From assembly GCA_028293125.1 (NCBI GenBank), contig JAQGPJ010000105.1, positions 62,001 through 126,000 of the forward strand: a stretch of 64,000 bases of DNA. Reading direction: 5' to 3'. The position numbers and the translations under genes are program-made. Source of the DNA: Verrucomicrobiales bacterium (lineage in GTDB: Bacteria; Verrucomicrobiota; Verrucomicrobiia; Verrucomicrobiales; V1-33). The notes under the pieces were generated by a model, which made no database searches, was not told where the DNA came from, and was given only the letters and a program-made list of their open reading frames with translations. Positions 1-64,000 of the stretch are shown here, piece after piece; position 1 is the first letter of the stretch; the number at the start of each line of letters is the position of its first letter.

Positions 1-157
1 TGATGGTCTGCATGGTGCGGATGCCATGCTCCACCGGCTGCCGGGCGAGGGCCTTCATCAAAAAGTTGGAGAAGGCGAACAGCAGGCCGCCAATCAGCCC
101 GCAGCCGACGGCGGCAAAAACCACGAGTCCGGAAACCAGGGCGGGTGGGGGGTTCAT
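1..157 (-). CDS. DUF1772-like (anthrone oxygenase family) membrane protein, N-terminal part only
   Basis: The reverse strand opens with an ATG at 157 and stays open to the window edge, giving 52 residues. The protein begins MNPPPALVSGLVVFAAVG, a hydrophobic first membrane segment, followed by GGLLFAFSNFLMKALA and then a segment ending GIRTMQTI. The 'FAFSxFxMxAL ... GxxxMQxI' pattern is typical of the DUF1772/anthrone-oxygenase-like four-helix membrane family, which is known mostly by fold and has no firmly assigned role in most bacteria. The gene is cut by the window end, so length and downstream partners cannot be judged. Family assignment is from the visible motif only. Confidence 0.65.
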   Translation of the reverse strand, partial: MNPPPALVSGLVVFAAVGCGLIGGLLFAFSNFLMKALARQPVEHGIRTMQTI

Positions 158-528
158 AGGTGGAGAGCAATAGGAGCGGCGGGGAGTGGGAGATCCCTGC
201 TCCGCCGTGAGCTGTTGGGCGGAGGATGGATCAGGGACAACCAGCGGTGGCCCGCGGAGAGCCAAGGCGGACGGACGGCACCACGGTCATTCTGGCTCCG
301 CGAAGGACCGCACTCAAATTGATTTTCCAAGTCCTGTTCTCCGCTCCCGGCCAATAAGCGGGCCGGAAAGTGCCGCAAGTGTTGCAGGGCGGAACACCCG
401 CAACACCTGACGGCAAAGCGGAGCAACCTTCATTTAAAAGTGTATTCCTTTGATTATCAATATCTTGCAACTGTAAAAACCTATTTGGCACGAGCGGTGC
501 GATGCCGGGAGGCCACCATCCAAACCAC
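158..528. other. Intergenic region between divergent genes, with a hairpin and a possible promoter
   Basis: This 371-base gap separates the leftward DUF1772-like gene from the rightward outer-membrane-type gene, so it should hold both promoters. A hairpin is visible at 379-406: GTGTTGC, a bulged A, GGG, a CGGAACA loop, then CCCGCAACAC. The last 110 bases turn AT-rich. A weak promoter-like pair TTGATT (450-455) and TGTAAA (472-477) with a 16-base spacer lies about 50 bases before the start at 529. I see no open frame of protein-like composition here. The promoter call is a guess from base pattern. Confidence 0.35.
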
Positions 529-1464
529 ATGAACATACTGAAGCTTTCATCCCTTCCCCTGCTGGCCGCCGCGATCGGGCTTTCCGCTCCCGCAGCCGCC
601 CAGGCGGGCACCGCGCCGGCCCCGGCGGCACCGCCGCCGGTGATGACCATGCCAGAGTCCGATCCTTGGGCGCATGTGCTGCTGCAGCTCGATTTTTCCG
701 ACCACTACATCACGCCGCGGGGCCTGAATGTGGAGAACAAGGGCCTCGTCTTCCAGCCCCTGCTGCTGGTGTTCTGGGATCTTTACTCCAACGAGTCGGG
801 CTTTCTGAAGGACGTCAGCCTGACCACCGGGGTCTGGAGCTCCATCCACAGTGAGAAATCCGGGGCGGATCCCGGCCACTGGAATGAATACGATCCCATC
901 CTTGGCCTGACCTTCAAATTCGCCGGCAACTGGAAGCTGGACACGACCCTCACGCAGTTCGAGAGCATGGTGGACTCCTACCCCACCTCCACCCACTTCG
1001 AGGCCAAACTGTCCTACGACGACTCCCCCCTGTGGGGCAGTGTCTTCTCAATGAACCCTTTTGTGGCCTACTGGCAGGAGCTGGATGAGAAGGCCACGGT
1101 GGTCTTCAACAACGCCACTTCGGACCAGAGCTATTATTTCACGCTTGGCGTCAATCCCACCATCAAGCTGGATGCGGTGAAGTTCGAGTTTCCGACTTAT
1201 ATCAACCTGGTCGGCAGCGACTTCTATCAGAAATTCGACGGCTCGGACGGCGGCTCCGGACTGGCGGTGTTCAGCACCGGGCTGAAGGCCACCGTGCCGC
1301 TCAAATTCATCCCTAAATCCGCCGGCTTCTGGTCCATCTATGCCGGAGTGAAATACTACCGCCTCGAAAACGACGGACTGCTGGACGGCAATATGGTCCT
1401 GACACCGCAGGAGCATAAAAAGGATCTCGTCCAGTTCTCGGGCGGCCTTTCCATCTTCTTCTAG
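529..1464 (+). CDS. Predicted outer-membrane beta-barrel protein (unknown function)
   Basis: The 311-residue product starts with a signal peptide (MNILKLSSLPLLAAAIGLSA) and a likely cleavage after AQA near residue 25, followed by an Ala/Pro-rich linker. The rest is rich in alternating polar/aromatic strands with Gly and Tyr (FTLGVNPTIKLDAVKFEF, FWSIYAGVKYYRLENDG) and it ends in FSGGLSIFF; a C-terminal Phe after an amphipathic strand is the usual outer-membrane-protein assembly signal. I chose ATG 529 over an in-frame ATG 27 bases upstream because only the former gives a clean signal peptide. It sits 79 bases before the hydrolase/permease cluster and could be the porin for that substrate, but this is only position-based. 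Function is not recognisable from sequence. Confidence 0.7.
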   Translation: MNILKLSSLPLLAAAIGLSAPAAAQAGTAPAPAAPPPVMTMPESDPWAHVLLQLDFSDHYITPRGLNVENKGLVFQPLLLVFWDLYSNESGFLKDVSLTTGVWSSIHSEKSGADPGHWNEYDPILGLTFKFAGNWKLDTTLTQFESMVDSYPTSTHFEAKLSYDDSPLWGSVFSMNPFVAYWQELDEKATVVFNNATSDQSYYFTLGVNPTIKLDAVKFEFPTYINLVGSDFYQKFDGSDGGSGLAVFSTGLKATVPLKFIPKSAGFWSIYAGVKYYRLENDGLLDGNMVLTPQEHKKDLVQFSGGLSIFF

Positions 1465-1543
1465 GCCTGCGTTCTGCTTCTTCAAACAGAACTGCCGCAA
1501 GTCTAAACCGCGCCCTGCCGCACCGCGTCCTTTCCTGCCCGCC

Positions 1544-2236
1544 ATGGAAATCACTGTCTCCTCCTCCGACCTTACCGCCTCCATTGAAGCCGAGCCTTAT
1601 CCCTTTGAACTGGTGAAGCGGAAATGCGCGCTGCTGATCATCGACATGCAGCGCGATTTTTTGGAGCCTGACGGATTCGGGGAGATGCTGGGCAATGATG
1701 TCTCCCAACTCCGCCGCACCATCGAACCCAACCGGCTGCTGCTGGACGCCTGGCGGGCCGCCGGGCTGACCGTGATCCATACCCGCGAAGGCCACCGCCC
1801 GGATCTAAGCGATCTGCCCCCCGCCAAGAAGGTGCGCGGCCGCGGCGTCAAGACCATCGGCGACCCAGGTCCCATGGGCCGGATCCTGATCCGCGGCGAG
1901 GCCGGGCACGACATCATCCCGGAGCTGTATCCGCTGCCTGCGGAACCCGTGATCGACAAGCCCGGCAAAGGCGCGTTCTTCGCCACCGACCTGCACGCCA
2001 TCCTGCAGAACCGTGGCCTCACCCAGCTCGTGGTCACCGGTGTGACCACCGAGGTCTGTGTCAACACCACCGTCCGCGAGGCCAATGACCGCGGTTATGA
2101 CTGCCTCATTCCCGAGGACTGTGTGGGCTCCTACTTTCCGGAATTCCAGGAGATGGGGCTGAAAATGATCAAAGCCCAAGGGGGCATTTTCGGCTGGGTC
2201 ACCCACTCCTCCAAAATTCTCGCCGTCCTCGGCTGA
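1544..2236 (+). CDS. Isochorismatase-fold cysteine hydrolase, paralogue of the biuret-hydrolase-like gene downstream
   Basis: This 230-residue enzyme belongs to the isochorismatase-like cysteine amidohydrolases. The catalytic triad is visible: Asp34 in LLIIDMQRDF, Lys139 in VIDKPGKGAF, and the nucleophile Cys172 in GVTTEVCVNTT. The segments [17 protein letters not shown] and [19 protein letters not shown] are shared almost word for word with the second hydrolase at 4106-4786, and are also found in biuret and triuret hydrolases. Its C-terminal third (GSYFPEFQEMGLKMIKAQGG) differs from biuret hydrolase, so a related but distinct substrate is likely. It lies 93 bases before a permease gene, same strand. 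The family is certain; the substrate (triuret, another ureido compound, or a pyrimidine breakdown product) is inference. Confidence 0.85.
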   Translation: MEITVSSSDLTASIEAEPYPFELVKRKCALLIIDMQRDFLEPDGFGEMLGNDVSQLRRTIEPNRLLLDAWRAAGLTVIHTREGHRPDLSDLPPAKKVRGRGVKTIGDPGPMGRILIRGEAGHDIIPELYPLPAEPVIDKPGKGAFFATDLHAILQNRGLTQLVVTGVTTEVCVNTTVREANDRGYDCLIPEDCVGSYFPEFQEMGLKMIKAQGGIFGWVTHSSKILAVLG

Positions 2237-2268
2237 CCCCCCTTCATACGCCAAATCCTCACTGAACA

Positions 2269-2297
2269 GCCGGCCAGGCATGCAAAGCCCGGCCGGC
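2269..2297. other. Intergenic hairpin between hydrolase and permease genes
   Basis: A near-perfect inverted repeat: GCCGGCC, A, GGC, loop ATGCAAA, GCC, C, GGCCGGC. The stem is ten pairs with one A/C mismatch. No T-run follows, so it is a poor intrinsic terminator. It may instead limit read-through or protect the 3' end of the hydrolase message. Confidence 0.5.
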
Positions 2298-2329
2298 CCT
2301 GACAAAATTAAAGTCAATCACCATCCACC

Positions 2330-3952
2330 ATGATCCCAACCGCCACCAAACCCAAACTCTGGGTGCCCGGAGACTGGAATGCCTTCTTCGGATTCGGGAC
2401 CAATATTCTGGTCAACCTGCTCACCCTGACAGCGCTGCTGCGCTTTGTGCTCAAAATGCCGGACGACCTCGTCTTCGGCAGAATCCTGCCCGCCGTGGGC
2501 CTGATGCTCTGCCTGTCCACGATGTATTACGCGTGGCTGGCCTACCGTTTGGCCAAAAAGACGGGCCGCACGGATGTCTGCGCCCTGCCTTCGGGCATCA
2601 GCGTGCCGCACATGTTCATTGTGGTCTTTGTGATCATGATGCCGATCACCCTCAAAACAGGGGATCCCATCAAAGGCTGGGAGGCCGGGCTCACCTGGGT
2701 GTTCATCCAGAGCTTTGTGCTCATGATCGGTGGTTTCGCCGGGAATATAATCCGTAAAATCACGCCCCGTGCCGCCCTGCTGGGCACACTGGCCGGCGTC
2801 TCCATCACTTTTATTTCCATGAAGCCGGCGCTGGAGATGTTCATGACCCCGGTCATCGGCCTCACCTGTTTCGCCATCATCCTGCTCAGCTGGTTCGGCG
2901 GGGTGAAATACCGGGGCATTCCCGCGGGTCTGGTGGCCATCGCGGCGGGCACGCTCATCGCTTGGGGCTCCACGGCGCTGGGCTTCAACTTCGGCGGCAT
3001 GACGGTGGAGGGACTCACCAAATCCGTGGCCAACTTCGGCTTCAGCATCCCGGTCCCGGCCCATACCCATGTCTTCGGCGGGTTTGAGTTCCTGGGCATT
3101 CTCCTCGTCACCGCCATCCCCTTCGGAATCTACGATCTGGTGGAGGCCATCGACAATGTGGAGAGCGCGGAGGTGGCCGGCGACTCCTATCCCACCACCC
3201 GCGTGCTGACTGCCGACGGCGTGGTCAGCCTGATCGGCTGCCTGATGGGCAATCCCTTTATCAACGCTGTTTACATCGGCCATCCCGGCTGGAAAGCCAT
3301 GGGAGGCCGCATCGGCTACTCCGCCGCCACCGGCGTCTTTGTCATCCTGCTTTGCTGGTTCGGCGTTATCTCCGTCATGCTGGCGCTGGTCCCCACCGTG
3401 GCCATCCTGCCCATCCTGCTTTATATCGGCATGCTGATCGGCTCCCAGGCCTTTCAGGAGACGCCCAAAGCCCACGCTCCGGCGATCATTCTGGGACTGG
3501 CGCCGCACATCGCCGCGTGGGCCATCACCCAGATCAATGGCTCCCTGGCCGCCGCCGGCACCGTGCTGCCTGCCCTGACTCCGGAAGCCAAAGAGAAGCT
3601 CATCGGCGCCATGAGGAACGAGGGGGTGCTCTATCACGGGCTGGAGGTGCTGGGCGGGGGAGCCATCCTCGGCGGTCTCGTTCTCACCGCCATCGCCGTG
3701 CATGTGATTGACCGCTCGTTCATGAAAGCCGCGCTGTTTTCCCTGGCGGGGGGTGTGATGACCTTCTTCGGTCTAATGCACGGCGAACGCATCGGGGTGG
3801 CCATGTCGCCGGTGATGGCGGTCAGCTACCTCGCGGTCGCGGCGGTGCTGATCGGCGCGGCGAAGCTCTGCAACATTGTGCCCCGGCCCGCCACCGCGCC
3901 GGAACATGACGGCCATGCCGCATCCGGTCCCCTTTCGGAGGCAGCGGTCTGA
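2330..3952 (+). CDS. NCS2-family permease, AzgA-like (nucleobase or urea-derivative uptake)
   Basis: The 540-residue product is almost entirely hydrophobic, with about 12-14 membrane segments, and starts with a short tail leading into DWNAFFGFGTNILVNLLTL. The segment IYDLVEAIDNVESAEVAGDSYP, which begins near residue 266, and the preceding HVFGGFEFLGILLV fit the NCS2/AzgA (adenine-guanine-hypoxanthine permease-like) group. Proteins of this kind import purines, uracil or related compounds across the cytoplasmic membrane. It is flanked on both sides by cysteine hydrolases of the biuret-hydrolase type, so the likely job is to import their substrate. The last ~20 residues are polar. Substrate is inference from neighbours; the permease call is firm. 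Confidence 0.85.
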   Translation: MIPTATKPKLWVPGDWNAFFGFGTNILVNLLTLTALLRFVLKMPDDLVFGRILPAVGLMLCLSTMYYAWLAYRLAKKTGRTDVCALPSGISVPHMFIVVFVIMMPITLKTGDPIKGWEAGLTWVFIQSFVLMIGGFAGNIIRKITPRAALLGTLAGVSITFISMKPALEMFMTPVIGLTCFAIILLSWFGGVKYRGIPAGLVAIAAGTLIAWGSTALGFNFGGMTVEGLTKSVANFGFSIPVPAHTHVFGGFEFLGILLVTAIPFGIYDLVEAIDNVESAEVAGDSYPTTRVLTADGVVSLIGCLMGNPFINAVYIGHPGWKAMGGRIGYSAATGVFVILLCWFGVISVMLALVPTVAILPILLYIGMLIGSQAFQETPKAHAPAIILGLAPHIAAWAITQINGSLAAAGTVLPALTPEAKEKLIGAMRNEGVLYHGLEVLGGGAILGGLVLTAIAVHVIDRSFMKAALFSLAGGVMTFFGLMHGERIGVAMSPVMAVSYLAVAAVLIGAAKLCNIVPRPATAPEHDGHAASGPLSEAAV

Positions 3953-3982
3953 ATCCATTTGGGTTGGTATATCAAAAAACAG

Positions 3983-4025
3983 GCAGGAAGCGGCCCGCTG
4001 CCCACGGTGGCGGACCGCTTCCTGC
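3983..4025. other. Large intergenic hairpin between permease and second hydrolase
   Basis: GCAGGAAGCGG (3983-3993) pairs with CCGCTTCCTGC (4015-4025). Inside this, after a C/A mismatch, CCGC pairs with GCGG around an 11-base loop. On the + strand there is no T-run after it; an A-run lies just upstream (cAAAAAAc), so as a terminator it would suit the minus strand, which has no gene here. A role in lowering or separating expression of the downstream hydrolase from the permease is possible. Confidence 0.5.
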
Positions 4026-4105
4026 TTCCAGCCTGCAAATCACCTCCGGCTCCCGGTTATCCATCATCCTGGCATTCGCTCTCTTTATTTTCCCAACCCT
4101 CCGTT

Positions 4106-4786
4106 ATGCCCCACGTTGACGCTGATCCTTATCCCTGGCCTTGGAATGGCGACCTCCACCCAGGGAACACCGCCTTCCTGGTGATCGACATGCAGACCGA
4201 CTTCTGCGGCCCCGGCGGTTATGTGGACCGCATGGGCTATGATCTGTCGCTGACCCGCGCGCCCATCGGTCCCATCCGGCAGGTGTTCGAGGCCGCACGG
4301 CCTCTGGGCTACCACATCATGCACACCCGCGAGGGACACCGCCCGGACCTTTCCGATCTGCCGGAGAACAAGCGCTGGCGCTCCCAGCGAATCGGGGCCG
4401 GCATCGGGGATGCCGGACCCTGCGGGCGCATCCTGATCCGCGGGGAGCCCGGCTGGGACATCATTCCGGAACTGTATCCGCTGCCCGGCGAGGCTATCAT
4501 CGACAAGCCGGGCAAAGGATCCTTCTACGCCACGGATCTGGATCTGGTCCTGTGCCGCAAGGGCGTCCGGAACATCGTCCTCGCCGGCATCACCACGGAT
4601 GTCTGCGTGCACACCACCATGCGCGAGGCCAATGACCGCGGCTACGAGTGCCTGATGCTCTCCGACTGCACGGGTGCCACGGATCACGGCAACCATCTTG
4701 CGGCTTTGAAAATGATCAAAATGCAGGGAGGGGTTTTTGGGGCAGTCAGTGATTCCGCCGCTTTCATCAAGGCCATCACGGCCTGA
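4106..4786 (+). CDS. biuH: Biuret-hydrolase-like cysteine amidohydrolase
   Basis: The 226-residue product begins [15 protein letters not shown] and reads as a close relative of biuret amidohydrolase, which converts biuret to allophanate and ammonia. Catalytic residues are Asp28 ([10 protein letters not shown]), Lys134 ([10 protein letters not shown]) and Cys167 ([11 protein letters not shown]); the spacings (106 and 33 residues) equal those I recall for the Rhizobium enzyme (D36, K142, C175). Also shared are [28 protein letters not shown] and [13 protein letters not shown] start at ATG 4106; the frame stays open 147 bases upstream but that part has no family character and overlaps the hairpin. 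A cupin gene follows 21 bases later. The family is firm, the exact substrate likely but unproven. No allophanate hydrolase is in the window. Confidence 0.82.
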
Positions 4787-4807
4787 CGCCGCCTCCCGCC
4801 GCCTGTT

Positions 4808-5194
4808 GTGAATTCCTCTGCCCCCCCCTCTTCCCCGGCCAACTCTGTTCCCCCTGTCCTTGAAGTGCCGGACCTGCTCCGGCTGGCGGAAAATCCGGAT
4901 CGTCTGGCTTGGCAGCCTTTTCGTGAAGGCGTGGAAATCCACCGCCTTTACGGCGATGGGGTGACCGGCCCCTCCGCGGCCCTGCTGCGTTATGCCAAGG
5001 CGGGCCGCGTGCCCCGGCATTTTCATGAGGGCTACGAGCATATTCTCGTCCTCGCCGGCAGCCAGCGGGACGAGCACGGCCCACTGCCCCCCGGCACCCT
5101 GCGCATCCACCCGCCCGGCACCAGTCACGAGGTTTTCAGCGAGGCCGGCTGCCTGGTGCTGGCCATTTACGAAAAACCGGTGCATTTTGAGTGA
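4808..5194 (+). CDS. ChrR-like cupin-domain protein
   Basis: The 128-residue product is a single cupin with the metal-site motif RHFHEGYEHILVLAGSQRDE (two His and a Glu in the expected spacing) and a second half PGTLRIHPPGTSHEVFSEAG with another His. This is the pattern of ChrR-type cupins, small metal-binding barrels found alone or as anti-sigma partners. It starts at GTG 4808, 21 bases after the biuret-hydrolase-like gene, with no closer ATG, so it is almost certainly co-transcribed. In this context it may act on, or sense, the pathway intermediate, but no function can be read from sequence alone. Confidence 0.75.
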   Translation: MNSSAPPSSPANSVPPVLEVPDLLRLAENPDRLAWQPFREGVEIHRLYGDGVTGPSAALLRYAKAGRVPRHFHEGYEHILVLAGSQRDEHGPLPPGTLRIHPPGTSHEVFSEAGCLVLAIYEKPVHFE

Positions 5195-5263
5195 ATCTTA
5201 AGCTCGGTCACCGGTGCCGCTGAGGGCCTTGCAGCCGCGCTGCAGGCCGACTATATTCGAGCC

Positions 5264-5833
5264 ATGCTCACTATCCTTGAAGAACCGGGCCTGCTCACCA
5301 GCGCCGTGCCGGTGAGTGTGGTTTGCTATGAGAAAATGAGTGAACTGGGTTTGGTTGACGAGGGCACAGAACTCATCCGCGGGGTGATTTTTGAAAAAAT
5401 GAGTAAATCGCCGCTGCACTTTTTTATGGTCGATCTGATGGCCGAAATTCTCAGGCGCGGGTTGCCACCGGATCTGATGGTGCGTGTTGAATCCTCTTTG
5501 CGTCTGGCCGACTCCTGCCCGGAGCCTGATCTTTGTGTGGTGCCGGGACCGCGTGACCTTTATGCCATCCACCATCCACGGACGGCTTTGCTGGTGATTG
5601 AGGTGGCCATTTCCTCCGAAGCCCTGGACCGTGCAAAGGCTGCCATTTACGCCGAAGCCAAAGTCGGGGAATACTGGATTGTGATGCCTCAGCGCCGGGC
5701 GATTGAACGCTTCACGCATCCTCAGGATGGCGTTTACACCCGGCAGCACACCATCGAATCCAGTGAAGTGGCGATTTCCATGACCGTGCCCGGATTCAGT
5801 GTGACCTTGGACAGGCTGCTGCCGAAGCCCTGA
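5264..5833 (+). CDS. Uma2-family (DUF820) PD-(D/E)XK nuclease-fold protein
   Basis: The 189-residue protein has the Uma2 pattern: a start segment EKMSELGLVDEGTELIRGVI, then the core PEPDLCVVPG, the strand LLVIEVAISS and the helix KAAIYAEAKVGEYWIV. In this PD-(D/E)XK-fold family the Asp of PEPD, the Glu of VIEVA and the Lys of KAAIYA are the presumed metal and catalytic residues, all present. The family is abundant in cyanobacteria and in PVC bacteria, and the true role is unknown. The gene stands alone 69 bases after the cupin. Codon use seems a little less GC-biased than its neighbours, which fits a mobile accessory gene, but I did not quantify this. Confidence 0.85.
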   Translation: MLTILEEPGLLTSAVPVSVVCYEKMSELGLVDEGTELIRGVIFEKMSKSPLHFFMVDLMAEILRRGLPPDLMVRVESSLRLADSCPEPDLCVVPGPRDLYAIHHPRTALLVIEVAISSEALDRAKAAIYAEAKVGEYWIVMPQRRAIERFTHPQDGVYTRQHTIESSEVAISMTVPGFSVTLDRLLPKP

Positions 5834-5866
5834 AATTCCTCAAGCCGCATTCCTGCTGGCCGGCAG

Positions 5867-7144
5867 TCACCGGGCAATGATCCGCGCACCGCGCTTCCAG
5901 GTGAAATAGGAGTACACCCACTGGACAACCACGGCGATGCGGTTGCGGAAGCCCACCAGAAACAGCAGGTGGATAAACAGCCACATCAGCCAGGCCACCC
6001 ATCCGCGGAACTTCATGCCGAAGGCATCGGCCACGGCGCTGCTGCGGCCGATGGTGGCCATATTCCCCTTGTCCAGATAGCCAAAGGCTGCCCGCTGGTG
6101 GGCTCCATCGAACATCCGGCGGTGCCGCAGCTCAGCATCGATCACCTTGGCCACATGCCGGCCCATCTGCGTGGCCGCGGGCGCGACTCCCGGCACCCGG
6201 ACCTTGTTTTTATCCGTCAGGCTGACCAGATCACCGATAGCGAAAACCTCCGGATGCCCCGGCAGACTGCAGTCCGCCTCCACCTGAATACGCCCGCCGC
6301 GGTCCACCGGGACCCCCAGCGTTCCGGTGAGGGACTGCGCCTCCACCCCTGCGGCCCAGATAATGTTCTCCGCTCGGATCTCCTCACCGTCCAGCTGCAC
6401 CAGCGCGGGACCGATATCCTTCACCATGGTGCTCAGACGGACCTGCACGCCCATCTTCCTCAGACGCTCCGCCGCATAGGCGGAAAGGCTTTCCGGAAAG
6501 GTGGCCAGCAGCCGCGGTCCGGCCTCGATCAGAATCACCTTTGCCTGCTCCGGCCGGATACGGCGGAAATCCTCCGCCAGCACCTTGCCGGAAAGCTCCG
6601 CCAGCGCGCCCGCCATCTCCACCCCCGTCGGCCCCCCACCCACCACCACCATGGTCATCAGCCGCTTCCGCTCCCTGTCATCCGTGGAGATCTCCGCACG
6701 TTCAAAAGCCCGCAGCACCCGCGACCGGATCTGCGTGGCGTCCTCCAGACTTTTCAGGCCGGGCGCGTGCTCCTCCCATTCATGGTGGCCGAAATAACCG
6801 GTTTTGGCCCCCATGGCCAGCACCAGGTAATCATACTCCAGCACCTGCCCCCCCAGCGTCACCTTTTTGGCCGCGAGGTCGAAGGCATGGGCCTCCTCCA
6901 TCAGCACCGTGACATTCGGCTGATTGCGCACCAGGGAGCGGATCGGTTGAGCGATCTCCGGAGCGGAAAGCCCCGCCGTGGCCACCTGATACAGCAGCGG
7001 CTGAAAGAGGTGATGGTTCCGCCGGTCCACCAGAGTCACCGCAAACGACGGATCCCGCAGGTTACGTGCGCACTCCAAACCTCCAAATCCACCACCGATG
7101 ATCACCACTCTGACAGGCTGCCGGGCTTCTGATTCCTTTTTCAT
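5867..7144 (-). CDS. ndh: Type II NADH dehydrogenase (NDH-2), FAD-dependent
   Basis: The 425-residue product oxidises NADH and passes electrons to quinone at the inner face of the cytoplasmic membrane without pumping protons. It shows the FAD-binding motif VVIIGGGFGGLECARNL at residues ~13-29, the segment HHLFQPLLYQVATAGLSAPEIAQPIR typical of NDH-2, a second dinucleotide fold VVVGGGPTGVEMAGALAEL near residue 166, and the second FAD motif VFAIGDLVSL. The C-terminus carries a hydrophobic helix (AWLMWLFIHLLFLVGF), probably the membrane anchor. It is convergent with the Uma2 gene (34-base gap) and divergent from the transpeptidase gene. Confidence 0.9.
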   Translation of the reverse strand: MKKESEARQPVRVVIIGGGFGGLECARNLRDPSFAVTLVDRRNHHLFQPLLYQVATAGLSAPEIAQPIRSLVRNQPNVTVLMEEAHAFDLAAKKVTLGGQVLEYDYLVLAMGAKTGYFGHHEWEEHAPGLKSLEDATQIRSRVLRAFERAEISTDDRERKRLMTMVVVGGGPTGVEMAGALAELSGKVLAEDFRRIRPEQAKVILIEAGPRLLATFPESLSAYAAERLRKMGVQVRLSTMVKDIGPALVQLDGEEIRAENIIWAAGVEAQSLTGTLGVPVDRGGRIQVEADCSLPGHPEVFAIGDLVSLTDKNKVRVPGVAPAATQMGRHVAKVIDAELRHRRMFDGAHQRAAFGYLDKGNMATIGRSSAVADAFGMKFRGWVAWLMWLFIHLLFLVGFRNRIAVVVQWVYSYFTWKRGARIIAR

Positions 7145-7321
7145 GCACTGCTTTCCTAACCTTCACTGCCTCATCCCGCAAGCGTTCCTGGAGATGGAGC
7201 CTGAAATTGACTGAGTTGAACGGGGAACGGCCGCGGCCACCCGCCGGACCATGCCATCCGTGTGAAAAGCGCTCTCCGCAGGGGCAGGAAAAAGCGGTGG
7301 AGCGCGCTGCGGGGGTGTGAT

Positions 7322-7975
7322 ATGAAGGCGCGCATGAAATTTGCCCCCGCTCTCCCAAGGCTCCTCTGCGCGGCTCTGCTGACCGCCAGCGCTCTCGGTT
7401 TTTCCAGCTGCAGCACCATTCCTAAAATCACCCACGCCCGCAACAAGACCTCGGACACCTTTGATCCGCCCGCCCATCGCCCCAAAGATCCCAATGCCGT
7501 GGTGCTGAAGGTCTCCACCGGTGCCCAGCGCGTCTATGTGGTGGAGAACGGCCGGGTGCTGCTGGCCACTCCCTGCTCCGTGGGCACGGCCAAGGACCCC
7601 ACCCCGCGCGGCAATTTCCGCCTGACCTATAAAAACGCCACCCGCCGCCGTGCCAGCCAGCCGGATGCCGGCTATCCCATGCCCTACTGGATGGAGTGGA
7701 AACCGGCCTATGGAATGCACTGGGGCTTTGTGAAGCCCTATCCCTGCACCCACGGGTGCATCCGCCTGCCCATGAAGTCAGCCGCCAAGATTTTCGCCAT
7801 GACGAAGACGGGCACTCCCCTGCTGATCGCCACCTCCCACCCCGAGGACGCCACTGCGGGACGCAACCTTCCCGTGCTGGATGACGGCCCTCTGCCGAAC
7901 CCTCCCAAATCCTACCTGCTGAGCCCCCAGTTCTTTGCGGACGCCCAGTATAAAGGTAAAATGTTCGTGGATTGA
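7322..7975 (+). CDS. L,D-transpeptidase (YkuD domain) lipoprotein
   Basis: The 217-residue product begins MKARMKFAPALPRLLCAALL and ends its signal at GFSSC, a plausible lipobox with the Cys near residue 30. The YkuD domain follows: KVSTGAQRVYVVENGRVLL, PTPRGNFRLTYK, and the catalytic motif HWGFVKPYPCTHGCIRLP with the conserved His and nucleophile Cys. Such enzymes make 3-3 cross-links in peptidoglycan or attach proteins to it. I chose ATG 7322 because a GGGGGTG stretch lies just upstream and because it gives the signal peptide; an in-frame GTG 60 bases earlier adds only basic residues. Confidence 0.88.
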   Translation: MKARMKFAPALPRLLCAALLTASALGFSSCSTIPKITHARNKTSDTFDPPAHRPKDPNAVVLKVSTGAQRVYVVENGRVLLATPCSVGTAKDPTPRGNFRLTYKNATRRRASQPDAGYPMPYWMEWKPAYGMHWGFVKPYPCTHGCIRLPMKSAAKIFAMTKTGTPLLIATSHPEDATAGRNLPVLDDGPLPNPPKSYLLSPQFFADAQYKGKMFVD

Positions 7976-8043
7976 AAAGCCGCCGGCCGGCTCCCGCTGC
8001 TCTTCCGCAGTTGCCGTTTTAATCTCCCCATATTCAACACAGC

Positions 8044-8085
8044 ATTGGGCCGTCCCGCCAAAGCGGGACGGCCCAATCTCTTTTT
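8044..8085 (+). terminator. Strong intrinsic terminator after the L,D-transpeptidase gene
   Basis: A perfect 15-base stem, ATTGGGCCGTCCCGC (8044-8058) with GCGGGACGGCCCAAT (8063-8077), closed by a CAAA loop and followed by CTCTTTTT. It ends the transpeptidase transcript 70 bases after its stop and isolates it from ispH. Confidence 0.88.
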
Positions 8086-8191
8086 CCGGAACGCTCATTG
8101 TTTCCGCAAATCCCCTGGACTGCGCCGCTTCCTCCCCGGAAAATACTTTCCAGCCCCGTCCGTCCGCCTCCTCCCTTCCTGTTCCAGCCCC

Positions 8192-9436
8192 ATGTCCACT
8201 CCTCCCATTCCCGCCGCCAAGCCCCGCAAGGTGAATGTGCGCACTCCCGAAGTCATGGCCCGCGTGCAGGAGCAGGTGGAGACCCATTACCGCTCCACCA
8301 TCGTGGAGCGGGTGCGGCAGGCCGGCGGCGTCATCACGGTGGGCAACACCACCATTCGGCTGGCGCGGCAGTTCGGGTTCTGCTACGGCGTGGAGCGGGC
8401 CATTGATCTGGCCTATGCCGCCCGCAAGGTTTTTGGCGATCAGCGCCTGTTTCTGCTGGGGGAGATCATCCACAACCCGGAGGTCAACCGGCAACTCAGC
8501 GACATGAGCATTCTCATGCTGCACAACCCGCCGACGGAGCAGGAATTCGAGGATCTGCAGCCCGATGACATTGTCATCATCCCGGCCTTCGGTGCCACCA
8601 CCGCCATCATGCAGCGCATCAACGAGCGCGGCTGCCGCACGGTGGACACCACCTGCGGCGATGTTATGAGCGTCTGGCGGCGTGTGAGGGAATACGCCCG
8701 CCGGGGCCTGACCTCCATCATCCATGGCAAAGCCGCCCATGAGGAGACCCGCGCCACCGCCTCCCGCGCCCAGGGGGACGACGGCATGGGGAACTACCTT
8801 ATCATCCTGACTTTGTCCGATGCCGACGCCGTCTGTGAGTATATCCGTCACGGCGGGGAGAAGGAGGCGTTTCTGAAGCGTTTCAATGGAGCCTGGAGCC
8901 CCGGCTTTGACCCGGATGTGCATCTGCGGCGCATCGGCGTGGCCAATCAGACCACCATGTTGAAAAGCGAAACCGAAGAGCTCCAGAGCCGTCTGCGGCA
9001 AGCCATCACCGACCGCGACGGCACCGACCTGGCTCTGGAGAATTTCTCGGTCTTCGACACCATCTGCGGAGCCACCCAGGAGCGCCAGGACGCCCTCTAT
9101 GAAATGCTCAAGCAGCCCATGGATCTGCTGCTGGTCGTCGGCGGCTACAATTCCTCCAACACCACCCACCTGGTTGAGATTGCGCAGGAATACCTGCCCA
9201 CCTTTTTCATCAAGGACTCCAGCTGCCTGAAATCACTGGAGGAGATTGTTCACTTCGATCTCCACAGCCGACACGAGCAGAACACCGCAAACTATTCCAG
9301 CGTTCTGCTCGGCAGCGGTCCCGTGACCATCGGTATCACCGCCGGTGCCTCCTGCCCCAACAACCTGATCGAGGAGACCATCCTGCGCCTCTTCAGCCTC
9401 CGCGGCATTCCCGCGGAGCAGGTGCTGGCAGCCTGA
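8192..9436 (+). CDS. ispH: 4-hydroxy-3-methylbut-2-enyl diphosphate reductase, long form
   Basis: The 414-residue enzyme does the last step of the MEP isoprenoid pathway, making IPP and DMAPP with a [4Fe-4S] cluster. The three cluster cysteines are visible: Cys64 (FGFCYGVERAID), Cys155 (VDTTCGDVMSVW) and Cys292 (DTICGATQERQ). At about 414 residues it is the long cyanobacterial/plant-type form rather than the ~310-residue enterobacterial form, with an extra N-terminal segment and an insert after HGKAAHEET. The C-terminal SCPNNLIEETI is conserved. I start at ATG 8192; the frame extends upstream through the terminator, which cannot be coding. Convergent with the PBP2 gene. Confidence 0.92.
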   Translation: MSTPPIPAAKPRKVNVRTPEVMARVQEQVETHYRSTIVERVRQAGGVITVGNTTIRLARQFGFCYGVERAIDLAYAARKVFGDQRLFLLGEIIHNPEVNRQLSDMSILMLHNPPTEQEFEDLQPDDIVIIPAFGATTAIMQRINERGCRTVDTTCGDVMSVWRRVREYARRGLTSIIHGKAAHEETRATASRAQGDDGMGNYLIILTLSDADAVCEYIRHGGEKEAFLKRFNGAWSPGFDPDVHLRRIGVANQTTMLKSETEELQSRLRQAITDRDGTDLALENFSVFDTICGATQERQDALYEMLKQPMDLLLVVGGYNSSNTTHLVEIAQEYLPTFFIKDSSCLKSLEEIVHFDLHSRHEQNTANYSSVLLGSGPVTIGITAGASCPNNLIEETILRLFSLRGIPAEQVLAA

Positions 9437-9518
9437 CTGGACTGACCCGCCCGCCGAGCACCCCCGGTGGCATTTTCAGGCTTCAGGGATTGCCTGCCGG
9501 ACTGTTTTCAGGTTTCTC

Positions 9519-11837
9519 TCAGCGCCTGCGGAAGCGGTCAAAGAAACTGCGAAGACCGGTCCTTGCGCGGGGTGGCTCAGCCAACACCGGTGCCGGAGCC
9601 GCCACAGTCTCAGGGCGCGGGGCGGAGCTGGAGGGGCTTCTGCGTCTTTTAGTGGCGGCGAGGGGCTTGTCCCCATCATCATCGTTGGTCTCCTCCTCAT
9701 CGTTATCCCCTTTTCTGCTTTTGCCTTTGCCACCCTTCGCCTTTTCATCGGGCATTTCGTTGCCATCCTTCTTCAGCTTGTAGATTTTATTGAACACGTT
9801 GCCCACCAGAGGAGCCACGGTTTTGCCTCCGGAAACGGTTTCATCAATATTTCCCTCATAAATCGCGGCAAAGGCGTATTCGGGATTTTTGAAGGGAATG
9901 AACCCGGCAAACCAAGCCACATTCCGCTTCGGTTTTTCCTTCCACTCCCCAGTGCCGGTTTTGCCGGCAATGATCACATATTTGTTTTCAGCCTCCTTGC
10001 CAGTGCCGTCGCCGTCCTCCACCACTGCCCGCATACCCTTGCGCACAGCGTCCAGAGAATCCTTTTTAAAATTCAGCACGGTGCGGATGGTGGGGGGGAA
10101 GGACTGCACAATAGTTCCGTCCACATCCTGGATCTGACGGACCAGCCGGGGCCGGGGAATGGCGTCCCCGCGGGCTACACCGGCCATCATCTGGGCCACC
10201 TGCAGGGGGGTGGCCTCCACATCGCCCTGTCCGATGGACACATTGGCCAGCACCCCGCCCGCCATGCGGGTGCCGCGTTTCTTCTGATAATATTCCGGCG
10301 TGGGCATCCGGCCCGGCAACTCCATGGATGGCAGCGCGATTCCAGTCTTGTCGCCAAAGCCCAGCTTGATGCCCATGGCGGAGACATTGGCTCCGCCGGC
10401 CGCCATGGCGGCTTGGAAAAACCATGTATTGCAGGACCGCTTGATGGCCCGCACCACATTCATGTCGCCCTCACTGTTCTTGTTGTGGTTCCGCATCCAC
10501 ACATTGCTGAACATCATGCCGTTGGGGCAGCTGAAATAGGTGTCGTCCGTCACCTTTCCGGACTCCAAGGCCGCCAAAGCGGTGACGATTTTAAAGGTCG
10601 AGGCCGGTGGATACAGGCCCTGCATCGCGCGGGGCAGCAACGGCTTGTCAGGATCATTGAGCAGGGCCGCATGCCGCTCGTGGCTGATGCCGTAAACACG
10701 CTCGTTGGGGTCAAAGCCGGGGTTGGAGCAGATCGCGATCACATCGCCCGTGCGCACATCCAGAATCACAAAGGCCCCCCGCACTTTGTCAGCCTGCATC
10801 TCGCGCTCCACGATCCGCTGAAAGCGCAGGTCGAGGGAGGTGACCAGCGTGTTTCCCGCTTTAGGCCGCTCCACCCATTCCTCCGTGACTTTTTCCCCCT
10901 CGGCATTGAACAGCACACTGTAAAGTCCCGGCTTGCCCGTCAGCTGGGTATCGAACTGCTGCTCCAAACCGGACGCGCCGATGGTCGGAGTCCACAGGAG
11001 TTCATCGGAGGCCAGATCACCGGAAATCAGCTTCCCGTTTTTCTGCATGTAGCCCAAGGTGTGGGAGGCGGTGCTCCCCTCCGGATAGGCGCGGAGATAG
11101 AACGGCTGCAGCACCACGGTGGAGGGAAGGTGGGCCTTCAGTTTTTCCACCTGATCGTCCGGCACCAAGGTGTCGGAGAGCAGCGGCACCCAGCGGCGCT
11201 TGCGGTAATGCTCCAGAATCTTGTCATCCGGTATTGTCCAGCCGCCCGGCAGGGTGCGTTTCACCCAGTCCACCCCATACCGCGCCCGGGTCAGCACCGA
11301 GGAATCCGGCAGCTTGTCCACCATGGGAAGCTGCACTCCCAAGTAGTACCCCAGACGGTTCTGCGCCAGCGGCTCGCCACGGCGGTCCACGATCTGTCCG
11401 CGGGGGCCCGGCACCCGCCGGGTGAGCGGGCGGGCGGAGGTGTCCGTGTTCAGCGTGATGGCCATCTTTGGCTTCTCCTCTTTTTTGGAGGGGGCGGGAT
11501 CCTGCACCGGACCGCCAGGTTTGGCTGGCTTCACATTGATGGGCGGAGCATCGTCACGGGACACCGCCGGCACGTCGATGGGTTCGTCGTCATCCTTGTC
11601 CTGCTTCTTTGCGGAGTTCACTGCCGGTGCCGGAGCCCCGTTTTCATCCTCAGGCACGATCACTGCTTTTGGCGGGGCGTCATCCGGGAATACGGGATCA
11701 TCCTCCACGGGTTCCGCTTTGGGGACAGCCGGCTCCGGAACCCGCTCCACGTGGGACGGTTCCGCATAAGGCTGCGCCTGGACCGGCATCGGAACCAGAG
11801 CAGTCCCCAGAAGGGTGATGAGGAGAATCCGGCGCAT
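9519..11837 (-). CDS. mrdA: Penicillin-binding protein 2 (peptidoglycan transpeptidase)
   Basis: The 772-residue class B PBP forms peptide cross-links for side-wall growth. The transpeptidase motifs are present: Ser413-Thr-Phe-Lys416 (PPASTFKIVTAL), Ser468-Cys-Asn (RSCNTWF) and KTGT at 626-629. The dimerisation domain starts near residue 145 (GPRGQIVDRRGEPLAQN). Unusual features are a signal-peptide-like start (MRRILLITLLGTALVPMPVQAQ) in place of a plain membrane anchor, then a ~100-residue acidic/Pro-rich linker, and a ~90-residue charged tail ending in FFDRFRRR. It is the last gene of a leftward group with coaD (60-base gap) and the pseudokinase gene. Confidence 0.9.
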   Translation of the reverse strand: MRRILLITLLGTALVPMPVQAQPYAEPSHVERVPEPAVPKAEPVEDDPVFPDDAPPKAVIVPEDENGAPAPAVNSAKKQDKDDDEPIDVPAVSRDDAPPINVKPAKPGGPVQDPAPSKKEEKPKMAITLNTDTSARPLTRRVPGPRGQIVDRRGEPLAQNRLGYYLGVQLPMVDKLPDSSVLTRARYGVDWVKRTLPGGWTIPDDKILEHYRKRRWVPLLSDTLVPDDQVEKLKAHLPSTVVLQPFYLRAYPEGSTASHTLGYMQKNGKLISGDLASDELLWTPTIGASGLEQQFDTQLTGKPGLYSVLFNAEGEKVTEEWVERPKAGNTLVTSLDLRFQRIVEREMQADKVRGAFVILDVRTGDVIAICSNPGFDPNERVYGISHERHAALLNDPDKPLLPRAMQGLYPPASTFKIVTALAALESGKVTDDTYFSCPNGMMFSNVWMRNHNKNSEGDMNVVRAIKRSCNTWFFQAAMAAGGANVSAMGIKLGFGDKTGIALPSMELPGRMPTPEYYQKKRGTRMAGGVLANVSIGQGDVEATPLQVAQMMAGVARGDAIPRPRLVRQIQDVDGTIVQSFPPTIRTVLNFKKDSLDAVRKGMRAVVEDGDGTGKEAENKYVIIAGKTGTGEWKEKPKRNVAWFAGFIPFKNPEYAFAAIYEGNIDETVSGGKTVAPLVGNVFNKIYKLKKDGNEMPDEKAKGGKGKSRKGDNDEEETNDDDGDKPLAATKRRRSPSSSAPRPETVAAPAPVLAEPPRARTGLRSFFDRFRRR

Positions 11838-11897
11838 GGGGAAAGAAAGGGAGTTTGGAACTTTCAGCGGTAAGCGTGAAAATAAACGCCTGCAACC

Positions 11898-12386
11898 TCA
11901 GGACTCGCGCAGTCCCAGCGCCTCCCGCAGCGCCGCCTCCACGGGCGGGGGCACGAACCGGCCGAAGCCGCCACCGAGCCGGGCGACCTCCTTGATGATC
12001 CGGGAGCTGAGGTAGGTGTACTCCTCCCGCGCCGCCAGAAAGACTGTCTCCATATGCCCGTCCAACGTGCGGTTCATGAGTGCCATCTGGAATTCATACT
12101 CAAAATCCGTCACCGCCCGCAGCCCCCTCACAATTGCCGCCGCCCCCTGCGCCCGGGCAAAATCCACCAGCAGCCCTTGGAAAGTCGTCACCTCCACCCC
12201 CGGCAGATCCGCCAGACTCTCCTGGATCAGCCGCACCCGCTTTTCCGTGCTGAAAAGAGGGCTTTTTTCACTGTTGGCCGCCACCGCGATCACCAGCCGG
12301 TCAAACAGCAGCGCGGCGCGCCGGATCACATCCACGTGGCCATTGGTGACGGGGTCAAAGCTGCCGGGATAGATGGCGGTTCTCAT
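11898..12386 (-). CDS. coaD: Phosphopantetheine adenylyltransferase
   Basis: The 162-residue protein catalyses the fourth step of coenzyme A synthesis, joining ATP to 4'-phosphopantetheine. The family markers are the N-terminal AIYPGSFDPVTNGHVDVIRR with the nucleotide-binding TNGH, AAIVRGLRAVTDFEYEFQMA, and YLSSRIIKEVARLGG. Length is normal for the bacterial enzyme. It lies between the pseudokinase gene upstream (70 bases) and the PBP2 gene downstream on the same strand, likely as one transcript. Confidence 0.95.
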   Translation of the reverse strand: MRTAIYPGSFDPVTNGHVDVIRRAALLFDRLVIAVAANSEKSPLFSTEKRVRLIQESLADLPGVEVTTFQGLLVDFARAQGAAAIVRGLRAVTDFEYEFQMALMNRTLDGHMETVFLAAREEYTYLSSRIIKEVARLGGGFGRFVPPPVEAALREALGLRES

Positions 12387-12456
12387 AAGATGGGGTTGGT
12401 TTTGTGAAAAATCAGCCGGCGACAGCCGGTCTGCACAGCCAGGCGGCCGGATGACA

Positions 12457-15279
12457 TCAGCCTCCGGCTTGGAGTTTTTTCAAACGGTCCTGCGCCGCGG
12501 CGGTCATCTGTTTGGCCGTCTGATCCCCCGCGTCCAGCCCGCGCAGAGCTTCCAGCACGCTGGTGAAGCTGGCGGCGGCCTCCGTCAGGTTGCCGGCTTT
12601 TTCCTGGGCGCCTCCGATCACCGCCCATGCGCGCGCGGTCAATTTCCGGCATTCGTTGCGCTGGGTCTCCGGCAGCGCGGCACCGCCATTGAGGCGGCTG
12701 GCGATGGTCACGCCTTCCTGCAGCGAGGTCAGGGCGGCGGACAGGCCTCCTGAAGCGGCCTCCAGCTCCCCGTTCAGCACCAGGACAGACGCCAGGCGCA
12801 GCTGCAGGGTGGAGTCTTTGGAATTGGCCTCCTGCAGCCGGCGGAGAATCGCCAGCGCGCCCTTGCCGTAATCCAAGGCCCGCCCGGCCCCCTCCGGAGT
12901 GGAGTCCGCCGTGTGGACCAGCTGGGCCACCTCCGTGTAGGCGCGGGCCAACTGCAGGCTGCTGGTGGCGTCGGAGGGGACGTCGGTGGTCATTTCCGAC
13001 AGCAGGCGCACCGCCTGCTGGAAGGTGTGGATGGCATCCTTCGGCGCGCCGGCCACTGACAGCGTCTGGCCCAAACTGAGCAGCGTCTCGGTCAGCCGCG
13101 TGCGGCAGGGCATGGATTTCGGATGCCGGCTGTCGTAGGCCAACAGCAGCTGCAGCGCCTGGGTGCGCCGCTCCACCGCCTGCGCAAAGCTGCTTCGGGA
13201 CTCTGCAATCTCCGCCAGTCCGTTCAGGGCATCGGCCAGGGTGAAGGTGTCCTCGGGCTGAAAATCCGCCCCCTCCGGTTTTGGCAGCAGACCGGTCACG
13301 CGGCCCAGCGCGGCGGCGGCATCATCCGGCAGATGGAGTCCCAGCATCACCCGGCCCTCCAGGAGGGAATGCCGGGCGAAATCCCTCGCGGCATCGTGGC
13401 GGTCCGGGTGCGCGGCCACCCAGGGGCTGAACGATTCCGAAGCCTGCAGCAGCAGCGGCACCGCCTCCGCGGTTTTCCCCTCCTCCTGCAGCAGGGAGGC
13501 CCGCCGGGCCAGCATCCGTGCCTTCAGCAGCCTCCGCTGGTCCTCCTGCGCCGCATCCGCCGGCGGGAGGGTATCCAGATCCCGTGACAACCGCTCCAGC
13601 AGTGGCAGGGCGTTTTCTGATTTTCCAACAGCGGAATAAAGGGCTGCCAGCTGCCACCGCGCCTCCAGACTGGAGGCCGCCAGCGCCGGGACCTCATCGC
13701 AGGCCGCCAGCGCCTCCCTCAGCTGCTCCGCCACCGGCAGGGCCGCCGCCTGCCAGACGGCGCGTTCCGCCGGCTCCGCAGGGGCGGATGCCAGCATTTT
13801 GCCCACGGTCACCGCCGACCGGTCACGGAGAGCGGCCATCTCCCCGCTCCGCTGTTCCTCCACCTGTTTTTTATAAGCGTCCGCCTGGGCCTCCGAGGCC
13901 GCTGCCCGATGCTCCGCATCCCGTGCCGCCATGCCGGCCCTGTTCAGCTCCACCCGGCTGCGGTCGCCCGCCGTTTTCTGGGAAAAAACGTAGACAGCCA
14001 CCCCCACCAGAATCACCACCGCCGCCATCTCCATATTCCAGCCTTTCGGAGCCGAAGGGGCTTTGTTGGCCCCGGATTCCTGACCGGGTCCGGTGGCTCC
14101 GGCTTTCGGAGCAGCCGGCCCGGAAACGGCTGGAGCAGCCTCGTGGGCCATGGTCGGGGAGGCAGGCAGGAAAGCCGGATTCGGGGGTTTGATGGGCTCC
14201 GCCAGTGGCTCGGCAAAGACAGGGGCGAAAGGAGGAAAGCGCGTGAGGGCCGCCGATGAGGCTGCCGGCGTTGCATTCCTTAAAACTGCCGGGTTTTCCC
14301 ATGGCCGCACTTCGGCTTTTGGCTCCGCAGGTCTTTCCGGCCGCTCCATCCCTCCGGCGTGCTCCCTGTCCGGTTCCCCTCCGACCGGCACCGCCGTTCC
14401 CAGCGCGGCGCGAAGCGGCGGGCATTTTCTCAGAGCCAGCGCCACTTCCATCATCGACTCAGGACGTTTGTCCGAATCGGTTTCCAGACACCGCATCACC
14501 ATCGCCCGGCACGGTTTTTCCCATTCATGCAGGCTGCGCGTCCGCCAGTGGGGAGCGGGCTCTCGGGCCAGCCACTCCGCAAACGCCGGAGGGTCGATGC
14601 TCAGTCCCTCCCCACGTGATGCCAGCACAGTTTCAAAAACCTGCGTCGCGCGCGGCCAGTCACCGGTCAGCAGACGCCACGCCAGGACTCCAAAGGCATA
14701 CACATCCCAGCCCTCCGCGCGGCCATCCCGCAGCACCCGGCCGGGATCCCGCCAGCGTTCCGGCGGCATGCAGGGCGCCTGATCGTGCAGCCGCTCCATG
14801 CTTCCGTCCCCCAGCCACGCCTGTCCGGCATCCGCCAGCACCACGCGGGGAAGCTCCTGCCCGGCGCTGACCACAAACACATTTCCACCGGTCACCCCCG
14901 CGTGCACGATTCCGTGTCCGTGCATCCATGCCAGGGTGTCCGACAGTTGCCGCAGCAACCCCCACGCCTCCTCCTCCGTCACCTGACCGGAAAGTTCATC
15001 GAAAGTCATCGCATTCTCCGGCAGCAGCGCGGTTCCCACATATGGACAGTCGTTATCCAGATCAAAGGCATGCACCTTCAGCAGCCCCGGATGCTCCGGC
15101 AGCGCCCGCAGCTTCTCCAGCACCGATCCCAAATAGGGCCAGTGCAGAGCACCCTCCTCCAGCACCTTCACCGCAAAGGGGTAATGACCCTGCCAACGCG
15201 CACGGTAAACGGTCCCGAACGCTCCCCGCCCGATACGGGAATCCAGCGTATAACCGGGCGGATTCGGATGAGGCATCAT
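12457..15279 (-). CDS. Membrane pseudokinase (Ser/Thr-kinase fold without catalytic Asp) with repeat domain
   Basis: The 940-residue product starts with a protein-kinase fold: Gly-rich loop GRGAFGTVYRARW (17-29) and the ATP-site Lys38 (PFAVKVLEE). The catalytic loop, normally HRDxKxxN, reads HAGVTGGN (126-133), so the proton-acceptor Asp is Gly128 and the loop Lys is Thr130. The DFG motif is DAG (150-152). After a Pro/Ala-rich linker a membrane helix lies at ~417-434, then ~500 residues of Ala/Leu-rich helices resembling TPR units (EARWQLAALYSAVGKSENAL). The helix would place these repeats outside the cytoplasm. I start at the double ATG 15279/15276 because the kinase core follows at once; a GTG at 15357 is open but has no family character. 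Likely a signalling scaffold rather than an active kinase. Confidence 0.85.
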   Translation of the reverse strand: MMPHPNPPGYTLDSRIGRGAFGTVYRARWQGHYPFAVKVLEEGALHWPYLGSVLEKLRALPEHPGLLKVHAFDLDNDCPYVGTALLPENAMTFDELSGQVTEEEAWGLLRQLSDTLAWMHGHGIVHAGVTGGNVFVVSAGQELPRVVLADAGQAWLGDGSMERLHDQAPCMPPERWRDPGRVLRDGRAEGWDVYAFGVLAWRLLTGDWPRATQVFETVLASRGEGLSIDPPAFAEWLAREPAPHWRTRSLHEWEKPCRAMVMRCLETDSDKRPESMMEVALALRKCPPLRAALGTAVPVGGEPDREHAGGMERPERPAEPKAEVRPWENPAVLRNATPAASSAALTRFPPFAPVFAEPLAEPIKPPNPAFLPASPTMAHEAAPAVSGPAAPKAGATGPGQESGANKAPSAPKGWNMEMAAVVILVGVAVYVFSQKTAGDRSRVELNRAGMAARDAEHRAAASEAQADAYKKQVEEQRSGEMAALRDRSAVTVGKMLASAPAEPAERAVWQAAALPVAEQLREALAACDEVPALAASSLEARWQLAALYSAVGKSENALPLLERLSRDLDTLPPADAAQEDQRRLLKARMLARRASLLQEEGKTAEAVPLLLQASESFSPWVAAHPDRHDAARDFARHSLLEGRVMLGLHLPDDAAAALGRVTGLLPKPEGADFQPEDTFTLADALNGLAEIAESRSSFAQAVERRTQALQLLLAYDSRHPKSMPCRTRLTETLLSLGQTLSVAGAPKDAIHTFQQAVRLLSEMTTDVPSDATSSLQLARAYTEVAQLVHTADSTPEGAGRALDYGKGALAILRRLQEANSKDSTLQLRLASVLVLNGELEAASGGLSAALTSLQEGVTIASRLNGGAALPETQRNECRKLTARAWAVIGGAQEKAGNLTEAAASFTSVLEALRGLDAGDQTAKQMTAAAQDRLKKLQAGG

Positions 15280-15418
15280 TACAAATGGACCGGAGGAAAC
15301 AAGGCGGGGAAAGCCATTTAACCCCCCTTTGCGGCAGGGGGCAATCTCAGAAACCACGGCGTGCTTATTTCATTTACCCGGATATTTACAAAAGCCGTAA
15401 AAAATTCTATTTTCCACT

Positions 15419-16498
15419 GTGCCCGCTGCTCCCCGCTCCGCCACCGCCACCCGGCAGAAAACCGCCGCCGCCGAACCACGCGGCGCCTCCGGCCCGTCCA
15501 CCGCCGCCACTCCTCCGCCCCGCAAGGGTGGCCGCCCCTCCAAAAAATCCATCCACCCGGATACCGGGGACTCCCCCGCCCCCGAAAAACCGGCGGTGGA
15601 AAGCCTGCCCACGCCGGAAGAAACCGCCTTTCTCCAGTTTCTGGATGTCGAGCGCAACTCTTCTCCTCTGACATTGGTCAATTACAGCCATGCCCTGAGC
15701 GGATTCCGCACCGGCCACCCCGGCTTCACCTCGTGGGCGGAGGCCACAGCGGACGATTTCCGGGGCTGGCTTTTCATCATGATGAAGCGGGGGCTGAACC
15801 ATGCCACCATCCGGCTGCACTTCGCCGCCCTGCGCAGTTTTTACAAATTCCTCGTCCACCGCGATGGCTTGGCCGCCAGTCCGCTTCAGGATGTGCAGCT
15901 GCCCAAAGCCCGCCGCCCGCTGCCCATCGTGCTCACCACCGCGCAGGCCGAGGAACTGGTCACCCTGCCGCTCACGCTGCCCCCCGAAGGCCCGCAGCGC
16001 TCCGCTCCTTGGGCGGGGGAGCGGGATGCCGCCATCCTTGAACTTTTTTACAGCACCGGCCTGCGGCTGCACGAGCTGGTGCAGCTGGATGTGGAGCATA
16101 TCGACGTGCTCAATGAAACCCTTCGCGTCACCGGCAAGGGCCGCAAGGACCGCGTGTGCCCTGTGGGCGGCCCCGCTCTGCGGGCCATTCAGCGCTACCG
16201 CCATGTGGCTAAAGTGGACAGCGGCCCCCTGTTTCTCAGCAAGCTCCGCCGCCGCATCACGGACCGGGCCGTCAACGACTTGCTGAAAAAATACCTCCGG
16301 CGTTCCTCCATCCCCCTGCGGATCAGCCCCCACAAGCTCCGCCACAGCTTCGCCACCCACCTGCTCAACAACGGAGCCGACCTCCGCAGCGTCCAGGAAC
16401 TGCTGGGGCACGCCCACTTGTCCACCACCCAGATCTACACCCATGTCTCCACCACCCGGATGAAGCAGGTGTATGACACCTCGCATCCCCGTGCCTGA
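15419..16498 (+). CDS. Tyrosine recombinase, XerC/XerD type
   Basis: The 359-residue integrase has a core-binding SAM-like domain (~65-165) and a catalytic domain with all residues: Arg216 (STGLRLHEL), Lys240 (TGKGRKDR), His305 and Arg308 (PHKLRHSFATH), His331 (LLGHAHLS) and Tyr340 (QIYTHVS). Xer enzymes resolve chromosome dimers at dif. An N-terminal extension of ~65 residues rich in Ala, Pro and Lys is extra to the E. coli proteins. It starts at GTG 15419; no better start is nearer. No att or dif site or phage genes are visible beside it, so it looks like the housekeeping enzyme. Gene order (IF-1-like gene 28 bases downstream) suggests co-transcription. Confidence 0.88.
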   Translation: MPAAPRSATATRQKTAAAEPRGASGPSTAATPPPRKGGRPSKKSIHPDTGDSPAPEKPAVESLPTPEETAFLQFLDVERNSSPLTLVNYSHALSGFRTGHPGFTSWAEATADDFRGWLFIMMKRGLNHATIRLHFAALRSFYKFLVHRDGLAASPLQDVQLPKARRPLPIVLTTAQAEELVTLPLTLPPEGPQRSAPWAGERDAAILELFYSTGLRLHELVQLDVEHIDVLNETLRVTGKGRKDRVCPVGGPALRAIQRYRHVAKVDSGPLFLSKLRRRITDRAVNDLLKKYLRRSSIPLRISPHKLRHSFATHLLNNGADLRSVQELLGHAHLSTTQIYTHVSTTRMKQVYDTSHPRA

Positions 16499-16526
16499 AC
16501 TCTCCCCTTCCCTCCTTCCCCTCCTG

Positions 16527-16751
16527 ATGCCCGCCCCGAATCCCATTTACGCCATCGGCACCATCCTTGAGTGCACCGGTCCCCGCGTTTACCGCACCGC
16601 GCTGCCCAACGGCAAGGAGATCCTTGCCCACGTCCCCTTCAAACTGGTGACCGGTCTCGGCCTTCTCGCTCCCCGGACCAAAGTGAAACTGGAGCTGACC
16701 GCCTACGATTTCTCCACCGGCAGGATAGCGGGCAAGGCGGAGGAGTCCTGA
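16527..16751 (+). CDS. IF-1-like small S1/OB-fold protein
   Basis: The 74-residue product reads IYAIGTILECTGPRVYRTAL, then NGKEILAHVPFKL, and ends with KVKLELTAYDFSTGRIAGKAEES. This matches translation initiation factor IF-1 in order and spacing: the 'G-x-hydrophobic' strand, NGxExLAHxxxK, and the closing VxxExxxYDxxxGRI. It lacks the standard IF-1 start (MAKEDxIEVEGxV) and the basic C-terminus, so it is probably a divergent paralogue rather than the main infA. It starts at ATG 16527, 28 bases after the recombinase stop; a short in-frame extension upstream overlaps that gene. Whether it binds the ribosome A site cannot be told from sequence. Confidence 0.7.
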   Translation: MPAPNPIYAIGTILECTGPRVYRTALPNGKEILAHVPFKLVTGLGLLAPRTKVKLELTAYDFSTGRIAGKAEES

Positions 16752-16849
16752 AAACCGGACTCTTTTCCCTCCCCGGCCACATTTTTTCCCTCCCCGTCCC
16801 GCAGGCGTGTTATGATCCCGCATCCACAGGACCGCACCCCGTGACCGCC

Positions 16850-18496
16850 ATGCCGCCGATCGACGCTTTTCTCTCCGCTGTCCGCCGCAGACTGAATGCC
16901 CGCCGCAGCCTGCGCATTCTGCTGTGGTCCCTGTGCATCGGGGCGGTGGCCCTGCTGGCCGTGGCCGGTGGGTATTTCGCCAAGGGATACGCCGTTCCCA
17001 AAATCTGGTATCCGGTCATGGGCGGACTTACGCTGGTGGGAGCGGTCACCGCCATTCTGCTGCGCCGCGCCACCCCCGACGAGGCCAGCCACGCCGCCGA
17101 CGCTTGGTTCGGTCTGAAGGACGCCGTCACCAGCCACCGGCAGTTCACCCGCGAGGCCAAAACCGGGGGATTTTATGAAATGCAGTTGGCGTCCACCCAG
17201 CAGGCGGTGGAGGGTCTGAAGGTTTCCCGCATTCCGCTGGCCGTGCCAGCGCGGCTGGCCTCCGTCTGCGGGCTGCTGGTGCTGGGGGCCGGGCTCACCG
17301 CCATCAAGGCCACCTCCCCGGAGGTTCTGGCCCGTGAAAACCAGGAAAGCCTGACCGCCGAGCGCACTGAACAGATGCGGAAGGAGCTGGAGGAGATGAT
17401 CCAGGAGCTGGAAAAGGGCACGGACGATCCTGAGGAGCAGAAGCTTCTGCAAACTGACGAATTGAAAAAATGGGTGGCCGAATTGAAATCCACCAAGGAC
17501 CTCAACGAGGCCATGCGCCGGATGGCGGAACTGGAGCGCAAGCTGGACCGCGCCGCCAAGGCGCTGTCGCAGAAACGCGATGAGCAGCTGCTGAAGCAGG
17601 TGGCCGAGGAACTGGAGAAGGAGGAGGACCCCGCCACCCGAGAACTGGCTAAAAAGCTGAAAAACGAGCAGTTCCGCGATGCCGCCAAGGATCTGGAATC
17701 CCTCAAGCCCCAGGATGATGCGGAGAAGAGGATTTCCGACAAGCGCCGTGAACTGGCCAAACTGAAGGCCGCCGCCAAACGCATGGCCGCCGCCGCGCGC
17801 AACCAGTCCACCAAAAACAAATCCTCCAACAGCCGGGACAAGGAGCCCCAGGATTCCAATCCCTCCAGCGAGCCCCCGCTGGAGGATCAGCTCAGTGAAC
17901 TGGAAAAGGATGCCAACGATTACGACGAGGCTCTGAAGGACATGGAGGACATGGACAAGCTGGGAGGGAAAATTGATGCCTCCAAACTGGCCGAGGGCGA
18001 CAAGCTTAAAAAAGGGCTGAGTGACAAACTGGGCAAAATGGGCAGCCGCCTGAAGCAGATGGCTGCCAAAAAGGGAGCCGCCAGCCGGCTGCAGGGCCTG
18101 GCCCGCAATGCCGGAAAAGGTCAGGGATTTCTGAATGGCCGCATGCCCTCCCCCTTTGCCGGTGTGGGCGGGAAAAAGCCCGGTGATGGCACCATCGAAA
18201 GCCGCCGTGAAGGGAAGGACGAGCTGTCCGACAATGGCCAGCTGACCCAGATCAAGGGCATCAAGGGTGCTGGCCCAAGCGTCATCCAAGTCGAGTCCGC
18301 CGACGAGGGCACGGGTGTCAGCCACCGCAGGGGGGAAGCCCGTGAGCGCACCTTCCGCAGGCAGTTTGAATCCTTCGTAAACCGTGAGGATGTGCCGGAG
18401 GATATGAAGCAAGGCGTGAAGCAGTATTTCGAATCCATCCACGACGTGGAGCCGGATCCGGAGCCTGCTCCGGCGGAGCCCGCCCCCGCCAAATGA
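16850..18496 (+). CDS. Coiled-coil membrane protein upstream of MoxR (unknown function)
   Basis: The 548-residue product has an N-terminal pair of membrane helices (~21-43 and ~53-71), a short region DEASHAADAWFGLKDAVTSH, and a third hydrophobic stretch (~131-152). From ~155 to ~410 it is almost all Glu/Lys/Leu-rich coiled coil (MRKELEEMIQELEKG, ELERKLDRAAKALSQKRDEQL), then a Gly/Lys-rich tail and acidic/Pro end. I see no enzyme motif. It lies 108 bases before a MoxR ATPase on the same strand, and similar long helical membrane proteins occur with MoxR genes in PVC bacteria, so it may be a client or scaffold. Start at ATG 16850; a GTG nine bases upstream is an alternative. Confidence 0.7.
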   Translation: MPPIDAFLSAVRRRLNARRSLRILLWSLCIGAVALLAVAGGYFAKGYAVPKIWYPVMGGLTLVGAVTAILLRRATPDEASHAADAWFGLKDAVTSHRQFTREAKTGGFYEMQLASTQQAVEGLKVSRIPLAVPARLASVCGLLVLGAGLTAIKATSPEVLARENQESLTAERTEQMRKELEEMIQELEKGTDDPEEQKLLQTDELKKWVAELKSTKDLNEAMRRMAELERKLDRAAKALSQKRDEQLLKQVAEELEKEEDPATRELAKKLKNEQFRDAAKDLESLKPQDDAEKRISDKRRELAKLKAAAKRMAAAARNQSTKNKSSNSRDKEPQDSNPSSEPPLEDQLSELEKDANDYDEALKDMEDMDKLGGKIDASKLAEGDKLKKGLSDKLGKMGSRLKQMAAKKGAASRLQGLARNAGKGQGFLNGRMPSPFAGVGGKKPGDGTIESRREGKDELSDNGQLTQIKGIKGAGPSVIQVESADEGTGVSHRRGEARERTFRRQFESFVNREDVPEDMKQGVKQYFESIHDVEPDPEPAPAEPAPAK

Positions 18497-18604
18497 CCCA
18501 TTCCGATCCGCCCCTGCATCCGCCCGTCGGCCCGGTCCTGGCCCGTTTTCCCGCCATCACCGCTTTTCCCGTTTCCATAACCGATTCCTAACTGTCCCCA
18601 CCGC

Positions 18605-19603
18605 ATGTCCAATCCTGAAGCCTCCGCCCAGCATTTCCGCGACACCTTCGCCTCCGTCCGCAGCGAGATTGGAAAATTCATCGTGGGCCAGAGCGATATC
18701 GTCGAGCAGGTGCTCATCGCCATCGTATGCGGCGGGCATGTGCTGCTGGAGGGTGTGCCCGGTCTGGGCAAAACAGCCCTCGTCAACACCATCTCCAAGG
18801 CTCTGCACCTGAAGTTCCAGCGCATCCAGTTCACTCCCGACCTGCTGCCGGCGGACATCGTGGGCACGCAGATCCTCATCGACAGGGACGGCCATAAGGT
18901 GTTCGACTTTCAGGCGGGTCCAGTGTTCTGCAACATCCTGCTGGCGGACGAAATCAACCGCGCCACCCCCAAGACGCAGTCCGCCCTGCTGGAGACCATG
19001 CAGGAGAAGTCCGTCACGGTCGCCAACACCACCCACCGGCTGGACCTGCCGTTCTTCGTGCTCGCCACCCAGAACCCCATTGAGAACGACGGCACCTATC
19101 CGCTTCCCGAGGCGCAGCTGGACCGCTTCTTCTTTAAACTGTCCGTCGGCCTGCCCAGCCATAACGATTTCATGGAAATCCTGAACCGCACCGGTGGCAA
19201 TGACGTTCCGGCCATCAATGCCGTGGCCACCGGTGAGGACATCAAAAAGATGGGTGCCACCCTGCGCGAGGTGCCCATCGCCCGCGAGATGCAGGAATAC
19301 CTGGTCAATGTGGTCCGCCACACCCATCCGACCATCACCGGGGCTCCCCAGTCCGTGAAAAACTACGTCCGGCACGGAGCCAGCCCCCGCGCCGCCCAGG
19401 CCATTCTCGCCGCTTCCCGCGCCCGCGCGCTGCTGGATGGCCGCTATCATGTCTCCCGCGAGGACATCAACTTCGTCGCCACCGCCGCTCTCCGTCACCG
19501 CCTCATCCTCTCCTTCGAAGGCGAGGCTGAAGGCATCCAGCCGGACACTATTATCCGCGACGTCATCGACTCCATCGCCTTTGCCGGCTACGCCGTGGCC
19601 TGA
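18605..19603 (+). CDS. MoxR-family AAA+ ATPase
   Basis: The 332-residue protein has Walker A GVPGLGKT (50-57), Walker B LLADEINR (112-119), the sensor segment FVLATQNPIENDGTYPLPEAQLDRF and the C-terminal lid with AILAASRARALLDGR. MoxR ATPases act as chaperones for assembly or metal insertion, normally with von Willebrand factor A-domain partners encoded downstream. Here no DUF58 or VWA gene follows; the next gene is convergent, and the upstream partner is a coiled-coil membrane protein. The family call is certain, the target unknown. Confidence 0.92.
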   Translation: MSNPEASAQHFRDTFASVRSEIGKFIVGQSDIVEQVLIAIVCGGHVLLEGVPGLGKTALVNTISKALHLKFQRIQFTPDLLPADIVGTQILIDRDGHKVFDFQAGPVFCNILLADEINRATPKTQSALLETMQEKSVTVANTTHRLDLPFFVLATQNPIENDGTYPLPEAQLDRFFFKLSVGLPSHNDFMEILNRTGGNDVPAINAVATGEDIKKMGATLREVPIAREMQEYLVNVVRHTHPTITGAPQSVKNYVRHGASPRAAQAILAASRARALLDGRYHVSREDINFVATAALRHRLILSFEGEAEGIQPDTIIRDVIDSIAFAGYAVA

Positions 19604-19626
19604 TCATCAGGCTGTGCCTGTGCCCA

Positions 19627-20373
19627 TCACACCTGCTTTCCGAGATAATCCAGCCAAGGGTCCGGCAATGGACAGCTCTCCACACGGCTGGCCAGACGGC
19701 CCTCATTGGCCGGCACAAAGGTGGTGGTGGTGCCGTAAACCATCAGCACATCCTGGGAGCCGGCTGCGCGCAGAGCGTGGGCCACGCCGGGGGGAATCAC
19801 CATCCCGGCGTTGTTGGGACCCGGCAGATCGTCGCCGTAAAGGGTGAGGCGCATCACCCGCCGGGGCATCCCCGCCCGCTCATCCACCAGCACCATCTCC
19901 ACGATGCCCTGAAGGAAGAACATGGCGTCCCACTGCTCTTTGGCATAGGGCCTCAGGGCCATATTCCCCGGCTCCTCCAGGAACAGCCGCCGGAACCATG
20001 CCGCCGGATCCGTGCCCTCCGGAATATACGGCGGGTGGATATGGAACCCCTTGGCGGTGCCCGCGAACATGCGCGCCGCCGCCCACTGCCGAGGCCACAG
20101 GCCGATGGCCGCCAGCGGCCCTTCCGTCTCCCGAGCGAACTCCCCAAAAAACCCCCGATGCGGCTGTGGGTGAACTTTACGGGGAAACACAGCAACCCCG
20201 GGAATCCAGGCCTGCTCCAGCCCCGCCGGCACTCCGCCATCGGAAATAATCTCCCTGACCTCCACGCTGGTGGTTTCCAGCCTTGCCGCCAAATCCCGCT
20301 GGGCATAGCTGCGGATTTCCAGCCTCTGCCGGGCCTCAGGGGAAATGCCCCGCCAAAGGTTGTTGTCGTTCAT
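19627..20373 (-). CDS. RmlC-like cupin (dTDP-4-dehydrorhamnose 3,5-epimerase related)
   Basis: The 248-residue protein contains the epimerase-like core VFPRKVHPQPHRGFFGEFAR, then QWAAARMFAGTAKGFHIHPP, YAKEQWDAMFFLQGIVEMVL, and PPGVAHALRAAGSQDVLMVY. These match the order in RmlC: the 'D-RG-FFE' strand, the 'GxHxH' strand, and 'PxGxAHGF'. The catalytic His of the RmlC family may be the one in GFHIHPP. The N-terminal ~60 residues (RQRLEIRSYAQRDLAARLETTS) are extra. No other dTDP-sugar genes are near, so the real substrate is uncertain. It is convergent with the MoxR gene (23 bases). Confidence 0.7.
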   Translation of the reverse strand: MNDNNLWRGISPEARQRLEIRSYAQRDLAARLETTSVEVREIISDGGVPAGLEQAWIPGVAVFPRKVHPQPHRGFFGEFARETEGPLAAIGLWPRQWAAARMFAGTAKGFHIHPPYIPEGTDPAAWFRRLFLEEPGNMALRPYAKEQWDAMFFLQGIVEMVLVDERAGMPRRVMRLTLYGDDLPGPNNAGMVIPPGVAHALRAAGSQDVLMVYGTTTTFVPANEGRLASRVESCPLPDPWLDYLGKQV

Positions 20374-20402
20374 TCGGATCTGAAAATAACCGCCCAGGCT
20401 GT

Positions 20403-21368
20403 TCAGCCTCCGGACGCCGCGGGTTTGGGCTGAATCTTCACCGCGTCCTGATGGAGGTCGCCCGCCGGCAGGGCTTCGGGTTTGGGAACATGGTTCTCCG
20501 GGGAGTTTTTGGGCAGAGGCTCATCACGCACCGGACTGCCGTCGGGATCATACTCCCGGATGTGGTCGAAGTGGGTGTCGCTGTCCATGTCCTCCAGAAT
20601 CTTCCAGAGCACTCCCTCCCGGTAGACCTGCCGGCGGATGACCGGCCCCTTCCCTTTCACCCGCAGATCCACGTAGAACGGCTGATCGGCGCCGTCGAAG
20701 GTGGTGCGCTCATCCATGACCCCATCGTGATCCAGATCCCGGTCGCGGTACATCAGCAGTCCCCGCTGCCAGACCCAGCGCAGGTCCACTTTGCCATCGT
20801 AATCCCGATCCTCCATCACCGACAACAGCTTGCCCGGCACTCCCTTCACCGTTGGGGAATACTCGCGCCAGACATCGGTGGCGCCGTCGAAGTTGGTGTC
20901 CTCCTCAATGAGGTAGTTCTCCGGATCGTCCACCTGCGTCATCTGCGGTTTGGAGCGGCTGCGCATCAGCGAATTCACCAGCCAGAACATGGCCGCGCCG
21001 CTGCACAGAATGGCAATCAGGATGATTCCCGCCGGACTTTTCTGCCGGCGCGGCGGTCCAATGCGACGCTTCAGCCGGGAGGGGGAGATGGCTTCGGGAT
21101 CCTCTTTGGGCGGGCCTTCCGCCGTTTCGGTGGGCGGCATTCTCATCAGCACCCGCGCCGCATTGGCGGCATCGACCGCCCGCACGGAAAGCTGGCAGCC
21201 GGCGGACACTTTTTCCTGCGTGCCCGGTCTGGCGATCCGGAACTCCTCGATCCGCGCCTCGATGTTATGATCCGCCAGCGCCGCCTTCGCCTGCTCGGCA
21301 TCCTCCCGCCGCGCATAGGTGCGGACAGGGCGCTGGTTGGCGGATGGGGGATCGGAGGACAAGGACAT
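20403..21368 (-). CDS. Membrane protein with DUF2007-like head and Ca-binding-type DxDxDG repeats
   Basis: The 321-residue product starts with a small alpha/beta domain (TYARREDAEQAKAALADHNIEARI, 17-40) like the DUF2007 'signal transducing' group, then a basic linker and a membrane helix at ~113-132. The rest carries at least four acidic loops of the EF-hand/dockerin type: DTNFDGATD (157-165), DRDYDGKVD (187-195), DRDLDHDGVMD (209-219) and DMDSDTHFD (260-268). Such loops bind Ca2+ in extracytoplasmic proteins. The layout suggests a cytoplasmic head and an exported Ca-binding tail. Function unknown. It starts 168 bases from lpdA on the same strand, with a hairpin between. Confidence 0.7.
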   Translation of the reverse strand: MSLSSDPPSANQRPVRTYARREDAEQAKAALADHNIEARIEEFRIARPGTQEKVSAGCQLSVRAVDAANAARVLMRMPPTETAEGPPKEDPEAISPSRLKRRIGPPRRQKSPAGIILIAILCSGAAMFWLVNSLMRSRSKPQMTQVDDPENYLIEEDTNFDGATDVWREYSPTVKGVPGKLLSVMEDRDYDGKVDLRWVWQRGLLMYRDRDLDHDGVMDERTTFDGADQPFYVDLRVKGKGPVIRRQVYREGVLWKILEDMDSDTHFDHIREYDPDGSPVRDEPLPKNSPENHVPKPEALPAGDLHQDAVKIQPKPAASGG

Positions 21369-21433
21369 GGCTCAGGGGGGGTATCCACACAGGAACGGAA
21401 ACCGGGGGCCCGCTTCAAGCGGGGTCAGTTGCA

Positions 21434-21466
21434 GGAAAGCCGGAGCCTGAACAGCTCCGGCTTTCC
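21434..21466. other. Perfect intergenic hairpin downstream of lpdA
   Basis: GGAAAGCCGGAGC (21434-21446) and GCTCCGGCTTTCC (21454-21466) form a perfect 13-pair stem with a CTGAACA loop. It lies 70 bases past the lpdA stop in the direction of transcription (minus). There is no clear U-run after it on the minus strand, so termination would be weak or factor-assisted. Confidence 0.6.
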
Positions 21467-21535
21467 CGTGGTTTCAATAATCTTCAGGCATGATGGCCAT
21501 CTTTGGATCCGGGGAGCCCACGGACCGGAACGGCC

Positions 21536-22915
21536 TTACAGATGGATTGGATGGCCCTCCGCCGCGTAGGTCGCCTCGTGGATGGCCTCGCTGAGGGTCG
21601 GGTGGGCGTGGATGGTGGCGTGGATGTCATCGGCGGTCAGCTCCGCCGTGATGGCCAGGCCCATTTCCGCGATCATTTCCGTGGCCTCCTGTCCGATGAT
21701 GTGGGCACCCAACACCTCGCCGTGCTTCTCGCCATAGATCAGCTTCACAAAACCCTCGGTCTCGCCCACGGCGGAGGCCTTGCCACTGGCCATGAAGGGG
21801 AAGACGCCGACTTTGTACTTCAGACCCTTCTCCTTGACGGCGCGCTCTGTCAGACCCACGCTGGCGACCTGCGGCTGACAGTAGGTGCAGCCGGGGAAGG
21901 TGGTGACCTTCTTCGGCTTGGTGCCGGCGAACATGCCCTCCACCGCCTGGATGGCCTCGTAGCTGGCCACGTGCGCCAGCCAAGGGGCACCGATGATGTC
22001 GCCCGCGGCGTAGACATCCTTGATGCTCGTCTGGTAATTGGCGTCGGTGGCGATGTAGCCGCGGTCCGACAGCTTGGGCTGGGCGCCGCCGGGCAGCACC
22101 GGCTTCACCCCGATGGCCACCAGGGCCACCTCCGCCGTCAGGGTCTGCGCCGCGCCGTCCTTCTCCACGGTGATCTCCACGCCGGTGCCGAGATCCTTGG
22201 TGCCCGTGACTTTGGTGGAGGTCAGGAGGTTCATGCCGGTCTTCTTCAAGGATTTTTCCAGAGCCACGCTCACATCCGTGTCCTCGACCGGCAGGATGTT
22301 GGGCAGCATCTCCACCACAGTGACCTTGGTGCCGTAGGCGTTGAAGAAATAGGCGAACTCCACCCCGATCGCGCCGGCACCGATGATGATGATATCCTTG
22401 GGCTGCTTCGGCAGGGTCAGAGCCTCCTTGCTGCCGATCACGCTGGTGCCGTTGAAGGGCAGGCCCGGCAGATCGCGGGTGGCGCAGCCGGTGGCGATGA
22501 GGATTTTACCTCCCTCCAGCGTGGATTTGTTCCCGTCCTTGTCCGTGACCTCCACCTTGCCGGGTCCCGCCAGGGAGGCGGTCCCAAGGACGTAGTCGAT
22601 CTTGTTTTTCTTGAACAGAAAGCTGACTCCGCTGGAGGATTTGTCGCTGACCTTGCGGCTGCGGGTGATGATTTTTTCCCAGTCATAGCTCAGTCCCTCG
22701 ATCTTCAGCCCGAACTCCGCCGCACGGTGCTTCATCAGGTGATACAGTTCGGCGTTGCGCAGCAGGGCCTTGGTGGGAATACAGCCATAGTTGCCGCAGG
22801 TGCCGCCGGGCCGGTCAAAGTCCACCACCGCCACTTTTTTGCCAAGCTGCGACGCGCGGATGGCTCCGACATAACCCGCAGGACCGCCGCCGATGACAAT
22901 GAGATCGTATTTCAT
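21536..22915 (-). CDS. lpdA: Dihydrolipoyl dehydrogenase (E3)
   Basis: The 459-residue flavoprotein reoxidises dihydrolipoamide in the pyruvate and 2-oxoglutarate dehydrogenase complexes. It shows the FAD fold VIGGGPAGYVGAIRASQLG (8-26), the redox disulfide Cys40/Cys45 in GGTCGNYGCIPTKALL, the NAD fold IIIGAGAIGVEFAYFF, the FAD motif VYAAGDIIG and the catalytic His-Glu pair in HAHPTLSEAIHEA. The disulfide loop has Gly-Asn-Tyr-Gly instead of the usual Leu-Asn-x-Gly, a small change between the two cysteines. No E1/E2 genes are in the window. Upstream lies a LysR gene on the same strand, 106 bases away. Confidence 0.93.
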   Translation of the reverse strand: MKYDLIVIGGGPAGYVGAIRASQLGKKVAVVDFDRPGGTCGNYGCIPTKALLRNAELYHLMKHRAAEFGLKIEGLSYDWEKIITRSRKVSDKSSSGVSFLFKKNKIDYVLGTASLAGPGKVEVTDKDGNKSTLEGGKILIATGCATRDLPGLPFNGTSVIGSKEALTLPKQPKDIIIIGAGAIGVEFAYFFNAYGTKVTVVEMLPNILPVEDTDVSVALEKSLKKTGMNLLTSTKVTGTKDLGTGVEITVEKDGAAQTLTAEVALVAIGVKPVLPGGAQPKLSDRGYIATDANYQTSIKDVYAAGDIIGAPWLAHVASYEAIQAVEGMFAGTKPKKVTTFPGCTYCQPQVASVGLTERAVKEKGLKYKVGVFPFMASGKASAVGETEGFVKLIYGEKHGEVLGAHIIGQEATEMIAEMGLAITAELTADDIHATIHAHPTLSEAIHEATYAAEGHPIHL

Positions 22916-23021
22916 AAAAGGTTGGGAAAAGAAAACCTAAAGCCGCCGCACCCCCTGATTGCAAAGGGAAATCCCCGGAGGCACCGTGGCTTTCCGCTGC
23001 CGGCACCCACATGGCGGGCGG

Positions 23022-23951
23022 TCAGGAAAACAGGATATTGTCCAGAAACTGGACCACATGCCGGGGCTGCTCCGCCCGGTTCGGAGTGATGACCGCCAGC
23101 TCGCGCACCAGCGGCGCCGGCAGGGGGCAGGACCGGATCTGCTGCCGGCGGGGAAAGGCGCTGACTGCCCGGCGGGGCACACAGGCCACCCCCAGCCCCA
23201 AAGCCACCAGCTGGATCATCAGGTCAAAACTGTCCAGCTCCATGGCCGCCGCCGGTTTCAGTTTCAAGTCCCGCCACCAGTCATCCAGAATCACCCGCGA
23301 ACGGGTTTCCGGCGGCGGCATCAGCCACGTCTGCCGCATGGCCCATACCGCCCAGCTGTCCCCGCCATCCGCCTCCATGCCGCCGCTGACCGGAGGTGCC
23401 AAATCCCGGGGAAGCAGAAGCGTGAAGGCATCGGCGATCCGGTGGGAAACCCGCACGGTCCGGGGCAGCCGGGGCGGAGGGCAGAGCACCCCCGCATCCA
23501 GTGATCCCCGGCCCACCGATTCAATGATGGCCGGCCCCGCCAGATGGGAAACGATCACTCTCACCTCCGGATTCCGCCGCACCTGCGCATGCAGCAGTCC
23601 CGGCAGGTGCGCCAGGGACATGCTCCGCGAGACTCCCACCGTCACCCGGCGGACCGCCCCAAAGCACTCCTCCCGGATCTGCCGCAGGGCTCCATTGAGA
23701 ATATGGTGCAGATTCTCGGTTTCCCGCAGCAGCATGGCACCGGCCTCTGTCAGCATCAGTCGGCGGGTGGTTCGGTCAAAGACTTTGAAGCCCAGACGGG
23801 TTTCAATGGCCTGCACATTCCGGGTGAGGGCGCTCTGGGAAAGACCGGCCGCCTTGGCCGACGCCGTGATGCCCCGGTGTTTCCAGACCAGCCGCAGCAG
23901 ATGCAGGGACTGAATGTCAACAGGCGGAATCTGCGACGATGGATCATTCAT
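23022..23951 (-). CDS. LysR-family transcriptional regulator
   Basis: The 309-residue protein has the N-terminal winged helix (LHLLRLVWKHRGITASAKAAGLSQSALTRNVQAIETRLG) with the usual LysR turn ASAKAAGLSQSALTRNV, followed by RTTRRLMLTEAG and the two-lobed effector domain. It is divergent from a ferredoxin gene with a 139-base gap that contains LysR-type palindromes, so it probably regulates itself and the ferredoxin. The effector is not recognisable. Length and domain order are normal for the family. Confidence 0.9.
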   Translation of the reverse strand: MNDPSSQIPPVDIQSLHLLRLVWKHRGITASAKAAGLSQSALTRNVQAIETRLGFKVFDRTTRRLMLTEAGAMLLRETENLHHILNGALRQIREECFGAVRRVTVGVSRSMSLAHLPGLLHAQVRRNPEVRVIVSHLAGPAIIESVGRGSLDAGVLCPPPRLPRTVRVSHRIADAFTLLLPRDLAPPVSGGMEADGGDSWAVWAMRQTWLMPPPETRSRVILDDWWRDLKLKPAAAMELDSFDLMIQLVALGLGVACVPRRAVSAFPRRQQIRSCPLPAPLVRELAVITPNRAEQPRHVVQFLDNILFS

Positions 23952-23980
23952 GCGTTGAATGCATCAATCTATTCCCAACA

Positions 23981-23993
23981 TGCAATTTACGCA
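23981..23993. promoter_or_regulatory. Possible LysR operator between lysR-type gene and ferredoxin gene
   Basis: TGCAATTTACGCA is an interrupted palindrome with the T-N11-A form of LysR sites, in the divergent gap. A second imperfect palindrome, TTGAATGCATCAA, lies about 25 bases to its left, close to the regulator start. Both are suggestive only. Confidence 0.35.
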
Positions 23994-24090
23994 ATAACCA
24001 GCTGTGGGATGTTGCTGCCCTCCACCCGGCCCAAAGCCGGGGCGGCAGGATCAAAGAAAACTCAAAACCACAACTCAACCATCTCCCATC

Positions 24091-24336
24091 ATGGCTGATC
24101 CCACTGACAAAACCCCGCCCAACGCCGTCGGCCCCTACTACAACGACTCAACCTGTGTGGACTGTGATCTCTGCCGGGAGATCGCCCCTTCCCTTTTCCG
24201 CCGCAACGATGATCTGGCCGCCAGCTATGTGTGGCGGCAGCCGGAAACAAAGGAGGAAACCGCTCTGGCCGAGGAGGCCCTGCTCAGCTGCCCCACGGAA
24301 TCGATCGGCCGGGATGGGGAACTGGCTGTGTGTTAG
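24091..24336 (+). CDS. Small single-cluster [4Fe-4S] ferredoxin
   Basis: The 81-residue product carries Cys22, Cys25 and Cys28 in STCVDCDLCREIAPSLF and a distant Cys67 in LLSCPTESIG. The CxxCxxC plus remote CP is the ligand set of a one-cluster bacterial ferredoxin; the second half-site is absent. It also ends in a Cys. It would carry electrons in the cytoplasm. I start at ATG 24091; the frame is open 87 bases further, but those residues are Cys/Pro-rich noise. It faces the LysR gene across a short gap and is followed by a hairpin, so it is probably a single-gene transcript. Confidence 0.85.
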   Translation: MADPTDKTPPNAVGPYYNDSTCVDCDLCREIAPSLFRRNDDLAASYVWRQPETKEETALAEEALLSCPTESIGRDGELAVC

Positions 24337-24390
24337 CAGCGGCCTTCCTGTCTTGGGCACCGGTCCACGCTGCCGGCTTTTGAAAACCTT

Positions 24391-24420
24391 CCGCCCCGCC
24401 GGGAAAACCTGGCGGGGCGG
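24391..24420 (+). terminator. Hairpin after the ferredoxin gene
   Basis: CCGCCCCGCC (24391-24400), a GGGAAAACCT loop, and GGCGGGGCGG (24411-24420) give a perfect 10-pair stem 55 bases past the ferredoxin stop. A T-run is missing, so its strength as an intrinsic terminator is doubtful. Confidence 0.55.
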
Positions 24421-24548
24421 CAGATTCCACACCTCCCCACGCCTCCCATTTTACTGCCAGGCGCCCGCAGTCATTTACCGGATGCATAAAGGATCATCCA
24501 CTGTTTCCCTCCTTCATTGATCCATCGTTTCCGCCGCTTTTTCCTCCC

Positions 24549-25259
24549 ATGCATCTCTTCATTTTTCCCTCCGGCAATCCCCAGGTGCAACGGGTCCACA
24601 GTTTTCAGGAACTGATCAGCACACCGTTCGGGGACGGCGTGAACGCCCTCTGCTGGGAACGGACGCTGCCCGGTGATTTCAATGAGGTGGTAGAGCGGCT
24701 CGGAACCGGGGAGGGTATTGTCGGTCTGGATGAGGAAATTCTCGCCGGCCTCGACCTCAGTCCGGCGGGGCGGACAGCGGCGGACGTCATGCTGCAGGAC
24801 CTGCAGCGGCTGCGGGACCACGGACTGGCCCCCGAACTGAACTGCATCCACGGCTACCCGCGCGATGAGGAGGACAACGCAGTGCCCACCCACGTTTACT
24901 CCTTCCACGCTGACAGCGCCACCACCGAGGCTGACACTTGGCTCTGCACCTATCACGGCGCCTCCAGCGAGGGCGTGGCCAATGAGGAGGCGCGGCGGCG
25001 GTCGGACATTGCGGAAATCCGCGCGGAGCTTCTGGCTCTCCACGGAGGGAAGGACGACGGGGACTTCCAGGACTATCTCAGCGAAAACTGCCATGACCTT
25101 CACTACATCCCCCTGCCCCACGCCCGCCCGTTCACCTTCGGTCTGGGCAATCTCTGGCGCATCGCCGTGGATTACCCCGGCAGCCCCGTCCCACCCTGCA
25201 TCCACCGCGCGCCCGAAACCCTCCCCGGTGACCCACCCCGCCTGCTGCTGATCAGCTGA
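24549..25259 (+). CDS. Conserved-looking protein of unknown function (possibly DUF1826-like)
   Basis: The 236-residue product has no signal peptide or membrane helix. It shows VPTHVYSFHADSATTEADTWLCTYHGASSEG in the middle (read in two parts: THVYSFHADSA and TWLCTYHGASSEG) and ends with PPCIHRAPETLPGDPPRLLLIS. The combination 'H-x-D ... TYxGxxSE ... IHRxPE ... RLLL' resembles the DUF1826 proteins and could be a metal site of His, Asp and His in a jelly-roll fold. I hold this only loosely. The gene stands alone; downstream is a convergent frameshifted gene with nonamer repeats between. Confidence 0.6.
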   Translation: MHLFIFPSGNPQVQRVHSFQELISTPFGDGVNALCWERTLPGDFNEVVERLGTGEGIVGLDEEILAGLDLSPAGRTAADVMLQDLQRLRDHGLAPELNCIHGYPRDEEDNAVPTHVYSFHADSATTEADTWLCTYHGASSEGVANEEARRRSDIAEIRAELLALHGGKDDGDFQDYLSENCHDLHYIPLPHARPFTFGLGNLWRIAVDYPGSPVPPCIHRAPETLPGDPPRLLLIS

Positions 25260-25297
25260 GAATGCAGCAGAAACCGGTCGGGAACCTGCACATCCCC

Positions 25298-25333
25298 GTC
25301 CACTAAGTCCACTCCGTCCATCCAGTCCACTTG
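25298..25333. repeat. Four tandem nonamers of the GTCCAnnnn type
   Basis: Four head-to-tail units of nine bases: GTCCACTAA, GTCCACTCC, GTCCATCCA, GTCCACTTG. They lie in the gap between two convergent genes. A similar set sits at 43313-43330. The nine-base period keeps the reading frame, but no open frame of interest uses it here. Confidence 0.75.
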
Positions 25334-25349
25334 CCCCCAGACCTGCTCC

Positions 25350-26592
25350 CTACTCCGCCGCCTTCCTGACCTCAATGCGCATGGGCACCGGCCGGGCCAG
25401 CTGCCGCATATAATCGGTCAACCCGGAATCCAGCGCCTCACTCCCAGCGGCGAGAGCCGCCGCCTCCGGATGCGGAGTCAGAAATTTCTCCCGCACCACA
25501 GCCCCCGCCTGTAGCTTATCCCGGGCATCGACCAGTTCCTTCACCGCGTCCGACTGCGCATTCCACAAACCTCCCGGCTCCCAGCCGTTTGCGGTCATGG
25601 AGGCCATATTGACTCCCTTGGCCAGGGTGGCGGCGGATTCCGTGCCGATTTTCCGACCGCAGGCGGTGATTTCATATTTTCCCTCCCGCAGTCCGGCGAT
25701 GGTGAGGCGGTACTGGTTCAGTTCATCCGGCACTGGAATGAAGCGCCAGTTCAGCCCGCTGAGCACCCCCAGATTCATCGGCAGCCCCTGATCCAGCCGT
25801 GTGAAGGACAGGCCGTTCTCCTGCCGCTGGATGTCCGTGATTTTGCAGTCCTCGGAGCCGGACAGTGTCAGCGTCCCGGCATTCAAGGAGGCTGATGACA
25901 CCAGCGCGGGCGCGTCCAATCCCTTCAGGATACCAAAGGCCATGGCCAGCTGGCCGATGCTCGGAAAGATGAACCCCGTCCTTCACATGCAGTGTGGAGT
26001 GGTTGATTATATCTTTTTCACGGCTGTTGGCCTCAATCACACGGCGCTGGACCTCCCGCATGCTGCGCTGGAGGTCGATAGTATCCGCTCCCAGCGATTT
26101 GGCCAGCGCCAGCCCGTCGTCCGTCATGATTTGCAGATAACCTTTGAGCGCCGTGTCCGGATCCTCGGCCGTGATGGTGGGAGAGCAGATCACGGGGCGC
26201 ACTTTCCGCTCCTGACAGCGGGTGATGATGGTGCGGATACCGTCGAGGTACTTTTGGCGGGACTCCGGATTGGCCTTTGTGCCCCAGCCGATGTCGTTGA
26301 TGCCGAAAGCCACCGTCACCACCGTGGCTCCCTTGGAGAACACGTCCCGGTCCAGCCGCTCCAAAGATCCGAAGGCTGTGTCCCCACCCTGTCCGGCATT
26401 GATGAAGCGGACTTTGCGGTCCGGAAACCGCATCAGGGTGTAAACCTCAACCACCTTCGTATAGCCCCGCGCCGCCGTGATGCTGTCGCCCAGAAAGGCC
26501 ACGGTGTCGCCGTCCCGCAGTTGAAAATCCGCCCGCACCGGAAGCGGCATCAGACCGAAGGCCAGAAAAATGAGTGGAGTCAACAACCTCAT
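25350..26592 (-). pseudogene. SGNH/GDSL hydrolase, split by a one-base frameshift
   Basis: Read leftward from ATG 26592, the protein has a signal peptide (MRLLTPLIFLAFGLMPLPVRA) and the four SGNH blocks: GDS (VAFLGDSITAARGY, nucleophile Ser37), the Gly block (NAGQGGDTAFG), the Asn block (FGINDIGWG) and the start of the Asp-His block (KDGVHL). Just after KDGVHL the frame runs into text unlike the family, while a second frame continues with PSIGQLAMAFGILKGLDAPALV, the expected continuation, up to 25350. Dropping one T (one A on the + strand in 25965-25967) rejoins the two into a ~413-residue enzyme. Either the gene is broken, or there is a sequencing error in a short homopolymer. The catalytic His is before the break. 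Confidence 0.82.
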
Positions 26593-26710
26593 GCGGGCCG
26601 ATACGCGGCCAGTTCCACTCCCGTGTCAACCTTTCCCCGCTTTCCTTGTTCCACGCCGCACGTTTCCTGCGGAGTACCCGGAATCACCCGATGGCACTGG
26701 ATGAAACAAC

Positions 26711-28291
26711 ATGACCGGAACGGAATCCACTCAGTGGGAAAAAGCACTCGCGCTGCAGGATCACGGTCAGGCCCTGGCGGCGGTGAAGGAGTTGCGGGAA
26801 CTCGGCCGCAGGCTGGTGCGCCAGCGGCAGGACCTCGCCGGCATTCTGGAAACCGCCCGGCAGCTCTTCGGTCTGTATGATCACGGCACTGCTCTGAATC
26901 TGCTCGACGCCTCCGTCCGTCTGGCCGGGAAACAGCCGGCGCTGCTGGTGCGCCTGACGATGCTGCTGATGACGGAGGGCCGCTATGCCGAGGCCGCCCG
27001 CTTTGCACGCGAGGCGCTGGTGCAGGGAAAATCAGAGTCCATCGTGGATGTGGACGCCCGTCTTCTCCTTGCGGAGTGTCAGGAGCGGACCGGACATTCC
27101 GATGAAGCCGCCTCCCTGACGGAGGAAATCCTGAAAACCCACTCCGCCTCCATCCCCGCCCACCGGCTGAAGGCGGTCCTGCTCCGCCGCCAAGGGAAAC
27201 CGCAGGCGGCGCTGGAGGTGCTGCGGGATCTCCTGAAAAAAGGAGGCCCTCCGCATTGGGAAACCTGCCGCGCGTGGTTTGAACTGGGGCAGGTCCAGGA
27301 CCAGCTCGGTGACTATGCGGCGGCATGGCAATCCTGGATTACGGCCCGGCAGTTCCACGAAGCCAGCATCGACTGGAACGTGCGGCGCAGCCAGGCGAAG
27401 CACGTCTGGAATCACGTCCGCAGCCTGCACCGCAGTCTGGACGGGGATCACCTGGCGCGATGGTGCTCCCGGGATCAGGAGGACGGAAATCCGGCATCCG
27501 GCCCCCGGCTGGCGGTGCTCACCGGCCATCCCCGCAGCGGCACCACTTTGCTGGAGCAGGCATTGGATGCCCACAGCGGCATTGTCTCCATGGAGGAGAC
27601 CACTCTTTTCACCTCCAATGTCTACCGCCCGCTGTTTCAGCATGGTCCGCAGGGCACTACTCCAGCCCAACGGCTGGACGCCATGCCGGAGCGGGAGCGC
27701 CAGCATTGGAGACGCCAATACCGAGGGCTGAGCCGTCTGGTGCTGGGACAGGAGTCCGGCAGCCGTCTGGTGCTGGATAAAAACCCGGATCTGCTGCAGT
27801 TGCTGCCCGCCTGGGTGCGGATTTTCCCGGAGGCGCGGGTGATCGTCATGCTGCGGGACCCGCGCGATCTGCTGGTCTCCATGTTCTCCCAGGCGCTGCC
27901 GCCCAACCACACCGCCTGGAGCTACCGCACCCCGGAGGCCGCCGCGGAGATGGTCTCCCTGCGGCTGGGGCTGTGGCACCACCTGCGGAGAAGCCTGCCG
28001 GCCCATGCCTTTCACGAAGTGCGCTATGAGCGCCTGGTCGCGGATTTTGCGGGCGAAACCGGCAAGGTGCTGGGCTGTCTGGGCTTCACGCCTGAGCCGG
28101 CAACCCTGCGCCCGGAAGTCCATTCCCGGCAAAAAACCGTGCGCTCCCCCACCTATGCCGCCGTGCAGTCCCCGGTTCACAGCCGCGCCGTCGCCCGATG
28201 GAGGAACTACAGCCGGTGGCTGGCTCCCCTGATGAAAACGTTGCGCCCCGCCATTCGGGGACTGGGTTATGGGGAGGCGGAAATGGAATGA
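26711..28291 (+). CDS. TPR-repeat sulfotransferase-family protein
   Basis: The 526-residue product has two halves. Residues ~1-220 are helical repeats of TPR type (LLMTEGRYAEAARFAREALVQ and LAECQERTGHSDEAASLTEE). Residues ~265-510 are a sulfotransferase: the PAPS 5'-phosphosulfate loop HPRSGTTLLEQAL, the 3'-phosphate site VIVMLRDPRDLLVSMF and the segment EVRYERLVADFAGETGKVL. Such fusions are common in proteobacteria and PVC bacteria; the TPR half probably holds the protein substrate or partner. The acceptor is unknown. It is divergent from the SGNH gene (118 bases). Confidence 0.88.
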   Translation: MTGTESTQWEKALALQDHGQALAAVKELRELGRRLVRQRQDLAGILETARQLFGLYDHGTALNLLDASVRLAGKQPALLVRLTMLLMTEGRYAEAARFAREALVQGKSESIVDVDARLLLAECQERTGHSDEAASLTEEILKTHSASIPAHRLKAVLLRRQGKPQAALEVLRDLLKKGGPPHWETCRAWFELGQVQDQLGDYAAAWQSWITARQFHEASIDWNVRRSQAKHVWNHVRSLHRSLDGDHLARWCSRDQEDGNPASGPRLAVLTGHPRSGTTLLEQALDAHSGIVSMEETTLFTSNVYRPLFQHGPQGTTPAQRLDAMPERERQHWRRQYRGLSRLVLGQESGSRLVLDKNPDLLQLLPAWVRIFPEARVIVMLRDPRDLLVSMFSQALPPNHTAWSYRTPEAAAEMVSLRLGLWHHLRRSLPAHAFHEVRYERLVADFAGETGKVLGCLGFTPEPATLRPEVHSRQKTVRSPTYAAVQSPVHSRAVARWRNYSRWLAPLMKTLRPAIRGLGYGEAEME

Positions 28292-28383
28292 AAGCCTGCC
28301 CTTCCCCTCCAGCCCAAAACCGCCTGAGCTTTGAGCAGGCATCCGTCCGGCCATCCGCCCGGCCCATGCCGCCGGGGAATCCG

Positions 28384-28995
28384 TTATTTTCCGCTGGTGG
28401 CTTTATCCTTTTTACCAACACCTTTCAAAGCCCGCTTCCGGGATGCCGACGCCTGGGATGCCTCGTCCTCCGGATCGGGTGCCGCCAGGCTCGCGGCTGC
28501 GGCCTGGCGTTTTTTCAGCAGCCGGCGCAGGCGGGGCCAATATTCCTTGCCGACGATGTAGCCGATGCAGTTTTTGCTGCCACAGCGGCAGGGATGGTCC
28601 TCCCAGGTCTCCAAATCGAAACCGTAGTTGAACCCCAGCTCCGTGCCTTCCGGAATGTCCCTGAGAGCGATCAGCCAGATGGTGCCCCGGATGATCTGCG
28701 CCTCGCAGTTGGGATTGCAGGTGTGGTTGATCAGGCGGGCGTCATTCCAGGGAACATTGCCGTCGATGTCATACCGCTTGTTCAGCACAAACAGATAGAC
28801 CGCCCCCTCCCCGGTGACGGCGCTCTCATCCAGCTGGGCATTGCCCCGGCGGGTGGATTCCGCCTTGGTGATTTTGTGGCCACGGTAGTCCAGAATACGC
28901 GTGCCTTTGGGAATATCCCGTACAGCGAAGACCCCGAGATTGTGAATGGAGGATTGCCGGACAATATGCCAGGGAGCGTCGGTGACAGTGGGCAT
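28384..28995 (-). CDS. SET-domain protein lysine methyltransferase with post-SET cysteines
   Basis: The 203-residue protein is a compact SET domain: GVFAVRDIPKGTRILDYRG (21-39), the pseudoknot motif INHTCNPNCEAQ (89-100), the AdoMet/catalytic Tyr segment GFNYGF (121-126) and a post-SET zinc triad CRCGSKNC (136-143). With Cys97 these give the four thiols of the post-SET zinc site. The last ~40 residues are Lys/Ala-rich and could bind nucleic acid. SET proteins transfer methyl groups to lysine side chains; in bacteria targets are rarely known. I start at ATG 28995, since upstream in-frame sequence lacks family features. It is divergent from a DUF883-like gene. Confidence 0.85.
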   Translation of the reverse strand: MPTVTDAPWHIVRQSSIHNLGVFAVRDIPKGTRILDYRGHKITKAESTRRGNAQLDESAVTGEGAVYLFVLNKRYDIDGNVPWNDARLINHTCNPNCEAQIIRGTIWLIALRDIPEGTELGFNYGFDLETWEDHPCRCGSKNCIGYIVGKEYWPRLRRLLKKRQAAAASLAAPDPEDEASQASASRKRALKGVGKKDKATSGK

Positions 28996-29148
28996 GAGAA
29001 ACAAATAAAGGGAAAATAGGCGGAAAGGAAAACCGGGACTGCGGTCTTTCCGGCAGGGCGCGGAGCTTGCTTTCAGCGCACCGGATGGCAGATTGCCACC
29101 GGAGCACACCCTGCTCCGAATATCAACACCACCCCCGCTCCAACCGCC

Positions 29149-29445
29149 ATGTCCGACCATCCCTCCACACCCTTCACCCCGCCCCCCCTGGCGGAAAACG
29201 TGATCGATGCCGCCACTGAATTCCGGGAGCACGCCGAAGCCAAGGCCCGGGAATTCGGCCAGGCCGCAGGCGATCTGTTTTCAGACTGGCAGAAAACCGC
29301 CCGCCGGGTTTTTGACGATTCCCAGGGAAAATGGAAGGAGGCCGGCGACCACGCCGCCACCTATGTGAAGCAGAATCCCGGCAAAGCGGTGCTCGCGGGA
29401 CTTGGCGCCGGTTTTGTGATTGGGCTGCTTTTCCGGCAGAAGTAG
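29149..29445 (+). CDS. DUF883-like (ElaB/YqjD type) small membrane-anchored protein
   Basis: The 98-residue product has a long amphipathic helix (DAATEFREHAEAKAREFGQ, DWQKTARRVFDDSQGKWKEAG) followed by a C-terminal membrane helix PGKAVLAGLGAGFVIGLLFRQK. The 'YVKQNPGKAVLAGLGAGFVIGLL' arrangement is the hallmark of the DUF883/ElaB group, tail-anchored inner-membrane proteins that bind ribosomes or respond to stress in E. coli. Divergent from the SET gene, convergent with carB. Confidence 0.75.
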   Translation: MSDHPSTPFTPPPLAENVIDAATEFREHAEAKAREFGQAAGDLFSDWQKTARRVFDDSQGKWKEAGDHAATYVKQNPGKAVLAGLGAGFVIGLLFRQK

Positions 29446-29548
29446 TGCCGCGCTCCCGGTTTTTAAAAGGATTTCCCCGGACGGCATGGTGCCGGCATCG
29501 GCCTCAGTCCTCCACCGGAAGCTCCCCCCCTCTTCCTCTCGCTTCCGG

Positions 29549-32500
29549 TCACATCGGGTGGTAATCCTGGAGCGGCTTCACCTCCAGGGCGTTGCGCTGG
29601 AGCGAGGCGATGGCCTGTGCGCTGGCGCGGGAGCCGCGGAGGGTGGTGATGATCGGGATGCGGGCGGCGGTGGCGGCGCTGCGGATGCGGACCTCGTCGG
29701 CGCGGGTGATGCGCTCGCTGGGGGTGTTGATCACGAGGGCGATCCCGCCGTTCTTGATCATGTCCAGCACGTTGGGCCGGCGGCCTTCCGCCAGTTTGTA
29801 GAGCAGCTTCACGGGCACGCCCGCCTCCTGCAGGACCTTGGTGGTGCCGGCGGTGGCGTAGATGACGAAGCCCAAATCGTGGTAGTCTTTGGCGATGGCG
29901 GCGATGCGGTCCTTGTGGCGGTTGCGCACACTGATGAAGACATTGCCCTTCAACGGGAGGGAGCCGCCGGCGGCCATCTCGGCTTTGGCGTAGGCCATGG
30001 CGAAGTCGGCATCGATGCCCATGACCTCGCCGGTGGACTTCATCTCCGGGCCCAGGATGACGTCGATGCCGGGGAATTTGGAGAAGGGGAAAACCGCCTC
30101 CTTCACGTTGTAATGAGTGGGCACGATCTCGGTGGTGAAGCCGATCTCCTTCAGCGTGGTCTCACCGGTCATGATCTTGGCGGCGTATTTCGCCAGCGGG
30201 CGGCCGATGGCCTTGCTGACAAAAGGCACGGTGCGGCTGGCGCGGGGATTGACCTCGATCACATAAAGAACCTCATTCTTCACCGCGAACTGGATGTTCA
30301 TCAGGCCGAGGACCTGCAAGCCTTGGGCGAGCGCCTTGGAGGCGGTGGTGATTTTCTCCTTGATGGACTCACTGAGGGCAAAGCTGGGGATTACGGACGC
30401 ACTGTCGCCGGAGTGGATGCCGGCCTGCTCAATGTGCTCCATGATGGCCCCGATGACCGTGGTTTCCCCGTCGGAGATGAGGTCCACATCGACCTCGGCG
30501 GCATCCTCCAAGAAGCGGTCCACCAGCACCGGGCGCTCCGGCGAGGCCTGCACGGCGTGCTCCATGTAGTGGCGGATCTCCTCGTCCGTGAAGACGATCT
30601 GCATGGCGCGCCCACCCAGCACGAAGCTGGGGCGCACCAGCACGGGATACCCGATGCGGCCGGCCACGGCCACGGCCTCCTCCGCGTTGGTGGCGGTGCC
30701 GCTTTCAGCCTGATTGAGGCCCAGCTTGTCGAGCAGGGCGGCGAAGAATTTGCGGTCCTCCGCCTGCTCGATGCTCTCGGGCGAGGTGCCGATGATGTTG
30801 CAGCCGGCCTCCTTGAGTTTGGCCGCAAGGTTCAGCGGGGTCTGGCCGCCGAGCTGGACGATGACGCCCCAGCACTGCTCAGCCTCATAAATATTGAGCA
30901 CGTCCTCCAAGGTGAGGGGCTCGAAGAAGAGCTTGTCGCTGGTGTCGTAGTCGGTGGAGACGGTCTCGGGGTTCGAGTTGACCATGATGGTCTCAAAGCC
31001 CATCTCCTTCAGCGCGAAAGCGGCATGCACGCAGCAGTAGTCAAACTCGATGCCCTGCCCGATGCGGTTGGGACCGCCGCCCAAGATCATCACCTTGCGC
31101 TTGTCGCTGGGCCGGGTTTCGTTCTCCTCGCCGTACGTGGAGTAATAGTAGGGGGTGTAGGCCTCGAACTCGGCGGCGCAGGTGTCCACGAGGCGGTAGG
31201 TGGGAATGATGCCGAGATATTTTCTGACAGCACGAATTTCCGACGGCGTTCGTTTCAGTAAATGGGCAAGCTGTGCATCCGAGAATCCCATGCGCTTTGC
31301 CCGACGAATCCCCGCCTCCAAATCGGCCAAGGAAGTCCCAGTTTTAAGCGTTGGATCCCAGGACTGCGGCGAGCCCGGCATCTCCAGGCCCCAGGCGATT
31401 TCGCGAATCCAGGCCTTCGCATGAACGAGCCCTGTGGGATCCGGTTTGATATCCCAATCCGCCAAAGCGGTTTCCGCTTTCACAATCTCCTCAATCTGCC
31501 GCAGGAACCACGGATCGATCTTCGTCAGCTCGTAAATCTCCTCCACCGCGAAGCCCTCGCGCAGGGCGACCCCCAGCCAGAAGATACGCTCGGCGTTGGG
31601 GACGGTCAGTTTGAGAATGATCTGCTCGCGGGCCGGATTGACCGGGTCCTTGCCGTCGGCTCCCAGACCGGCGCGGCCGGTCTCCAGGGAGCGCAGGGCC
31701 TTCTGCAGCGCCTCCTTGAAGGTGCGGCCGATGGCCATGGCCTCGCCCACGGACTTCATCTGGGTGGTCAGGGTGGCGTCCGCAGTGGGGAATTTCTCGA
31801 AGGTGAAACGCGGAACCTTCACCACCACATAATCGATCACCGGCTCGAAGCTGGCGGGCGTCTCGCGGGTGATGTCGTTTTTAATCTCGTCCAAGGTGTA
31901 GCCCACGGCCAGCTTGGCGGCGATTTTGGCAATGGGGAATCCGGTGGCCTTGGAGGCCAGGGCGGAACTGCGGCTCACGCGGGGATTCATTTCGATGACG
32001 ATCATCCGGCCCGTCTCCGGATGGGTGGCAAACTGGATGTTCGACCCCCCGGTCTCCACCCCGATCTCCCGGATCACGGCGAAGCTGGCGTCGCGCATGA
32101 TCTGGTATTCCTTGTCCGTCAGCGTCTGCACCGGAGCCACCGTGATAGAGTCACCGGTATGCACGCCCATGGGGTCGAGATTCTCGATGGAGCAGATGAC
32201 CACGCAGTTATCCGCGTGGTCGCGCATGACCTCCATCTCAAACTCCTTCCAGCCCAGCAGGCTCTCGTCGATGAGCACCTCGCTGACCGGCGACAGGTCC
32301 AGACCGCGGGCGATGATGGTTTCAAACTCCTCTTTATTGTAGGCGATGCCGCCCCCCGCGCCGCCCAGCGTGTAGGCTGGACGGATGATCAGCGGGTAGG
32401 TGCCGATCTCATCCGCCACCCGGCGGGCCTCCTCCATGGTGTGGGCGATGCCGCTTTGGGGCATGTCGAGGCCGATGCGGATCATCGCCTCCTTGAACAG

Positions 32501-32890
32501 CTGGCGGTCCTCGCCCATTTCGATGGCCTCCGGCTTGGCGCCGATCATGCGCACCCCGTATTTCTCCAGCACCCCGGTGCGGTGGAGGGTCATGGAGGTG
32601 TTGAGCGCCGTCTGGCCCCCGAGGGTGGGCAGCAGGGCGTCGGGCCGCTCCTTGGCGATGATCTTCTCCACCACCTCCGGGGTGATGGGCTCGATATAGG
32701 TCCGGGCGGCGAACTCCGGATCCGTCATGATGGTGGCCGGATTGGAGTTGATGAGCACGACCGTGCACCCTTCCTCCTTCAGCGCCTTGCAGGCCTGCAC
32801 GCCTGAGTAATCGAATTCGCAGCCTTGTCCGATGACGATGGGGCCGGAGCCGATGACGAGAATTTTGCGGATGGATGGGTCCTTGGGCAT
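29549..32890 (-). CDS. carB: Carbamoyl-phosphate synthase large subunit
   Basis: The 1113-residue protein makes carbamoyl phosphate for pyrimidine and arginine synthesis together with CarA. It has the duplicated ATP-grasp halves: [17 protein letters not shown] near residue 17 and [17 protein letters not shown] near residue 605, [18 protein letters not shown] and [18 protein letters not shown], and a C-terminal MGS-like regulatory domain. It is ~40 residues longer than the E. coli protein, mostly from an insert in the oligomerisation domain ([15 protein letters not shown] to [13 protein letters not shown]), where base composition also falls. ATG 32890 starts the canonical [16 protein letters not shown]; an upstream TTG is less likely. 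carA is not in the window. Confidence 0.95.
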
Positions 32891-33015
32891 GAGCGGGTGC
32901 GGGAAAGTCAAGGCTTACTGACACGGCGGCTCCGGCGTGGCAAGAGGGTTTAGCCGGCGGCCCGGGCGGCATTCTTCGGCCTTGCGGGGTTTTGGTGATT
33001 TGCGACCCTTGGCCC

Positions 33016-35241
33016 GTGTCAATCCCGTTAACCGCCGCCGTGGTCCCCGCTGCCCATCCGCCACGCAAAGCCCCTGTTTTCAGGTGGGTGCTGCTCACCG
33101 CTCTGGCTTACCAGCTCCTGATCTTCGCCGGGGGGGTGGCGGCGCTGGCCTCCTCCACAGGAGCCATGACCAATAAATTCGCGGACATCGCCATGGACCG
33201 CTTCCAGTGGTATCTCATCTGGAACAATCTGGACGTGCTGGTGAAGGCCTACCTGCCGCTGGCCCTGGCGTTCGCCGTGGTCATCCACCCGGTGGTGAAA
33301 TACTATCTGCGGAACAAGCCGAGGGTCACGCGATGGGCCATCATTTGGCGTACCCTGGCCCTCTCGGCGGTCATCACCAGCTTTTTCACCCTGCGTCTGG
33401 TCCACACCCGTCCCTGGCTGCTGGCCGGCCTGCACTCGGATCACTGGTATTTCCGTGTCCGGGATGCCATCCCCTTATCCTTCCAGTCCTTTCTCTCCAT
33501 CCTGTTCCTTCAGGCGGCACCGGTTCTGGCGCTGTTCTCCCTGCTGGTTCATTACGGTCAGGCGGCCCTGCGTCATTACCTGCCGCACTGGCCGCAGGGC
33601 GCGCGGCTGGCCACCTCCACCATGGGCGTGACCGGGCTCTCCCTGGTCGCCTGGGCGGTTCCCGCCTGGCATTACCGGGTCCATGAGCAGGCGCGCACCG
33701 ACAAGCGGCCCAATATTCTCATTCTCGCGAGCGACTCCCTGCGGGCCGACCGACTGAGCTGCAACGGCTACGACAAGCCCACCAGTCCGAACATCGATGC
33801 TCTGGCGGCGAAGTCGGTGAATTTCCGGAAATGCTTCACGCCCATCGCGTCCACGGTGGAATCCCTGACGAGCATGATGTCCAGCCAGTATCCGCACACC
33901 CACGGGCTGCAGCATATGTTTCCCAACCGGGAGCAGGTGACCAAAGTGAATGAAAAGTCCCCGGCCCTTGCCCGGGTGCTGCGCGACCAGGGTTACGACA
34001 CCGCTGTGATGGGCGACTGGTGCGCCGGTGTCTTCGACGTCATGCCCATGGGGTTTGAAAAAGTGCAGGCCACAACCTTTGACAACTTCAAGGTCTATAT
34101 GAGCCAGGCCGTGTATCTGGCCCATCCGGTCATGCCGCTGTATTATGACAACCCCCTCGGGTATTTCCTTTTCCCGAAGCTGGAGTGCAGCGCGTTCTTT
34201 GTCACACCGGAGGTGGTCACGGAGCGTGTGGTGGACCGTCTGGCCGTGCAGAGCCGCAGCCAGAAGCCGTTTTTCTGGACCGTTTTCTACTCCTGCACCC
34301 ACATTCCCTACACCACGCAGGAGAAATTCTCCGCCCCGTTCACGGACCCCAACTACCAGGGACCGCACCGGCATCAGTTCCAGTTCAATGTGGACCAGTG
34401 GATCGGCAGTGTGGACATGGCCAACAAATGGCGGGCCATGCCGCCGGAGGACGTGGCTCAGATCAATGGCCTGTACGATGGCTGCGTGCGGAAATTCGAT
34501 GACTGCGTGCGGCAGGTGCTCGACCAGCTGAAGGCCACCGGGCAGCTGGAGAACACCATCATCCTGATCACCGGCGACCACGGGGACGACCTTTTTGAAC
34601 CCAACACCACCTTCGGCCATGGCCTGTCCTTCAATGGCGGCGACCAGAACAGCAACATCCCCGCCATCTTTTATGTGCCGGAGCTGAAGGATCAGCCAGC
34701 CACGGTGGCCAAAGTGGTGCGCAGCATCGATTTCGCCCCCACTCTCCTGGATCTCGCCGGCATGGGCCCTGATCCCCGTATGGAGGGCACCAGCCTGATG
34801 CCTTACCTGAAGGATCCCAAAGCCGATCTCGGCCTGACTTTCTTCGGTGAGACCTCCTACCTTTTCTGCAAACGATACATCCCCGGTGAGACGCCCCGGG
34901 GTTATGACAAGCCCATGGATTCCACCACGCAGATCGATGAGAACTTCGACTGCCATTTCGTTTTGAAGGATGAGTATCAGAACCTCGTCCTTGAGACCAA
35001 GGAACGGGTCATCCGCACCGAGCGCTGGAAGCTGGTCTTCACACCCGGCCAGCGTTACGACATTGTCCGCCTCTACGATCTGCCGAACGATCCGCACTGC
35101 GAGCGGGATGTGAAGTTTCACTATCCGGAAGTCTTCGCCGCCCTGAAGGAGCACCTCTGGAAGTGGATGCGCGACAAAAAGGAAAGCCGCATCCAGGAGA
35201 TCTTCCCCCATGGTGAGCCTGTCAGCCTGCCTCCGGCATAG
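33016..35241 (+). CDS. Membrane-bound alkaline-phosphatase-fold enzyme (sulfatase/phosphotransferase family)
   Basis: The 741-residue product starts with about five membrane helices (first ~20-45) and then a sulfatase-fold domain outside the cytoplasm: ILILASDSLRADRLSCNGY (metal Asp), CFTPIASTVESLTSMMSSQYP (nucleophile region), and ILITGDHGDDLFEPNTTFGHG (second metal cluster). The sulfatase signature C-x-P-x-R is absent; Ser/Thr occupies the nucleophile position, as in lipoteichoic-acid or phosphoethanolamine-type transferases. So a phospho- or sulfo-transfer/hydrolysis on a lipid or glycan is likely. No ATG precedes the first helices; I use GTG 33016, with TTG/GTG 21-24 bases upstream as alternatives. 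Divergent from carB. Confidence 0.82.
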   Translation: MSIPLTAAVVPAAHPPRKAPVFRWVLLTALAYQLLIFAGGVAALASSTGAMTNKFADIAMDRFQWYLIWNNLDVLVKAYLPLALAFAVVIHPVVKYYLRNKPRVTRWAIIWRTLALSAVITSFFTLRLVHTRPWLLAGLHSDHWYFRVRDAIPLSFQSFLSILFLQAAPVLALFSLLVHYGQAALRHYLPHWPQGARLATSTMGVTGLSLVAWAVPAWHYRVHEQARTDKRPNILILASDSLRADRLSCNGYDKPTSPNIDALAAKSVNFRKCFTPIASTVESLTSMMSSQYPHTHGLQHMFPNREQVTKVNEKSPALARVLRDQGYDTAVMGDWCAGVFDVMPMGFEKVQATTFDNFKVYMSQAVYLAHPVMPLYYDNPLGYFLFPKLECSAFFVTPEVVTERVVDRLAVQSRSQKPFFWTVFYSCTHIPYTTQEKFSAPFTDPNYQGPHRHQFQFNVDQWIGSVDMANKWRAMPPEDVAQINGLYDGCVRKFDDCVRQVLDQLKATGQLENTIILITGDHGDDLFEPNTTFGHGLSFNGGDQNSNIPAIFYVPELKDQPATVAKVVRSIDFAPTLLDLAGMGPDPRMEGTSLMPYLKDPKADLGLTFFGETSYLFCKRYIPGETPRGYDKPMDSTTQIDENFDCHFVLKDEYQNLVLETKERVIRTERWKLVFTPGQRYDIVRLYDLPNDPHCERDVKFHYPEVFAALKEHLWKWMRDKKESRIQEIFPHGEPVSLPPA

Positions 35242-35341
35242 GCAGCAGGGCCGGAACACTCCTCCTGACATCCTGACAGGCCCTCAAGTCATCCTGGCTG
35301 TCCCGCGACTCGCCGCATTTCCCGCCCCCCAATCCGACGTT

Positions 35342-35551
35342 ATGCGCTCCTCCGCCCCGCATTCATTCACTGTTGGAAAGCGCAAGGGAGTCATCTGGCT
35401 GGACATCTGCGTGATTCTGGTCCTGCTCGGCATCATGGGCGGACTGGCTTGGACAGGCTGGCAGCGTTCTCAAAAATCTGATTCCGATCGGGCGGCCAAG
35501 CCCGCCGGGCAAAAAGAGCTTTCCGGCCCGCCGAATAACGCAGGTGGATAA
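35342..35551 (+). CDS. Small single-helix membrane protein, unknown function
   Basis: The 69-residue product has a polar start (MRSSAPHSFTVGKRKG), one membrane helix (VIWLDICVILVLLGIMGGLAW) and a hydrophilic tail rich in Ser, Lys and Pro. No motif is recognisable. It lies 100 bases after the sulfatase-fold gene on the same strand and may be its small partner. Being short, it is less certain to be real, but the clean helix and start support it. Confidence 0.55.
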   Translation: MRSSAPHSFTVGKRKGVIWLDICVILVLLGIMGGLAWTGWQRSQKSDSDRAAKPAGQKELSGPPNNAGG

Positions 35552-35581
35552 GTGTCCGTGGGCTCAACGCTCCACCCCCTG

Positions 35582-36013
35582 TTATTCCGGAGTGACCGGC
35601 TCAATGAAGTAATGCTGCTTGTGGCCGCCATGGGCCAGTTCGGCGGCCCGCTGCTCCGCCTTTTCCTCTGAATCAAAATACCCGATCAGAAAACGGGCTC
35701 CATTGTCGTCCTCGCGGAACAGGGCATAGCGGAGGTCCTGCCCCTGCTGCCCTTCCCCGCGGGAAGTGAAACCGGAAACCGGCACCTGCGGAACCGCCGC
35801 CCACCAGCCCAGGCTGTCGTGGCCCCAATGCACTCCCAGACCAGCGGCCACCGTGCGGAGCAGTTCCAGCTCGGAGGCCGCCTCCCCGCCATCCAGCAGA
35901 GAGCCCTCCGTCAACGCGCCGCCCGGAGTCCTGCCCTGAACCGGCAGCACAGCGACCCGGCATCCCGGACCGCCGGGTGAGCCCAATCTGTGAAAAGGTC
36001 CATAGGTGCTCAT
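35582..36013 (-). CDS. Hypothetical protein, unknown function
   Basis: The 143-residue product has no signal peptide or membrane helix. Its C-terminal half (QDLRYALFREDDNGARFLI, GYFDSEEKAEQRAAELAHG, HKQHYFIEPV) looks like a small alpha/beta domain with a helix after GYFDSEEKA, reminiscent of short domains that pair with membrane proteins. I recognise no family. The stop is 30 bases from that of the small membrane-protein gene (convergent). The start at ATG 36013 is the first good one. Confidence 0.5.
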   Translation of the reverse strand: MSTYGPFHRLGSPGGPGCRVAVLPVQGRTPGGALTEGSLLDGGEAASELELLRTVAAGLGVHWGHDSLGWWAAVPQVPVSGFTSRGEGQQGQDLRYALFREDDNGARFLIGYFDSEEKAEQRAAELAHGGHKQHYFIEPVTPE

Positions 36014-36116
36014 TGAAATGGGGACTGATGTGGCAGGGAACCCGGCCAGCCCACCGGCCCGGCTCGGATATCGCCACAGCCATAGTCCAAAATGAATCTT
36101 GCGAAAGCGGTTCCTC

Positions 36117-36896
36117 TCACCGCGGCATCATAATCTGCTCGGAGTCGAGTCCGGTCAGGGTCTTGATTCCTTTGAAAAGCCGGAACAGGGCATAACCCAT
36201 CATGACCAGGGAGGGCACCCCGACGATCAGGTACCCCCAGCCGGTCTGCCGCCCAATGGCGGCGGTGAAGGCTGCGGAGCCAGGCTCCTTGTCCGCCAGG
36301 AAATACATGGCCAGAAAATAGTTCAGCACCGCGCTCAGCAGCATGGAGAAGGTCAGCAGCAGGGTGCTGGTCCACAGCAGACGCTCAAAACCCGCCCGCT
36401 GATTGCCGGTTTCGATAGCCTTTTCGATCTTCGGCACATCCATGATATCCGGATTCAGCAGCAGTGATTTGACCAAGGGCTTTTTGGTTTTGTGGGAAAA
36501 AAAGATCAGCGCCGCCAGAATCAGAGGCACCGCCGCCTCCTTCCACGCGAACACCACGGCGCTCATGGTCATCAGACCCAGACCCCCGGTGAGCAGCACA
36601 CTCACGAACCCAATCAGGGAGAACAGATTCCACTTCCGGCGCTGCTGATAATCGTAAATCTGATAACCGATGGGAAAAAGCATGGCCACCACCAGCGCCA
36701 TCTTAGGGCCCAGTGCCAGAAAGCCCTCGGTCTTGCTGAGGTTGCTGAGAATCACCACCGGAATCAGCACGTTCAGCAACAGATTCATGAGGGGATTCTC
36801 CTGCTTGGCGGCAGGCTTGACCGCCGTCGGAATGGATGCCGGCGGGGTATTGGTGGCAGGGGTGACGATGGCGGCTGACGGCTCTTCGGAGGACAT
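36117..36896 (-). CDS. VC0807-like integral membrane protein
   Basis: The 259-residue product has a Pro/Ala-rich cytoplasmic start and six or so membrane helices: NLLLNVLIPVVILSNLSK, LGPKMALVVAMLFPIGYQIYD, LFSLIGFVSVLLTGGLGLMT, KEAAVPLILAALIFF, LLWTSTLLLTFSMLLSAVL and YLIVGVPSLVMMGYALF. The 'RKWNxFSxIGFxxxxLTGGLGL ... KEAAxPL' pattern matches the VC0807 family, whose role is unknown. Start at ATG 36896 rather than an in-frame ATG 27 bases upstream. No obvious partner. Confidence 0.72.
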   Translation of the reverse strand: MSSEEPSAAIVTPATNTPPASIPTAVKPAAKQENPLMNLLLNVLIPVVILSNLSKTEGFLALGPKMALVVAMLFPIGYQIYDYQQRRKWNLFSLIGFVSVLLTGGLGLMTMSAVVFAWKEAAVPLILAALIFFSHKTKKPLVKSLLLNPDIMDVPKIEKAIETGNQRAGFERLLWTSTLLLTFSMLLSAVLNYFLAMYFLADKEPGSAAFTAAIGRQTGWGYLIVGVPSLVMMGYALFRLFKGIKTLTGLDSEQIMMPR

Positions 36897-37049
36897 GATG
36901 GCGGGTTGTCGCGGAATGGGCAAAAGGGGGAGGTCCGCAATCCTGACGGAAACGGGCGGACCGGCTGCTTTTTAGGCGAAAGCGGAGGTTTTGACAAATG
37001 AACTTCCAAACCGTCGGGGAAGCGGCTTCGGCCCATAGCCCCGCCTGGA

Positions 37050-37099
37050 AAAAACAAAAAGTGGAACCAGCGGGCTCTGCCGCCGGTTCCACCCCTTTT
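37050..37099. terminator. Bidirectional-type terminator after the DUF4870 gene
   Basis: GTGGAACC (37061-37068), A, GCGG pairs with CCGC, C, GGTTCCAC (37085-37092). An A-run lies on the left (37050-37060) and CCCCTTTT on the right. For the leftward DUF4870 transcript the A-run becomes the U-run, so it is a good intrinsic terminator. Confidence 0.78.
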
Positions 37100-37169
37100 G
37101 TGTGGCCGGGTTTCAGGCTGGAGATTCGGTGACAGCCGGAGACTGCCACCAGGAGCCGCTGCTGTCAGA

Positions 37170-37571
37170 TCATTTGATGAGACGGAGCGCGAAAGGATAG
37201 CGGTAGTATTTTCCATCCAAGGCTCCCAGCGCCGCCAGAAGGGTCAAAATACCAGCGGCGATGCTGACAACCGGCATCAGCAGCGCGCCGATGACGACAA
37301 AAGCCAGAATGATACAGACCATCACCGCCAGAATCACCGTGATCTGGAAATTAAGCGCCTCCTTGCCATGATGCTCCAGAAAAGCCGTGCCGTCCCGGCG
37401 GAGATACCAGACAATAAGCGGCCCTACCACAAACATCAGATGGCAAATCATCGCCTTGATTTTGGTCTCGATGGTCACCGTGGTGTCCACCGGCACCGGA
37501 TCCGTTCCGGGAGGAGTATAGGGGTTCTCGGGAGGAACAGGCGGAATGCCGGAAGTGTAAGGATCGCTCAT
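37170..37571 (-). CDS. DUF4870 (Tic20-like) membrane protein
   Basis: The 133-residue protein has a Pro-rich start, then TKIKAMICHLMFVVGPLIVWYLRRDGTAFLEHHGKEALNFQI in order (seen as ICHLMFVVGPLIVWYL and FLEHHGKEALNFQITVILAV). The H-x-KEALNFQI-x motif and three to four membrane helices are diagnostic of DUF4870, whose function is unknown. It ends at a clear terminator and is preceded by a small cupin gene on the same strand. Confidence 0.88.
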   Translation of the reverse strand: MSDPYTSGIPPVPPENPYTPPGTDPVPVDTTVTIETKIKAMICHLMFVVGPLIVWYLRRDGTAFLEHHGKEALNFQITVILAVMVCIILAFVVIGALLMPVVSIAAGILTLLAALGALDGKYYRYPFALRLIK

Positions 37572-37641
37572 AATGGTTCAGCTGTTGGGGAGTGTGCGGA
37601 TACCGCCCAGAATACCTTTGAACCGGTGGAAGGAACTTTAA

Positions 37642-38001
37642 CTATTCGAAAAACGTATCGTCATGCGAATAAGGCGGGGCGCAGCAGCATAGGAACCGCA
37701 GAGGCGTGCCGGAGGTGGCGGTGATCTGATGCCAGGCGCCGGCGGGGATCAGGATGGCGTCGCCAAGGGAGACACCGCGGATTTCACCGTCGATCTCCAT
37801 GCTTCCGGTGCCCTCCAGCAGAAAATAAAACTCCTCGGAGAGACGGTGATAGTGCCGCTGGGTGGAGGTGCCGGGCGGCAGGGTGGCCTCGGCCAGGCTT
37901 TGGGACTGCACCGGGGCATTGGTGTGGTCCAGAATGCTGCGGATGGTGGAGCCGTCCGCCGTGGTGAAGGGAGCCTGCGCGGCCAGATTCTGAATGGTCA
38001 T
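37642..38001 (-). CDS. Small cupin-domain protein
   Basis: The 119-residue product is one cupin barrel with both conserved motifs: GTSTQRHYHRLSEEFYFLLEG (read GTSTQRHYHRLSEEFYF), carrying two His and a Glu, and PAGAWHQITATSG with the last His. These side chains would bind one metal ion. I chose ATG 38001 over one 15 bases upstream because family members begin close to the barrel. It lies 96 bases from the helical-repeat gene and may be co-transcribed with it. Substrate unknown. Confidence 0.78.
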   Translation of the reverse strand: MTIQNLAAQAPFTTADGSTIRSILDHTNAPVQSQSLAEATLPPGTSTQRHYHRLSEEFYFLLEGTGSMEIDGEIRGVSLGDAILIPAGAWHQITATSGTPLRFLCCCAPPYSHDDTFFE

Positions 38002-38096
38002 GGTTATGCCCGGCAATCACGCCGTCGGAGCGGATACCGGCAAGGAGTTTCTGAACGCCTGCCGGGGGGAGACAAATCGGGGGCGGGTGCCGGGTG

Positions 38097-39422
38097 TCAT
38101 TGAAGTTCCGCACCGACCGATGACAGCCCCTTTTCCTGAAAATAGGCGGCAGCCTGCTCCGGTGCCTTGGCTGTCCAATCGCGGTAAAGCTCCCCCAGCA
38201 CCGCTGTCCGGCGCGCGGGATCGGTGATGGTCATGGCCCAGTCCACGGCACTGGGCGGCTCCTTTCCGGCCACCTGGGAGGCGAAATCGGCCACAGCTGC
38301 ATCGTGGTCGGCGGAGGGCGGCTGATTCCGCAGCCAGTTGCCGGCGGCATTGAAATCCGCCTGCGTCCAAGCCTGCATCAGCTGGCTGATGGCTGGCTTC
38401 CGGTCCGTGCCGCGCAGATTTTTCAGCAGCCACTCCGCCTGGGCCGGCGTGCCGGCATCAATGCGGGCGGTGGCGGCGGCGGCGGCGAAACGGTTGAACT
38501 GATCCGCCGGCAGGGAAGCTCCGGTCTCCACCAGCAGTTCCACCGCCTCTTTGGGCGAGGCTTCGCGGCCCACCTGACCGAGAAACCGCCCCACCGTGTC
38601 CGGAGGCAGACCGGGCACTGCGGCCAGTTTTCCCAGGAAAGCCTGACGCTGTGCCGGAGTGGTGAGGAGCCTGGTGGTCTCCGCAATCAGATCTCCCAGA
38701 TTGGCGGAAGGCAGACTGGCCATTCGGTCCACGGCGGCTCCTGCAGGATCGGCGGCGATCAACGCCGGCAGAACGATCAGCCGCAGCTGCTCCGCGCTCA
38801 CATGGGAGGGCAGTTTGCCCCCCTTCTCCGCGGCGTCCAGCCATTTGGAGGCGGCAGAGGCATCCATTTTCGACCAGCTGCGCACGGCTGTCTCCAGCGT
38901 GCCCGGCCGGGCCTTGTTCTCCAGCGCATAGGCGGCGGCGGCAGGCGGGTCGGATTTGGCCAAAAGCTGCATAATGGCGGAGGTCACCTGTTCCCGGCCA
39001 TCGGTGGAGAACTGGATGGAGGGCAGGCGCTCCATGATGGCTTTCAGCTCCTCCGCGGGAGTGGCGGCCAGCCGACTGAAAAGTGCGGTGATTTTCACTC
39101 TCATGTGCTCCCTGGGGCCGCCGGGAGGCAGGCTGGTCTCCATCTGGTTGATTTCCCCGACAAGGCCCTCAAATTCGGGCACCTCCAGCGGTTTTCCGGC
39201 TGGCTCCGGGGCTTCAGGGCCGGCGGGGGCCTTTTTTCCATCACGCGGCGTGTCAGGCGCGGCAGGGTCTGCGCGGATGATGTCCAGCCGGGCACGGGCT
39301 TCGGTGATCCGCGAATTCAGCTGGACTTCGCGGGTGTTCAATTGTGATTGCTGGTGCCACAGCCAGAGACTGGCCAGACAGGTGGCGGCAATGAGGAAAA
39401 GGCGGAAGCGGTGGCGTTTCAT
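38097..39422 (-). CDS. Single-helix membrane protein with alpha-helical repeats (sigma-fusion neighbour)
   Basis: The 441-residue product begins with a membrane helix (FRLFLIAATCLASLWLW), a Pro/Ala linker, then ~330 residues of helical repeats with recurring phrases such as WSKMDASAASKWLDAAEKG, AWTQADFNAAGNWLRNQPP and DWAMTITDPARRTAVLGELY. The 'AAxxWLxxxP ... AWAxxxxDPxxR' rhythm is like helical repeats encoded with ECF sigma factors in Verrucomicrobiota. The same type of repeat forms the C-terminal half of the sigma fusion immediately upstream (76 bases), so both probably work in one envelope system. No enzyme motif is visible. Confidence 0.75.
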   Translation of the reverse strand: MKRHRFRLFLIAATCLASLWLWHQQSQLNTREVQLNSRITEARARLDIIRADPAAPDTPRDGKKAPAGPEAPEPAGKPLEVPEFEGLVGEINQMETSLPPGGPREHMRVKITALFSRLAATPAEELKAIMERLPSIQFSTDGREQVTSAIMQLLAKSDPPAAAAYALENKARPGTLETAVRSWSKMDASAASKWLDAAEKGGKLPSHVSAEQLRLIVLPALIAADPAGAAVDRMASLPSANLGDLIAETTRLLTTPAQRQAFLGKLAAVPGLPPDTVGRFLGQVGREASPKEAVELLVETGASLPADQFNRFAAAAATARIDAGTPAQAEWLLKNLRGTDRKPAISQLMQAWTQADFNAAGNWLRNQPPSADHDAAVADFASQVAGKEPPSAVDWAMTITDPARRTAVLGELYRDWTAKAPEQAAAYFQEKGLSSVGAELQ

Positions 39423-39497
39423 AACAGATCGGGAGCACCCTGGTTGGCGGCGGATGGGAAAACCGGGAAGGAATGGGAGGGCGGCAGACTTTTCTTT

Positions 39498-41561
39498 TCA
39501 GTGGGCCTCCAGCGCGGCATCCAGTTCCGCGGCGGAGACCCCAGCTGACAGCGCCGCGGTGCGGGCCTCGGCGCGGTGGCCCTGCTGTATCTCACGGAGG
39601 GTGCGGGAGCGCTCCGCGGGATCGGTCAGGCGCTCCAGATAATCCACCGCGATGTCCATGGTGCTGGTGCGGTGGGCGGCGTTGCGGATGAAGGCCCCCA
39701 GAAAGGCGTCGGACGCCCCGCCCGCCAGTTCCGCATCCACCTTCGCCCGGACGCCGGCGTGGTTGGTGAAGGTGGCCTCCCCCAGGAAATACCCCAATGC
39801 CTTGTCCCGCTGATCCGCCGGTGTCTGCGCCCGCAGCCAGTCCAGGCGGGCACCCACATCCACATCCTTGGTGCTGCGCAGAGGCTCCACGGCTGCAGCC
39901 ACCAGCAGGCGGCGCGCATCCTCCGCCGGCAGGCCGGCTTGGCTGATAAAGGCGGCGGTCCCGTCCAGATCCGTGCCGGACAAGGTCAGGGTCGCCCCCA
40001 TCAGGGCATCCACGCGGGCTCCGGGGTCCTGAATGCCGGAGGCCAGCCGCAGGATATCCGCTTGGTCCGCGGCGCTTTTGTTGAAGGTGCCGAACCGCCG
40101 CAGGGCGATTCCCTTGCCGGCATCGTCCAGGGTTTCCAGAAACTCCAGCCCCGACTGGCGGCTGCCGCCCCACATGAGGCCGGTGAACAGCCCGGAGGCC
40201 ATCCAGCCATCCAGATCGGAATCGCCCAGCCCCCGGTTTTGGAAAGCATCGGATTTCAGCTGCTCCGCGTACCAGGCGCGGGCCGCCGCCGGATCCTTCC
40301 TGGCCCACTCGCGCAGGGCGTTTGGCAGGGGGTTCATCCACAGCAGGGTGGCCTCGTTGCCGGACAGCCCGGCCACCACCCTCATGCCGGTGGAGGTGGC
40401 CAGCGCGGGGTCCTTGTCCGCCAGCTGGGACAAAAGCCGGTCATAAACCAGCCGGCGCTGATTGGGAGGCAGATCCATAACCTCCGCTGCCGCCAGCAGG
40501 GCGTCGAGGGATTTGGCGTCCATGGCCGCCAGCTGGGCGCGGATTTTCAGAATTGGCAGCGGATCGGCGTTCTGCCCCTCGGCCATCAGCCGGGCCAGTT
40601 CCCGCAGATCGAACCCTGTTTCCGCTTCCTTTCCATCGCCGCCGTCTCCGGTTTTTCCCGGCACGGCCAGGACCGGGCTCCCGGCCGATCCGGGCTCCAC
40701 CCCGGCTTTGGAGTCAGCGGCCTTTTGCAGAGCCGAGGCGGCAGTCTCCAATGCGGCCATCCGGGATTCCGCCCGGAGCACAGCGGCGGATTGAAAGCCC
40801 AGCGGCACCAGCAAGGCGGCGGCCAGGGCGGCGGTGAGGGAAAGCTGTTTGATGTTCATGGTGTTCAGGGTGTTAAGCGTGAGGGTTTTCCAGGACAGGG
40901 AGCCGGCGGCGGCCAGCGGTGCCGCCGCCAGCGAGGCGGTCACCGTGGCGGAGGCGGTCTGAGTGAGGGCGGAGCCCAAGCCGGCGCTCAGCACGGCCAG
41001 CGGCACCACTACCCCCCGCCGGGCCAGGCGGTTCCGCAGACGCTGCAGTGCCCGTGATCCCCGTTGGCGCCAGGCGGCGGATTGACCGCCCAGCCGCCGG
41101 GCCATCTCCTCGAAACTCCAGCCTTCAAAATACTTCAGCAGCACCACTTGGCGGTCGGATTCCGGGAGCTCATTCAGAGCCTCGTCCAAGCAGGGCGCAA
41201 CCTGCTCCCAAACCTCCGGGAGGCTGGTGTCGCCCGGTTCGCGGGTCAGGTCGTGGCGGTGTTTCATCAGGCGATCCTCATGACGGCGTTCACGGCGGCG
41301 GAGCTTGGCGGCCTCAAAGCAGACCGTGCGGTGCAGCCAGGCGGAAAGGGACGGTCCGGACTGGAGAAGGAAGCCGGCCTTGCGGGCCAGAATCGCCAGG
41401 GCATTCTGTGCCGCCTCCTCGGCCAGGTCCGCCTGGCCGGTCTGCCGCAGCGCCGCATGATACAGCAGCCCCGCGTAGCGCCGCGCGAGCGTGGCGAAGG
41501 CCTCCTGCGATCCTCCACGGGAGAAAGCCTGGAGCAGTTGGGCGTCATCGGATTCCGTCAT
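39498..41561 (-). CDS. ECF-type sigma factor fused to membrane helices and a helical-repeat domain
   Basis: Residues 1-182 are an ECF sigma factor: region 2 (LLQAFSRGGSQEAFATLARRY, DLAEEAAQNALAILARKA) and region 4 (LPESDRQVVLLKYFEGWSFEEMARRLG, RALQRLRNRLARRG). From 183 there is a hydrophobic stretch, then a membrane helix at ~239-258 (LSLTAALAAALLVPLGFQ), then ~430 residues of extracytoplasmic helical repeats with WLxAQTP-type phrases. A sigma factor tied to the membrane must be released or act in place, so the outer repeats are likely the sensor. I start at ATG 41561 because the sigma domain begins there; an internal ATG at 40859 (NTMNIKQL) could start a repeat-only protein. Confidence 0.8.
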   Translation of the reverse strand: MTESDDAQLLQAFSRGGSQEAFATLARRYAGLLYHAALRQTGQADLAEEAAQNALAILARKAGFLLQSGPSLSAWLHRTVCFEAAKLRRRERRHEDRLMKHRHDLTREPGDTSLPEVWEQVAPCLDEALNELPESDRQVVLLKYFEGWSFEEMARRLGGQSAAWRQRGSRALQRLRNRLARRGVVVPLAVLSAGLGSALTQTASATVTASLAAAPLAAAGSLSWKTLTLNTLNTMNIKQLSLTAALAAALLVPLGFQSAAVLRAESRMAALETAASALQKAADSKAGVEPGSAGSPVLAVPGKTGDGGDGKEAETGFDLRELARLMAEGQNADPLPILKIRAQLAAMDAKSLDALLAAAEVMDLPPNQRRLVYDRLLSQLADKDPALATSTGMRVVAGLSGNEATLLWMNPLPNALREWARKDPAAARAWYAEQLKSDAFQNRGLGDSDLDGWMASGLFTGLMWGGSRQSGLEFLETLDDAGKGIALRRFGTFNKSAADQADILRLASGIQDPGARVDALMGATLTLSGTDLDGTAAFISQAGLPAEDARRLLVAAAVEPLRSTKDVDVGARLDWLRAQTPADQRDKALGYFLGEATFTNHAGVRAKVDAELAGGASDAFLGAFIRNAAHRTSTMDIAVDYLERLTDPAERSRTLREIQQGHRAEARTAALSAGVSAAELDAALEAH

Positions 41562-41778
41562 CACAACAGATAAACCCCCGCCTGATGGTGGTGTGTGACA
41601 GATGCGGGTGAAAATTAAGGTAAAAAGATTCCCGGCTCTGCCGCTCCCTTCCCTGTCCACTCCGGTTTTGTCCCGTCCCGGGACCCCCTGGATGCCAAGG
41701 ACGGAGAGCCGGCAGCCTTTTCCGGACCGCCGGAGCCATCATCCGGTCCCGCCGCAACCTCATCCCATCACCACCGCC

Positions 41779-43296
41779 ATGAATGCCTTCCTGCCCCGCC
41801 GACGTTTTCTGCAATCCCTCGCCGGCACCGGAGCGTTGGCCGGCGTGGGCGGTCTGCCGGTTTTCACTGGAGGCCTGCCCACCATTGGAGCGGAAGAGGT
41901 CAAGGTGAATCCCGCCAGCGTGCGGTTCTCCGCGGATATCGAGCCCCTCGTGCGCCTGCTGGAGGACACGCCGCGCGACCGGCTGCTGGAGGAGATGGGT
42001 GCCCGCATTCAAAAAGGAACCGCCACCTACCGCGAAGTCCTGAGCGCCCTGTTGCTGGCAGGCATCCGGAACATCCAGCCCCGGCCCGTGGGTTTTAAAT
42101 TCCACGCCGTGCTGGTCGTGCACTCCGCCCATATGGCCAGTTTGAACTCCCCGGACAGCGACCGCTGGCTGCCGCTGTTCTGGGCGCTGGATCAGTTCAA
42201 GTCCTCGCAGGCCCGCGATGTGGCGGAGGGCGACTGGACGATGGGCGTGGTCGATGAAAAAGCCGTGCCGGACGCCGCCAAAGCCCGCCAGGCGTTCACG
42301 GAGGCCATGGATCAATGGGATGCCCCCCGCGTGGATGCGGCGGTGGCCGGGCTAGCCCGCGCCGCCGGAGCGCAGGAGGTTTTTGACTGGTTCTGCCGCT
42401 ATGGCGCGCGGGACTTCCGCGACATCGGCCACAAGGCTATTTACGTGGCCAACAGCTGGCGGGCGCTCCAGACCATCGGCTGGCAGCATGCCGAGCCTGT
42501 CCTGCGCTCCCTCGGCTACGCGCTGCTGGAGCACGAGCAAGGCAATCCCGCCACCCGCGACGCCGAGCAGGACCGTCCCGGCCGCCGCAACGATCCCCTG
42601 ACAGAAAAGATCCGTCCCGACTGGTCCACCGGTCTCATCAGCACTGAATCCCGCGCCGAGATGCTGTCCGTGCTGCGCTCCGGCAACTGGGAGCAGGCGG
42701 CGGACAAGGTGGTGGAGCTGCTGAACCGCGGCACCCATCCGCAGTCGCTTTGGGACGCCTTTTTTCAGAGCGCCTCGGAGATGCTGATGCGCAAGGCCGG
42801 CATCCTGTCCCTGCACGCCGGCACCACCACCAATGCCCTGCACTACGCCTGGGAGAACTGCCAGAACGACCGCACGCGGCGCTTTCTTATGCTTCAGAAC
42901 GCCTCCTTCCTCACCATGTTCCGGGACATCGCCGGCACCCAGGAAGGAGTGAAGGTGGATGAATTCGAGCCCGCCGCCGCCGGCTTCCCCTTGGAGGAGG
43001 TGTTTGCCAGCATCAGCTCCAACCGCCTTCAGGCCGCCGGCCAGTCCCTGGCCTGGCTGAAGGGCGGCGGGGACGTGAAATCCTTTATCGCCGCCGCCCA
43101 GCGTCTGATTTACCTGAAGGGCACTGACTCCCACGACTACAAGTTCAGCTCCGCGGTTTTTGAGGACTACCACCACCTGTCCCCGGACATCCGCGACCGC
43201 TTCCTGGCATCCAGTGTCTTCTGGCTTAAAGGTTCCGCAGAGCAGGACAATCCCTTGGTGACCCGCACGCGGGAAGCGCTCCGCTCCAAAGCCTGA
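41779..43296 (+). CDS. Tat-exported protein of unknown function
   Basis: The 505-residue product begins MNAFLPRRRFLQSLAGTGALAGVGG, a twin-arginine signal (RRRFLQ). The mature part is largely helical with conserved-looking phrases: VGFKFHAVLVVHSAHMASL, HKAIYVANSWRALQTIGW and LHYAWENCQNDRTRRFLMLQNA. Several His residues in these segments suggest a metal site, in keeping with Tat export of a folded, cofactor-bearing protein. I recognise no named family. Start at ATG 41779, since the signal begins there. It is divergent from the sigma-fusion gene (217-base gap). Confidence 0.75.
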   Translation: MNAFLPRRRFLQSLAGTGALAGVGGLPVFTGGLPTIGAEEVKVNPASVRFSADIEPLVRLLEDTPRDRLLEEMGARIQKGTATYREVLSALLLAGIRNIQPRPVGFKFHAVLVVHSAHMASLNSPDSDRWLPLFWALDQFKSSQARDVAEGDWTMGVVDEKAVPDAAKARQAFTEAMDQWDAPRVDAAVAGLARAAGAQEVFDWFCRYGARDFRDIGHKAIYVANSWRALQTIGWQHAEPVLRSLGYALLEHEQGNPATRDAEQDRPGRRNDPLTEKIRPDWSTGLISTESRAEMLSVLRSGNWEQAADKVVELLNRGTHPQSLWDAFFQSASEMLMRKAGILSLHAGTTTNALHYAWENCQNDRTRRFLMLQNASFLTMFRDIAGTQEGVKVDEFEPAAAGFPLEEVFASISSNRLQAAGQSLAWLKGGGDVKSFIAAAQRLIYLKGTDSHDYKFSSAVFEDYHHLSPDIRDRFLASSVFWLKGSAEQDNPLVTRTREALRSKA

Positions 43297-43312
43297 TCAC
43301 CGGCATCGGCGC

Positions 43313-43330
43313 GTCCATTCGGTCCACTCA
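43313..43330. repeat. Two nonamers of the GTCCAnnnn type at a convergent gene end
   Basis: GTCCATTCG and GTCCACTCA stand in tandem, followed by a degenerate third unit GTCCAGCAA (43331-43339) that codes the last residues of yceH. The set matches the four units at 25298-25333 in motif and period. Confidence 0.65.
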
Positions 43331-44005
43331 GTCCAGCAACCTCTTAAGCCGGTCCACAATCTCCCGCAGGCTGGCGGTCTCCTGCTTCAGCGCTGCGATC
43401 TCCGCCTCCATGGCGGCCTTCCAATCCGGAGAGGGCAGGATTTCCCTGGCTGCGGGAGCTGCAGGCTCCGGCACCTCCGTGGAAATCCCGGAGACCGGGC
43501 CGCAGAGCAGATGGGCCACCGCCTTCACCCGCCGTCCGGCTCCCGGCGGCAGGATGGTCACCATCGGACCGGTGCCGTAGTCCGCCAGGCGCTGCACCGC
43601 AGCCTCGACATCCGCCAGATCCGCCATCGGATGCAGGCGCTCCGTGCGCGTGCGCAGCTCTCCCGGGGTTTGAATGTTCCGTACCAGCAGTTCGCAGAGG
43701 ACCGCCTTCATAGGGTCATCCAGACTACCGTAAACCTGGTCCAGAGTATGCCGGTACTTGGGCACTCTGGAGCCCGCCATGTGAATCATGACCGCCATCC
43801 GCCGCCGGCGCAGGCTGTCCAGCGCGGCCTCCACCGTGCGTTCGTCCCAAGCGGTCACCGGGTCGCGGTTGCTGCGCTGGTTGCAGGCCGCGCAGAGGCT
43901 GTTGAGGGTCATCGGATAATACTCCGGCGTGGTGGTTTCCTTCTCCATCAGGCAGCCCAGCACGCGGGCTTCCTCAGGGGACAGCAGGGAGGGATCGTCT
44001 TCCAT
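43328..44005 (-). CDS. yceH: YceH/DUF480 family winged-helix protein
   Basis: The 225-residue protein shows the DUF480 core: SLLSPEEARVLGCLMEKETTTPEYYPMTLNSL (seen as LSPEEARVLGCLMEKE and TTPEYYPMTLNSL), AACNQRSNRDPV, and VRNIQTPGELRTRTERLHP. The fold is two winged helices; function is unknown, though it is widely conserved. The C-terminus is a coiled coil (EAEIAALKQETASLREIVDRLKR). The stop codon lies inside the nonamer repeat. Confidence 0.9.
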   Translation of the reverse strand: MEDDPSLLSPEEARVLGCLMEKETTTPEYYPMTLNSLCAACNQRSNRDPVTAWDERTVEAALDSLRRRRMAVMIHMAGSRVPKYRHTLDQVYGSLDDPMKAVLCELLVRNIQTPGELRTRTERLHPMADLADVEAAVQRLADYGTGPMVTILPPGAGRRVKAVAHLLCGPVSGISTEVPEPAAPAAREILPSPDWKAAMEAEIAALKQETASLREIVDRLKRLLD

Positions 44006-44060
44006 TTTTCCTGGCGGGTAATCGGGGGCTCCGGGAAACCGGCGGCGGCCGGCTTGCCTG

Positions 44061-44891
44061 TCAGGCCACGGTGTTCACCAGTTCCCCGAGACCTTCAATA
44101 CCGATCACAATCCGGTCGCCGGACTTCAGGGTGAAGTCCGATCCCGGCACAATGCCGGTGCCGGTCATGAGCAGCGCTCCTTTGGGAAACTCGTTCTCCC
44201 GGAACAGCCAGCCCGCCAGCTCCTCAAAGCCCCGCTTCAGCTGATCCAGCGCCGTGCGTCCCTCGAAGGCGGTTTCCCCGGCCCGGTGGATCGCCAGGGT
44301 GATGGCGGTGTGCGGCGGCAGGCTGGAACCCAGAACCAGACAGGGGCCCAGCGCGCAGGATCCCTTATAAGTCTTGGCCTGCGGCAGATAGAGGGGATTC
44401 TCCCCCTCGATGTCGCGGGCGCTCAGGTCGTTGCCGATGGTGAAACCAAAGACTTTGCCCTCCGCATTCAGCGCCAGGGTCAGCTCCGGCTCCGGCACAC
44501 TCCAGATGCTGTCCGCCCGCACCCGCACCGGCTCCAGATGACCCCGGACGCGGGACGCGGTGGCTTTGAAAAAGATCTCCGGACGGTCCGCCGCATAGAC
44601 CTTGTCATAAAAGACATCCGCACCGGCCTCCCCGCTCTCCTCCATCCGCGCCACCCGGCTTCGGAAGTAGGTCACCCCCGCCGCCCAGACCTCCTGCGAT
44701 CCCAGAGGCGGCAGAAAAGCCTGGTCCAACGCCGGCACCTCGATGCTGTAGCCATGCCGCATCGCTTCCTCCACGAGGATATCCGGCTCCCTGGAGGAAA
44801 AGAGGGCATCGAATGAAAAGCCCGTCAGGGCCAGGGCTTCATCGCCGCTGACGGCAAGCACGGCGTCGGGAGTGCGGAAGAGCTTGATCAT
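44061..44891 (-). CDS. FAH-family enzyme, 2-keto-3-deoxy-sugar-acid dehydratase-like
   Basis: The 276-residue protein belongs to the fumarylacetoacetate hydrolase fold. Visible are GVTYFRSRVARMEES, FYDKVYAADRPEIFFKATA, SVPEPELTLAL (metal Glu pair), TIGNDLSARDIEGENPLYL and QAKTYKGSCALGPCL. The FYDKVY and ENPLYLPQAK phrases point to the subgroup with 2-keto-3-deoxy-D-arabinonate dehydratase, which removes water from a 2-keto-3-deoxy sugar acid. No other pentose-acid genes are in the window, so the substrate is uncertain. Two adjacent ATG codons (44894 and 44891) could start it; I used the second. Confidence 0.8.
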   Translation of the reverse strand: MIKLFRTPDAVLAVSGDEALALTGFSFDALFSSREPDILVEEAMRHGYSIEVPALDQAFLPPLGSQEVWAAGVTYFRSRVARMEESGEAGADVFYDKVYAADRPEIFFKATASRVRGHLEPVRVRADSIWSVPEPELTLALNAEGKVFGFTIGNDLSARDIEGENPLYLPQAKTYKGSCALGPCLVLGSSLPPHTAITLAIHRAGETAFEGRTALDQLKRGFEELAGWLFRENEFPKGALLMTGTGIVPGSDFTLKSGDRIVIGIEGLGELVNTVA

Positions 44892-45085
44892 CATGAGGAC
44901 AACATGATCCTGGCCCTCCCCCGCCGTCGAGTAAAACCTGTGGAAAACCGGTGCTTTCACCCTCACAGGGACGGGCACTGCCACGGTGATTGGCCGGGGT
45001 TCCGCTGTTCGTTTTGCAGGAAAAGGCGGTGCTTTGAAAAGAGAGGCGCATTCGCGGAAAAGAACCTGTCTGGACGCGCGGATGC

Positions 45086-45144
45086 ATGGAGTAGGATGTA
45101 TGGAATTTAATCAAATATGCTTCTTTTCGCATACATTCCTCCAT
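45086..45144. promoter_or_regulatory. Imperfect 15-17 base inverted repeat upstream of the PQQ-propeller gene
   Basis: ATGGAGTAGGATGTATG (45086-45102) faces CATACATTCCTCCAT (45130-45144) across a 27-base AT-rich gap. It sits 20 bases before the start at 45164, so it would be in the 5' leader or promoter. It may be an operator or fold in the mRNA. Confidence 0.4.
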
Positions 45145-45163
45145 CTCAAATCCTTTGACCTTT

Positions 45164-46645
45164 ATGCGCCGGCCGACCGCTTTTTTGCTGCTCCTGCTTT
45201 CCCCGCTTGCCTTTCTTTCCCCGGCTTTGGCCGAGGAGAAGTTCACCGCCAACTGGCCCCAGTGGCGCGGTCCGGAGGCCGACGGCAATGCCCCCGCCGC
45301 CACCCCGCCCACGGAATGGAGCGAAACCAAAAATGTGAAGTGGAAGGTGAAAATCCCCGGCAGCGGCACCTCCACGCCTATCATCTGGGGGGATAAAATC
45401 TTTATCACCACCGCCATCCCCACGCCCAAAAAAATTTCCCTCGTCCCGGGGGAGGGCGGAAAACCGGAGAATTCAAACCCGTCCTCCTCTCCGGCTCCGG
45501 TGCTGGTCTCCACTGCGGAACCCGCACCGCCGGCGGCACCTCCTGCGGCGGAGGCTCCACCCGCCGCCCAGCCAAGTCCCCCGCGTGAGGGACGCCGTGG
45601 CGGCGGACGCGGTCCGGGCGGCGGTGACGGTGGCGGCACACTGGAAAGCCCTTACCAATTTCAGATCCTTTGCCTGGACCGCGCCACCGGGCGCACGCTC
45701 TGGCAGCAAACCCCCACCGAGGAGCAGCCGCACGAGGGCCATCATCAGGATCACGGTTTTGCCTCCCATTCCCCGATCACCGACGGCACCCATGTCTATG
45801 CCTACTTCGGCTCCCGGGGACTGCACTGCTATGACTTGGAGGGCAAAAAGATCTGGTCCAAAACCTTTGGAAAGATGCGCACCCGCAATGCCTTCGGCGA
45901 GGGCAGTTCCCCGCTGCTGACCGGTGATTTCATCATCGTCAACTGGGATCACGAGGGAGAGGATTTCATCGCCGCTCTTGATAAAAAAACAGGGGAGGAG
46001 CGCTGGCGCAAAACCCGCGATGAGCCCACCACCTGGGCCACTCCGCTGGCGGTGGACTTCAAGGGCAAGACCCAGGTCGTCGTCAGCGCCACCAACCGCA
46101 TCCGCAGTTACGATCTCACCACCGGCGACCAGATCTGGGAATGCGGAGGCATGACCACCAACGTCATCCCCTCCCCTGTCACCGCCGACGGGATTGTGTA
46201 TGCCATCAGCGGATTCCGGGGCAATGCCGTGCGCGCCATCCGTCTGGGCAAAACCGGTGATCTGACAGGCACGGATGCCATTGCTTGGAGCTACGACACC
46301 AAAGCGCCCTATGTGCCTTCCCCGCTGCTTTCAGAGGGCCGCCTGTGGTTTCACTCCCAGAACACCGGCATCATTTCCTGCCTCGACGCCAAAACGGGGA
46401 ATGTCCTTATCGATGCCCAGCGGCTGGAGAATTTCGCGGGGGTTTATGCCTCGCCGGTGGCCGCCGCCGGCAAAATCTACCTGACGGGCCGCAACGGCGA
46501 GGGCATCGTCCTGCGCAACAGCGGCAAACTCGAAATTCTCGCCACCAACAAGCTGGAGGAAAAATTCGACGCCTCCCCGGCCCTCGCGGGCAAGGATCTC
46601 CTGCTGCGGGGCCACCAGTTCCTCTACTGCCTGTCCGGATCCTGA
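45164..46645 (+). CDS. Exported PQQ-binding-like beta-propeller protein
   Basis: The 493-residue protein has a signal peptide (MRRPTAFLLLLLSPLAFLSPALA) and then propeller blades: NWPQWRGPEADG, WKVKIPGSGTSTPIIWGDKI, LDRATGRTLWQ, LDKKTGEERWRKTRDEPTTWATPL, SYDLTTGDQIWECGG and LDAKTGNVLI. The 'WPxWRGPxxDG' start is typical of PQQ-like repeat proteins of PVC bacteria. Real PQQ binding is not shown. A ~55-residue low-complexity insert, Pro/Ala then Gly/Arg, interrupts an early blade (~100-155). Start at ATG 45164. Divergent from the FAH gene. Confidence 0.88.
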   Translation: MRRPTAFLLLLLSPLAFLSPALAEEKFTANWPQWRGPEADGNAPAATPPTEWSETKNVKWKVKIPGSGTSTPIIWGDKIFITTAIPTPKKISLVPGEGGKPENSNPSSSPAPVLVSTAEPAPPAAPPAAEAPPAAQPSPPREGRRGGGRGPGGGDGGGTLESPYQFQILCLDRATGRTLWQQTPTEEQPHEGHHQDHGFASHSPITDGTHVYAYFGSRGLHCYDLEGKKIWSKTFGKMRTRNAFGEGSSPLLTGDFIIVNWDHEGEDFIAALDKKTGEERWRKTRDEPTTWATPLAVDFKGKTQVVVSATNRIRSYDLTTGDQIWECGGMTTNVIPSPVTADGIVYAISGFRGNAVRAIRLGKTGDLTGTDAIAWSYDTKAPYVPSPLLSEGRLWFHSQNTGIISCLDAKTGNVLIDAQRLENFAGVYASPVAAAGKIYLTGRNGEGIVLRNSGKLEILATNKLEEKFDASPALAGKDLLLRGHQFLYCLSGS

Positions 46646-46733
46646 ACGGCGCAAAGTGTCCGGCTGCGGCTGGTGGAATTCCGCCAGCTGGAGCCGTCAT
46701 GCCGGCCAGACCGCTCCTTGTCTTTTCAAGAAG

Positions 46734-47801
46734 CTAACGTCGCGGATTCAGCAGGGTCATGATGACGGATTCCGCCGCCTTCACCGCCTGCAGGAATTTA
46801 GGGTAATCCAGTGTTTCCGGCTTGTCGCCCGCGTGCTGCCATTGGGGATTCCGCAGTTCGCCGGTGTCCGTAATCCGGATCACGGGCAAGCCGGCGCGGT
46901 CGAAGGCCCAGGCGGTGCCCTGGCCCAGCAGCGGGCCGGCGGCGGGGGAGTTTTCGATTTCCAGCGGAAGATCCGTGCTCTGGATCAGCCGGGCGCGGAA
47001 CCCATCCGTGATCATGGACTGGGCGGCGGGATTGGCCACCACCGCGAGAAAGTTGCCTTTGTCCGGATAGGCAGCGGAGGGCGTGGGGGGAATCTTCTGA
47101 CTGCCGGGCGCATCGCTGTAGCAGCCCAAGCCCTCCAAGGTCACCACGGCGGCCACTTTTTCATCCCCGCCCTCCTCACGCAGGGTGGTGGCATAGTTCA
47201 GGCTGCCCATCTCCTCCGTGCCGGCAAAGGGAGGCGCGTCCCGCACCGTGGCCACAAATCGAAGGGTGCGCTCCTGGGAGCTTCCGGCGAAGGCGTGCGC
47301 CAAGGCCATGAGCGCGGCGGTGCCGCTGGCGTTGGCATCGGCTCCGGGGCTGTCTGTGGCGGAATCGTAGTTGGCGGCGACCACCACCACTTCATTACGC
47401 AGCTGTGCACTTTTCCCCGCCAGATCGATCACCAGGTGATGCCAGAGCTGGCCGTCCTTTTGGAACTCCACGCGGGAGACACGGTATCCCAGATTGGCGG
47501 GCCCCAAGGTGGACTGGATGTATTTTTTTGCGGAGTTGATGGTCTCCGGCACCGCTGAATGCCGCGGCCCGATGGCTGCCGCCAGGGTGTGGACCCCGCT
47601 TTGCAGGTCCGCCGCGTTCAGGGGTTTGGCGGTCAGAATGCGGGCTTCGCGGTCCTCCCGCACTTTATCCACCCGGAAGTAGATGAACATGGCGATCACC
47701 CCGGTGATGATCAGCCCGGTTGGCAGGCCGAGGATGAGCAATTGGACGGTCTGCTGGGAGGTCAGTCGGGGCATGGCAATGGCACGCGTGGGGGTTGTCA
47801 T
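46734..47801 (-). CDS. M28-peptidase-fold membrane protein lacking most metal ligands
   Basis: The 355-residue product has one N-terminal membrane helix (~20-42) and an M28 aminopeptidase-like domain. The usual AHYDS is ANYDS (N144), GADDN is GADAN (A156 in place of the bridging Asp), and the closing YHT is WQH (Q322 at the His position), while EE196-197 and E223 remain. The SDHS block before the last strand is also altered (GQGTAWAFDRAG). So at least three of the five zinc ligands are gone and the enzyme is probably inactive, perhaps a binding protein. The rest of the fold (GNFLAVVAN, KPETLDYPKF) is well kept. Confidence 0.82.
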   Translation of the reverse strand: MTTPTRAIAMPRLTSQQTVQLLILGLPTGLIITGVIAMFIYFRVDKVREDREARILTAKPLNAADLQSGVHTLAAAIGPRHSAVPETINSAKKYIQSTLGPANLGYRVSRVEFQKDGQLWHHLVIDLAGKSAQLRNEVVVVAANYDSATDSPGADANASGTAALMALAHAFAGSSQERTLRFVATVRDAPPFAGTEEMGSLNYATTLREEGGDEKVAAVVTLEGLGCYSDAPGSQKIPPTPSAAYPDKGNFLAVVANPAAQSMITDGFRARLIQSTDLPLEIENSPAAGPLLGQGTAWAFDRAGLPVIRITDTGELRNPQWQHAGDKPETLDYPKFLQAVKAAESVIMTLLNPRR

Positions 47802-47932
47802 AAAATGCGGAGGCCATCATTCATACCTCACCTCCTGACGTGGTCCACCGCCTTCACAGGCCTGTCCGGTTTCCTTTTGCTTTCCGCAGCCCTCTCCGGA
47901 TGATGCATTTGCCCTTCCCAGTCTGCCGCCCC

Positions 47933-48298
47933 ATGTCCATGCCCATTTTCTCCACCGCCGGGCTTCTTCTGCTTTCCAATATCTTCATGACCATCGCGTG
48001 GTACGCCCACCTGAAGGACTTGAAGGACAAGCCTTGGTGGATCGCCGCCCTGCTGAGCTGGGGAGTGGCCCTGTTTGAGTATCTCCTGCAGGTTCCCGCC
48101 AACCGCATCGGCTACCGGCACGGCATTGGCCTGGCGCAGCTCAAAATCATGCAGGAGGTTATCACGCTCACCGTCTTCCTGCCGTTCGCCATTTTCTACA
48201 TGGGGGAAAAACCGCGCTGGGACTTTCTCTGGGCCGGCCTGTGTCTGACCGGGGCGGTTTATTTCATTTTCCGGGGCGGCATGGGTGCCAAAGGGTGA
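47933..48298 (+). CDS. DUF486 / DMT-type small membrane protein
   Basis: The 121-residue protein has four membrane helices: LLLLSNIFMTIAWYAHL, WWIAALLSWGVALFEYLLQVPANRIG, LKIMQEVITLTVFLPFAIFYMGE and FLWAGLCLTGAVYFIF. The ordered phrases 'NIFMTxAWYxHLK ... WWIAxLxSWGxAxFEY' and 'QVPANRIGY' define DUF486, a drug/metabolite-transporter-like family of unknown role. Start at ATG 47933 (a second ATG is six bases on). A terminator follows about 80 bases downstream. Confidence 0.92.
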   Translation: MSMPIFSTAGLLLLSNIFMTIAWYAHLKDLKDKPWWIAALLSWGVALFEYLLQVPANRIGYRHGIGLAQLKIMQEVITLTVFLPFAIFYMGEKPRWDFLWAGLCLTGAVYFIFRGGMGAKG

Positions 48299-48380
48299 AA
48301 TGCAAATCAGGGGAAAAAACTTCCACGAGTCTCTGGTTACGCCACTTTTGCGTCTTCCCGGACCAAGGTGACCCGGCATA

Positions 48381-48429
48381 AAAAAGCCGCCACCGGTGCC
48401 GGTATCAAGCACTTGGGCGGCGGCTTTTT
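48381..48429. terminator. Bidirectional intrinsic terminator between convergent genes
   Basis: AAAAAGCCGCC (48381-48391) pairs with GGCGGCTTTTT (48419-48429), with A-rich and T-rich ends giving a U-run in both directions. It ends the DUF486 transcript and the leftward small gene at 48440. Confidence 0.85.
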
Positions 48430-48439
48430 CAGAAAAGCT

Positions 48440-48634
48440 CTATTGCTGACGCAGACGGTTGCCGGAACGGGCCAGCAGCATGGTCAACAGGGGATCCAGC
48501 CGCACGATTTCCTGGGCTAGCTGACGGAGATCATCACCGCCTCCGGAGGGAAGAGCCACAGTGTTGCAGGTCAGTGGCTTCTGGCTGACAGGGCGCACGC
48601 TCCGGGGTGGAATGCTGATGATGGACTGGTTCAT
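48440..48634 (-). CDS. Small hypothetical protein
   Basis: The 64-residue product begins MNQSIISIPPRSVRPVSQKP and ends in a helix (DDLRQLAQEIVRLDPLLTMLLARSG). It has no signal or membrane segment. It ends just before a strong terminator, which supports it as a real gene. No family is recognised. Confidence 0.5.
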   Translation of the reverse strand: MNQSIISIPPRSVRPVSQKPLTCNTVALPSGGGDDLRQLAQEIVRLDPLLTMLLARSGNRLRQQ

Positions 48635-48723
48635 GGTTTTTGGTGCGGTGAAGGTGGTGACGGTATGGCGTGGAATAAGAGTGAAAAATTCGAAAAACGG
48701 TAATGCTCTAAAAATTTACAGTA

Positions 48724-48969
48724 TTAAAAAGGGGATTTTTGGGGCGAAGTAGGAGGTAAAGCTGCGGAAAAACCAAAAGATTGGAATCCAGGAGTCTGGG
48801 GATGACCGTAAAGCTCACGGAGCTTCTCCCGGAGAAGAATGCCGGCTGTATCTGCAGCATTTTTTCCAAAAAACCCTGATTTTGAAAGATTTTCCAACAT
48901 ATCACGGATGGGTTCCGTTACCGCGAGGGTAATTTGGATGGTGTCGATCGTGTTCTTTTCCCGCGCCAT
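48724..48969 (-). CDS. Ribbon-helix-helix-like small protein in an AT-rich pocket
   Basis: The 81-residue product reads IDTIQITLAVTEPIRDMLENLSKSGFFGKNAADTAGILLREKLREL in order (shown here as TIQITLAVTEPI, MLENLSKSGFFGKNAAD and LLREKLREL). A short strand followed by two helices with the 'SGxFGxxxAD' turn fits a ribbon-helix-helix DNA-binding fold, as in CopG-type regulators or antitoxins. No toxin gene lies beside it. Its base composition is clearly lower in GC than the rest of the window, so it may be acquired. I start at ATG 48969 (MAREKN), not the ATG 48 bases upstream. Confidence 0.65.
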   Translation of the reverse strand: MAREKNTIDTIQITLAVTEPIRDMLENLSKSGFFGKNAADTAGILLREKLRELYGHPQTPGFQSFGFSAALPPTSPQKSPF

Positions 48970-49365
48970 TGTGCCATAAGAATGCCAGAAGAATGGCAAG
49001 TTCCGTTCCGAAAGCAAGGTTTTTTGGATTTTTCGATCAAATTTGAGAACAGAGTTATTTCAGATTTGCGAAATTTCCGTCTTTGTCTAATATTAATGTG
49101 TAATACCATACAAATGAAGAGGTTTTAGGGGATTTTTTACTGTAATTAATTTCGCGATATTGAGAGCTGGAATGTCTTTTTTGAGATTTCGGGTCGAAAT
49201 TTTAAAAAATCCTGCTGTAGGAACCTGCTGTAACCTTCCCATAGAATCACAGCGTCCGCATGGGGTGGTGCCTTTCCCCCTTCACCCTGTGGTCGTATGT
49301 CCGCGATTTATGCCTTCTCCTCTGCTGCCCGCCTGGCGTGGTTAACTGAGTCCCCGCCCCGGACA
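48970..49365. other. AT-rich intergenic region with a possible promoter
   Basis: This stretch, low in GC compared with everything around it, lies between the divergent ribbon-helix-helix-like gene and the ECF sigma gene. It probably holds both promoters. I see no protein-like frame and no strong hairpin. The lower GC starts near 48640 and ends near 49260. Confidence 0.5.
49066..49093 (+). promoter_or_regulatory. Possible promoter for the ECF sigma operon
   Basis: TTGCGA (49066-49071) and TAATAT (49088-49093) are separated by 16 bases, near the vegetative consensus. They lie about 270 bases before the sigma start, so a long leader would follow. Pattern only. Confidence 0.35.
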
Positions 49366-49953
49366 ATGTCTGCTGTTTCCGCTGATCTGGCTCTCACGAC
49401 AGCGGCCAAAGCGGGCGATTCCACCGCCTTTGGCAGTCTGATCGCCGCCCACAAAAGCCGGGTTTTTGGCTTGGCGGCCAAATACGCCCGGAACCATCAC
49501 GAGTTGGAGGACTTGGCGCAGGACGTTTTCATCAAAGCCTGGAAGGGACTGGGGGGCTACCGGGGGGACGCTCCCTTCGAGCACTGGCTGATGCGGGTAG
49601 CGGTGCGCGCCTGTTTCGATTTTCTGCGCCGGAACCGCAGCCGGCGGGAGCACGAGGTTTCCCGCGACGCCCTGCTGGAGGCGGGTTACCTCCCTGCGGA
49701 GGGAGCGCAGGAAACGGTGGAGACCGGGGAAAACCAGGCTCTGCTGGAGGTGCGGCGCGCCATGGCCATGCTTTCCCCCAAGGAGCAGCACGTGCTGACC
49801 CTCCTGGAACTGGAGGACCGCACGGTGAGGGAGGTGGCGGTGCTGACCGGCTGGAGCGAGGCCAATGTGAAGGTCCGCGGCTTCCGCGCCCGCCAAGCCC
49901 TGAGGAAATGCATTGAACGGCTCCGACAGTCCAACCCTCCGGTCTGGCCGTGA
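49366..49953 (+). CDS. ECF RNA polymerase sigma factor
   Basis: The 195-residue protein has region 2 (AKAGDSTAFGSLIAAHKSRVF, ELEDLAQDVFIKAWKGLGGY, FEHWLMRVAVRACFDFLRRNRSR) and region 4 (LSPKEQHVLTLLELEDRTVREVAVLTGWSEANVKVRGFRARQAL, read as LSPKEQHVLTLLELEDRTV and GWSEANVKVRGFRARQAL). This is an extracytoplasmic-function sigma factor. It is followed by a small membrane protein and a CpxP/Spy-like protein, the common layout of an envelope-stress operon with its anti-sigma and sensor. I start at ATG 49366; an upstream in-frame ATG adds only signal-like noise. Confidence 0.9.
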   Translation: MSAVSADLALTTAAKAGDSTAFGSLIAAHKSRVFGLAAKYARNHHELEDLAQDVFIKAWKGLGGYRGDAPFEHWLMRVAVRACFDFLRRNRSRREHEVSRDALLEAGYLPAEGAQETVETGENQALLEVRRAMAMLSPKEQHVLTLLELEDRTVREVAVLTGWSEANVKVRGFRARQALRKCIERLRQSNPPVWP

Positions 49954-50020
49954 ATTCCGGTTTCCTTTCTCTCCTCCCGCTTCATCTCCTTTCTTGCCCT
50001 TTTCCGGATCCATTCCCACC

Positions 50021-50320
50021 ATGAACGACCAGGAATTCAGCGATCTTCTCGGCAAGGCCCGCAGCGCGGGCCGGCGGACGGATTTTTCCTCTCAGGAATA
50101 CGGCTTTGAAACCCGGATGGCGGCCACCATCGCGGCGCTGTCCGCCGAGGGGTCGAACACCGCGCACCTCATCTGGCGCACGGCGGCCGGCTTTGCCGCG
50201 CTCGTGGGGATGATGGGGGTGTGGTTTGTGCTCATTCAGGCCTCCACGGAGACGGAGGATGACCTCACCGCCTTTTGGGATGCCGGGGAAATCGCGCTGG
50301 ACGCGGACTTTCTGAACTGA
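50021..50320 (+). CDS. Small membrane protein, probable anti-sigma factor
   Basis: The 99-residue product has a ~50-residue cytoplasmic head (MNDQEFSDLLGKARSAGRR, YGFETRMAATIAALSAE) and a membrane helix (AAGFAALVGMMGVWFVLIQ) with a short acidic outer tail. That topology and the place 67 bases after an ECF sigma gene are the usual signs of an anti-sigma factor. No zinc-binding ZAS motif is visible, so it is not the HxxxCxxC type. Start at ATG 50021. Confidence 0.65.
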   Translation: MNDQEFSDLLGKARSAGRRTDFSSQEYGFETRMAATIAALSAEGSNTAHLIWRTAAGFAALVGMMGVWFVLIQASTETEDDLTAFWDAGEIALDADFLN

Positions 50321-50365
50321 CGCTCTGGCCGCTTTCCTTTTCCGTTCAAATCCCCCCTGTCCCCC

Positions 50366-50827
50366 ATGCGCTGGATGCTCTATTCCGGAATCACCGCTGT
50401 CTTTGTGCTGGGTGGGGTGGCCGGCGGGCTGCTTGGGGTGACCGCCGAGCGGGACCGTATGAAGAAGCTGGAGCGCAGCGGTCCCGGGCCGATGGGGGAG
50501 CTCATGGGCCGCCGGCTGGAAAAGGAACTGGATCTCAATCCCGGACAAGCCCGGCGCGTGCGGCAGATTTACGCCACCGCCCGCCCCCGCGTCCAGCAAT
50601 TGGACCGCGAACGCCGCCAGAAGCTGCGGGCCATCATGGACGAAATCCACCCCCAGATTCTGGAGGCGCTGACTCCGGAACAAAAGGAACAGTTTCTGAA
50701 TCTGCAGAAGAAGCTGATGCAGCGGCTGCGCCTGACCGATCCCGAATCCGGGGAGCCGCCGCCGCCGGATGACCGGTCCAGGCGGCGGCAGGGCCGGGCG
50801 CAGGATCCGGAAAAAGCAGCGCTTTGA
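50366..50827 (+). CDS. CpxP/Spy-like periplasmic heavy-metal-resistance-type protein
   Basis: The 153-residue protein has an N-terminal membrane helix or signal (WMLYSGITAVFVLGGVAGGLLG) and a helical domain with LDLNPGQARRVRQIYATARP and ILEALTPEQKEQFLNLQKKL. The two 'L-(N/T)-P-x-Q' turns are the LTxxQ signature of the CpxP/Spy/CnrX group, which bind misfolded proteins or metals at the membrane and report to sigma factors. Its place after the sigma and probable anti-sigma fits that. The tail is Arg/Pro-rich. Confidence 0.78.
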   Translation: MRWMLYSGITAVFVLGGVAGGLLGVTAERDRMKKLERSGPGPMGELMGRRLEKELDLNPGQARRVRQIYATARPRVQQLDRERRQKLRAIMDEIHPQILEALTPEQKEQFLNLQKKLMQRLRLTDPESGEPPPPDDRSRRRQGRAQDPEKAAL

Positions 50828-50932
50828 GGGGTCGGAGGAAGATTGTCCAGTCCTGCGCCGCGCTACCTTTCACCGCGATTCCGCGCTGTCCGGCTCTTGC
50901 GGCTGGAAAAGTCAGCCATCAGGGTCCGCGCG

Positions 50933-53900
50933 ATGAAGCCCCTCTCCGCCTTTTCCGCGATCCTCCAAGTCGTCACCGGCAGCCTGCCCGCCTTGGCCGC
51001 TGCCCCTCCCGGCCAAGGATTTTACCGCTTTCCGGCGCTCCATGGCGACACCGTGATTTTCACCGCCGAGGGCGATCTGTGGAAGGTTCCAGTCACAGGC
51101 GGCATGGCGCAGCGGCTGACCTCCCATCCGGGCACGGAGGCGTTTGCCCATATTTCGCCCGATGGGAAAACTGTGGCTTTTGCCGCTGAGTACGAGGGAC
51201 CGACCGAGGTTTACACCATGCCTATGGAGGGCGGTGCGCCGAAGCGCCTGACCTGGCACGGCGAGGGAGCCTTCCCCGCAGGCTGGACACCGCAGGGACG
51301 TGTTTTATACACCACCAAAGCCTTTTCCACTCTGCCGAATGATCAGCTGGTCTCCGTGGATCCCGCCACCGGGGATGAAACCCTGCTGCCTCTGGCCCAG
51401 GCCAGCGAGGGCGTGACGGATGACACCGGCCGCAGCCTGTTCTTCACCCGGCTGCCATTTCAGGGCAGCAGCACCAAACGCTATCAGGGCGGCACAGTGC
51501 AGAATCTGTGGCGCTTTGACGAGGGGGCCGCGGAGGCCGTGGCTCTGACACCGGACTTTCCCGGCACCTCCAAAAACCCGATGTGGTGGCAGGGCCGTGT
51601 CTATTTCCTTTCCGACCGGTCGGGCGTCACCAATCTGTGGTCCATGCTGCCCGACGGCAAGGATCTCCAGCAGCTCACCAGCCACCGGGACTTCGAAATC
51701 AGCCAGGCGCGCCCAAATCAGGGCCGGATTGTCTATCAGCAGGGCGCCGACCTGCGGCTGTTCACCATCGCGGGGGCGGTGGATGCCGGCATCCCCATCA
51801 CCCTGGGCTCCGACTTCGACCAGACCCGCGAGCGCTGGGTCGCCAAACCGGTGGAGTTCCTGACCGGTGCCCATCTCTCCCCGGACGGGGACCGGCTGGT
51901 GCTGACGGCGCGGGGCGAAATCTTTGTGGCTCCCGCCGAAGCCACCGGGCGGTTTGTGAATCTGCCCCGGAAGGAGGGCGTGCGCTACCGGGATGCCTCA
52001 TTCCTGGGCACCGACGGCAAAACCCTGCTGGCCCAGACCGATGAGACCGGGGAGCTGGAACTGGTGAAACTGTCCGCCAATGGCCTGGGCGCGCCTGAAC
52101 TGCTCACCCGCGACGGCGTGATTTTCCGCTATCCCCCGGTCAGCTCGCCGGATGGACGCTGGGCGGCCTGGCAGGATAAAAACCAGCAGCTCTGGATCCG
52201 GGATCTGAAGAATGGCCAGTCCAGGCTTATCGCCTCCAGCCTCAGTGACGAGTTCGAGGATCTGACGTGGTCGCCCGACAGCCAGTGGCTGGCCTTTGTG
52301 GAAAGCAATCCCAACACCTACCGGCAGATCAAACTCTGCCGCGCCGGCGACGGCACGCTGCTGGCCGCCACCAGCGACCGCGTCAACAGCGCCCACCCCG
52401 CGTGGTCCGCCGATGGCAAATGGCTGTTCCTCGCCAGCGTGCGGGAACTGCGCTCCCTGGTCGGCAGCCCCTGGGGGGACATGCAGCCGGAGCCCTTCTT
52501 CACAGAGAACACCAAACTTTACGCCCTCGCTCTGAAAAAAGGGCTGCGTTCGCCGTTTGAGCCGGCGGATGAGCTGAATCCCGCCTCCGAGGCTGAAAAG
52601 AAGGAGAAGGAAAAGGAAAAAAAAGACAAAGAAAAGGAAAAGGAGGATTCCGCGCCCGCCGCCGCCGTGGAGATCGAGGCTGACGGCTTGGCGGGACGGC
52701 TGTGGGAACTGCCGGTGCCGGCAGGGAATTACACGAACCTAGCCACCTCGGCCAAACAGCTTTTCTTCACCTCCAAACCGCCCGGCTTCGATTCCAAGCC
52801 CCGGCTGATGCGGCTGGAGATCACTTCCAAGGAGCCCAAGCCCAAGGTGTTCGCTGAGGAAATAAAATCGTGGGAGCTGTCCTCCAACCGCAAGCAGGTG
52901 CTGCTGCGCAAAGGTGACAGCTTCTTCGTGGTGCCCACCGAAGGCGAGGCCCCCGCCAAGCTGGAGAAACCCGTGCCGCTGGACCGCTGGTCCTTCTCCA
53001 TCGATCCCCGGGAGGAGTGGCGGCAGATTTACCGCGAGTCCTGGCGTATGCTGCGCGACTACTTCTACGATCCCAAACTCCACGGCGTGGACTGGCTGAC
53101 GGTCCGCAAAAAATACGAACCTCTGGTGGACCGCGTGGCGGACCGGGGAGACCTCAGCGAGGTGCTGCACCAGATGGCCGGCGAACTCAGCGCCCTGCAC
53201 ACCTTTGTGCGCCATGGCGACACCCGTGAGGGACCGGACAAGATCGAACCCTCCAGCCTCGGTGCCCGGCTTGTCAGGGACGCTGCGACGGGAGGCTGGC
53301 GCGTGGATCACATTTTCCGCACCGACCCCGACTATCCGGAGGCCGTGAGCCCTCTGCTGAAGCCTGGAGTGGAGGTGACCGAGGGGGATATCCTGACCAG
53401 CATCAATGGCACGCCGCTCAGCACGGTGCCGCATCCCTCCGTGCTCCTGCGTCAGCAGGCCGGCCGGCAGGTCCTGCTGGAGATCAAACCCGCCAACAAC
53501 GGCCCGGTCCGTCAGGCTCTGGTCAAACCGCTGGCTCCCAAAGCGGCAGTGGAGCTGCGCTACTCCGAATGGGAATACACCCGCCGGCTGGAGACGGAGA
53601 AACTCGCCCAGGGCAGTATCGGCTATGTCCACCTCCGCGCCATGGGCGGGGAGGACATCGCTGACTGGGCGCGTGATTTTTACCCCGTGTTCCAGCGCCA
53701 GGGACTTATCATTGATGTGCGCCACAACCGGGGCGGTAACATCGATTCATGGATTTTGGAAAAGCTCATGCGCAAAGCCTGGATGTACTGGTCCCGCCGC
53801 ATCGGGGATCAAACCTGGAACATGCAGTATGCCTTCCGCGGCCATGTCGTGGTGCTTTGCGACGAGCACACCGCCAGCGACGGCGAGGCCTTCTCCGATG

Positions 53901-54220
53901 GCTTCCGGCGTCTGGGTCTGGGAAAGGTGATCGGCACCCGCACCTGGGGCGGGGAGATCTGGCTCAGCGCCAAGCGCTGGCTGGTTGACAACGGCATGTG
54001 CAGCGCCGCGGAGATGGGCGTTTACGGACCCGAGGGCCAATGGCTGATCGAGGGGCACGGGGTCGATCCCGACATCACGGTCGACAACCTGCCCCGCGGC
54101 ACCTTCGACGGAAAGGACACCCAGCTCGAAGCCGCCATCAAACATCTCCAGGAGCTTATCGCCAAAGACCCGCGGCCTGTTCCTCCCATTCCGGCCAAAC
54201 CTGACAAATCAGGAAAATGA
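50933..54220 (+). CDS. Tricorn-type protease (S41 family) with beta-propellers and PDZ domain
   Basis: The 1095-residue product has a signal peptide, then two beta-propeller regions (YRFPALHGDTVIFTAEGDLWKV, LSPDGDRLVLTARGEIFVAPAE) which gate peptides, a PDZ domain (GVEVTEGDILTSINGTPL) and the S41 serine-protease domain. The catalytic His is in ALHTFVRHGD (~755) and Ser in TASDGEAFSDGF (~980), with DVRHNRGGNIDSWILEKL before it. A Lys/Glu-rich run (~560-590) links the propellers. Tricorn degrades peptides; in this exported form it may act in envelope quality control. It follows the sigma operon by ~105 bases and may be in its regulon. Start at ATG 50933 for the signal peptide. Confidence 0.9.
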   Translation: MKPLSAFSAILQVVTGSLPALAAAPPGQGFYRFPALHGDTVIFTAEGDLWKVPVTGGMAQRLTSHPGTEAFAHISPDGKTVAFAAEYEGPTEVYTMPMEGGAPKRLTWHGEGAFPAGWTPQGRVLYTTKAFSTLPNDQLVSVDPATGDETLLPLAQASEGVTDDTGRSLFFTRLPFQGSSTKRYQGGTVQNLWRFDEGAAEAVALTPDFPGTSKNPMWWQGRVYFLSDRSGVTNLWSMLPDGKDLQQLTSHRDFEISQARPNQGRIVYQQGADLRLFTIAGAVDAGIPITLGSDFDQTRERWVAKPVEFLTGAHLSPDGDRLVLTARGEIFVAPAEATGRFVNLPRKEGVRYRDASFLGTDGKTLLAQTDETGELELVKLSANGLGAPELLTRDGVIFRYPPVSSPDGRWAAWQDKNQQLWIRDLKNGQSRLIASSLSDEFEDLTWSPDSQWLAFVESNPNTYRQIKLCRAGDGTLLAATSDRVNSAHPAWSADGKWLFLASVRELRSLVGSPWGDMQPEPFFTENTKLYALALKKGLRSPFEPADELNPASEAEKKEKEKEKKDKEKEKEDSAPAAAVEIEADGLAGRLWELPVPAGNYTNLATSAKQLFFTSKPPGFDSKPRLMRLEITSKEPKPKVFAEEIKSWELSSNRKQVLLRKGDSFFVVPTEGEAPAKLEKPVPLDRWSFSIDPREEWRQIYRESWRMLRDYFYDPKLHGVDWLTVRKKYEPLVDRVADRGDLSEVLHQMAGELSALHTFVRHGDTREGPDKIEPSSLGARLVRDAATGGWRVDHIFRTDPDYPEAVSPLLKPGVEVTEGDILTSINGTPLSTVPHPSVLLRQQAGRQVLLEIKPANNGPVRQALVKPLAPKAAVELRYSEWEYTRRLETEKLAQGSIGYVHLRAMGGEDIADWARDFYPVFQRQGLIIDVRHNRGGNIDSWILEKLMRKAWMYWSRRIGDQTWNMQYAFRGHVVVLCDEHTASDGEAFSDGFRRLGLGKVIGTRTWGGEIWLSAKRWLVDNGMCSAAEMGVYGPEGQWLIEGHGVDPDITVDNLPRGTFDGKDTQLEAAIKHLQELIAKDPRPVPPIPAKPDKSGK

Positions 54221-54298
54221 CTGGGGAACTCCCCCAGCAGCCCGCCATCGGAAACGCCGCCAGCCTCTTCGGGTTGGCCTGACTTCGACAGCATCGCC

Positions 54299-56344
54299 TC
54301 ACCGCCCGATGCGCCATTCCTCCACCGACCAGCGGGGCAGTGTCTCCAGGAAACGGCTGGGCATCTGCCAGGTGTCGCCGGTGTAGGCCTTGGGCCACAG
54401 GCGTGGCCAGGTCAGATACAGCTGGTCGCGGGCCCGGGTCACGGCCACATAAAAAAGCCGCCGCTCCTCCTCCATCCCGCCCTCGCCACCGCTCTCCACG
54501 GCGCGCAGGTTGGGGAACATGGCGTCCGTCAGCCAGATCACAAACACCACGCGCCACTCCAGCCCTTTGGCCTGATGAACACTGGAGAGCGTGATGGATT
54601 CCTGCCCCTGATCCGCCGCCGGCACCGCGCTTTCGGCGGCCTCGGGACCGCTGAGGAGGGAAAGCTCGCTGAGCATCTCCCCCACACCGGTGAAGCGCCC
54701 GCCGAATCGCATGAACTGCTCCAGATCCTGGCGCCGGCTTTCGAAATTGTCGAAGGTCACGCGCATGTAGCGCTCGTAGACCCCTTCGAAGATGCTGGTC
54801 ATCACTGCCATGGGATCGCGCAGTTTCCCTTCCTCATCCACGATCTCATCCATCGTCCAGCCCAGCTGCTGCCAGTCCTTGTCCGCCTTGGCGGAAACCT
54901 TGATCTTGGAGAAGACCGCGGAGTAGGACTTCGGCGGCAGCCCGGTGCGGGCCGGTTCCGCATTCAGCCACGCGGTCCAGATTTTCGCCGCTCCCGCCGC
55001 GCCCACGCCGGGCAGCAGCTGCACGATGCGGTCAAACGCGGCCTCGTCGCGGGGATTGACCGCGAACTTCAGAAAAGCCGAAAAATCCTTGATATGCGCC
55101 AGTTCAAAGAACTTCAGCCCGCTGGTCACCTGGAACGGCAGGCCCTCGCTGGTCAGCTGCAGCTGCACCTCCATGCTTTGGAAATGTGCGCGGTAGAGCA
55201 CCGCCATCTCATTCCAGGGAATGCCCTCCTCCTCATGCAGCTCCCGCATGCGCTGGGCCACGAAGGACGCCTGTTCCTGCGGGGTCTGCAATGGCACGGT
55301 CACCGGTTTCTGCCCGCTGTCCGGGCGTGAGGCCTTCAGGTTTTTAGGAAACTGTTTGACGTTGGGGCGGATGGCCTCGTTGGCCAGCGCCAGAATGCCG
55401 GGCAGGCTGCGGTAGTTGGTCTCAATGCGGAACACTTGGGCACCGGCGTGGCGCTGGGGGAACTCGATGATGTTTTTGAAGTCCGCGCCGCGCCATGAGT
55501 AGATGCTCTGGGCGTCGTCCCCCACCACCATCACATTCCCGTGCTGTCCCGCCAGGGCGTCGATCAGCTCGCTCTGCAGCCGGTTGGTGTCCTGATACTC
55601 ATCGACCAGGATGAACTGGAACTGATACTGGTACTGCGACAGCACCTGCGGATTGGTCCGAAACAAGTCCAGCGTGCGGATGAGCAGGTCATCGAAATCG
55701 ACGGAGTTCGCTTTGCGCTTTTTCTCATCGTAGAGGTGCGCGGTTTTGGTGATCCCGGCCACAAACTCCGGATCGGGGCTGAACTCCTTTCCGATGATTT
55801 CCTTCAGCGGACGCCGGGTGTTGGCCGCCAGACTGATCAGCCCCAGAATGACCGGAGCCTTGGGAAATTTCTCGCCGGTGTCGGCCTCGACCTGCCGGGC
55901 GATGTTGCCCTCCTTGATGACCTTGGTGAGCAGCGCCTTCTGATCGTCGGAGTCGAGGATGGTGAAGCTCCGGGACAGGCCGGCGGATTCCGCATGACGG
56001 CGCAGGATGCGGTTGCAGATTGAGTGGAAGGTCCCGCTCCACAGGCCGGCGGTCTGCTGCGGCAGCAGGTCCTCCACGCGCTCCAGCATTTCCCGCGCGG
56101 CCTTGTTGGTGAAGGTCAGCAGCAGGATGTTCTCCGGGGCCACCGCGTTCTTCAGCAGATACGCCACCCGGTAGGTCAGGGTCCGTGTTTTGCCGCTGCC
56201 CGCTCCAGCGATCACCAGCGACTGACCCGGAGGGGCGGTGACCGCCGCGAGCTGCTCGGGATTCAGTTCCGCCGCGAAATCGATCTCCACCTCCGGCACG
56301 CGCGGGGCGGCGGACTGACCTTTCAATTTATAAACACGGGACAT
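54299..56344 (-). CDS. UvrD/Rep/PcrA-type superfamily 1 DNA helicase
   Basis: The 681-residue protein has the ordered SF1A motifs: Q-motif LNPEQLAAVTAPPG, Walker A AGAGSGKTRTL (~46-56), LLTFTNKAAREMLERV, Walker B ILVDEYQDTN, VVGDDAQSIYSWRGAD, IETNYRSLPGILALAN, SSVHQAKGLEWRVVFV and YVAVTRARDQLYL. It unwinds 3'-5' DNA in repair and replication restart. The C-terminal Tudor-like end of PcrA/UvrD is short or absent. Start at ATG 56344 (MSRVYKLKGQ). It is divergent from ybeY with a ~110-base gap. Confidence 0.93.
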   Translation of the reverse strand: MSRVYKLKGQSAAPRVPEVEIDFAAELNPEQLAAVTAPPGQSLVIAGAGSGKTRTLTYRVAYLLKNAVAPENILLLTFTNKAAREMLERVEDLLPQQTAGLWSGTFHSICNRILRRHAESAGLSRSFTILDSDDQKALLTKVIKEGNIARQVEADTGEKFPKAPVILGLISLAANTRRPLKEIIGKEFSPDPEFVAGITKTAHLYDEKKRKANSVDFDDLLIRTLDLFRTNPQVLSQYQYQFQFILVDEYQDTNRLQSELIDALAGQHGNVMVVGDDAQSIYSWRGADFKNIIEFPQRHAGAQVFRIETNYRSLPGILALANEAIRPNVKQFPKNLKASRPDSGQKPVTVPLQTPQEQASFVAQRMRELHEEEGIPWNEMAVLYRAHFQSMEVQLQLTSEGLPFQVTSGLKFFELAHIKDFSAFLKFAVNPRDEAAFDRIVQLLPGVGAAGAAKIWTAWLNAEPARTGLPPKSYSAVFSKIKVSAKADKDWQQLGWTMDEIVDEEGKLRDPMAVMTSIFEGVYERYMRVTFDNFESRRQDLEQFMRFGGRFTGVGEMLSELSLLSGPEAAESAVPAADQGQESITLSSVHQAKGLEWRVVFVIWLTDAMFPNLRAVESGGEGGMEEERRLFYVAVTRARDQLYLTWPRLWPKAYTGDTWQMPSRFLETLPRWSVEEWRIGR

Positions 56345-56456
56345 TCCTGAAGGAGGCGGGAAATTCCAAAATGACAAAGGCAATGTGGTCCGGTCCTTGG
56401 CCGTCCGCCCTCAAATCCGCATTGCCCCCGCCGGGGTCCGGGCTGAAGTCCAAGCC

Positions 56457-56897
56457 ATGAGCCCGCTGCCGGAACTCCAGCTTTTCAACCATCAGGACGC
56501 CCTCGACCTTGATCTCGACCGGCTGGAGGCCGCCGGCTGCGCCGCCCTGCCGGAGGTGCTGAAGTCCCCCGGGCCGGAAGAGCCCGCCCTGCCCCGACTG
56601 CCGGAAATCGAGATCACCTTTGTGGACGATGCGGTGATCAGCCGTGTGCACGCTGAGTTCCTGGACGATCCCACCCCGACGGATGTCATCACCTTCGGGC
56701 ACGGCGAAATCCTCATCAGCACAGAGACCGCGCTGCGCCAGGCCGCCGAGCATGGCCAGCCCCCACTGCGGGAGGCCGTGCTCTATCTGATCCACGGTCT
56801 GCTGCACCTGAATGGCCATGAGGACCACACCGAAACCGGCCGCGGCACCATGCAGCGGCTTCAGGAGACAATTCTCGATCAAGTCTGGCCCCGGTAA
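56457..56897 (+). CDS. ybeY: Endoribonuclease YbeY (16S rRNA maturation)
   Basis: The 146-residue protein shows ITFVDDAVISRVHAEFL, PTPTDVITFGHGEILIS and the metal site HGLLHLNGHEDH (113-124). The third His is set one residue further than in the E. coli HGxLHLxGYDH form, a variant I believe also occurs elsewhere. YbeY trims 16S rRNA and helps ribosome quality control. Start at ATG 56457; upstream in-frame sequence overlaps the helicase leader. No phoH gene is adjacent. Confidence 0.92.
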   Translation: MSPLPELQLFNHQDALDLDLDRLEAAGCAALPEVLKSPGPEEPALPRLPEIEITFVDDAVISRVHAEFLDDPTPTDVITFGHGEILISTETALRQAAEHGQPPLREAVLYLIHGLLHLNGHEDHTETGRGTMQRLQETILDQVWPR

Positions 56898-57005
56898 AAA
56901 AATCCCGGCCTCCGCGACGCTCCGTATTCGGATGATTGCCCTCGGCAACCTCCGTTTTAAATTCCCTTGCTCCACCGGAAAAGGTAAATCACTTTTCCTC
57001 CTGTC

Positions 57006-57416
57006 ATGCATTCCCGCCTTTGGAAAACACTTCTCGCCGCGCTTCTGGCTGCGGTGGAACTGCTTTCCGCCGGCGTGAATGCCGCCACTGCCAGCATATC
57101 CGCAGCCCGTCCTGGCTGTGAAACCCAGGCACAGGCGGCGACCGCTGCGGCATCGGTTTGTAAAATGGCCTGCTGCCGTGTCCGCCTCTGCGAATGCGAA
57201 GCCGTGCCGGCTCCGGCACCGCCGAAGCCCGCTCCGGCGGTTCCTGTGGTCCAGCCTCTGGAATACAAGCTGGCCCCGCCCTCCGAATCGACGGACCTGC
57301 TGTCCGCCACTTTGGAGAATCTGCTGGAGCCGAAGGCTCCCGCTCCCCCGGACGAAATCATCGTCCATGCGCCTGAGGCACCTCTGTTCGCGCTGCACTG
57401 CGCCTGGCTTATTTGA
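57006..57416 (+). CDS. Small exported Cys-rich protein at the head of the Cus operon
   Basis: The 136-residue product has a signal peptide (LLAALLAAVELLSAGVNAA), then a short Cys cluster at C38, C52, C56, C57, C62 and C64 (SVCKMACCRVRLCECEA), followed by a Pro/Ala-rich stretch and PDEIIVHAPEAPLFALHC. The thiol cluster looks fit for soft metals such as Cu(I) or Ag(I). It lies 94 bases before the CusC-type gene on the same strand, so it may be a metal carrier or sensor for the efflux system. No named family is recognised. Confidence 0.65.
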   Translation: MHSRLWKTLLAALLAAVELLSAGVNAATASISAARPGCETQAQAATAAASVCKMACCRVRLCECEAVPAPAPPKPAPAVPVVQPLEYKLAPPSESTDLLSATLENLLEPKAPAPPDEIIVHAPEAPLFALHCAWLI

Positions 57417-57509
57417 GGCCGGACCGTTTCTGAACGCATTGCCGTGCCCGCATCCCAAGGATGCCGGGCGCACTTCCTTCCGAACGATCCCCTGTGCCCA
57501 TGAGCCTTC

Positions 57510-58871
57510 ATGAAATTTTTCCCATTTCCCGCCGCCGCGGCTTTGACTGCCGCCGTCACGGCTGTTCCTCTTCTGTCTTTAAGTGCGGCCAATGCCCCGG
57601 CTGCTGAAACCAAAGCCCGTGCCGCCACTGCCGCTGCGGCTCCCGCCACCGCTCCCACTCCCACTCCCATCAGTTCCGCCTGGATTTCCAGCCTCACCGC
57701 GGGAGCTCTGAAAATCCATCCCCAGGCTGAAGCTTCCCGTGCCCGCACCTTGGCCGCGCGCCGAGCTTTGGATGCTCTTCCGCTTTGGCAGGATACGATG
57801 ACCGGCATTGGCTTCATGGCCGCCGACCGGTCCATGCGCCGCGATGACGGCGATGTGACCTTGAGTGTGGAGCAGCCCCTTCCCCGTTTGGGACTCTATC
57901 GGGCCGGGAAAAACCGCGTCATCGCTGAAGCCTCCATGCAGCAAGCGGAGGAGGGGGCCACCGCCAACGAAATCGGCCTCGCCATTGCCCGCATGGTCAC
58001 CGATCTGGCCCTCACCGATGAAATCATCCGCCTTCAGTCGGCCGAGGTGGGATGGATGCGCACCTTGGTGGGCACCGCCCAAGAACGCTCCAAAAACCCG
58101 GATTCCACCGCTGTGGAGGTGCTGCGTCTGGAAAGCGGACTCGCCATCCTGACACAGAATCAGGACACCCTGGTCCGCCAGCGGGGGCAGCTGGTCCAGT
58201 CGCTGAACCTGATACTGCTGAAACCGGCCCGCACCTTCTGGCCGCAGACCGCGTTGCCGGTGCAGGCCGCCGGAACCCCTCTTTCCGCCGATGCCCTGCG
58301 CACAGAGATGGAGCGGCGGAATCCAAAACTGCTGGCTCTGCGTCAGGCGGTGGAGGCGGCCGGAGCGGATGTGGAGACCGCGCGGCAGCAGGGCAGGCCC
58401 TCAGTCTCCGTCGGAGTGGAGGCCAACGCCTGGTCCGGCGGGGATCTCCGCAGCTCCATGTTCATGCTGAAGTTCTCCCTGCCCTGGCTGAACCGGAAGT
58501 CCTTGCAGGCGGAAACCGCCCGCCGGGGGGAGCTGCAGCAGGCGGCTCAAAAGGATCTGGAAGCCGGCCGGCTGGAGTTGGCCACGCTGCTTACGGAGTT
58601 TCTGACTGTGGCTGAGAACCAGTCCCGGCTCGCGGCCTCTTATCAAACGGAGGTGATTCCCCGCGCTGAAAAATCCCTCCAAGCCTTGGAGAATGCGTGG
58701 ATCTCCTCCCAATCCACCCTGCCCGAGGTCCTTGAGGCGCAGCGCCTGCTGCTCGGCGCGCGCCAGTCCCAAAAGCGGGCCACCGCCGCGTGGTTCGCGG
58801 CCCTGCAGCAGTTGGCCGCTCTTTCAGGAGCCTTTACCCCTTCTTCTTCCTTCCCATCCCTCCGTCCATGA
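57510..58871 (+). CDS. cusC: CusC/TolC-like outer-membrane efflux protein
   Basis: The 453-residue protein has a signal peptide and two long alpha-hairpin repeats typical of outer-membrane efflux channels: NEIGLAIARMVTDLALTDEI, QDTLVRQRGQLVQSLNLIL, LRQAVEAAGADVETARQQGRP and ELATLLTEFLTVAENQSRLA. It forms the outer duct of a tripartite heavy-metal efflux pump. Its stop overlaps the next gene's start by four bases (ATGA), so translation is coupled. The symbol reflects the system rather than a checked orthologue. Confidence 0.85.
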   Translation: MKFFPFPAAAALTAAVTAVPLLSLSAANAPAAETKARAATAAAAPATAPTPTPISSAWISSLTAGALKIHPQAEASRARTLAARRALDALPLWQDTMTGIGFMAADRSMRRDDGDVTLSVEQPLPRLGLYRAGKNRVIAEASMQQAEEGATANEIGLAIARMVTDLALTDEIIRLQSAEVGWMRTLVGTAQERSKNPDSTAVEVLRLESGLAILTQNQDTLVRQRGQLVQSLNLILLKPARTFWPQTALPVQAAGTPLSADALRTEMERRNPKLLALRQAVEAAGADVETARQQGRPSVSVGVEANAWSGGDLRSSMFMLKFSLPWLNRKSLQAETARRGELQQAAQKDLEAGRLELATLLTEFLTVAENQSRLAASYQTEVIPRAEKSLQALENAWISSQSTLPEVLEAQRLLLGARQSQKRATAAWFAALQQLAALSGAFTPSSSFPSLRP

Positions 58872-60568
58872 AAACCTTTCTGCTTATTTCCGCCCTGCTG
58901 GGCGCAGCCGCCGCCGGCTGGGTGATGCGTTCCGTTTCGCAGCCCGCCTCCTCCTCCGGGCCCTCATCCCCGGGAGAGCGCCAAATCGCTTACTACCAAA
59001 GCGCGATGCATCCGTGGATCAAAAGTGACAAGCCCGGCAAATGCACCATCTGCGGCATGGACCTGACGCCCGTTTACGAGGGCCAGGCCGGCATGGAAAG
59101 CACCGGTGGGCCAGCCACTATCACACTCGCGCCCTCACAGGTCCATGTGCTCAATGTCCGCACCGCCCAAGCCGCCGTGCAGCCGCTGGTCAAATCCCTG
59201 CGCGTGGCCGGCACTATGGATGACGACGAGCGCCGCCACCGCATCCTCAGTGCCTGGATCGCGGGCCGCATTGAAAAGCTCTACGCCAACCACCACGGCG
59301 TGGAGGTCGTCGCCGGAGAGCCCTTGGCCCGTATTTACAGCCCGGCCCTGCTCCAGGCAGAGCGCGACTACCGGCAGCTGACCGGCCCCCTGAAGCAGAA
59401 CACCGCCCTGCGCCTGAAACAGATGGGCCTGACGGAGGAGCAGATCGCGGCTCTTCCCGGCAAGCCGGAGAACGAGCTGAGCACCGAAATCCTCGCTCCG
59501 ATGACCGGCACCGTGGTGGAGCACCACGTTTACGAAGGCCAGTATGTGCCGGAGGGCGCCAATCTCTTCGAGATCGCGGACTTCTCCACCATGTGGTTTC
59601 TCTTTCAGGCCTACGAGCAGGATTTCGCCTGGATCAAGCTCGGTCAGGAGGTGCGGGTTGCCGTGCCGTCCGTTCCGGGCAAAACCTTTTCCGGCAAGGT
59701 GGTCTTCATCGATCCCAACCTCAATCCCATGACCCGCACCACGGATGTCCGGGTGGAGATCGCCAATCCCGAGGTGGATGGCCGCCGGGAGCTGCTGCAC
59801 AAGGTGTATGCCGACGGCATCGTCAGCGCCACCGCCCCGGAGGTGCTGGCCGTGCCACGCGCCACCGTGCTGAGCACCGGTCAGGGGGCCTTGGTCTACG
59901 TGGATCACGGCGATGGCACCTATGAGCAAAGACCGGTGGAGGCCGGGCGCGTGGGCGACACCCTGGTGGAGATTGTCTCCGGTCTGAAAGCCGGGGAGAA
60001 GGTGGTGTCCAATGGCAACCTGCTCATCGACGGCCAGACGGAACTGAACCGTCCGCTGCTTCCGGAGCCTGCCGCCCATGAGGCACCTGCCCTGACCTTC
60101 ACCCCCGCCCGCACAGAGGCGGTGCGGACGCTGGTGACCACGGCGGACGCCATGGCCGATGCCCTCGCCAAAAGCGATCTGCCTGCCTTCAATCAGGCCA
60201 GCGGACCGGTCATGGACCAGTGCGCCGCCGTCGCCAAAGCCTTCGCCGGCGATCCCTCCCTGACCAAACCGCTCGCGGCTCTGACCGCCGCCAGCCACCT
60301 GCATGGCTTTGAGGATCTGAAGTCCGCGCGCACCGCCTTCCACACCTTCGCCGTGGCCGCCACGGATCTGCTCCAGCCGGTGCGCGGAGTTCCGGGAGTA
60401 CCTGACTTCAAGGTCTGGGAATGCTTCATGGTCGATCAGATTGTGCCGGACGTGCCAGCCAAAGGCCGCTGGCTGCAACTGTCCGGCCGTGCGGGGCAAA
60501 ACCCTTACTTCGGCAAATCCATGCTGGACTGCGTCAGGGAAATTCAACCCGGAGCACCCAACCCATGA
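58868..60568 (+). CDS. cusB: CusB-like membrane-fusion protein with heavy-metal-binding domain
   Basis: The 566-residue protein has an N-terminal membrane anchor and then the short metal domain YYQSAMHPWIKSDKPGKCTICGMDLTPVY, in which M-H-P and C-T-I-C-G-M-D are the diagnostic phrases. The lipoyl/hairpin/barrel parts follow (ILAPMTGTVVEHHVYEGQYVPEG, TMWFLFQAYEQDFAWIKLGQEV) and the C-terminus has an ~100-residue DUF3347-like helical domain (FNQASGPVMDQCAAVAKAFAG). It joins the CusA pump to the outer channel. Start at ATG 58868 in a 4-base overlap with cusC; stop overlaps cusA likewise. Confidence 0.9.
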   Translation: MKTFLLISALLGAAAAGWVMRSVSQPASSSGPSSPGERQIAYYQSAMHPWIKSDKPGKCTICGMDLTPVYEGQAGMESTGGPATITLAPSQVHVLNVRTAQAAVQPLVKSLRVAGTMDDDERRHRILSAWIAGRIEKLYANHHGVEVVAGEPLARIYSPALLQAERDYRQLTGPLKQNTALRLKQMGLTEEQIAALPGKPENELSTEILAPMTGTVVEHHVYEGQYVPEGANLFEIADFSTMWFLFQAYEQDFAWIKLGQEVRVAVPSVPGKTFSGKVVFIDPNLNPMTRTTDVRVEIANPEVDGRRELLHKVYADGIVSATAPEVLAVPRATVLSTGQGALVYVDHGDGTYEQRPVEAGRVGDTLVEIVSGLKAGEKVVSNGNLLIDGQTELNRPLLPEPAAHEAPALTFTPARTEAVRTLVTTADAMADALAKSDLPAFNQASGPVMDQCAAVAKAFAGDPSLTKPLAALTAASHLHGFEDLKSARTAFHTFAVAATDLLQPVRGVPGVPDFKVWECFMVDQIVPDVPAKGRWLQLSGRAGQNPYFGKSMLDCVREIQPGAPNP

Positions 60569-63500
60569 TCAGCCGCATCATCACTTGGAGCCTGAAAAAC
60601 CGGTTCCTGACCCTCTGCGCGGTCCTGGCCCTGACAGCGCTGGGCATCCACTCCGTGTTCACCACCCCCGTGGACGCCATTCCCGACCTGACGGAGAATC
60701 AGGTGCTGGTGTACGCGGACTGGGAGGGCCGCAGCCCGCAGGAGGTCGAGGATCAGGTCACCTATCCACTTTCCACCGGCCTCCAAGGTTTGGCCGGCGT
60801 GAAGGATATCCGCGCCACTTCCATGTTCGGGTTCTCGCTGGTCACGATCATCTTTGAGGACAATGCCGATCTGTATTTCTCACGCAGCCGCGTGCTGGAG
60901 CGTCTGAACTATCTTCAGGGCTCCATGCCCCAGGGAGTCATTCCCCAGCTGGGGCCGGACGCCACGGGACTGGGCTGGGTTTACCAGTATTATCTGGATG
61001 TCGATCCCGGCCAGGCACCGGAGGGTGGCTATGATCTCGCCGCCCTGCGCTCCCTGCAGGACTGGACTGTCCGCTACCAGCTGGCCTCTGTGCCCGGAGT
61101 GGCGGAGGTGGCGGGAATCGGCGGATTTGTGAAGCAGTATCAGGTCGATTTGTCCTCGACCAAAATGCGGGCCGCGAATGTCACGCTGATGGAGGTCATG
61201 ACCGCCGTGCAGAACTCCAATCTGAACGTTGGCGGCAAAGTGCTTGAGGAGAACGGGGCGGAGTTTGTGCTGCGGGGCATCGGCCTTATTGAAAATCCCT
61301 CTGACTTGGAACTGGTGGCGGTGAAGGCCGCCGGCGGAGGAACGCCGGTTTTTCTGAAGGATATCGCCACCGTCAGCATCGGCGGAGCGTTCCGCCGCGG
61401 CGCGCTGGATATCAATGGTCATGAAACCGTGGGCGGCACCGTGGTCATGCGCACCGGGGAAAATGCCCGCGCGGTCATTCAGGGCATCAAGGATAAGATC
61501 GAGGAGATTTCCCCGAGCCTGCCAAAGGGGGTCAGCATCAAATCCTTCTATGACCGCAGCGAGCTCATCGACCGCACTATCGAAACCTTGAAACACGCGC
61601 TGCTGGAGGAGATCGTGCTGGTGACGCTGGCCCACATCATTTTTCTCTGGCACTTCCGCAGTATTCTCATTGTCACCGTGCCGTTGCCGGTCTCGATTCT
61701 GATCTCTTTTCTGCTGATGCGGGGGTTTGGCATCACCAGCAATATCATGTCCCTGACGGGCATCGCCATCGCCATCGGCGTGCTGGTGGATGCGGCCATC
61801 GTGGTCACGGAGAACGTGCTGCGCCACTGTGGCGAGGCAGAGGAAAAGCAGAGACGGCGGCTGACCGCCCAGGAAACCTGGGACGCCACGCTGGCAGCCT
61901 GCCATCAGGTGGGAAGGCCCATTTTTTTCGCCATGGCCATCATCATTCTGGCGTTCATCCCGGTCTTCGCCCTGACCGCACAGGAGGGTAAGCTGTTCCA
62001 TCCGCTGGCTTACACCAAGACCTTCGCCATGATCGGCTCCACCCTGCTGGCGGTGACGCTCGTGCCGGTGCTGTGCTCCGTGCTGGTGCGGGGGCCGTTC
62101 CATTCCGAGGAGCGAAATGTGGTGATGAACTTCCTGCTGCGGCTCTACACCCCCACTCTCGACTGGGCGCTCCGTCACCGGAAAACGGTGATCACCGCCG
62201 CGGCCGCCATGCTGGCATTGGCCATCATCGTGGCCGCAGGCCTGCCGGCGGCCTGGGTGAAGCGTTTGGATGAAAGCGGACATCCCCGGCTGGCGGATCT
62301 GGTGTCAGGATTCGGGCGGGAATTCATGCCGCCGCTGAACGAGGGCAGCCTTCTTTTTATGCCGGTGCTGCTGCCGAAAACCGGCTTGGCTGAAATCCAG
62401 CGGGTGATGTCCTGGCAGGACAAGGTGATTGCCGAAACTCCCGAGGTGCGGAGCGTGGCCGGAAAGCTGGGCCGCTTCGAAACCGCCACCGACCCCGCTC
62501 CCACGGAGATGCTGGAGACCACCATTATGCTCAAGCCCGAGTTCATTCCCGACGGCCGCTTCCGCGTGAAGCGCAATCCCGACTGGCGCGAAGGCATGAC
62601 CGTGGAGAAGCTGAAGGCCGAACTGACGGAAAAGATGAAGCAGGTGCCGGGGTACGTGCCGGCGTTTCTCCAGCCGATCGAGAACCGCATTCTTATGCTG
62701 CACACCGGAATCCGTGCCCAGGTGGGGGTGAAGATCTTCGGTGCCAGCATTGACGCTATTCAGCGGAAGGCGCTGGAGGCCGAGCAGGTGATCCGGCAGA
62801 TTGAGGGAGCTTCGGGCGTCTCCGCCTCCCGTATTCAAGGCAAGCCCTGGCTGAATGTGAAGGTGGACCGCCTGGCCATGGCCCGCTACGGACTCAGCGC
62901 CAAGGATGTGCTGGACGCCGTGGAAGTGGCTATCGGAGGAAAAAATGTCAGCACGGTCATTGAGGGCCGGGAGCGCTATCCTATTCAGATCCGCGTAGAG
63001 CGCAGCGAGCGGGACGACCTTGAGGAACTGAGCCGCCTTCCCGTCACCGCGCGCCCCGCCATGGCGGGTGCAGGTGCGGGTGCGGCCCCCGTCCCCTCCC
63101 CCGGCGGCACGGGCTCCTCAGCGATGGGCGGTGGAGCGGCGGATGGGGTCTTCATTCCGCTCGGCATGGTGGCGAAAATTACGCGGGAGAGCGGTGCCAA
63201 TGAGATCGCCAGCGAAAATGGCCGCTTGCGGGCCTACGTTCAGGCCAATGTGCAGGGCCGTGACCTCGGTGGTTTTGTGGAGGAGGTGGAAACCCGCCTG
63301 CAGGCGCTGAACTGGGGGGGCATGACCTGGAGCCTGACCGGTGAGTATGAAAACCAGAAGCGCTTTGTGCGCACCATGCTGCTGGTGCTGCCACTGGTGC
63401 TGCTGGTGATTTTTGTCCTGCTCTTCATGGTCTATCAAAGCCTGGCGGAAGCCGCGCATGTCATGCTCGCCGTGCCCTTTGCTCTGAGCGGAGGCGTTTT

Positions 63501-63924
63501 TCTTCAGAAGCTGCTGGGATATCCCTTCAATGGCGCGGTCTGGGTTGGCTACATCGCCCTTTTCGGCACCGCCGTGCAGACCGGGGTGGTGATGGTCGTT
63601 TACTTGGAGGAAAGAGTCAAGGCGCTTCAGGCTCAGAAAGGGAAGGCTCTGACCAGAGAGGATCTCATGCAGGCCGTGAAGGACGGTGCCCGCCTACGCC
63701 TGCGGCCCAAAGTCATGACCGTGGCCACCATTGTCGCCAGTCTCCTGCCCATCCTGTGGAGCCACCGGCAGGGAGCCGAAGTCATGAAGCCCTTGGCCAC
63801 CCCGGTCATCGGCGGCATGATCTCCAGCCTGCTGCACATCCTCATTGTCACGCCGGTGATTTTTTTCTGGCTGCGGGGGCGGGGATTGCCAAAGGAAAAT
63901 GCTTCGGCAGCGGAGAATTTATAA
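60565..63924 (+). CDS. cusA: CusA-type heavy-metal RND efflux pump
   Basis: The 1119-residue pump has twelve membrane helices and two large periplasmic loops. Family markers include FTTPVDAIPDLTENQVLVYADWEG, DAAIVVTENVLRHCGEAEE (proton-relay Asp/Glu in helix 4) and AVPFALSGGVF. Met residues in DPAPTEMLETTI and ENRILMLHTGI lie where CusA has its copper/silver Met cluster, so Cu(I)/Ag(I) export is likely. Two inserts are odd: KRLDESGHPRLADLVSGFG before the MPPLNEGSL segment, and an Ala/Gly-rich stretch (MAGAGAGAAPVPSPGGTG) in the second loop. It starts in a 4-base overlap with cusB. Confidence 0.92.
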   Translation: MISRIITWSLKNRFLTLCAVLALTALGIHSVFTTPVDAIPDLTENQVLVYADWEGRSPQEVEDQVTYPLSTGLQGLAGVKDIRATSMFGFSLVTIIFEDNADLYFSRSRVLERLNYLQGSMPQGVIPQLGPDATGLGWVYQYYLDVDPGQAPEGGYDLAALRSLQDWTVRYQLASVPGVAEVAGIGGFVKQYQVDLSSTKMRAANVTLMEVMTAVQNSNLNVGGKVLEENGAEFVLRGIGLIENPSDLELVAVKAAGGGTPVFLKDIATVSIGGAFRRGALDINGHETVGGTVVMRTGENARAVIQGIKDKIEEISPSLPKGVSIKSFYDRSELIDRTIETLKHALLEEIVLVTLAHIIFLWHFRSILIVTVPLPVSILISFLLMRGFGITSNIMSLTGIAIAIGVLVDAAIVVTENVLRHCGEAEEKQRRRLTAQETWDATLAACHQVGRPIFFAMAIIILAFIPVFALTAQEGKLFHPLAYTKTFAMIGSTLLAVTLVPVLCSVLVRGPFHSEERNVVMNFLLRLYTPTLDWALRHRKTVITAAAAMLALAIIVAAGLPAAWVKRLDESGHPRLADLVSGFGREFMPPLNEGSLLFMPVLLPKTGLAEIQRVMSWQDKVIAETPEVRSVAGKLGRFETATDPAPTEMLETTIMLKPEFIPDGRFRVKRNPDWREGMTVEKLKAELTEKMKQVPGYVPAFLQPIENRILMLHTGIRAQVGVKIFGASIDAIQRKALEAEQVIRQIEGASGVSASRIQGKPWLNVKVDRLAMARYGLSAKDVLDAVEVAIGGKNVSTVIEGRERYPIQIRVERSERDDLEELSRLPVTARPAMAGAGAGAAPVPSPGGTGSSAMGGGAADGVFIPLGMVAKITRESGANEIASENGRLRAYVQANVQGRDLGGFVEEVETRLQALNWGGMTWSLTGEYENQKRFVRTMLLVLPLVLLVIFVLLFMVYQSLAEAAHVMLAVPFALSGGVFLQKLLGYPFNGAVWVGYIALFGTAVQTGVVMVVYLEERVKALQAQKGKALTREDLMQAVKDGARLRLRPKVMTVATIVASLLPILWSHRQGAEVMKPLATPVIGGMISSLLHILIVTPVIFFWLRGRGLPKENASAAENL

Positions 63925-63925
63925 T

Positions 63926-63949
63926 CCGGTCCGGCGGGCTCGGGACCGG
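63926..63949 (+). terminator. Possible weak terminator after cusA
   Basis: CCGGTCC (63926-63932) and GGACCGG (63943-63949) form a seven-pair stem just past the cusA stop, followed after a gap by CCTTTCTGTTTTC. The spacing to the T-run is too long for a classic intrinsic terminator. Confidence 0.35.
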
Positions 63950-64000
63950 GTGGTGCGGCCTTTCTGTTTTCTCTGGAGCCGTCAAATTTAAATATGCTGA

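Follow-up and report, generated by a model that had tools for sequence, protein, structure and literature searches.

What role is left to a bacterial kinase fold once the aspartate of its catalytic loop is gone, and is a gene of this kind a damaged copy or a conserved part of the cell? The question is raised by a gene in the window, by which we mean the whole stretch of 64,000 nucleotides analyzed from a Verrucomicrobiales genome. An earlier note on this DNA had described the product as a kinase fold lacking the catalytic Asp, tied by a membrane helix to an outer repeat domain, and had suggested a possible link to cell-wall growth through its neighbors.

Domain organization and membrane topology

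The gene (12457–15279, (−) strand) is a genuine open reading frame. It encodes 940 aa from an ATG, arranged as a kinase fold, a proline-rich linker, a membrane helix, and a TPR domain; the Pfam scan of this protein matched no domain beyond kinase and TPR. The kinase fold (residues 10–274; 14458–15252, (−)) matches the Pfam Pkinase model PF00069 with E = 7.4e-14 (52.2 bits against a cut-off of 31.7), as do all 36 members of an order-wide set of relatives, and a family profile (A2) aligns it to kinases of solved structure, EGFR and B-Raf among them. Its single-sequence structural model was poor (pLDDT 38).

The C-terminal 501 residues (440–940; 12460–13962, (−)), predicted to be extracytoplasmic, form an all-helical domain in a single-sequence model of mean pLDDT 73. 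Several Pfam TPR models match over residues 488–910, with TPR_12 and TPR_7 above cut-off, and the best structure matches of the model (Foldseek and VIA, Z up to 18) are TPR superhelices, namely LGN, kinesin light chain (KLC), sNASP, and a consensus TPR. Pfam, the structure matches, and the model all place this part among the TPR families, whose repeats form a superhelix. The model also matches BtubC of Prosthecobacter vanneervenii, a TPR protein that resembles kinesin light chain (Z 17.9, rmsd 4.9 over 216 residues, 12% identity), a match that may mean nothing because TPR folds match one another widely. The type VII secretion protein EssB did not turn up when the TPR model was compared with known structures, an absence that counts neither for nor against a relationship.

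Between the two domains, a hydropathy peak marks a membrane helix at about residues 415–434 (13978–14037, (−)). A single hydrophobic helix following the kinase domain and linker is present in all 12 orthologues from the same taxonomic family and in every order-level member inspected. The flank charges of the 940-aa protein are themselves ambiguous as to topology. Across the protein family, the flank on the kinase side is the more positive one in 31 of 36 members (three opposite, two ties), which favors a kinase fold predicted inside and TPR repeats predicted outside, an argument made by the family and not by the 940-aa protein alone. The three-part architecture given in the earlier note is thus borne out by the Pfam matches and the one helix, with the outer placement a prediction. 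The same note had compared the layout to that of PASTA kinases without catalysis. PASTA kinases such as PknB and PrkC do share a kinase inside, one membrane helix, and repeats outside, but the 940-aa protein differs in having neither PASTA repeats nor a catalytic Asp, and the likeness stops at layout: the outer domain matches TPR models and structures, and the score against NF033483 is 24 bits for a cut-off of 450. Models for MADS6 and PASTA kinases match through the kinase fold only and far under cut-off.

Active-site residues and comparison with known pseudokinases

The catalytic loop had been read as HAGVTGGN instead of HRDxKxxN, and it is: in residues 126–133 (14881–14904, (−)), Gly128 stands in place of the HRD Asp and Thr130 in place of the loop Lys. 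Also as claimed, the glycine loop (GRGAFG) and the ATP-site Lys (β3 Lys38, in AVK) remain, together with Glu55 (presumably the helix-C Glu), a PPE at residues 172–174, and the motif DVYAFG. The DFG position, which the note had counted as a further pseudokinase sign, does read DAG (residues 150–152; 14824–14832, (−)). This does not amount to a catalytic defect, because the metal-binding Asp150 is kept and the Phe alone has changed, and another kinase of the same genome (L076) carries a canonical HRD together with DAG.

The missing Asp is not peculiar to this gene. It is absent from every sequence of a first alignment of orthologues from the genus and the other genera of the taxonomic family. 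A larger set comprises 63 relatives, almost all from the same order, chosen for having a residue other than Asp at the HRD position; the claim of Asp loss was tested on the Asp-bearing kinases in the same alignment, which are either members of an HCD-type sister clade (seven) or canonical kinases outside the family (two). The replacing residue varies among the 63 (Asn in 43, Gly in 15, Ser in 2, Ala in 2, Gln in 1). The HAG loop, whose conservation the note had proposed to check, is constant in its His126 (63/63) and in its lack of Asp. Other residues are nearly invariant: the catalytic-loop Asn133 and the DFG Asp (62/63 each) and the glycine-loop residues G17 (59/63), G19 (60/63), and G22 (63/63). 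Lys38 is kept in 54 and is Arg in the other nine. The presumed helix-C Glu is found in only 16, including the 940-aa protein, and is kept within the source genome's own taxonomic family. The loop Lys is Lys in 41 and Ser, Thr, Arg, Asn, or His in the rest. No acid replaces the HRD Asp in the catalytic loop of any of the 63, and beyond the kinase set we noticed, in the family alignment, no acidic or nucleophilic residue that is both invariant and specific to the family.

By the sequence definition of a pseudokinase (loss of the β3 Lys, the HRD Asp, or the DFG Asp, applied without activity data), all 63 qualify through the HRD Asp, and the pseudokinase reading is supported. The loss is far beyond chance, since the Asp is absent from 63 of 63 relatives and kept in all 22 of the other kinase-like proteins of the source genome. 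Judged from sequence, the catalytic base is lost and the residues that would hold nucleotide and metal are retained. The kinase domain is also under purifying selection, with dN/dS of 0.05–0.15 in close pairs; in one genus, the linker gives 0.35–0.40 and the TPR part 0.13–0.15. Some of the dS values exceed 1 and are rough for that reason. Since a functionless domain would not be so constrained, these values point to a functional kinase domain.

On its motifs, human HER3 (ERBB3) is the closest described active site. HER3 has Asn for the HRD Asp, lacks the helix-C Glu, and keeps the Lys, Asn, and DFG Asp; it binds ATP with a Kd of about 1 μM and one Mg, activates its partners allosterically, and retains weak autophosphorylation (PMC4718504). 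The likeness to the bacterial proteins extends to a single-pass membrane protein with a cytoplasmic kinase fold, to the conserved β3 Lys, loop Asn, and DFG Asp, to the Asn that replaces the HRD Asp in 43 of the 63 members, and to the helix-C Glu that is missing from most members outside the source genome's taxonomic family. On the other hand, HER3 has an EGF-receptor ectodomain where the bacterial family has a TPR domain, and the 940-aa protein has Gly rather than Asn and keeps its Glu. By analogy, and from the conserved binding residues, family members would be HER3-like binders of ATP and Mg, and the nucleotide-binding head proposed in the earlier note is plausible, as Lys, Asn, and the DFG Asp are conserved. 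An absent Asp is no proof of full inactivity, because HER3 still weakly autophosphorylates.

Bacterial pseudokinases described so far look different. A 2025 review lists seven families: in ActPs1-3 and GLW each of the three motifs has diverged, in DYD and DLHK those for ATP and metal have, and CP1, which is cytosolic and occurs with COG3899, is mixed (PMC12599244). The review mentions neither TPR nor Verrucomicrobia, and none of its seven families matches the present layout. The 940-aa protein falls outside CP1, which has no transmembrane region and a linked COG3899 domain, in having a membrane helix and a TPR tail, and outside DYD, defined by β3 Lys to Arg and absence of the helix-C Glu, in keeping Lys38 and Glu55 (Arg occurs in nine of the 63 relatives). 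EssB/YukC of Firmicutes type VII secretion resembles it as a cytoplasmic pseudokinase with one membrane helix, an extracytoplasmic domain, and a scaffold role, which for the 940-aa protein is a proposed one. In EssB, however, degradation affects the three motifs and the glycine loop alike (PMC12599244), whereas the glycine loop, Lys, and DFG Asp are intact here; the degraded glycine loop and shortened activation loop that mark EssB/YukC do not describe a protein that keeps its glycine loop. MviN/ActPs3 of Actinobacteria is likewise a membrane-linked bacterial pseudokinase, and MviN is tied to peptidoglycan synthesis, but its architecture is unlike kinase-membrane-TPR; none of the three motifs is left in ActPs3, and MviN fails to bind ATP (PMC12599244). 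A literature search for Verrucomicrobial or TPR pseudokinases found no published description, and a 42-family atlas of bacterial Ser/Thr kinases may hold the clade under another name.

Distribution and origin of the family

Each of the other four genomes of the genus has an orthologue, as does every further genus of the taxonomic family. Within the order, a profile built from the 12 family-level orthologues (A1) has matches at E < 1e-30 in 208 of the 289 genomes, spread over 43 of the 50 genera, counts that include an active sister family described below. The matches are mostly single open frames of about 850–930 codons, and there is about one family copy per genome across the order. When a profile of 36 order-wide pseudokinases (A3) was run against a sample of 384 genomes of the class, 38 matches fell within the order and three outside it; these three are an Asp-less protein from f36 (HGAV), a canonical HRD kinase, and a match to the TPR part only. 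In a sample of the phylum, 16 of the 19 genomes with matches belong to the order. Profile searches found the family absent from every listed genome of one genus with genomes of 2–3.5 Mb (g5 of taxonomic family f2), and a related-locus search of genome contigs returned only a distant canonical kinase. Nearly the whole order has the family, and it is scarcely found elsewhere.

How the base was lost can be read from a kinase-domain tree of 81 rows, made by a quick method. All 46 Asp-less proteins in the tree lie on one side of a single branch (SH-aLRT 98), which requires one change of state. Their neighbors are seven kinases with HCD..KPSN and DFGQ. These are themselves kinase-membrane-TPR proteins, mostly 700–800 aa long, and they are homologous to the pseudokinases over 705 columns that include the membrane helix and the TPR part (hhalign E 1.1e-93). 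In the alignment of this sister (A4), full-length homology, domain order, and the DFGQ motif are shared; the difference is that the sister keeps the catalytic Asp and Lys. It is present in 44 genomes of taxonomic family f3 and one of f2, and a profile search found it absent from the source genome and its taxonomic family. The simplest history would start from a catalytically active TPR receptor-like kinase that lost its base near the root of the order.

The seven sister loci (L133, L136, L137, L138, L144, L146, and L150) occur one per genome. In some f3 genomes (L132, L134, and L135) the pseudokinase family is represented by two or three divergent proteins, and in L132 two of them are encoded side by side (5084–7786 and 8350–10947). 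Outside the order and within the same class, L151 (849–3857, (+)) encodes a 1003-aa Asp-less kinase (HGAVKPTN) that was perhaps transferred. L152 (618–3569, (−)) matches the family profile over 7–772, yet it is a canonical HRD kinase; full-length profile matches outside the order therefore need a motif check.

Proposed function, alternatives, and gene neighborhood

We consider it probable, at roughly 0.6, that the protein is a nucleotide-binding, non-phosphorylating transmembrane switch or scaffold, a reading in which ATP binding, inactivity, a periplasmic ligand, and a kinase partner are all inferred. In the sequence comparisons, the kinase domain of this predicted single-pass inner-membrane pseudokinase lost its base once, in the ancestor of the order-wide family, and has since stayed under purifying selection. 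Its cytoplasmic head would bind ATP and Mg and phosphorylate no substrate, while the outer TPR superhelix would bind a periplasmic protein, either a ligand or a partner. The head's shape or dimer state may depend jointly on this outer binding and on the nucleotide state inside, and the head would then recruit or allosterically regulate a partner, most simply one among the many active Ser/Thr kinases of the cell, with eukaryotic parallels in HER3 and STRAD. Family members are probably switches or scaffolds rather than enzymes.

Among other explanations, a decaying gene, an assembly error, or a local mutation has a negligible chance, and so falls the refutation envisaged in the earlier note, orthologues with an intact HRD: the orthologues have open frames in nearly all genomes, share the loss in 63 of 63 cases, and are under purifying selection. 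By these comparisons the gene belongs to a conserved order-wide membrane pseudokinase family and is not damaged. That the protein is instead a weakly active or unconventional kinase, capable of slow or self phosphotransfer without the usual base as in HER3 or by irregular means as in CASK (PMC4718504), is unlikely. The conserved Lys, Asn, and DFG Asp are what residual transfer would need; yet Asp has given way to Gly, Asn, Ser, Ala, or Gln with no substitute acid in the loop, and the loop Lys is itself variable. A lost base with a kept nucleotide site is also the pattern of kinase folds that do other chemistry with ATP, AMPylation in SelO or glutamylation in SidJ for example (PMC12599244). We regard such a chemistry as very unlikely here, as the family has no conserved loop acid, unlike the SelO loop Hgvmntdn (PMC12599244), and no invariant acidic or nucleophilic residue of its own was noticed beyond the kinase set.

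A further alternative, which we judge quite unlikely, comes from the gene neighborhood: the protein could be a cell-wall scaffold, comparable to MviN, that makes PBP2 and peptidoglycan synthesis respond to the state of CoA or ATP. The earlier note had placed the gene in one leftward group with coaD (11898–12386, (−)) and PBP2 (mrdA-like; 9519–11837, (−)). Within the genus this holds, with coaD following at short gaps in five of five members and PBP2 following coaD in four, which are all those whose contigs reach that far. Beyond it, the pseudokinase family is order-wide, yet neither gene adjoins it in the other genera of the taxonomic family that were checked or at 40 loci sampled in the order's remaining families. 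Support for the cell-wall reading is therefore confined to a single genus, and the proposed tie to PBP2 finds none elsewhere. The 70-base gap before coaD also holds a terminator-like GC hairpin with a T run (12413–12429, (−); a consensus match only), so that co-transcription of the pseudokinase with coaD is unsure; inspection by eye suggests a similar structure in a second member of the genus (G001).

The preferred reading, a non-phosphorylating switch or scaffold, can be extended to the whole family, although here we are more tentative, at a little under even odds: these would be order-defining, ATP-binding transmembrane pseudokinases that arose when an active TPR receptor-like kinase lost, a single time, its catalytic base and nothing more, and that became a near-universal non-catalytic signaling hub in the order. 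They would be a bacterial counterpart of HER3 whose active sister some genomes still have. In contrast to the seven reviewed families, with motifs diverged as described above (PMC12599244), the base is lost everywhere and once, the nucleotide site is retained, and a full-length active sister exists, which makes the role of a non-phosphorylating bacterial kinase fold directly testable. The family is also a simple marker of one order.

Outside the genus, recurring neighbors are few, chiefly DUF1501/DUF1553-like genes in f2 (names assigned by reading the sequences) and a recombinase in a second genus of the source genome's taxonomic family. The latter, a Xer-type tyrosine recombinase (15419–16498, (+)), lies divergently beside the pseudokinase in genera g1 and g4 and is thus a more widely kept neighbor than coaD or PBP2. 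Right after it, 16473–16751 (+) encodes a 92-aa IF-1-like protein, perhaps an IF-1 paralogue (33 bits against an NCBIfam cut-off of 61). The PBP2 of the window scores 432 bits against the mrdA model, slightly under the cut-off of 455. Its N-terminal stretch is long, acidic, and rich in proline, and a charged C-terminal tail extends past the transpeptidase domain.
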